DNA of 24,074 bases, taken from the IMG/VR virus record IMGVR_UViG_3300007363_000102, positions 1-24,074 of that record. One strand, 5' to 3'. Every line of letters starts with the position of its first letter. The first letter of the stretch is position 1. The stretch comes from a virus. A program made the translations under genes and the position numbers. Positions 1 through 24,074 of this stretch are shown here, one piece after another. Below the pieces are notes generated by a model. The model saw only the letters and a program-made list of their open reading frames with translations. It was not told the origin of the DNA and did not search any database.

Positions 1-468
1 ATGAGCGCACGATCTGCCACTGAGGTTGTCGAGCGCATGAAGGAACTGGCTCAGAACTTGGGTTCAGCCTTTGGTCGCCTGATCAATGAAACCATGATTC
101 CTTTGGTCACCAAGATTCTGGAAGTCATGGATGACGACGGTATCATCAATTTGCCTTTGCGTGTTAATGGTTTAGAAGTAAAGGTCAGCCCAGTCAGCCC
201 ATTGGCTATGGCGCAGAACATGGATGAGATCAACAACATCATCCAGTTCATGCAGATCGCCCAAGGACTTGGCCCAGAAGGTCAGTTGGCTATCAAGCCA
301 GGTGCGGCTATTGACTACATCGCTGACAAACTGGGTGTGCCAGCCAGCGTGAGATCCAATGACCAAGAGCGTAAGGCTCAGATGAAACAGATCCAGCAGG
401 CGGCAGCACAAGCGGCACAAGCTCAACAGCAGGGAGCCATCCCAGCGCCTGAAGGTATGCCAGTATGA
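1..468 (+). CDS. Portal (head-tail connector) protein, C-terminal part
   Basis: The 155 residues visible are the C-terminal third or less of a T7 gp8-type portal, the dodecameric ring at the capsid vertex through which DNA is packaged and ejected. Support: the stretch SATEVVERMKELAQNLGSAF followed by GRLINE, which is typical of the stem/wing region of podophage portals; a Gln/Ala-rich tail near residues 120-150; and position directly upstream of scaffold and capsid genes. The ATG at base 1 is most likely an internal Met, because portals of this type are roughly 500 residues and the window simply begins inside the gene. The stop overlaps the next start (ATGA). Identification is from family motifs and gene order. 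Confidence 0.85.
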   Translation: MSARSATEVVERMKELAQNLGSAFGRLINETMIPLVTKILEVMDDDGIINLPLRVNGLEVKVSPVSPLAMAQNMDEINNIIQFMQIAQGLGPEGQLAIKPGAAIDYIADKLGVPASVRSNDQERKAQMKQIQQAAAQAAQAQQQGAIPAPEGMPV

Positions 469-728
469 CGTGGGAAGACTTAGAGACAGTGCCAGACTAT
501 GTGCCTGATCAGGCTGGTGTTGACTTGAACCTCCAGATGGCAAGAGCCTTTGCCACTGATGAGGGAAAGATGGTGTTGGCGTGGATGCGAGAGTTCTATC
601 TTGAGCAACCATGCTGGCAACCTGGTGCGGATCAATCGATGGGAATGTTCCGAGAGGGGCAAAACAGCGTGATCCGTGATATTGAAAACCGCATACGAAA
701 GGCGAAAAACAATGAGCGAAGCAAATGA
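465..728 (+). CDS. Bbp19-like small phage protein
   Basis: An 87-residue protein overlapping the portal stop by four bases (ATGA), so probably translated by coupling. The pattern FATDEGKMVLAWMREFY in the middle and MFREGQNSVIRDIENRI near the C-terminus resembles the small Bbp19-like proteins found beside portal and scaffold genes of many podophages; their role is not established. It is soluble and mixed-charge, with a basic C-terminus (KAKNNERSK). Its last 17 bases overlap the start of the scaffold gene. The family call rests on remembered motif pattern and position, so it is moderately sure; that it is a real gene is well supported by the overlap architecture. Confidence 0.7.
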   Translation: MTWEDLETVPDYVPDQAGVDLNLQMARAFATDEGKMVLAWMREFYLEQPCWQPGADQSMGMFREGQNSVIRDIENRIRKAKNNERSK

Positions 729-1476
729 CAACCCTGGCCTGCTAGAAGCTGCCGCAGCCGAAGAAGCGCCAGCACAGCAGACAACCGAGGGCCAAGAGCA
801 GAGCATTCCCCATGTTCAGGGTGAAGAACAAGATGATGGCCCATTAGAGCGTCCTGACTTCTGGCCTGAGAAGTTCTGGAACAAAGACAAGTCTGAGCCT
901 GATTTGGAGGGCATCAGCAAGTCCTATGTGGAGTTGGAGAAGAAGTTCCGTTCAGGTGCTCACAAACCCCCAGAAGATGGCAAATACAACCTGGAAGCGG
1001 CTGGTCTATCAGAGGATGACCCACTGGCACAAGCTTACACAGGATGGGCGCAGAAGTATGGTATCTCCCAGCAAGCCTTTGAGGATCTTGCCAAGGAAGT
1101 ATCCAGCATGTCTGCCAACCAGCAGGAATCCATTAAACAGTCCATGGAGCAGGAATTGGAAGCACTTGGCCCCAATGCCAAGGCAATCATTTCCAACATG
1201 GCTGCTTGGGGTCGTGGCATGGTCAACAAGGGCATCTGGAGCGATGACGAGTTCAAGGAGTTCACCAAGTGGGGAGACACCGCCAAGGGCATCAAAGCCC
1301 TGTCTAAGCTGCGGGAAACCTATGAGGGCAGAGTTCCATTGGAAACCCTGAAAGCAGACGCTGAAGGTTCTGTATCCAAGGAAGAGCTGGAATCCATGGT
1401 TGCTGATCCTAAGTACAAAAAGGATCCTGCCTACCGAGCCAAGGTAGAACGACTCTTTGAGAAGATGTATAGTTGA
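712..1476 (+). CDS. Capsid assembly scaffolding protein
   Basis: A 254-residue, strongly acidic protein in the place of T7 gp9, the internal scaffold that directs procapsid assembly and then leaves. An upstream in-frame ATG at 676 exists, but 712 is preferred: a GAAAGGCG purine stretch sits just before it and the product begins MSEANDN, as acidic scaffolds usually do. The N-terminal ~50 residues are Ala/Glu/Gln-rich and probably disordered. The stretch RPDFWPEKFWNKDK, then KSYVELEKKFRSG and PPEDGKYNLEAAGL, resembles the conserved part of podophage scaffolds. The C-terminus (VERLFEKMYS) is helical and charged, where T7-like scaffolds contact the coat protein. A terminator follows at 1517-1543. 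Confidence 0.8.
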   Translation: MSEANDNPGLLEAAAAEEAPAQQTTEGQEQSIPHVQGEEQDDGPLERPDFWPEKFWNKDKSEPDLEGISKSYVELEKKFRSGAHKPPEDGKYNLEAAGLSEDDPLAQAYTGWAQKYGISQQAFEDLAKEVSSMSANQQESIKQSMEQELEALGPNAKAIISNMAAWGRGMVNKGIWSDDEFKEFTKWGDTAKGIKALSKLRETYEGRVPLETLKADAEGSVSKEELESMVADPKYKKDPAYRAKVERLFEKMYS

Positions 1477-1516
1477 GGTGTTGGCAAGCAGTTGCTGACT
1501 GTCTCCAAGAGTGATT

Positions 1517-1543
1517 AGCCCCTGCTTGACAGGGGCTTTTTTT
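1517..1543 (+). terminator. Intrinsic terminator after the scaffold gene
   Basis: Perfect 8-bp stem AGCCCCTG/CAGGGGCT (1517-1524 with 1530-1537), 5-nt loop, then T(6). It ends the portal-scaffold transcript and thereby lets capsid expression be set by its own promoter. The loop and right arm contain the -35 box of the next promoter. Confidence 0.88.
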
Positions 1544-1553
1544 CGGCTATACT
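1526..1553 (+). promoter_or_regulatory. Sigma70-type promoter embedded in the terminator
   Basis: TTGACA at 1526-1531, 16-nt spacer, TATACT at 1548-1553. Start expected near 1559-1561. The -35 box lies in the loop and right arm of the upstream terminator, so termination and re-initiation share the same bases. No convincing protein gene follows for 700 bases, so it should drive the RNA-rich region downstream. Confidence 0.65.
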
Positions 1554-1559
1554 GAATGC

Positions 1560-1668
1560 GTTGTCGTGGAAGACAGCAGATAAGCCGTTTAAAGATGTAA
1601 CTTGCCCAGAGGTCAGAACGCCAAAGGGTCTTCCACCAGGTTGCATCATTAAGCGGCTTTTTTGTTTT
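1560..1668 (+). ncRNA. Candidate small RNA with long hairpin and terminator
   Basis: Between the promoter at 1526-1553 and a T-run at 1658-1663 lies a potential transcript of about 105 nt. It is dominated by a long hairpin: AAGCCGTTTAA (1582-1592) pairs over all 11 positions with TTAAGCGGCTT (1649-1659), one A/A mismatch follows, and GATGTAACTTG (1594-1604) pairs over all 11 positions with CAGGTTGCATC (1637-1647), using G-U wobbles. The apical loop is about 32 nt. The outer stem ending in CGGCTTTTTTG doubles as an intrinsic terminator. The frames through it give no plausible protein. Target and function are unknown; a regulatory or decoy RNA is inference. Confidence 0.55.
1582..1663 (+). terminator. 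Terminator formed by the small-RNA hairpin
   Basis: The 22-bp interrupted stem described for the small RNA is followed directly by T(6), then GTTTT. The stem is long with a large loop, so efficiency is uncertain and some readthrough into the tRNA-like element is plausible. Confidence 0.5.
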
Positions 1669-1685
1669 CACAATGACTGTTTTTT

Positions 1686-1831
1686 CAGATTGAAGCGTGA
1701 TGTGGTGGCACGGTTGCACAATTGGTGCATCGCCTCTTCAGTGGCTACTTGTTTGAATAGCGTTTTCTAGAGCGCATGATATACATCAAGGTGTGTTAGA
1801 GGTCTATCTGGTTCGACTCCAGACAATCTGA
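1686..1831 (+). ncRNA. tRNA/tmRNA-like structured RNA of 146 nt
   Basis: A perfect 7-bp acceptor-like stem closes the element: CAGATTG (1686-1692) with CAATCTG (1824-1830), followed by A1831 as possible discriminator. Immediately 5' of the right arm sits a textbook T arm: TCTGG (1807-1811), loop TTCGACT, CCAGA (1819-1823). A D-arm-like hairpin CGTG/CACG (1696-1699, 1709-1712) has a GG-containing 9-nt loop. Where a tRNA has an anticodon arm there are instead about 85 nt, closable by TGCAC (1715-1719) with GTGTG (1791-1795) and holding small hairpins. No CCA is encoded. It is too long for a tRNA and too short for a group I intron; the topology (acceptor, T arm, long insert) recalls the tRNA-like domain of tmRNA. 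Function unknown. Confidence 0.5.
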
Positions 1832-2093
1832 AAAAGCAGTCAAGACAACCGTCAGGGCGCGTTAGCTGATGGTCTGCATGGACTGAACCCGAGAAACACA
1901 GGGCTTGGATACACCCCCAAGATAACCCTACTAGCCTGTCAGCGAGGGACTAGGGTAAACACTGATACATGGGTGGGACAAGTCAGTGTTGGATGAATCG
2001 CTGCCTCAAGGGTACTCTGGCTAGAGCATACAACTATGCTCCCTGCGGGAGAGGGATGGAGTCAATGGCTACCACCCTTGGGGAAGCTATGCC
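1832..2093 (+). ncRNA. Multi-helix structured RNA domain upstream of the capsid promoter
   Basis: No gene is visible here, but complementary segments are dense and mostly nested: CAGTC/GACTG (1837-1841, 1881-1885), AGAC/GTCT (1843-1846, 1872-1875), CGTCAG/CTGATG (1850-1855, 1866-1871), CTTGG/CCAAG (1904-1908, 1917-1921), ACCCTA/TAGGGT (1925-1930, 1951-1956), AACACTGA/TCAGTGTT (1958-1965, 1983-1990), CCTCAAGGGT/ACCCTTGGGG (2004-2013, 2074-2083) enclosing GAGCATA/TATGCTC (2024-2030, 2035-2041). A CTCCC/GGGAG hairpin at 2039-2051 competes with the last helix. It may be one RNA with the tRNA-like element. No known class was recognised; pairing is inferred by eye. Confidence 0.45.
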
Positions 2094-2102
2094 AAAAAAT
2101 AG

Positions 2103-2133
2103 TTGACAGTATTGGGAAAATGTGTTTTACAAT
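2103..2133 (+). promoter_or_regulatory. Capsid gene promoter
   Basis: TTGACA at 2103-2108 and TACAAT at 2128-2133, spacer 19 nt (18 if TTACAA is used). Start expected near 2140. It is the only good promoter between the RNA region and the capsid gene, giving the most abundant virion protein its own transcript. Confidence 0.6.
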
Positions 2134-2140
2134 GTAGACA

Positions 2141-2272
2141 TGGACAACCGAAAGGCCCATGACAGCAGTAGACTGCTCCCTGGTGTGGGGGTTACGCACA
2201 AGTCTAGGCCCAGAATTCTTCTGGACAACCATTGGCGATAATTCTTTCATCAATCGTTTCTAGGAGAAACAA
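2141..2272 (+). promoter_or_regulatory. Structured 5' leader of the capsid mRNA
   Basis: About 130 nt separate the presumed start from the capsid ATG. A 9-bp direct repeat TGGACAACC (2141-2149 and 2222-2230) brackets a foldable domain: AGCAG/CTGCT (2164-2168, 2173-2177) with loop TAGA complementary to TCTA at 2203-2206 (possible pseudoknot), GGCC/GGCC (2154-2157, 2207-2210), and CCAGAA/TTCTGG (2210-2215, 2219-2224). A clean Shine-Dalgarno (TAGGAGAAAC) precedes the ATG at 2273. The fold could stabilise the mRNA or control translation; no known riboswitch was recognised. Confidence 0.45.
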
Positions 2273-3115
2273 ATGGCAGTTAGCATTTCTAACGCTTTTG
2301 TAACCCTGTTTGATGCGGAAGTGAAGCAAGCATATCAAGCTGATGCTGTCTTGCGTAACACTGTCCGTCTTCGTACTGGCGTTACTGCGTCCTCTCACAA
2401 GTTCCCCAAAATTGGTGCTGGCGTTGCACAAGTCCGAGTTCCTCAGACTGATGTGACTCCTTTGAATGTGTCCTACTCACAGGCCACAGTCACACTGACA
2501 GACTACATTGCTGCTGAATACAGCGATATCTTCAACCAATCTAAAGTCAACTTTGACGAGCGTCAAGAGTTGGTTCAGGTGGTTGGTAAAGCCATCGGTC
2601 GTCGTTCTGACCAAATGATCATTGATGCTTTGGCTAACTCAGGCACTTCCCTGACTGTTGCTACTAGCGTTGGTGGTGCTGGTACTAACTTGAACATGGC
2701 TAAATTGCGTGACGCTGCTCGTTTGCTCAATGCTGCAAACGTCCCCGCAGAAGACCGCACCATCGTGATCCACGCTTCACAATTGTCCAGCTTGTTGTCT
2801 GAGACTGCTGTTACCAGCAGCGACTTCAACAGCGTCAAGGCTTTGGTGCAAGGCGATATCACCAGCTTCATGGGCTTCAACTTCATCACTATTGGTGATC
2901 GTTCTGAAGGCGGTTTGGCTGGCGGTGGCTCAGGCTCAACTCGTGTTGTGTACGCATACCACAAGATGGCTGTCGGCATGGCTGAAAGCATGGCTATTCG
3001 TTCTGAAATCAACTACATCCCAGAGAAAACCTCTTGGTTGGTGTCTTCGATGTTCAGTGCTGGCGCTACAGCTATTGACGCTGGTGGCATTGTCGCAATC
3101 ACCTGCACTGAATAA
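2273..3115 (+). CDS. Major capsid protein
   Basis: A 280-residue coat protein, likely with the HK97 fold, forming the icosahedral shell around the scaffold. Support: position directly after the scaffold, strong TAGGAG ribosome site, its own promoter and leader, and sequence features of podophage coat proteins. These include an N-terminal arm (residues 1-30), a long helix region around DERQELVQVVGKAIGRRSDQ (residues ~97-117), a Gly/Ser-rich loop near residues 213-223, and a C-terminal beta-rich segment. Codon use is smooth and rich in GCT/GGT, as expected for a highly expressed gene. At 280 residues it is shorter than T7 gp10A (about 345). No cleavage motif or protease gene is visible. Followed after 11 bases by the decoration-like gene. 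Confidence 0.88.
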   Translation: MAVSISNAFVTLFDAEVKQAYQADAVLRNTVRLRTGVTASSHKFPKIGAGVAQVRVPQTDVTPLNVSYSQATVTLTDYIAAEYSDIFNQSKVNFDERQELVQVVGKAIGRRSDQMIIDALANSGTSLTVATSVGGAGTNLNMAKLRDAARLLNAANVPAEDRTIVIHASQLSSLLSETAVTSSDFNSVKALVQGDITSFMGFNFITIGDRSEGGLAGGGSGSTRVVYAYHKMAVGMAESMAIRSEINYIPEKTSWLVSSMFSAGATAIDAGGIVAITCTE

Positions 3116-3126
3116 GGAGCATAAAA

Positions 3127-3408
3127 ATGGCTTTCTCAGCAACTGGCTTTAATGCCGTAGGCGGTCAGTCTAAATCGGGCAATGCGCCTGCTATTTGGAC
3201 TTACTCCAGCACTGACGCTCAATCAGTAATTCGTGCCTCTGGCTACTTCAACAGCGTTGCATCGTTGTTGAAAGTTGGCGACATCATTTTCTGCTACAGC
3301 GCCACTGGCGGCACTCCCGTAATGTCCACAGCCTATGTGAACAGCAACGCTTCTGGCGTGGTTGACATCACTGACGGTGTGACCGTTACCGCAACCGATA
3401 CTGACTAA
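3127..3408 (+). CDS. Probable head decoration or small structural protein
   Basis: A 93-residue protein with its own good Shine-Dalgarno (AAGGAG) starting 11 bases after the coat stop. It is Ser/Ala/Thr/Gly-rich and predicted to be mostly beta strand. The core VIRASGYFNSVASLLKVGDI resembles small proteins seen immediately downstream of coat genes in many podophages, which are often annotated hypothetical. The second half, with spaced Val/Thr residues, looks like a beta-barrel edge. Co-expression with the coat protein suggests a capsid-surface or vertex role; this is inference from position, since no enzymatic motif is present. A strong hairpin follows at 3428-3457. Confidence 0.6.
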   Translation: MAFSATGFNAVGGQSKSGNAPAIWTYSSTDAQSVIRASGYFNSVASLLKVGDIIFCYSATGGTPVMSTAYVNSNASGVVDITDGVTVTATDTD

Positions 3409-3427
3409 TCACGGTATCAAATGAATC

Positions 3428-3457
3428 GGCCTGCTACTAGATAACTGGTGGCAGGCC
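3428..3457 (+). other. Strong hairpin between capsid block and tail genes
   Basis: Thirteen base pairs without a gap: GGCCTG+CTACTAG (3428-3440) against CTGGTGG+CAGGCC (3445-3457), loop ATAA, three G-U pairs. No T-run follows (ATTCGC), so it is not a standard intrinsic terminator. It sits where T7 has its late terminator after gene 10, so it may be an RNase III site, an mRNA 3' stabiliser or an attenuator that lowers tail gene expression. Confidence 0.6.
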
Positions 3458-3479
3458 ATTCGCACATCTGAGGTGACAA

Positions 3480-4094
3480 ATGGCTGCTGGTGATACCGAT
3501 ATTCGTATTTGCTCTGATGCCCTGCTGATGCTGGGTGCAAAATCGATCTCATCTTTCAATGAGGGAACTACAGCTTCCAACACCTGTGACCGCCTGTATC
3601 CTGGCGTAAAGAATTCCACACTGCAAGCCTATCCATGGTCTTTCAGTTTCAAGAAGGTAGCGTTGGCTCAAACGATCAACACACCTGTCAACCAATACAA
3701 ATACGAATACCAATTGCCGTCTGACCGCCTGGGTGCTATTAGACGAGCATATAACAGCACTGCCATTGGCGCTGGCACATTCAGTGACTGGACTATCCAA
3801 GGTGATAAGCTGTTGACAAACTATGAACAAGTTGTGATTGACTATCAGTTTGAGCCGACAGAGTCTCAGATGCCGTCATACTTTGTTCAGTTGCTCAAGT
3901 ACATGATGGCATGGCACTTGGCAGACCCTATTACAGATCAGATCTCAAAGACACAATACTGGCAGCAAGTTGCTGTTGGTTCGCCTGCTGAAAACAACCG
4001 TGGTGGTTACTTCCGTACAGCCATGGTGATTGATGGTCAAGGCAATACAACTCAGGCATTTGAAGACTTCAGCTTGATTGAAGTGAGAAACTGA
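3480..4094 (+). CDS. Tail tubular protein A (gp11-like adaptor)
   Basis: A 204-residue homologue of the T7 gp11 adaptor, which forms the ring between portal and tail nozzle. Characteristic features: the N-terminal DIRICSDALLMLGAKSISSF, the helix-rich block around CDRLYPGVKNSTLQAYPWSF (residues ~37-57) with the conserved YPWSF/A-type motif, and the middle VVIDYQFEP...PSYFVQLLKYMMAWHLAD (residues ~118-150). The start is supported by GAGGTGAC three bases upstream. The stop overlaps the next start as TGATG, placing both tail tube proteins in one translation unit. Length is close to T7 gp11 (196). Identification is confident. Confidence 0.9.
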   Translation: MAAGDTDIRICSDALLMLGAKSISSFNEGTTASNTCDRLYPGVKNSTLQAYPWSFSFKKVALAQTINTPVNQYKYEYQLPSDRLGAIRRAYNSTAIGAGTFSDWTIQGDKLLTNYEQVVIDYQFEPTESQMPSYFVQLLKYMMAWHLADPITDQISKTQYWQQVAVGSPAENNRGGYFRTAMVIDGQGNTTQAFEDFSLIEVRN

Positions 4095-6082
4095 TGACCA
4101 GAATTGTTTCAATGCAAACCAACTTCAGTAGCGGTGAGCTTGATCCGCTGTTGAGGGCTAGGGTTGACCTTGATCAATACAAGAATGGTGCTGAGACATT
4201 GACCAATGTTGTCGTGCAACCTCAAGGCGGTGTTCGTAGACGAGGTGGCCTGAAGTACTTGATGGAGATCCCAAGCGCAGCAAGTCCTGCCAGTGGTACT
4301 CGTTCTGTTGCTTTTGAGTTCTCTGTTGATGAGAGCTACATGCTGATCTTCACAAATCAGCGCATGTATGTCTTCAAAGACAAAGCACTTGTTACCAATA
4401 TTAATGGCAGTGGCAATCCATACCTGTCTATTTCTGCTATCACCAGTTCGATTCTGTCAACAATGTGTTGGACTCAGTCTGCTGATACGCTGATCATCAC
4501 GCACAAAGACATTAATCCAATCAAGATTGTCCGTGGTGGATCTGATGCAACTTGGACTGCAAGCAACATTTCGTTTGTTGGCATCCCAAAATACGCATTC
4601 ACAGTCACACTGACAAACCCAGCGGCAACACTGACACCTAGTGCAACATCTGGTGCTATCACACTGACGGCATCTGTTGGTGTATTTACATCTGGCAGTG
4701 TTGGTCAGTATGTCAATGGCACTACGCAAGGCCGTGCAAGGATTGTGGCGTACACAAGCACCACTGTTGTCAGTGCTGTTACTGAGATTCCATTCTTCAA
4801 TACATCTGCTATTGCTTCTGGCTCATGGGAATATGAGTCTGGCTATGAAGATGTTTGGTCTTCAAGTAAAGGTTGGCCTCGTACATGTACTTTCCATGAA
4901 GGCCGTCTGTACTTTGGTGGCAGTAAGTCTCGTCCATCCACATTGTGGGGAAGCAAGGTTGGTCAGTTCTTTGACTTCAATCCTGACCAGGCTTATGACG
5001 ATGATGCCGTTGAAGCCACTCTTGACACCAACAGCCTGAACATCATCACTGACATCATCACTGGTCGTGACTTGCAGGTGTTCACAACTGGCGGTGAGTT
5101 CTATGTACCACAGTCTGGTCTAGATCCAATTACACCTACCAACTTCTTCGTGAAGACGGTCAGCCGCAATGGTTCTCGTGAAGGCATGCGTGTGCAGACA
5201 TTGCAGTCTGGCACGATCTATGTCCAGCGCCAGGGTAAAGCCCTGAATGAATTCTTGTACAGCGATACAACTTTATCGTATGTCAGTACATCAATCAGCT
5301 TGTTGTCTAGCCATTTAATTGTCAATCCAGTTGAGCTTGCATTGCGTAAGGCAACCAGCACTGAAGAAACAGATGCATTGCTGATGTTGAATGGCGATGG
5401 AACAATTGCCAATTATTCAATTCTGCGCCAGCAAAATGTGGTGGCTCCAAGCAAGCTGACTACTGATGGATTGTTTAAGGATATTGGCGTTGACATTGAA
5501 GACATCTATGTCGTTGTCAAGCGCACATTCAACAGTGTTGACAAATACTATGTTGAGATCTTTGATACAACCACATTCACTGATTGCTGCTTTATCGGTA
5601 CAACCACATCATCCAAGACCATCTCAAGCTTGCCACACATTGGCAAAACACTGAATGTGATTGCTGATGGAAGTGTGCTGTCAGATGAAGTTGTCAGTGG
5701 CGGTGGATCAATCACGATTGACAGAGATAGCACAACTAGCTACGAAGTTGGCTTGCCTTTCACTGTGACGATCAAGACATTGCCGATTGAGCCTCGTTTG
5801 TCTGTTGGTGTGCGTGTTGGTTTTGTCAAGCGTATCATTGAAGTCAATGCGATCCTCTACCAAACTCAACACCTTTTGGTGAATGACAATCTCGTGCCAA
5901 TCCGCACATTTGACACAAACGATATTTTGGACAACGGAATGCCTGTGTTTACAGGAACAAAAACAGTTGGTGGTATATCTGGGTACTCTGATGATGCCTC
6001 AATTACCATTGGTCAAAACCTGCCTTTGAAGCTAACCTTACTTGGGTTGGAATATAAGCTCTCAGTGTACGGAGGCACATAA
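4094..6082 (+). CDS. Tail tubular protein B (gp12-like nozzle)
   Basis: A 662-residue nozzle protein that forms the hexameric tail tip through which internal proteins and DNA are ejected. The N-terminus is diagnostic for the family: MQTNFSSGELDPLLRARVDL then NVVVQPQGGVRRRGGLKY (residues ~7-58). The rest is beta-rich, with a Thr/Ala/Ser insertion around residues 160-215 and a central block SRPSTLWGSKVGQFFDFNP (residues ~280-298) typical of these nozzles. Length is somewhat below T7 gp12 (794). It starts inside the stop of tail tube A and its own stop overlaps the next start (TAATG). Identification is confident. Confidence 0.9.
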   Translation: MTRIVSMQTNFSSGELDPLLRARVDLDQYKNGAETLTNVVVQPQGGVRRRGGLKYLMEIPSAASPASGTRSVAFEFSVDESYMLIFTNQRMYVFKDKALVTNINGSGNPYLSISAITSSILSTMCWTQSADTLIITHKDINPIKIVRGGSDATWTASNISFVGIPKYAFTVTLTNPAATLTPSATSGAITLTASVGVFTSGSVGQYVNGTTQGRARIVAYTSTTVVSAVTEIPFFNTSAIASGSWEYESGYEDVWSSSKGWPRTCTFHEGRLYFGGSKSRPSTLWGSKVGQFFDFNPDQAYDDDAVEATLDTNSLNIITDIITGRDLQVFTTGGEFYVPQSGLDPITPTNFFVKTVSRNGSREGMRVQTLQSGTIYVQRQGKALNEFLYSDTTLSYVSTSISLLSSHLIVNPVELALRKATSTEETDALLMLNGDGTIANYSILRQQNVVAPSKLTTDGLFKDIGVDIEDIYVVVKRTFNSVDKYYVEIFDTTTFTDCCFIGTTTSSKTISSLPHIGKTLNVIADGSVLSDEVVSGGGSITIDRDSTTSYEVGLPFTVTIKTLPIEPRLSVGVRVGFVKRIIEVNAILYQTQHLLVNDNLVPIRTFDTNDILDNGMPVFTGTKTVGGISGYSDDASITIGQNLPLKLTLLGLEYKLSVYGGT

Positions 6083-6540
6083 TGTCATTTGCAGTCATAG
6101 CAGCAATATCCGCAGCAGCCAGTGCCGTATCAACAATACAAAGTGCATCTGCACAGGCTTCTCAATATCGAATCCAAGCTCAACAAGCTGAGTTGCAAGG
6201 CCGTCAAAATGCCTTGAACTACAACATGCAAGCCAATCAAATCTTTGAACGTCAATTGCGTTTGGCTGGAACAATCCGTGCCAGGGCTGCGGCTGGTGGC
6301 ATCGATCCAATGACTGGTAGTCCTTTGACGCTTGAGCAGTTCAATGCAATGAAGGCTGGAAAAGAAATGCAAATCAGCAAAGAAAATGCTGAATTGGCTT
6401 CGGCTGGTGGATTGGCTCAATCTCAGTCTTTGTACTCTGCTGCTGACACAACAGAATCCATGGCGATCTTTAAAGCTGTTGGACAAGCTGGAATGGCTTA
6501 TGGTCAATATCAGCAAGTTAAAACTCCAGCAGGTACATGA
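6082..6540 (+). CDS. Internal virion protein (gp14-like)
   Basis: A 152-residue protein in the position of T7 gp14, the small ejected protein that inserts in the outer membrane at infection. It begins with an Ala/Ser-rich hydrophobic stretch (residues 3-25), followed by a long Gln-rich helix (residues 26-65) and the block RIRARAAAGGIDPMTGSP-like (TIRARAAAGGIDPMTGSPL, residues ~63-82) that recurs in gp14-type proteins. The C-terminal half is helical and small-residue-rich. The gene overlaps the nozzle stop (TAATG) and the next start (ATGA). The call rests on gene order and the GGIDPMTGSP motif. Confidence 0.78.
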   Translation: MSFAVIAAISAAASAVSTIQSASAQASQYRIQAQQAELQGRQNALNYNMQANQIFERQLRLAGTIRARAAAGGIDPMTGSPLTLEQFNAMKAGKEMQISKENAELASAGGLAQSQSLYSAADTTESMAIFKAVGQAGMAYGQYQQVKTPAGT

Positions 6541-8219
6541 CAATGGCAGACTTACCACGCTATGAAAATATAGGCGCTCAGTACGCTGATATGCCACGCC
6601 TATCCACTGCCTTGCAACAAGCACAGGCGCAGGGATATGCTGACATTGGAGGTCAATTAGATCGCATGACTGCGTTCTTTAATCAGCAAGCATTTACTGA
6701 GGCACAGAAGGCTGGCCTTAAATACTCTATTGATTTCCCACCAACAAAAGAACAATTGGATGTTGCTAAAACTACTGGCGTGATGCCTGTTGTTGAAGGC
6801 GCTGGTACTGTCTTTACTGAAACTTACAACAAAGCATCTGCTCATATTTTGGGCAATGAGTTACAAATCAATTTCCAGAATCGTTTATCTGACCGTCTGG
6901 CTCAGATGGAAGCTGGTGGTGAAGTTGATCCAGTTAAGTTGCAAGCAGATTTGCGTGATGACATCGATGGAACGGTCAGTGTGTTGACAGCACTTGACCC
7001 TGAGACATCTATCAAGTTCCGTGCATCAATGGCTACTGTTGGTCATACTGCCTATGCACAAGCACTGAAGATTGATGAGCGCAATAGACAGGCTTTCTAT
7101 ACAGCAGAGCAAGAGAGATCTCTTGTTAGCCTGAAGCCTATTGTTGAAAATGTCATCAAGTCTTATGCCTCAGTTGGCATGGACTCAGCAAATCTTGAAG
7201 CTATATTGCAAAACGTCATTCAGCCATTTACCAACAAGACAAGCATTGTGATGGCTGGTAGCAACAAGTACGCTATTGAAGCGTACAAGATTGTCAATGA
7301 AGCCAAGGTTGGCGCTGTACTAGCTAAGTTGGCAGACCCAACATTTGCACCAACTGCTGGCGCTGCCGCACAGAAATTGCTCAAAGGTGATCTTGGTGAA
7401 ATGACTGGCATCTATAACGGCCTTGATGAAGAAACAAAAATTAAAGTCAAAAGCCAACAGATGAAGGCTGTTAGTGAAGTTAAGTCTTTGGCAGATGCGA
7501 ATGCCGCTGAAGTTAAAGCTGCCAACAAAGTCAAGGGTAATGAACTTCAAATTGAGTTCTTGAATCCAAAGACATCAGCGAATCGCAAACGAGAAATTGC
7601 TATTGAACTGATTAGCCTTGATGAGATTAACCTGACTACAGCACAAGATCTTCTCAAGCCAAAGACTGCTGAACCAAACCCAGTTCTATCGATGCAGCTT
7701 TATGAAGGCATCAAGAGTGGTCGATACAAGAGCATTAAAGACCTTGTGCCTTATGCAAAGAGCATGAGTACATCTGAGTTTGAGTCTCTTGGTCGTGCGC
7801 TTGTTGACAACCAAGGACATATTGCAATACAGCGTATTGATCGTGAAGCTGGAATTGTCAGTCAGTTTATTGATCCTGGCAAAGAAAAGTTGCAGAAGAA
7901 AATTGATCTGACAAACTTGTATCAATCCGAATTGGGCAAAATGGTTCCTGGTGATAAAGGTGTCATGCGATACCAAACTGCTGAAGAAGCTGTTGAGAAC
8001 GCTCTTAAAAAATATGGAAACGACAAGTTTGTAAAAGATAAACAAACAAAACGTAGCACAGCTCAAGAAAACTACGACAGGTTTTTTGAGAAAAATCCAA
8101 AAGTTAAGAAACCTAACTTGTCTCTTGATAGGGTTGATCCATCAACAATTGAGGGATTAAGTGAAGATGACAAGAAGCGCATCAATGGCTTTAAGAAAGA
8201 CTTTAAGGACAACCTATGA
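6537..8219 (+). CDS. Internal virion protein (gp15-like)
   Basis: A 560-residue, largely alpha-helical protein in the place of T7 gp15, a component of the internal core that is ejected to build the periplasmic conduit. The N-terminus has the pattern YADMPRLSTALQQAQAQGYA (residues ~16-35) common near the start of gp15-like proteins; the remainder is Lys/Glu/Ala-rich, with a strongly charged tail rich in Lys and Asp. An alternative start lies at 6543 (MADLPRYE), six bases downstream; 6537 is given because it makes the usual ATGA overlap. No enzymatic motif is visible. Length is below T7 gp15 (747). Assigned mainly by position and composition. Confidence 0.7.
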   Translation: MTMADLPRYENIGAQYADMPRLSTALQQAQAQGYADIGGQLDRMTAFFNQQAFTEAQKAGLKYSIDFPPTKEQLDVAKTTGVMPVVEGAGTVFTETYNKASAHILGNELQINFQNRLSDRLAQMEAGGEVDPVKLQADLRDDIDGTVSVLTALDPETSIKFRASMATVGHTAYAQALKIDERNRQAFYTAEQERSLVSLKPIVENVIKSYASVGMDSANLEAILQNVIQPFTNKTSIVMAGSNKYAIEAYKIVNEAKVGAVLAKLADPTFAPTAGAAAQKLLKGDLGEMTGIYNGLDEETKIKVKSQQMKAVSEVKSLADANAAEVKAANKVKGNELQIEFLNPKTSANRKREIAIELISLDEINLTTAQDLLKPKTAEPNPVLSMQLYEGIKSGRYKSIKDLVPYAKSMSTSEFESLGRALVDNQGHIAIQRIDREAGIVSQFIDPGKEKLQKKIDLTNLYQSELGKMVPGDKGVMRYQTAEEAVENALKKYGNDKFVKDKQTKRSTAQENYDRFFEKNPKVKKPNLSLDRVDPSTIEGLSEDDKKRINGFKKDFKDNL

Positions 8220-8800
8220 GTCTAGAACGAGAACTCCGTAAAGACTGGGATAGCGTGTTCTACCCAGCACCTGATCCTATTATTGAACCTATGCCAGAAA
8301 AAGCACCTGGCACAAGCCAACCTGGTGATGTTTTGGTTGCTGAAGCTGGATCTCGCAACTTACCTGAGACTGCCTATTCTGGTGAAGTTCAGGCTGAGAT
8401 GAAGTCCTTTGATCCGACCATGCGCCAGCAAGCTGCTGACAAACTGCAAGCAGTTCTGGAAAACCTTGGCGTAGACCGCTACAAAGCCCGTCAGAACGCA
8501 CAATCTTTCATTGGTGGCCCCAGCAGTAATCTGCCAGCAACAATTGGCCTTGTAGATGCTTTGGCAAGCTTGCCTGGTATCGGTACAGCTATTGGCACAG
8601 TCATGCTTCCAATGTACACTGAAGAGGGTGTTCTGGCAGTCCAAGAAGGTATTGAATCTGCCAAGCGTGGTGATCTTGTATCGGCTGGAATTGAGACTGC
8701 TGTAGGTGCAATAAATGTATTGCCTGGCGCACAAGCGGCAAAGAATGTAGGCAAGAGCGTTGTCAAGAAAGCCAAGTCATTGGTTAAGGAAGCAAAATAA
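8216..8800 (+). CDS. Unknown virion-block protein with membrane-active-like segments
   Basis: A 194-residue protein inserted between the gp15-like and the large internal virion gene, overlapping both by 1-4 bases. Residues 1-60 are acidic and Pro-rich, 65-100 form a charged helix, 104-134 are Gly/Ala/Leu-rich (GLVDALASLPGIGTAIGTVM) and 157-177 are similarly hydrophobic (IETAVGAINVLPGA). The C-terminus is a short Lys-rich amphipathic helix. This layout would suit a protein ejected with the core that touches membranes, but no homologue is recognised. T7 has no gene at this place. Function is unknown; structural status is inferred from its position. Confidence 0.6.
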   Translation: MSLERELRKDWDSVFYPAPDPIIEPMPEKAPGTSQPGDVLVAEAGSRNLPETAYSGEVQAEMKSFDPTMRQQAADKLQAVLENLGVDRYKARQNAQSFIGGPSSNLPATIGLVDALASLPGIGTAIGTVMLPMYTEEGVLAVQEGIESAKRGDLVSAGIETAVGAINVLPGAQAAKNVGKSVVKKAKSLVKEAK

Positions 8801-11745
8801 TGGCGATCCAGCAACTTGATCTCAAACTTGATGAAATGAATCAAGGACTCGTTGATCAACAACAACGAGAGCAATTGGCTGCTGCGCCTATTCCAGAACA
8901 AGCTGTTGACATGCCTGTGGCTCCAATGCCATCTGAAGATGGTATTCAAATAGCTGGTGGTCGTGGTGAAGTTATTGGTGAAGTATTGAAGAAGCTGAGT
9001 AAGGTTGACATTCGTAAACCTCCAGTTGCTCCTGTTACACCGCAAGCCGCTACAGCCGCTGCGGTTGAAGATACTACAAAAGCCGCCATTAATGCTGGTG
9101 TAACTACAAGCAAAACTGAGGCAAAGATTGCCGCCAAAGTACAAGCTAATGCAAAGCCAGAAATAACGCCACAAGCTTTTACTAGCCAACGTGCTGAAGT
9201 GCAAAAACTTCGTGCTACTACTGATCCAGTAACAGAAGTTCCACCTGAGACAGTATTCAATCTGCCAAAGATGGAGACAACGGAAGACATCAAGTCAACC
9301 ATTGAAACCATGAACAATATGTCTGGCATCAAGACCCAGACTATTACATTTGACGATGTGCGTACAGCCGCTGAAGGCGCAGGCATTGGCCCAAAGTTCA
9401 TTGATGACATCACTAGCGGTAAGCTGGAAGTAAGCCCAGAGAATACCTATAAGGCGCTTAATGCCATGGTCGCCAGTGCCAAGCACTTGGATGGACTGGC
9501 TGCCAAAGTAGCTGACGGATCTGCTACTCCAACTGAGCTGGCAGAGATGGCTCAGACAATTCACTTCCACAATCTGCTTCAGCAAAGCGTCAAGGGTTAT
9601 CAGACCAATGTCGCTCAGTCTTTGGCTGTGATGCGTATGCCTCGTGATGGTGCTGTTGATATTTCAGCAATCATTGAGAACTTTGGCAATGAGACAGACA
9701 TCGTCAAATTTGCACAAACATATTTGGATACAAAGACTCCAGAAGGCAAAGCAAACCTCATCAAGAGCATGGCTCAAGGTAATCCTTGGGAGAAGCTGTT
9801 TACAGTCTATGTGAATGGCATTCTGTCTCGCCCTGGCACACATCTGAAGAATGCATTGAGCAACACTGTGTTTTTGCCATGGCGCATGACTGAACGTGCT
9901 GTTGCTTCTACAGTTGGCACATTGCGTCAGGGCATTGGTCTTGGTGGTGATGATGCATACTCATTGCTTGAAGTTCCAACCATGTTGGCATCTACATCTA
10001 CAGCTGTTAAAAATGGCTGGGAATTGATGTCTCATGCGTTTGTCAATGGCGTACCAAAAGGCTGGTCTGATCCAACAAAGATTGCCAGACAGCAATCACG
10101 CATGGAGTTGTTCAACTACAAAGCTGATGGATCATTGCTGTCTACTGGTATCAAGGCTATCAACTATGTGACCACATTACCTGGTCGTTCATTGATGACA
10201 TCAGACGAATTCTTTAAGGGTGTGAACTACACCTATGAATTGGCTGCTGAGTCAACACGCCTTGGCATCAAGACATTTGATGATGCATTGAAATCTGGTG
10301 CTTCTGTTCAAGATGCATTGAAAGCAAAGTCAAACGCCATTGATCAATTCTTGTTGGAGCCGCCAGACTACATTGCTGGTCTTGCAGAAACTGGAACATT
10401 TACACAAAAGCTTGAAGGAACGGCTGGTCAATTGCAATCAGCAATGACACCAAATACTGCAACTGGCTTTGCATTGCGTACTCAATTGCCATTCATTGCA
10501 ACGCCTGTGAATGTCATGAGTTCAGCTGTTGAGCGGACACCACTTGCTCCATTTACCACTTCGTTCTTGGCGGCAATGAAGCAAGGTGGTAAAGATGCTG
10601 ACATGGCTCTGACAAAAGTCGGTCTTGGAAGCACTGCTATTTATGGCTTTAGCCAGATGGCTACCAATGGAACTATCACAGGATCTGGCCCTGGTGACAA
10701 AGGAACACGCCAAGCCATGGAGCGCCAAGGCTGGCAACCATACAGCTTTGTGTTTGATGTCAGCGGTATTACAGAAGATGTTCGTCAAGACTTCTCGCAA
10801 TTTCCTGGCATGGTTAGATTTGGTTCTGGCGACTACCAGGGCAAGGTATTCTTGAGCTATCAGGGCATGGAGCCTATTGGCGCTTTGATGGGCATGTCTG
10901 CTGACTATGTGGACTATGCACGATATGAAGAAGACGATGGTCGTATCAATGCATTGGCTGGTGGTTTGGTGTTTGGTGTTGCCAACTACATGCTGGAGCA
11001 TCCATTTCTGACTGGCGTGAGCAATATCACCACATTGCTTGGTGGAAATGTTCCAAACAGCCGTCAACATCTGGTTGAGATTCTCAATGGAATTACTCGC
11101 ATTGGCTCATATACAGGCATGAAAGCAATTGAGCCTTTGTCTGGCTTGGTGTCAAGCACCAAAGAGAAGATCGACCCAATGCGTAGAGACTACCAAGCAG
11201 ATCCCAATTTGCCTGCTGGTTTGAAAGGCTTGATGGATGGCGTGAATAAGTGGAAGTCTGAGACACCTGGCTTGTCTGAAGATCTGCCACCAATGCTTAA
11301 CATTTGGTCAGAGCCAGTTTCTCACGAATACTCATGGTCACCATTGCGTATGAAAGAAGGCAAGCAGTCTGATGTTGATCAGGCGCTTATTCAGTTAAAT
11401 GCAAATATTGCGATGCCTAGCCGTCAAGCTGGCATGAAAGATCAGAGTACTGGAATATCAACTAGTACAAAGTTGACCACTGAAGAATACAATGAGATGT
11501 TGCGAATTGCCAATGACAAGCTGAATCTAGAAAAAGAAGTTGGCGCAGTCATACAAATGATCAAACAAGACAACAACAAGAATGATTTGATTGTTTATCA
11601 GAATTATGTGAAGCAAGCTTTTTCTGATGTATTTGAGAAATCTAAGATTCTGTTAATTGAAGACAGCATCTATGGAGCAGACATCAAGCAACGCATTGCA
11701 GACAAAGCACAAAAACTTAAAGAATTTGGACAAGGAGCTAAATAA
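8800..11745 (+). CDS. Large internal virion protein (gp16-position)
   Basis: At 981 residues this is the largest protein of the window, in the slot of T7 gp16, the core protein that is ejected and, in T7, carries a lytic transglycosylase at its N-terminus. Here residues 1-170 are Ala/Thr/Pro-rich and low in complexity, and no transglycosylase motif was seen. A central region begins near residue 328 (PWEKLFTVYVNGILSRPGTH) with several amphipathic stretches, and GPGDKGTRQAMERQGWQPYS near residue 629 resembles a block found in large internal proteins of other environmental podophages. The C-terminal 100 residues are charged and helical. Role in DNA ejection is inferred from position and size. 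Confidence 0.65.
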   Translation: MAIQQLDLKLDEMNQGLVDQQQREQLAAAPIPEQAVDMPVAPMPSEDGIQIAGGRGEVIGEVLKKLSKVDIRKPPVAPVTPQAATAAAVEDTTKAAINAGVTTSKTEAKIAAKVQANAKPEITPQAFTSQRAEVQKLRATTDPVTEVPPETVFNLPKMETTEDIKSTIETMNNMSGIKTQTITFDDVRTAAEGAGIGPKFIDDITSGKLEVSPENTYKALNAMVASAKHLDGLAAKVADGSATPTELAEMAQTIHFHNLLQQSVKGYQTNVAQSLAVMRMPRDGAVDISAIIENFGNETDIVKFAQTYLDTKTPEGKANLIKSMAQGNPWEKLFTVYVNGILSRPGTHLKNALSNTVFLPWRMTERAVASTVGTLRQGIGLGGDDAYSLLEVPTMLASTSTAVKNGWELMSHAFVNGVPKGWSDPTKIARQQSRMELFNYKADGSLLSTGIKAINYVTTLPGRSLMTSDEFFKGVNYTYELAAESTRLGIKTFDDALKSGASVQDALKAKSNAIDQFLLEPPDYIAGLAETGTFTQKLEGTAGQLQSAMTPNTATGFALRTQLPFIATPVNVMSSAVERTPLAPFTTSFLAAMKQGGKDADMALTKVGLGSTAIYGFSQMATNGTITGSGPGDKGTRQAMERQGWQPYSFVFDVSGITEDVRQDFSQFPGMVRFGSGDYQGKVFLSYQGMEPIGALMGMSADYVDYARYEEDDGRINALAGGLVFGVANYMLEHPFLTGVSNITTLLGGNVPNSRQHLVEILNGITRIGSYTGMKAIEPLSGLVSSTKEKIDPMRRDYQADPNLPAGLKGLMDGVNKWKSETPGLSEDLPPMLNIWSEPVSHEYSWSPLRMKEGKQSDVDQALIQLNANIAMPSRQAGMKDQSTGISTSTKLTTEEYNEMLRIANDKLNLEKEVGAVIQMIKQDNNKNDLIVYQNYVKQAFSDVFEKSKILLIEDSIYGADIKQRIADKAQKLKEFGQGAK

Positions 11746-13301
11746 TGGCGTACCCTATTTCTGACGTAACTCGTAGAGTTGTATACACTGGCTCTGCTGG
11801 AGTTGGGCCATATAGCTTCAGCTTTGAGATTCTGGCTAACACTGACATTGCTGTTTACAAGAACAGCACGTTGCTGACACTGACCACTGATTACACAGTC
11901 ACGATCAATAGCAATGGTACTGGTTCAGTTACTCTGGTTGTTGCTGCGACATCTGCTCAAAACATCACATTGGTTGGTGACCGAGCAATTGCACGAGCAA
12001 CAGACTTTGTGACTGGTGGCGACTTATTTGCCAACTCGCTGAACGATGAGTTTGACAGCTTGGTTATCTTCAGCCAACAGACTGATGAAAAGGCAGAGCG
12101 TGGATTGAAAGCGCCTGTTACTGACCCTACCGATATCAACATGGTGTTGCCAAGCAAGACAAGCCGTGCTGGTAAAACGCTGGCTTTTGACAGCCTTGGC
12201 AATCCAACTGTTGGTGAAGACATTGGTAACTGGCGTGGCAACTGGGCATCAGGCACATCGTATTCAGTTCGTGATTTGGTTAAAGACTCATCTAACAGCA
12301 GTGTGTATCGTGCTAATACAGCGCATACATCTTCTGGAACTACACCTATTTCTACCAACACAGATTCTGCCAAATGGGACTTGGTGATTGACGCTGGCAT
12401 CATTCAAGATGCAGTAGATGCCGCTAACGATGCTGCCGCTTCTGCGATCCTGGCTAATGATTGGGCAACCAAGACATCTGGTGCTGTGGCTGGTGGAGAA
12501 TACTCTGCCAAGTACCATGCACAAGCTGCGTCAACCAGCGCCAGCAGTGCCAGCACATCGGCATCAAATGCGTCCACATCAGCGACAAATGCAAGCAATG
12601 CACAGACTGCTGCTGAAGCCGCACGAGATGCAACCTTGGCGGCATATGACAGCTTTGATGATCGCTACCTTGGATCTAAGTCCAGCAATCCATCTGTAGA
12701 CAATGACGGAAATGCGCTGGTTGCTGGCGCTTTGTACTACAACACTACAGTACCTGAGATGCGACTGTACACAGGTAGTGCATGGGTTGCGGCTTATGTG
12801 TCTGGTGCTTCATATCTGCTGACATCAAACAACCTGTCAGAACTTACCGCAACTGCCAGCACTGCTCGTACAAACCTTGGACTTGGTACAGCAGCCACGA
12901 TGACTGGCCCATCAGGAACAATTGTTGGAACTACAGATACACAGACACTGTCAGCTAAGACACTGACTAATCCAACTGTCAACAATTACACAGAAGGCGT
13001 TGTTGCAATTGGTAACTCCAGCACATCTCAAACACTGTCTTTGACCAACGGCACCGTGCAGACTGTGACCATGACAGGCAACTGCACATTCACTATGCCA
13101 ACAGCAACGGCTGGAAAGTCGTTCATTCTGATTGCTGTGCAAGATGGAACTGGCTCACGCACAGGGACATTTACATCTGTGAAGTGGGTTGGTGGATCAG
13201 CACCTACATTGACAACCACAGCCACAACAGGACGAGACATCTTTGCATTTGTGAGTGATGGAACGAACTGGTATGGCACAGTAGCACAGGCGTTCGCATA
13301 A
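11745..13301 (+). CDS. Tail fibre protein with T7 gp17-like N-terminal domain
   Basis: A 518-residue fibre. Residues 1-~150 match the T7 gp17 N-terminal attachment pattern: YPISDVTRRVVYTGSAGVGP, then the beta-rich FSFEILANTDIAVYKN and a RAIARATDF.GGDLFA block, which dock the trimer to the tail. Around residues 257-300 an Ala/Ser/Thr heptad-like run (ASTSASSASTSASNAST) suggests a trimeric shaft. Next comes a small domain with ALYYNTTVPEMRLYTGSAW, widespread in phage fibres, then a beta-rich C-terminus (residues ~370-518), probably the tip. Overlaps both neighbours as TAATG, which ties it to the second adhesion protein downstream. Confidence 0.85.
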   Translation: MAYPISDVTRRVVYTGSAGVGPYSFSFEILANTDIAVYKNSTLLTLTTDYTVTINSNGTGSVTLVVAATSAQNITLVGDRAIARATDFVTGGDLFANSLNDEFDSLVIFSQQTDEKAERGLKAPVTDPTDINMVLPSKTSRAGKTLAFDSLGNPTVGEDIGNWRGNWASGTSYSVRDLVKDSSNSSVYRANTAHTSSGTTPISTNTDSAKWDLVIDAGIIQDAVDAANDAAASAILANDWATKTSGAVAGGEYSAKYHAQAASTSASSASTSASNASTSATNASNAQTAAEAARDATLAAYDSFDDRYLGSKSSNPSVDNDGNALVAGALYYNTTVPEMRLYTGSAWVAAYVSGASYLLTSNNLSELTATASTARTNLGLGTAATMTGPSGTIVGTTDTQTLSAKTLTNPTVNNYTEGVVAIGNSSTSQTLSLTNGTVQTVTMTGNCTFTMPTATAGKSFILIAVQDGTGSRTGTFTSVKWVGGSAPTLTTTATTGRDIFAFVSDGTNWYGTVAQAFA

Positions 13302-15655
13302 TGTTTTCACACATCAAAGAACTCTTTACCCGTCCTAGCGGCTACAAGATCAGCCGTAGTGTTCGGTTGCGTTCTAGTGCGTCTGCTTATTTGAGTAGGA
13401 CTTTGGGGACACCAACAAGCGGCACAACTTGGACATGGAGTGGATGGGTTAAGCGCGGTTCGCTCGGTGGAACACAAGGTTTGCAACACGCTTACAGCGC
13501 AACCAACAACCAAGGCGGCATTTATTTTGGTTCTGATACGCTGACTATATTAGATTACCCAACATCTACAAATTGCAACTTGACTACAACTCAAGTGTTT
13601 CGTGATCCATCAGCTTGGTATCACATTGTTGTCGCTGTTGACACAACACAAGCAACATCAAGCAATCGTGTAAAGATGTATGTGAATGGCGTTCAGATAA
13701 CAGCTTTTGGCACAGCAACTTACCCAACGCAGAACACAACATTCAGAATGGTTGCGTCTGGTAATTCTGGTTCTGTTGGTCGTTATTATGATGGCACAAG
13801 CTATTACTTTGACGGCTACCTCACCGAAATAAACTTCATTGACGGCCAAGCACTGACACCATCATCGTTTGGGGAGACAGATACAACCACAGGCGTGTGG
13901 AAGCCAAAGAAGTACGCTGGCACATACGGCACAAACGGCTTCTATCTGAACTTCAGCGACAACAGCAACAACACTGCTGCAACCATTGGCAAGGACAGCT
14001 CAGGCAACGGCAACAACTGGACGCCCAACGCCATCAGCGTGACTGCTGGTGTGACGTATGACTCGATGCTGGATGTGCCTACGTTGTGGGCTGATGGTGG
14101 CAATGGGCGGGGGAACTACTGCACGTTGAATCCGCTGGACAAGGGAACCGTCTCTGTGGTGGACGGCAACTTGTCATGCGTCTACACGAGTGCGGATAAC
14201 TTTGCCCGCGCAACCATGCAGATACCAGCGGGGCAATGGTACTGGGAGGCAACGATTTCTGGCGGCGGGTCGCCTTATTCGTCGTCCATCGGCATCGCAA
14301 AATCCTCTGACTCTGGGTATCTCGGTTCCACGGCGAACGCCTATGCTTACGTCTACAACGCAACGAAGAGAAACAATGCCTCCGCAGTTTCTTACGGTGC
14401 GACGTGGACGCTTGGCGATGTGATTGGTGTGGCATTTGACGCTAGCGCGGGCACGCTCACCTTTTACAAGAACGGCGTGTCTCAAGGGTCGGCCTATACC
14501 GGCCTAACGTCCCTCGACTTCTTCCCATCATTTGGCACAAACGGCGGAACGTGGGCTGTCAACTTCGGCCAACGCCCATTCACCTACACCCCACCAACAG
14601 GCTTTATTGCACTGAACACGCAGAACTTGCCAACGCCAACTATTAGCAATGGTGCTAATTACATGGCGGCTACTACGTACACAGGTACAGGGTCGGCATT
14701 AACTATTGCCAACACTGTTAATGGCATTTCTTTCCAACCTGATTTTGTTTGGGTTAAAGGCAGAAGTGGTGCTACTGACCATGCGCTCTATGACTCTGTG
14801 CGAGGCACAACAAAAGACTTGGCAAGTAATAGTGCAGCCGCAGAAACAACGCAAGCAACAGGCTTAACGGCTTTTGGTAGTACAGGATTTACTGTTGGTG
14901 CATTGGCAAAGATGAACACCAATGCGGCTACCTATGTTGGTTGGCAGTGGAACGGTGGTGGCTCTACTGTTACCAACACTAGTGGCAGTATCTCATCACA
15001 AGTAAGAGCAAACACTACTGCTGGTTTTAGCGTGGTGACATACACAGGCACAGGTGCTAACGCTACTGTTGGTCATGGATTGGGTGTTGCGCCTAAGATG
15101 ATTATTGCTAAAAATAGAACAAGCGGAGTTACAAATTGGGCTGTTTATCATTCTAATTTAACAAGTGCATCTTATTATTTATGGTTAGATGATCCGCAAG
15201 CACAAGCAGCAAGTGTGATTGTTTGGAACAATACTGCACCAACAAGCACAGTATTTAGTGTTGGAACAGGAACTCAAACAAATGGTTCCACAACAATGGT
15301 CGCCTATTGCTTCTCAGAAGTAGCTGGCTATTCCAAGTTTGGTGGCTACACAGGCAATGGTTCTGCTGATGGGCCTTTTGTGTTCTGCGGGTTTAGGCCA
15401 CGGTTTGTGATGTTTAAGCGAACTGATACAACAAGCAATTGGTATATTTTTGATACAGGACGAGACACATATAACGTAATGCCAGATTTTTTGAACCCAA
15501 ATGCTGCAAATGCCGAAACGTCAGTTGTTGGTATTGATTTCCTTTCCAATGGTTTCAAACAGCGCGGTACAGCGGCTGACTATAACGCCAGTGGTGGCAC
15601 ATATATTTTTGCCGCCTTTGCGGAGAACCCGACAAAATTTGCCCTCGCCAGATAA
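13301..15655 (+). CDS. Tail adhesion protein with LamG-like and SPRY-like domains
   Basis: A 784-residue beta-rich protein likely to contact the host surface. Residues ~15-210 look like a concanavalin/LamG jelly-roll (WTWSGWVKRGS, WYHIVVAVDTTQ, VKMYVNGVQI, YFDGYLTEINFIDG). Residues ~245-430 look like a SPRY fold (QWYWEATISGGG, GDVIGVAFDASAGTLTFYKN, FPSFGTNGG). From ~448 three related blocks follow, each beginning with a P-x-F/M-V/I-W/I/F-x-K strand (PDFVWVKG, PKMIIAKN, PRFVMFKR). The SPRY part is visibly richer in G+C and CpG than its flanks, suggesting exchange as a module. It starts in the fibre stop (TAATG). Receptor specificity cannot be read; a tail-tip role is inference from domains and place. 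Confidence 0.75.
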   Translation: MFSHIKELFTRPSGYKISRSVRLRSSASAYLSRTLGTPTSGTTWTWSGWVKRGSLGGTQGLQHAYSATNNQGGIYFGSDTLTILDYPTSTNCNLTTTQVFRDPSAWYHIVVAVDTTQATSSNRVKMYVNGVQITAFGTATYPTQNTTFRMVASGNSGSVGRYYDGTSYYFDGYLTEINFIDGQALTPSSFGETDTTTGVWKPKKYAGTYGTNGFYLNFSDNSNNTAATIGKDSSGNGNNWTPNAISVTAGVTYDSMLDVPTLWADGGNGRGNYCTLNPLDKGTVSVVDGNLSCVYTSADNFARATMQIPAGQWYWEATISGGGSPYSSSIGIAKSSDSGYLGSTANAYAYVYNATKRNNASAVSYGATWTLGDVIGVAFDASAGTLTFYKNGVSQGSAYTGLTSLDFFPSFGTNGGTWAVNFGQRPFTYTPPTGFIALNTQNLPTPTISNGANYMAATTYTGTGSALTIANTVNGISFQPDFVWVKGRSGATDHALYDSVRGTTKDLASNSAAAETTQATGLTAFGSTGFTVGALAKMNTNAATYVGWQWNGGGSTVTNTSGSISSQVRANTTAGFSVVTYTGTGANATVGHGLGVAPKMIIAKNRTSGVTNWAVYHSNLTSASYYLWLDDPQAQAASVIVWNNTAPTSTVFSVGTGTQTNGSTTMVAYCFSEVAGYSKFGGYTGNGSADGPFVFCGFRPRFVMFKRTDTTSNWYIFDTGRDTYNVMPDFLNPNAANAETSVVGIDFLSNGFKQRGTAADYNASGGTYIFAAFAENPTKFALAR

Positions 15656-15667
15656 CAGGAGAACACA

Positions 15668-16147
15668 ATGTTTTTACTCAACGGCAATCCACTACCCCTT
15701 GATACGCCATTCACTGTGGATGGCACTTCATTCCCCGCCAACTGGTTGCGTCTGACCTCTATTGAGGAAAAGAACGCCATTGGTATCACAGAGGTAGAAG
15801 ATACCCAAGTGACTTACGATGATCGTTTTTATTGGAGTGTAGACAATCCCAAGCAACTGAATGACATCACTGTCACACCAGAAGAAGGTGAGCCATATGT
15901 TCAGCATGGTCTGAAGTACAACTGGATTGCACAGGTTAAGGACACGGCTGGCAAGTTATTGGCTCAGACTGACTGGATGGTGATTCGCAAGGCAGAGCGT
16001 GATGTGGCTATCCCTGCGGATACCGTCACCTACAGGGCGGCTGTGATTGCTGAAGCTGCTAGGCTTGAGACTGCCATCACTGCTTGTTCTGATGTGCCTG
16101 CTTTAATTGCTATTCTCAATGCCCAAGATTGGCCTGAAAGCAACTGA
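15668..16147 (+). CDS. Tail fibre assembly chaperone-like protein
   Basis: A 159-residue protein with a strong ribosome site (AACAGGAGAACACA) 12 bases after the adhesion gene. The first ~90 residues are an acidic beta-type domain; the C-terminal part KLLAQTDWMVIRKAERDVAI followed by a helix ending LIAILNAQDWPES has the look of phage fibre assembly (gp38/Tfa-type) C-termini, which help fold or cap fibre tips. Position directly behind two fibre genes agrees. It may also be a minor structural protein. The stop overlaps the next start (TGATGG). Confidence 0.55.
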   Translation: MFLLNGNPLPLDTPFTVDGTSFPANWLRLTSIEEKNAIGITEVEDTQVTYDDRFYWSVDNPKQLNDITVTPEEGEPYVQHGLKYNWIAQVKDTAGKLLAQTDWMVIRKAERDVAIPADTVTYRAAVIAEAARLETAITACSDVPALIAILNAQDWPESN

Positions 16148-16368
16148 TGGATAACCAACAACTATTTAATCTGGTTGTCAGTGTCGCTGGGTTCTTGGCT
16201 GCGTATGTCATTAACTCACTGACACGCACCATCCAGAAGCTGGAAGACAAGGTCAATGATATGCCCCATAACTATGTGGCAAAGGATGATTACCGATCTG
16301 ACATTGCTGACATCAAGTCGATCTTGAAACAGATCTTTGACAAACTAGACAACAAGCAAGACAAATGA
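16147..16368 (+). CDS. Small membrane-anchored coiled-coil protein
   Basis: A 73-residue protein with one hydrophobic segment near the N-terminus (LFNLVVSVAGFLAAYVINSL, residues 6-25) and a charged helical remainder (IADIKSILKQIFDKL) likely to form a coiled coil. It opens the lysis region. Similar one-TM proteins occur beside holin and endolysin genes in phages but have no fixed function; a pinholin, antiholin or lysis accessory are all possible. Overlaps the previous stop by one base; the next gene starts two bases after its stop. Confidence 0.6.
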   Translation: MDNQQLFNLVVSVAGFLAAYVINSLTRTIQKLEDKVNDMPHNYVAKDDYRSDIADIKSILKQIFDKLDNKQDK

Positions 16369-16369
16369 T

Positions 16370-17068
16370 GTGGATCCAATCAGCATCTGCTTACTTGCGG
16401 CTGGTCTTGTTAAGAACATCCAAGCTGGGTGCGATCTGTACAAGCAGGCTAAAGAGTCTTTTGTTGAAGTCAAAGCCACTGCTGACCAAGTCATTGCCAT
16501 TGGCAAAGAGGTTCATGGATTCTGGAATCAGCTCCTTGCGTTCTTTGGTAGCAAGCCTAAGCCTCAAGCTGTCAAGCCTGTGGCAAAGGCTAAGAAGTCT
16601 GAGTTTGTTGCTGTTGACGAGACTCAAGTCAAGGTTGAAATTGTCAAAAACCTCACAGAGTTCTTCAAGCTCCAAGAGCAACTAGCTGCACACATCAGGG
16701 AAGAGGAAGAGAAAAGCAAGACAGTCTATGACCCAGACCAGAACCACATGGAGGCGGCTCTCAAACGAGTGATGGCTCAACAGGAGATGGCTGCACTTGA
16801 GGTGACGATCAGAGAGACCATGGTCTACCAGTCACCACCTGAGATGGGTGCGTTGTACTCAGATGTCTTCAAGATGCGTGATGTCATAACGGAAGAACAG
16901 GAGCAAGCAAGGTTAAAGCAAGAGGCTAAGAAGAGGCAAGAGGCATGGCAACGACAGGAGGAAGAAAGAAACTTCCAGCTAAAACTAGCGTACCTGGCAG
17001 CGACTACTATATTCCTCCTATACCTGTGGCTGTGGTTCAACCTCGTAAGTCGTTGGGGGAAGAGTTAA
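16370..17068 (+). CDS. Unknown protein with C-terminal membrane segment
   Basis: A 232-residue protein starting at GTG (16370), two bases after the previous stop; no ATG fits this frame, so termination-reinitiation is likely. The N-terminus MDPISICLLAAGLVKNIQAG is hydrophobic-helical. Residues ~55-75 are Lys/Pro-rich, and residues ~110-205 are a long Glu/Gln/Lys/Arg helix, strongly coiled-coil in character. A hydrophobic segment (LAYLAATTIFLLYLWLWFNL, ~205-224) anchors the C-terminus. The topology (long soluble coil, tail anchor) is unusual for holins and spanins. Function unknown; the lysis neighbourhood is the only clue. Its 3' end may be overlapped by an extended start of the next gene (16945). 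Confidence 0.65.
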   Translation: MDPISICLLAAGLVKNIQAGCDLYKQAKESFVEVKATADQVIAIGKEVHGFWNQLLAFFGSKPKPQAVKPVAKAKKSEFVAVDETQVKVEIVKNLTEFFKLQEQLAAHIREEEEKSKTVYDPDQNHMEAALKRVMAQQEMAALEVTIRETMVYQSPPEMGALYSDVFKMRDVITEEQEQARLKQEAKKRQEAWQRQEEERNFQLKLAYLAATTIFLLYLWLWFNLVSRWGKS

Positions 17069-17322
17069 TGGGATGGATTGCTGCTTGTGTGCTGGTTGCC
17101 TTGATGCTTCCATTGGGGGCAATGCTGTACTTGGATATCTTGGAAACAAAGAACGAAACAAAACGTGCTTTGCAAAAGTTAGAGAAGATCGAACAACGCA
17201 TTGAAAGGAAACAGCGTGACAAAGACCGTAAAGAGCCTGATGCTATTAGCGACAATCCTGTTTTTGACAGGGTGCGAAGACCGCTATCGCTACAAGTGTC
17301 AAGATCCAAAGAACTGGAGTGA
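17068..17322 (+). CDS. Small inner-membrane coiled-coil protein, i-spanin-like topology
   Basis: An 84-residue protein with an N-terminal membrane segment (GWIAACVLVALMLPLGAMLY, residues 2-21) followed by a charged coiled coil (residues ~25-65). The start at 17068 is chosen for its GGGGGAAGAG ribosome site and TAATG junction; an in-frame ATG at 16945 would add 41 residues, overlapping the upstream gene by 124 bases. A lipoprotein gene starts inside it in another frame, the layout of Rz/Rz1 spanins, although a more typical Rz/Rz1 pair lies downstream. Whether this is a second spanin-like pair or something else is open. Confidence 0.6.
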   Translation: MGWIAACVLVALMLPLGAMLYLDILETKNETKRALQKLEKIEQRIERKQRDKDRKEPDAISDNPVFDRVRRPLSLQVSRSKELE

Positions 17323-17404
17323 TCCAGAATGCATGCCACCTGTATGCACAGCAACTGGCACTTGCCCAGATCAACTTGTTAAACCAGAGAAGGAAGCCAA
17401 ATGA
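17216..17404 (+). CDS. Small lipoprotein, partly nested in the preceding gene
   Basis: A 62-residue lipoprotein whose first 107 bases lie inside the preceding gene in a different frame. Signal peptide residues 1-19 end in the lipobox LTGC (Cys20), followed by an Asp at +3 (ED), and a short Cys-rich mature part with paired cysteines (KCQDPKNW, ECMPPVC, GTCPDQ). Start GTG at 17216 has AAAGGAA upstream; a TTG at 17201 would be five codons longer. The stop overlaps the holin start (ATGA). It could act as an outer-membrane spanin subunit or a superinfection/periplasmic factor. It lacks the Pro-rich character of Rz1. Confidence 0.65.
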   Translation: MTKTVKSLMLLATILFLTGCEDRYRYKCQDPKNWSDPECMPPVCTATGTCPDQLVKPEKEAK

Positions 17405-17736
17405 CTACTGTTGGATATAAACCTATGCGCCCACGCCTGACACCTGATGAGATCGAAGCTCGTGTGTGGGCATTTGTGATCATCGTGATTGCATTGATCC
17501 TGATTGGCTCATGCTTCAGCTTCATCTACTCTGTCACTTTTGTCACCCAGCCCATGGTTGGCATGGCTCCAATTGACAAGGTGTACACCAAGATGCTAAA
17601 TGACATTATGCTATTGTGTACTGGTGTGTTGGGTGGTGTGGCTGGTCGCAAGGCTGTGTCTGCTGTGGCGACTGCCAGTGCCAAAGCTGAGGCAACTGAC
17701 AATGATCCCGAACCTAAACTGGAAGCCAAAGAATGA
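17401..17736 (+). CDS. Holin candidate
   Basis: A 111-residue protein with two hydrophobic segments, residues ~22-46 (VWAFVIIVIALILIGSCFSF and following) and ~65-84 (MLNDIMLLCTGVLGGVAGRK), and a charged, Ala/Glu/Lys-rich C-terminus. Two TMs, small size and location just upstream of Rz/Rz1 and the endolysin fit a class II holin, which would make the inner-membrane hole releasing the endolysin. There is no dual-start motif. ATGA overlaps on both sides link it to the lipoprotein and Rz. Other small membrane proteins nearby (16147, 17068) are competing candidates. Confidence 0.65.
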   Translation: MTTVGYKPMRPRLTPDEIEARVWAFVIIVIALILIGSCFSFIYSVTFVTQPMVGMAPIDKVYTKMLNDIMLLCTGVLGGVAGRKAVSAVATASAKAEATDNDPEPKLEAKE

Positions 17737-18218
17737 GTCTGTTCAACCCATGGGTATTGCTAGGTATCGTCCTAGCTGTTCTTGGTGCAGGTACAGGCGG
17801 TTATCTGAAGGGCGGTGCAGATGAGTTTGACCGCCAGCAACTGGAGATCGCCAGGTTAAACGAAGAGGCACGAGTCAAGGAGCAGGCACTGGTTACTGCT
17901 GTGCAAACTCAGGCAAATGAATTGGTCAAGGCTGAACAACATGCAAAAACTATTTCTCAAAAGCGCAATGCTGACATTGACTCTGGCACTCTCAAGCTGC
18001 GGCTTCCTGTCAAAACCTCCTGCCCAACCTTACAAGCCACCTCAGATGCCACCTCTCCCAGCAGATCTGACATCGGAACAGCCGAGATTCAGCCAGAAAC
18101 TGCTAGAGCTATTCTCGCCATCGGAGACGAAGCAGACACCACAGTGAGAAAGCTGAATGCGTGTATAGCTATTTACAATCAAACTCGTGAAATGCTCAAC
18201 CAGAAAGGAACCCCATGA
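17733..18218 (+). CDS. Rz: Rz-like inner-membrane spanin
   Basis: A 161-residue i-spanin: short N-terminus, one signal-anchor segment (residues 7-26, VLLGIVLAVLGAGTGGY), a periplasmic coiled coil (residues ~30-78, Glu/Gln/Ala-rich) and a C-terminal region ending with a helix LNACIAIYNQTREML. Together with the nested lipoprotein it would span the periplasm and fuse the two membranes in the last step of lysis. Length and topology match phage Rz proteins. It overlaps the holin and the endolysin by ATGA. Confidence 0.82.
   Translation: MSLFNPWVLLGIVLAVLGAGTGGYLKGGADEFDRQQLEIARLNEEARVKEQALVTAVQTQANELVKAEQHAKTISQKRNADIDSGTLKLRLPVKTSCPTLQATSDATSPSRSDIGTAEIQPETARAILAIGDEADTTVRKLNACIAIYNQTREMLNQKGTP
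17941..18147 (+). CDS. Rz1: Rz1-like outer-membrane spanin lipoprotein, nested in Rz
   Basis: A 68-residue lipoprotein read entirely inside Rz in the +1 frame. The signal peptide (KLFLKSAMLTLTLALSSC) ends in a lipobox with Cys20, followed by a Pro-rich segment (KPPAQPYKPPQMPPLPADL) that is the hallmark of Rz1. ATG 17941 is chosen because it gives a basic n-region; 17917 and 17968 are alternatives. Full nesting within Rz is the classic lambda arrangement, which supports both calls. Confidence 0.82.
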   Translation: MQKLFLKSAMLTLTLALSSCGFLSKPPAQPYKPPQMPPLPADLTSEQPRFSQKLLELFSPSETKQTPQ

Positions 18219-18826
18219 ATTCAGAGCAACTGGCGCAAGCCTTGAAAATGACCCCTGCCAAGGCAGAAGAGTGGATTGATGCCATCAATGAAACCTTTGA
18301 CCGCTTTGACATCAATACCCCTGAGAGACAGGCTTGCTTCTTAGGCCAGTGCGCCCATGAGTCTGCTGGCTTTACCGCACTCAAAGAGAATCTGAACTAC
18401 AGCGCAGAAGGCTTGACCAAGGTTTGGCCCAAGCGGTTCCCATCATTGGACGTTGCCCAGCCATACCACCGAAACCCAGAGAAGATTGCCAACAAAGTTT
18501 ATGCTGATCGCATGGGCAATGGTGACGAGGATTCTGGTGAAGGGTTCAAGTACCGAGGCCGAGGTCTTATCCAGTTGACAGGCAAAGATAATTACCATGC
18601 TTGTGGTGAAGCTTTGGGTGTTGACCTAGTAGAAGATCCAGACCAAGTGTCTAGTCCCAAGTTTGCTGCTTTATCTGCTGGCTGGTTCTGGGATAAAAAC
18701 AAGCTCAATCAATATGCTGATGCCAATGACATGACCACATTGACCAAACGAATCAATGGTGGAACCCATGGCATGGAAGACCGTGTTGCACGGACTCAGC
18801 ATGCCTTGGATACCTTGATGGCTTAA
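18215..18826 (+). CDS. Endolysin, GH19 (chitinase-like) family
   Basis: A 203-residue peptidoglycan hydrolase. The GH19 signature is clear: CFLGQCAHESAGF (residues ~41-53) with the catalytic Glu49, and the substrate-cleft block GFKYRGRGLIQLTGKDNY (residues ~110-127), then SAGWFWDKN and KRINGG near the C-terminus. It has no signal peptide or SAR anchor, so it should need a holin, which fits the upstream candidate. ATGA overlap with Rz; its TAA stop is the last rightward late-gene signal and shares bases with an opposing stop codon. Confidence 0.93.
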   Translation: MNSEQLAQALKMTPAKAEEWIDAINETFDRFDINTPERQACFLGQCAHESAGFTALKENLNYSAEGLTKVWPKRFPSLDVAQPYHRNPEKIANKVYADRMGNGDEDSGEGFKYRGRGLIQLTGKDNYHACGEALGVDLVEDPDQVSSPKFAALSAGWFWDKNKLNQYADANDMTTLTKRINGGTHGMEDRVARTQHALDTLMA

Positions 18827-18939
18827 TCTTGGCCTAACAACCAAGTGTGGAAATCAACAGGGGGTTTGCCAGTAGCTTGACACTGCTGGCAATACTCCCT
18901 GTATTCTTTATCAAGCATCTCCCAGTCCGTTAGATTCAT
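18823..18939 (-). CDS. 38-aa protein closing the leftward recombination operon
   Basis: A short gene with an unusually strong ribosome site on the - strand (GAGGAGAAAGGCG directly before the ATG at 18939). The product begins MNLTDWEMLDKEY and has two closely spaced cysteines (CQQC) and the C-terminal DFHTWLLGQD. It overlaps the 3' end of the ERF gene by 29 bases and its TAA overlaps the endolysin TAA on the other strand in TTAA. Soluble, acidic, no domain recognised. The strong Shine-Dalgarno is the main reason to believe it. Confidence 0.55.
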   Translation of the reverse strand: MNLTDWEMLDKEYREYCQQCQATGKPPVDFHTWLLGQD

Positions 18940-19672
18940 CGCCTTTCTCCTCAAGCTGTGCGCCCAATCTTTTTAAGCGCAGTTGGTAATCCCCAAGCAA
19001 CTTGGCCTTATGCTCAGGGTTGATCTTGTTAACCTGATCCTCGTTTGCCTCTTTCAGCTCCCGAAGCTTAGTCATTTTTGTGCGGGTTGCCAAGGTTGAT
19101 TTCTCTACCTTTTCCCGCAATTCAATAGTTCCATTGACATACGATTCTGAGGTGTCATACAAGCGAGGTTCTTTACTGGGTATAGTCAATGTAAAAACTG
19201 GCTCATTGTTTGACAAAGACCTTATAGTTTTTTCGCTTTCAACCTGGACAATAGCGCCTGGCTTGATAGCGTGCAATGGGTTAATGGCTGGCGCTAACTT
19301 GCGGCTACCAGCATTGCCATCATCGTCTTCAGGTGCAATGCCACAGGCTGACATCAGGCTATACCTGCGAGCATAGGTCAAGGCACTTGCGTACCCTTGT
19401 GGATCGTGCTTGACCGCAGGAAAGTGAACAATGCCGCACTCCAGCATCTCGCCAGACTCGTGGACAAAGACTGTCTCGCACATGATGCCATCGTTACAGT
19501 CGTAATTTTTTTGCAGTAAATAGATGCCATTCTCATTCAGCGCATCGATGACCGCTTCCACACAGGCAGACAGGTCAGCATATCGGCTGCGGAAATGTGG
19601 GTTGGTGCTGGTCTTGAGAGCTGGGCCAAAGGCACGTTGGGCTTTGACAAGGGCTGATGCGATCTGTTTCAT
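18911..19672 (-). CDS. erf: ERF-family single-strand annealing protein
   Basis: A 253-residue recombinase that anneals complementary single strands in phage recombination. The start at 19672 is chosen for AAAGGAAG upstream and an ATGA overlap with the previous gene; an in-frame ATG 33 bases further upstream has no such signals. ERF hallmarks: NPHFRSRYADL (residues ~25-35), and QGYASALTYARRYSLMSACG (residues ~92-111) followed by the acidic DDDGNAG. The C-terminal ~130 residues are variable and charged. It stands in one operon with a YqaJ-type exonuclease, the usual partner that generates the single strands. Confidence 0.92.
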   Translation of the reverse strand: MKQIASALVKAQRAFGPALKTSTNPHFRSRYADLSACVEAVIDALNENGIYLLQKNYDCNDGIMCETVFVHESGEMLECGIVHFPAVKHDPQGYASALTYARRYSLMSACGIAPEDDDGNAGSRKLAPAINPLHAIKPGAIVQVESEKTIRSLSNNEPVFTLTIPSKEPRLYDTSESYVNGTIELREKVEKSTLATRTKMTKLRELKEANEDQVNKINPEHKAKLLGDYQLRLKRLGAQLEEKGDESNGLGDA

Positions 19673-19854
19673 TTGGCTTCCTTTAGTTTTTGAATTTCTT
19701 GCCATGCTTCATTAGCATTGCGAACAATGGCATAAACATTTGGTGAAGAATTAATACATGATGCTCTTGCTAAAGCCCATGCAATAAGAAATTGCTCTTT
19801 TGTCATGTTGCTTTGTTTGTTGCTTTGTTTGTTGTAATAAGGAGATGATTTCAT
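19669..19854 (-). CDS. 61-aa unknown protein between exonuclease and annealing protein
   Basis: A small gene coupled by ATGA overlaps to both neighbours. The first 16 residues contain a repeated NKQS encoded by a 12-bp tandem repeat (19808-19831); the rest (EQFLIAWALARASCINSSPN and so on) is a compact helical domain ending in a Lys-rich helix. An alternative start at 19806 (MTKEQF) would skip the repeat. Neither start has a strong ribosome site, consistent with coupling. Function unknown; it could modulate the exonuclease-annealase pair. Confidence 0.6.
   Translation of the reverse strand: MKSSPYYNKQSNKQSNMTKEQFLIAWALARASCINSSPNVYAIVRNANEAWQEIQKLKEAK
19808..19831. repeat. 12-bp tandem repeat, two copies
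   Basis: TTGCTTTGTTTG occurs twice in direct succession (19808-19819, 19820-19831). It lies inside the 61-aa gene, encoding the NKQS repeat, or in its leader if translation starts at 19806. Such a repeat could expand or contract by 12 bases without a frameshift. Confidence 0.8.
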
Positions 19855-20801
19855 TTCAATTCTTTTATCGTGATAGTGGACTGACGAATTGAGTAGGCTT
19901 CTTTGGCTGGCGTGATCTTCGCAGGCGTGGCTTTGTAGTGACGCATAGGCCACTTGAGCGTCCATGCACCGACCTTTGCGCTGGAGTAGTCTTTCATCAG
20001 CACCTTGAGATCCTTTTCCCACATGTCGATATCTTCTTGCAAGCTAGCAATCTTCTGTTTGGCAATGACAATGTCAGCCACCAGATCCTCTGCATCAATG
20101 CCAAGCTGGACTTCTTCTTCTTTTGCTGTAGGCCAGATGCGATTGGCATCTTTGCTGTCAGCGGCTGGGTAGTACTGAGCTTCACCAGTCTCTTCGAAGG
20201 TTGTCAGTCTGCCTTGGAAATCGATGGCGTAGTTCTCGATCTGTGCCATGGTGGTTTCATGTGGTTTGAACAAGAAGATCCGCAGTTCCACACCTGAGTA
20301 CAGGCAACCAATAGCTGCCCATTCCAGACCAGTACACATCATCACGCCTTGGACTTGGATTGGCCCCCGATACAGTGGCAGGGATTCCTCTGGATGACCA
20401 CGAGTCAGCTTAGATTCCAAGACTCCATGCCCAGTCAGTGTGATTGAGTCGCCATCCACCACATAGATGCCTTTGCTGGGATCATGCTGGATAACAATGG
20501 GTTCTTTCAGCAAAGCGATTGCGTCTGCGCTGGCGGCAAGTGGCAGGGTTGGATGCTGGAAGGCTTCTTCTGGCATGCTGTAGTGCGGGACTCCAAGGCG
20601 CTTTGCCATCTCTGCAATGATGGCTGGCTCCAAGGCATTGCCCCAGTCTGCCGCCTCACCCGCTGGGGTTCTAGCATCTTCACCCAAGATCGACTTGATG
20701 CAGAACATCAGGACATCGTTGGGGCTGGAATATGGGCTGACGCCAAACAGGCTGGGCAGTTGTGAGCATGACAGCATTTTGTCCGAGGTTAATTTAGGCA
20801 T
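19851..20801 (-). CDS. YqaJ-type viral recombinase exonuclease
   Basis: A 316-residue nuclease of the lambda-exo/YqaJ fold, which resects duplex DNA ends for the annealing protein. Visible PD-(D/E)xK features: N-terminal SQLPSLFGVSPY, GNALEPAI with Glu58, ASADAI with Asp93, VLESK with Glu129 and Lys131, and the downstream IQVQGVMMCTGLEWAAIG helix (residues ~148-165). The C-terminal third has a charged helix (ASLQEDIDMWEKDLKVLMKD). The start has AAAGGAAAATC before the ATG. Coupled by ATGA to the 61-aa gene and overlapping the upstream gene by eight bases. Confidence 0.9.
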   Translation of the reverse strand: MPKLTSDKMLSCSQLPSLFGVSPYSSPNDVLMFCIKSILGEDARTPAGEAADWGNALEPAIIAEMAKRLGVPHYSMPEEAFQHPTLPLAASADAIALLKEPIVIQHDPSKGIYVVDGDSITLTGHGVLESKLTRGHPEESLPLYRGPIQVQGVMMCTGLEWAAIGCLYSGVELRIFLFKPHETTMAQIENYAIDFQGRLTTFEETGEAQYYPAADSKDANRIWPTAKEEEVQLGIDAEDLVADIVIAKQKIASLQEDIDMWEKDLKVLMKDYSSAKVGAWTLKWPMRHYKATPAKITPAKEAYSIRQSTITIKELK

Positions 20802-21015
20802 GATTTTCCTTTGGTTGATTGATTGTTTCTCTTGCTTTCAACATTGCGTCTGCCATTTGATAAGCAACCTCTGCTTTTGTCTGCAAGTTGTTATAAGGTT
20901 TTGTCATCAAATCGCCCATACTCTGCATAGCCTTTGCCGCAAAGTAATCACGCAAGGTCATGCCTGTTGCACGTTCGTCCCAAAATTGAGCTGGAAATGC
21001 TAGTGGGTTGTTCAT
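20794..21015 (-). CDS. Small phage protein, GMTLRDYFAAKAM type
   Basis: A 73-residue protein with the core GMTLRDYFAAKAMQS and a second helix AYQMADAMLKARE. This is a pattern met in many small proteins near phage recombination or early genes, with no established function as far as I know. It is soluble and helical. The start overlaps the winged-helix stop (ATGA), the end overlaps the exonuclease start by eight bases. Reality is well supported by the motif and the coupling. Confidence 0.7.
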   Translation of the reverse strand: MNNPLAFPAQFWDERATGMTLRDYFAAKAMQSMGDLMTKPYNNLQTKAEVAYQMADAMLKARETINQPKENHA

Positions 21016-21317
21016 TTAGATAACTCCTTGATGATGAGAACCCGCTGTTTTCTTCCTGACTTTCCAGGGCGGGTCAGCCCAGTGTCAATGATGTAACCCT
21101 TGTCGAGCAAGGCACGGAACCGAGCGGTCACTGTAGAGTAGGAGTAGCTCGACAGATGAGCTAATACCTCGTCTTGAATGCACCCTTGTGGGTAGTTGGC
21201 AATCACCTCATAGACGATCTGCTCCATGTTGCTGGTATCTACCAACTTGGCTGCTTCCTGACTGGTGGGTGGTGCGTCTTTGCGAACAAGCTTTTGCCAG
21301 AATGTTCCAAACTTCAT
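21012..21317 (-). CDS. Winged helix-turn-helix protein, first gene of the leftward operon
   Basis: A 101-residue protein. The open frame continues upstream to 21449, but 21317 is chosen because AAGGAGAGTCCC directly precedes this ATG. Residues ~45-76 (CIQDEVLAHLSSYSYSTVTA and following RFRALLDKGYI) form a winged helix, with a wing (GLTRPGKSGRKQRVL) that carries basic residues for DNA. It may bind the adjacent control region or act in replication/recombination. First in an operon of six coupled genes. Confidence 0.72.
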   Translation of the reverse strand: MKFGTFWQKLVRKDAPPTSQEAAKLVDTSNMEQIVYEVIANYPQGCIQDEVLAHLSSYSYSTVTARFRALLDKGYIIDTGLTRPGKSGRKQRVLIIKELSK

Positions 21318-21346
21318 GGGACTCTCCTTAATAGGTAGGTTGTCTG

Positions 21347-21364
21347 CCATGCATGATTGCATGG
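21347..21364. promoter_or_regulatory. Inverted repeat, candidate operator
   Basis: CCATGCA and TGCATGG form perfect 7-bp arms around TGAT. It lies about 10 bases downstream of the leftward -10 box, between the promoter and the winged-helix start. Operator, or a hairpin in the leftward leader RNA, are both possible. Confidence 0.5.
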
Positions 21365-21371
21365 TGATAGC

Positions 21372-21377
21372 AGTATA
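21372..21377 (-). promoter_or_regulatory. Leftward promoter -10 box
   Basis: Read on the - strand the sequence is TATACT preceded by TGATG. No good -35 is seen at 16-18 bases. It is placed to transcribe the winged-helix/recombination operon, with the 7-bp inverted repeat at 21347-21364 just downstream. A weak -35 would fit a promoter that needs an activator. Confidence 0.45.
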
Positions 21378-21421
21378 CATCATCAGTAAATGCTGGGTTT
21401 GTAGGTATTTTCCCCAGTTGC

Positions 21422-21439
21422 GTGATATCACTGTGATAT
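21422..21439. promoter_or_regulatory. GTGATAT repeats, candidate RHH operator
   Basis: GTGATAT occurs at 21422-21428 and 21433-21439, 11 bases (one helical turn) apart; the first is part of the palindrome GTGATATCAC. Tandem, turn-spaced half sites are what dimeric ribbon-helix-helix proteins bind. The second copy runs into the rightward -10 box, so a bound repressor would block it. Confidence 0.5.
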
Positions 21440-21444
21440 ATACT
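21439..21444 (+). promoter_or_regulatory. Rightward promoter -10 box, likely leaderless transcript
   Basis: TATACT, with TTGCGT 15 bases upstream as a weak -35. Only seven bases separate it from the ATG at 21452, so the transcript should begin at or next to the start codon, as for lambda cI made from PRM. Confidence 0.45.
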
Positions 21445-21451
21445 TGCAATC

Positions 21452-21658
21452 ATGAAACACACAATCAATCCTAAAATCGTGGTCGTTCCTCTGATGGTCA
21501 GGGTGCGTCCGTCCAGCAAAGAAATGTTGCGTCAGGCATCCTTGGCACAGCGTAAATCAATGGCGGCAGTCGTTGACGATCTGATCGTTGAGAGTCTGAG
21601 TAAGCAATATGCTTCTCCTGACAGCCGCATTGATGCATTCTTGAAAGGCAATGTATGA
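21452..21658 (+). CDS. Ribbon-helix-helix regulator
   Basis: A 68-residue protein with the RHH pattern: a beta strand (LMVRVRPSS, residues ~14-22), helix A (KEMLRQASLAQ, 23-33) and helix B (MAAVVDDLIVESLSKQY, 37-53), as in Arc/CopG-like DNA-binding dimers. It is the first rightward gene after the divergent control region, lacks a Shine-Dalgarno and probably has a leaderless mRNA. Autoregulation at the turn-spaced GTGATAT sites is a reasonable inference. ATGA overlap with the next gene. Confidence 0.7.
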   Translation: MKHTINPKIVVVPLMVRVRPSSKEMLRQASLAQRKSMAAVVDDLIVESLSKQYASPDSRIDAFLKGNV

Positions 21659-21867
21659 CTGAGAAATGGATTCCACCTGCTGGCACGAGGATCACCCTGC
21701 CAAGCGTCCATGTGACATCTGACAACTTCAAGTACCAGCGTGGTGCTGATGTACAGGCAACATGGAGGAAGCACGGCTGGACACCGCCCAGTACCAACAT
21801 GTCTCCACCACCTCCAGAAAAGCCATCAGAACTGCCATTCATCAAGCCTTTGAGGGCTGTGCGATGA
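21655..21867 (+). CDS. 70-aa unknown protein
   Basis: Coupled by ATGA overlaps to the RHH gene and the next gene. The N-terminal half is beta-like (EKWIPPAGTRITLPSVHVTS); the middle has RGADVQATWRKHGWTPPS, and the tail is Pro-rich and probably disordered. The ATWRKHGW segment resembles small early proteins of other phages, of unknown role. No catalytic or membrane features are visible. Confidence 0.6.
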   Translation: MTEKWIPPAGTRITLPSVHVTSDNFKYQRGADVQATWRKHGWTPPSTNMSPPPPEKPSELPFIKPLRAVR

Positions 21868-22124
21868 CATTTGAGGATGCCATCCGAGTGTTGGATTGTG
21901 TGAAAGAGGGCAGGCCAATGCCCGAAAGCGTGGTGAACAGAGCTTTGCAAATAACAGGGGATCTTGATGACTTTGATGGTGAATTTCAGCGTCTTTGGCG
22001 AGCCTGTGGGGAAAGGCAGGCCGAGATTCGCTCGTCAAAGGGGATTTGTTCGGACATATACCCCAGCCAAGACAGCCAATTGGGAGCAGGAGATAGCCCA
22101 AGCAGCAAAGCAAGCCATGGGTAG
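21864..22124 (+). CDS. 86-aa unknown protein overlapping RusA
   Basis: Starts in the previous stop (ATGA) with MTFEDAIRVLDCVKEGRPMP and contains ALQITGDLDDFDGEF, an acidic helical pattern I associate with small hypothetical early proteins. From 21967 on, its frame overlaps the RusA gene by 158 bases, and the C-terminal ~50 residues become Ser/Gln/Gly-rich as expected of overprinted sequence. The first 35-45 residues look genuine; the tail may be tolerated rather than selected. Confidence 0.55.
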   Translation: MTFEDAIRVLDCVKEGRPMPESVVNRALQITGDLDDFDGEFQRLWRACGERQAEIRSSKGICSDIYPSQDSQLGAGDSPSSKASHG

Positions 22125-22392
22125 CCAGTCTCCTTTGGACACGCCTGTAGCCCTGTCTGTGCGGATCTATAAGACGATCCCTGTTAGCTGGTCAAAGGCC
22201 AAGCGCCAGCAAGCAGAGTCTGGAACCCTTAAACCAGTGGGCAAACCAGATTTGGACAACTACATCAAGGCCATCATGGATGCTGGCAATGGGATTTTAT
22301 GGGTGGATGACAGTCAGGTGTGCGAGTTGCACAGCAGTAAAGTTTATGGTTCACCTTGTATTGAGGTCACAGTAATGGAGCTATTGCCATGA
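21967..22392 (+). CDS. rusA: RusA-like Holliday junction resolvase
   Basis: A 141-residue endonuclease that cuts four-way junctions during phage recombination and before packaging. Family features: N-terminal FSVFGEPVGKGRPRFARQRG (residues ~7-26), and the catalytic block KPDLDNYIKAIMDAGNGILW (residues ~93-112) followed by VDDSQV, providing Asp95, Asp97 and Asp114/115. ATG 21967 has CAGGGG seven bases upstream; a TTG at 21964 and ATG at 21976 are alternatives. The start lies deep inside the preceding frame; the stop overlaps the next start. Confidence 0.9.
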   Translation: MTLMVNFSVFGEPVGKGRPRFARQRGFVRTYTPAKTANWEQEIAQAAKQAMGSQSPLDTPVALSVRIYKTIPVSWSKAKRQQAESGTLKPVGKPDLDNYIKAIMDAGNGILWVDDSQVCELHSSKVYGSPCIEVTVMELLP

Positions 22393-22553
22393 ATGAAGAG
22401 ACATTGGAGCAACGCATCAGCCATCTTGAACGACAGTTTGAGCAATTGTCTGAAGCCTTTCACGCCAACAGCCAGTTGATGGTGATGATGGCAAGGGAAC
22501 TCAAGCGGATCAAAGATCTGATGAACGATGAAGATCCTATAGGAATGCAATGA
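22389..22553 (+). CDS. 54-aa coiled-coil protein
   Basis: A short gene fitted exactly between RusA and the methyltransferase by overlaps of four bases on each side. The product MNEETLEQRISHLERQFEQL and onwards is a single amphipathic helix with heptad leucines, probably a dimeric coiled coil, ending in an acidic tail (MNDEDPIGMQ). Such SlyX-like mini coiled coils are frequent in phage early operons, with unknown role. The ribosome site of the following gene (AGGA at 22541-22544) lies in its last codons. Confidence 0.6.
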   Translation: MNEETLEQRISHLERQFEQLSEAFHANSQLMVMMARELKRIKDLMNDEDPIGMQ

Positions 22554-23563
22554 ATGAGCTGGCTTTATTCGCAGGTGCTGGTGGAGGAATACTTGGTGGA
22601 CATCTCCTTGGATGGAGAACAGTCTGTGCAGTCGAGTGGGAGCAGTACCCAGCAAGCATACTGTGCGCCCGACAAAATGACGGACTTCTCCCGCCTTTCC
22701 CGATTTGGGATGACGTTCAAACCTTTGACGGACGACCATGGCAAGGCATTGTTGATGTCGTATCTGGAGGGTTTCCATGCCAAGACATCTCAGCCGCAGG
22801 AAAAGGAACAGGCATTGATGGAGAGCGGTCAGGCATGTGGCGAGAAATGGCACGCATCATTCGTGAAGTACGACCACGATTCGTCTTCGTGGAAAACTCA
22901 CCAATGCTCACTTCTAGGGGACTTGGAACCGTTCTTGGAGACTTGGCCGCAATGGGGTTTGATGCGAGATGGGGAGTGTTGGGAGCAGCGGATGTTGGAG
23001 CAAACCATCAGAGGGACAGAATCTGGATTGTCGCCAAATGGCGTGGACAGCTTTCACACGCCCAACACGACAGGATTAGACGGTGGGAGCAACAGCAGAA
23101 AGGCGCTACGCAAGAAGATCGAGAGATTGCCGACTCCCCAATCAACAGACTACAGAGACAAGCCAACCAGCAAAAGTTGGAAAGCAAAAGGGGGTGTCAA
23201 CTTCAGTTTGGCGAATCCAGAAATACAAGCAATGTGGCCGACACCGAATGCAAGAGACTGGAAGGACAGCCAAACAGCAGGCAACAGGAAGTCGCCAGGC
23301 TTGGGAGTAGTAGCGCACTGGCCGACACCGAGGACAAAGGGGATGTGTGGCGGGAGTGGCAGTTGGGATTTGCTAAAGAAGAACACGACAGTGGAAGAGG
23401 CTCGACTGATGGGAGCAGGGAATGGTGGTCAATTGAACCCAACGTGGGTAGAGTGGCTCATGGGGTGGCCGCAAGGGTGGACAGACTTAAAGCCATTGGA
23501 AATGGACAAGTCCCATTGTGTGCCGCAACAGCATGGAGAATCTTAAATGAAAGGTGGTTATAG
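22550..23563 (+). CDS. C5 cytosine DNA methyltransferase
   Basis: A 337-residue DNA methyltransferase transferring methyl from SAM to carbon 5 of cytosine, probably protecting phage DNA from host restriction. Motifs in order: I, LFAGAGGG (residues 6-13); IV, GGFPCQDIS with catalytic Cys77; VI, ENS (115-117); VIII, QRDRIWIVA (154-162); and a C-terminal motif X-like AIGNGQVPLCAATAWRIL (~313-330). Residues ~165-300, where the target-recognition domain should be, are polar, with repeated ADT/ADS (ADSPIN, VADTEC, LADTED). No cognate endonuclease gene is visible. A second frame is open across almost the whole gene. Confidence 0.92.
   Translation: MNELALFAGAGGGILGGHLLGWRTVCAVEWEQYPASILCARQNDGLLPPFPIWDDVQTFDGRPWQGIVDVVSGGFPCQDISAAGKGTGIDGERSGMWREMARIIREVRPRFVFVENSPMLTSRGLGTVLGDLAAMGFDARWGVLGAADVGANHQRDRIWIVAKWRGQLSHAQHDRIRRWEQQQKGATQEDREIADSPINRLQRQANQQKLESKRGCQLQFGESRNTSNVADTECKRLEGQPNSRQQEVARLGSSSALADTEDKGDVWREWQLGFAKEEHDSGRGSTDGSREWWSIEPNVGRVAHGVAARVDRLKAIGNGQVPLCAATAWRILNERWL
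22554..23546 (+). CDS. 330-aa protein overprinted on the methyltransferase gene
   Basis: An ATG four bases after the methyltransferase start opens the +1 frame for 330 codons. The product does not look random. It contains SRFGMTFKPLTDDHGKALLM (residues ~49-68), SSSWKTHQCSLLGDLEPF (~109-126), TWPQWGLMRDGECWEQ (~129-144), repeated PTP motifs (LPTPQSTDY, MWPTPNARDWKD, HWPTPRTK) and a C-terminus NPTWVEWLMGWPQGWTDLKP. These resemble, from memory, a phage protein family found with or fused to cytosine methyltransferases. Its TAA is directly followed by the ATG of the next gene. Trp content is high. Function unknown; the methylase and this protein could share one ribosome site at 22541-22544. Confidence 0.6.
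   Translation: MSWLYSQVLVEEYLVDISLDGEQSVQSSGSSTQQAYCAPDKMTDFSRLSRFGMTFKPLTDDHGKALLMSYLEGFHAKTSQPQEKEQALMESGQACGEKWHASFVKYDHDSSSWKTHQCSLLGDLEPFLETWPQWGLMRDGECWEQRMLEQTIRGTESGLSPNGVDSFHTPNTTGLDGGSNSRKALRKKIERLPTPQSTDYRDKPTSKSWKAKGGVNFSLANPEIQAMWPTPNARDWKDSQTAGNRKSPGLGVVAHWPTPRTKGMCGGSGSWDLLKKNTTVEEARLMGAGNGGQLNPTWVEWLMGWPQGWTDLKPLEMDKSHCVPQQHGES
23235..23331. repeat. Direct repeat TGGCCGACACCGA, two copies
   Basis: The 13-bp word occurs at 23235-23247 and 23319-23331, with a diverged third copy near 23128-23140 (GCCGACTCCCCA). In the methyltransferase frame each encodes ADT/ADS, in the overlapping frame W/LPTP. Confidence 0.75.
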
Positions 23564-23750
23564 AGGCGGTGGTCGTAAGCCCATCCAGATTGACGAGCGC
23601 AGGGCATTCAGTTTGCATGACCAGGGCTTCAGCAAGAAAGATATTGCTTCCCGATTTGGTGTGCCATACAAATCATTGCTCACAATTTTTCGCAAGGCTG
23701 GCAGGTTTACAGTCAAAGGTCAGTACAACTGGAAGGACAAGAATGGATGA
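23547..23750 (+). CDS. Small helix-turn-helix protein
   Basis: A 67-residue basic protein. Residues ~19-52 (FSLHDQGFSKKDIASRFGVP, then YKSLLTIFRKAG) form a resolvase/homeodomain-like HTH; the N-terminus is Gly/Arg-rich (GGYRGGGRK). It starts directly after the stop of the overprinted frame (TAAATG) but 17 bases inside the methyltransferase frame. Possible roles are regulation of the early operon or guidance of another enzyme to DNA; neither can be decided here. Confidence 0.65.
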   Translation: MKGGYRGGGRKPIQIDERRAFSLHDQGFSKKDIASRFGVPYKSLLTIFRKAGRFTVKGQYNWKDKNG

Positions 23751-23955
23751 CAGCGCATGGCGTAAGCGTCAGATTGAGCAGCGGATTCAGTCAGCTGAAC
23801 AGGCTGTTGCTGAACTGCGTGGCAGGGTGGAGTCATTGAATCCATACCGAAATCACATCATTGAAGAGGTGGCACAAGCCATCGAGCGCATGGAATCGTT
23901 TGGCAAAGACACCATCAGCAGTTTTGCCATCTATATCAGGAGCATGAAGGAATGA
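23743..23955 (+). CDS. 70-aa helical unknown protein
   Basis: Begins MDDSAWRKRQIEQRIQSAEQ, with GGAAGGA six bases upstream of the ATG, and overlaps the HTH gene by eight bases. Residues ~6-35 form a charged coiled coil, followed by a second helix (IIEEVAQAIERMESFG). The open frame extends further upstream to 23554 but that part overlaps the HTH gene and lacks a ribosome site. No known family recognised. Confidence 0.6.
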   Translation: MDDSAWRKRQIEQRIQSAEQAVAELRGRVESLNPYRNHIIEEVAQAIERMESFGKDTISSFAIYIRSMKE

Positions 23956-24074
23956 TTGAAGTATTGAAACAGGCGCTTGAGGCGTTGGAAAACTCGCAGC
24001 GTTTTGTCGAAGCATCTGCCAACGCAAAGATGCTGCATGGATGGGGCGAACAGCTAGACACAGCCGAAGATGCC
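23952..24074 (+). CDS. Unknown protein, N-terminal part, runs off the window
   Basis: Starts in the stop of the preceding gene (ATGA), with GAAGGA just upstream. The 41 visible residues begin MIEVLKQALEALENSQRFVE, a pattern common to short helical phage proteins containing repeated ALEALE. The gene is cut by the window end, so length and function are unknown. Confidence 0.6.
   Translation, partial: MIEVLKQALEALENSQRFVEASANAKMLHGWGEQLDTAEDA

Follow-up and report, generated by a model that had tools for sequence, protein, structure and literature searches.

An exchangeable tRNA-like RNA domain between two structured RNAs upstream of a phage capsid gene

Results

Genes and flanking structured RNAs

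The stretch of DNA analysed here (the window; 24,074 nucleotides) is a 24-kb linear IMG/VR virus record, which its head and tail genes identify as a tailed phage. Its major capsid protein gene (2273-3115, + strand; PHROG 3437, E 1e-57) scores 62.5% to the capsid of Methylophilales phage MEP301, the nearest isolate by this protein. Approximately 800 non-coding bases separate the end of the head-assembly (scaffold) protein gene (1476) from the start of the capsid gene (2273), and hold, all on the + strand, RNA1 (1560-1663), a tRNA-like RNA domain of 167 nt (1675-1841) and RNA2 (1849-2092, the end position being approximate). A sigma-70-like promoter, TTGACA-16-TATACT (1526-1553, + strand), overlaps the terminator of the scaffold gene (1517-1537). 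Within 1517-1553 the -35 box TTGACA is situated in the loop and stem of this terminator and TATACT follows 16 bases on; the overlap of terminator and -35 box recurs in several relatives.

The setting was compared across 80 capsid relatives and contigs sharing the first 19 bases of RNA2. RNA1 follows closely upon a -10 box in 62 of 75 copies and ends in a terminator-like stem with a T run. The loop of its first hairpin (1566-1572) pairs with 1630-1636 to form a pseudoknot. An exact 7-nt partner of this loop is present in 64 of 65 distinct sequences, compared to five when control loops were taken from other sequences, and 22 different 7-mers are involved. The pseudoknot is well supported, since RNA1 was defined independently of the loop complementarity.

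RNA2 is approximately 245 nt long, starts with the 19-mer CCGTCAGGGCGCGTTAGCT, displays many helices that covary among 19 sequences and ends near CACCCTTGGGGAAGCTATG. The 19-mer is present in at least 119 IMG/VR contigs, and an exact match is absent from 84,980 species genomes of bacteria and archaea. RNA1 and RNA2 are uncatalogued structured phage RNAs, neither of which matches an Rfam family. The genes downstream of the pair vary between phages, which gives it the appearance of a mobile leader.

Several variants of this arrangement were observed. The genes preceded by RNA1 and RNA2 include a queuosine-transferase-like reading frame (named by eye) in loci L117 and L090. L106 (2105-2190) and L113 carry a partial tandem duplication of the RNA2 5' part, with two GTCAGGGCGCGT motifs 71 bases apart. 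Other RNA types likewise follow RNA1, with CCGTACTCCAGACGATAC replacing the 19-mer (L005, L006, L008, L010, L056, L062) or with a ACTCGCAG..GCGGCACGTCGGTGG start (L025, L052).

The slot between RNA1 and RNA2 and exchange of its insert

The tRNA-like domain is located at the joint between RNA1 and RNA2. Most RNA1-RNA2 loci have nothing in this slot, and in most such insert-free copies RNA2 starts 14-22 nt past RNA1, while a minority carry a stem-closed domain. The tRNA-like element occupies the slot in four loci, and unrelated stem-closed domains do so in L014, L020, L043, L115, L120/L121 and L190. A TTCGAGT in L014 was considered as a T loop and discarded, as no stem was found by eye.

Besides the window, the domain is present in three IMG/VR contigs: L083 (the same contig as L015), L084 and L196. 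When 2.9 million viral contigs were scanned with one pattern for the 5' scaffold and another for the 3' scaffold, each pattern returned the identical three contigs; the patterns were exact, so that more diverged copies could have escaped them. L196 represents another type of phage locus; its insert shares 95% identity with that of the window, compared to 61-67% for RNA1 and 50-56% for RNA2. Likewise, the insert is 99% identical between the window and L084, with RNA1 at 62-64%. Insert identity far above that of the flanks indicates that the domain spreads as a unit, and its borders can then only sensibly be read as functional borders or as recombination points.

Architecture of the domain

The domain is arranged like a class II tRNA: closing stem, AAG, D-like arm, second arm, long arm, T arm and closing stem follow one another in this order. 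The closing stem is formed by a 5' strand GACTGTTTTTTCAGATTG (1675-1692) and a 3' strand CAATCTGAAAAAGCAGTC (1824-1841), which pair over 18 unbroken base pairs including one U-G pair. It contains the perfect 7-bp acceptor-like stem (CAGATTG, 1686-1692, with CAATCTG, 1824-1830) that had been noticed in a first, sequence-only reading of the window, plus 11 outer pairs, and no CCA follows it. At 12 bp from the elbow, the stem passes into a weak tract of A/U pairs alone (TTTTTT/AAAAA).

The same reading had placed the borders of a 146-nt fold at 1686 and 1831, and had not anticipated an interchangeable insert flanked by two structured RNAs. These borders are too narrow. The unit at 1675-1841 has a folding z of -3.96, with none of 200 shuffles as good, while 1686-1831 alone reaches a z of only -0.74, no better than shuffles, and we conclude that the narrower borders cut through a helix.

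The D-like arm CGTG-ATGTGGTGG-CACG (1696-1712) has an invariant stem and, in all copies, a GG in its loop; variation is confined to the bases just before this GG, where L083 lacks one base. The second arm, TGCAC-AATTG-GTGCA (1715-1729), occupies the anticodon-arm position. Its stem is likewise invariant and a single loop base varies between A, G and T (AATTG/AGTTG/ATTTG); read as a 7-nt loop, it has A at position 33. This is the hairpin previously described as D-like; the hairpin itself stands, but its position is that of an anticodon arm and the more D-like arm lies nearer to the acceptor. The long variable arm (72 nt, 1732-1803) is closed by GCCTCT (1732-1737) and AGAGGT (1798-1803), a stem with a compensatory change from C-G to U-A. 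It replaces an earlier suggestion that TGCAC/GTGTG closes an insert of approximately 85 nt, which we abandon, as TGCAC can pair locally with GTGCA in 4/4 copies. The interior of the long arm is 41/60 identical in L083, with 9 gaps, compared to 58/62 and 41/44 in the flanking scaffold.

The T arm TCTGG-TTCGACT-CCAGA (1807-1823) is present just as first described, with an invariant stem joined directly to the 7-bp stem. In its loop, no copy departs from the tRNA consensus at a fixed position, and position 59 (C/A/T) alone differs. Changes in the domain thus fall where a tRNA tolerates them, at T-loop position 59 and in the D-loop just before GG. The combination was said to be improbable by chance, and this is borne out. 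Both strands were searched for a TTCRANY loop on a 5-bp stem that directly abuts a perfect 7-bp stem, within a span of at most 200 nt; this arrangement occurs once in the window and in none of 400 dinucleotide shuffles. Among related loci totalling 1.46 Mb, the only matches are the window, two close copies and one place in L157, which is tRNA-sized and lies apart from the two tRNAs called there by ARAGORN.

Covariation and fold energy

All 38 proposed pairs are standard in 4/4 copies and none is broken, whereas 40-47% remain paired when the partners are slid by 1-3 columns. Compensatory changes are observed in two pairs, from A-U to G-C in the closing stem (L083) and from C-G to U-A in the long-arm stem, and a further A-U pair of the closing stem becomes G-U in L083. 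A within-pair shuffle control matched the observed pattern in 30 of 500 cases, which reflects that there are only four sequences and that two of them, the window and L084, are nearly identical. Compensatory change, proposed at the outset as a check on the acceptor and T stems, is thus present in the former as well as in the long-arm stem, while the invariant T stem is uninformative. A conserved tRNA-like secondary structure with compensatory changes, by which viral tRNA-like structures are recognised, is found here in few independent sequences, and we regard the covariation, resting on few events, as supporting but not conclusive.

The cloverleaf lies 1.0 (window), 2.3 (L083), 3.7 (L084) and 0.2 kcal/mol (L196) above the minimum free energy. 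The minimum-energy folds of the window and L083 pair the D-like arm otherwise, which counts against the cloverleaf.

Comparison with tRNA, tmRNA and catalogued RNAs

The first impression that the fold matches no standard tRNA agrees with our searches and extends to tmRNA. ARAGORN finds neither in the window, L083, L084 or L196, and Rfam yields no family at gathering or permissive thresholds for the window, the element, L196 and eight further RNA2 or insert loci. In particular, the tRNA model RF00005 gives no score on the element even at E 10, Rfam recognises no tRNA in L084 or L196 either, and the best permissive matches (toxic sRNA, asX2) are confined to the terminator at 1517-1543. The GOLLD and ROOL covariance models likewise have no match at the loci scanned.

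The domain nevertheless has a genuine tRNA-like fold, with a TTCRANY-looped T arm on a 7-bp acceptor and a D arm with a GG loop. It lacks U8, U33, the anticodon-loop pattern and an encoded CCA, and its acceptor end is not free but continues into the 11-bp helix. It is not a charged or decoding tRNA. A split or inserted tRNA, as had been considered, is rejected because the insert occupies the variable-arm position and not the anticodon loop; moreover, the nearest anticodon-like loop is without U33, CCA is absent and the end is buried in the 18-bp stem. The suggestion of a tRNA mimic for an mRNA 3' end likewise finds no support, as the domain lies upstream of another conserved RNA and of the capsid gene.

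A second cloverleaf in the slot

The inserts of L043 (2477-2600) and L115 (3140-3260) belong to a separate and very widespread phage RNA, here called clover RNA, of which further copies lie in L324 (6985-7130) and in phage HK620 (L397, 1201-1315), in the latter between qut and the late terminator. It consists of a closing stem, a hairpin GCGC-AGGCTGAT-GCGC, a variable region (26-162 nt) and, directly joined to the stem, a hairpin GCCGG-AGATCAGCA-CCGGC. Over six bases, one loop is the exact reverse complement of the other (GCTGAT/ATCAGC), and where loop 1 has A for G, loop 2 has T for C (2/2 distinct copies). Judged from this complementarity, the loops can kiss where the D and T loops of a tRNA meet.

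Clover RNA is present in 168 phage records and in 1036 of 5426 E. coli genomes, with no annotated feature among the E. coli matches listed. It has no Rfam family in the loci scanned, and its strings, like the core of the RNA2 19-mer, are absent from open-access papers. A consensus tRNA T arm is found in 5 of 78 distinct clover RNA variable regions, where 0.013 are expected from shuffles. The regions concerned are those of L385 (3953-4050, + strand), L282, L297, L312 and L359; in L385, a tRNA-like D arm and a T arm are present with no anticodon arm between them. Clover RNA also lies twice in or beside phage tRNA clusters, in L400 (1277-2134) and L399 (1001-1711), in the orders Asn-Thr-[RNA]-Ser and before Ser-Arg-Met. 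The acceptance of both clover RNA and the tRNA-like domain by one slot suggests that both are self-contained and tRNA-shaped.

Discussion

A conserved tRNA-like fold, present in some loci, absent from most and moving between phages as a unit, is on balance best interpreted as an optional and exchangeable RNA domain in the shape of a class II tRNA, with a tRNA-like contact role; we hold this reading to be somewhat more probable than its negation. The D-like and T loops would form an elbow as in tRNA and thereby a rigid tRNA-shaped scaffold. Such a scaffold might dock the transcript on a factor that recognises tRNA elbows, or might compete with tRNA for such a factor, and the fast-evolving long arm would be the part that is presented. 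Decoy, docking and processing are alike compatible with the sequence. The domain is probably transcribed as one RNA with RNA1 and RNA2, downstream of the one phage promoter, though the terminator-like T run between promoter and domain counts against co-transcription with RNA1. With its promoter, covarying pseudoknot and terminator-like end, RNA1 makes the passage of transcripts through that end directly testable.

Bacterial RNase P measures a T arm flush on an acceptor stem. A different reading is accordingly that RNase P cuts at approximately 1685/1686, at the stacked T arm and acceptor, and so separates RNA1 from RNA2. The flush T arm, the position of the element exactly between the two RNAs and the weak TTTTTT/AAAAA tract starting 12 bp from the elbow would all suit such a cut. 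However, the 5' leader is paired with the 3' trailer in the 18-bp stem, which is normally a hindrance to RNase P, and CCA is lacking. Most RNA1-RNA2 loci are, moreover, without the element, so that the separation of RNA1 and RNA2 cannot depend on it, and we consider processing of this kind improbable.

Slightly less probable still is that the domain is an unrelated multibranch RNA whose T-arm likeness is convergent, merely a structural arm of a larger RNA with no tRNA-like function. Other inserts of the slot do share the plan of a closed stem and are without a tRNA T loop; yet the T loop of the domain equals the tRNA consensus at all fixed positions and varies only at 59, which speaks against this reading. 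The decay of a phage tRNA gene after insertion into its variable region could explain the fully canonical T arm, and in L100 and L157 RNA1 is indeed closely preceded by phage tRNA genes. Decay would be expected to leave scattered changes, whereas all 38 pairs hold in four phages and changes are restricted to permitted loop positions; the stem is 11 bp longer than an acceptor and the Rfam tRNA model gives no score at E 10, and we regard this origin as very unlikely. Least credible is a MITE-like DNA element whose 18-bp terminal inverted repeats merely resemble an acceptor stem, since, although an inverted repeat forms the border and the element moved between phages as a unit, no target-site duplication was seen, all copies found are in the same slot, the interior hairpins and the T arm are conserved and one stem shows a compensatory change.

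The contact-bearing tRNA-shaped domain that we prefer might be one instance of a broader class. Tailed phages may carry exchangeable, elbow-closed cloverleaf RNAs, with a long closing stem, hairpins at the D and T positions in loop-loop contact and a fast-changing payload replacing the anticodon or the variable arm. The window would represent the tRNA-type elbow and the clover RNA of L043 and L115 an elbow of Watson-Crick kissing (GCTGAT/ATCAGC), and both would be tRNA-shaped decoys or scaffolds, e.g., against tRNA-cutting host defences. We put this generalisation forward tentatively and think it rather unlikely as it stands.

Among known RNAs, class II tRNAs (Leu/Ser/Tyr type) share with the domain the order of arms, the canonical T loop and the GG in the D or D-like loop, but the domain differs by its 72-nt variable arm, its 18-bp acceptor, the lack of U33, U8 and CCA and the lack of an ARAGORN or Rfam call. 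The tmRNA likewise keeps T arm and acceptor and has a long insert in place of the anticodon region, whereas the domain has no ARAGORN tmRNA call, Rfam match or CCA. A tRNA-like fold has also been reported for the yjdF riboswitch (PMC9142559), which resembles the domain in bearing a tRNA-like shape within a bacterial regulatory RNA, but no riboswitch model of Rfam matches the domain. The ornate GOLLD RNA of phages and prophages, an Rfam family, has a variable linker that sometimes holds tRNAs (PMC12286853). Like the locus described here, it combines, in a large structured RNA of phages, a conserved portion with a variable one able to hold a tRNA or tRNA-like domain; in contrast, RNA2 comprises approximately 245 nt without a GOLLD match and its neighbouring domain is tRNA-like rather than a tRNA. 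Proximity to tRNA clusters, as noted for clover RNA, is likewise reported for GOLLD and ROOL. The host module of RNA1 and RNA2 is an uncatalogued structured RNA of more than 100 phage contigs, and the exchangeable domain suggests a modular assembly of phage RNAs from interchangeable parts.

Most known cases of viral tRNA mimicry come from RNA viruses. Plant RNA viruses in particular possess tRNA-like structures, viral RNAs mimicking tRNA (reviewed in PMC5723415). These are 3'-terminal in RNA genomes, whereas the domain described here is internal, belongs to a DNA phage and lies upstream of another RNA. A conserved, exchangeable tRNA-shaped domain in the RNA of a dsDNA phage would extend viral tRNA mimicry beyond the RNA viruses.
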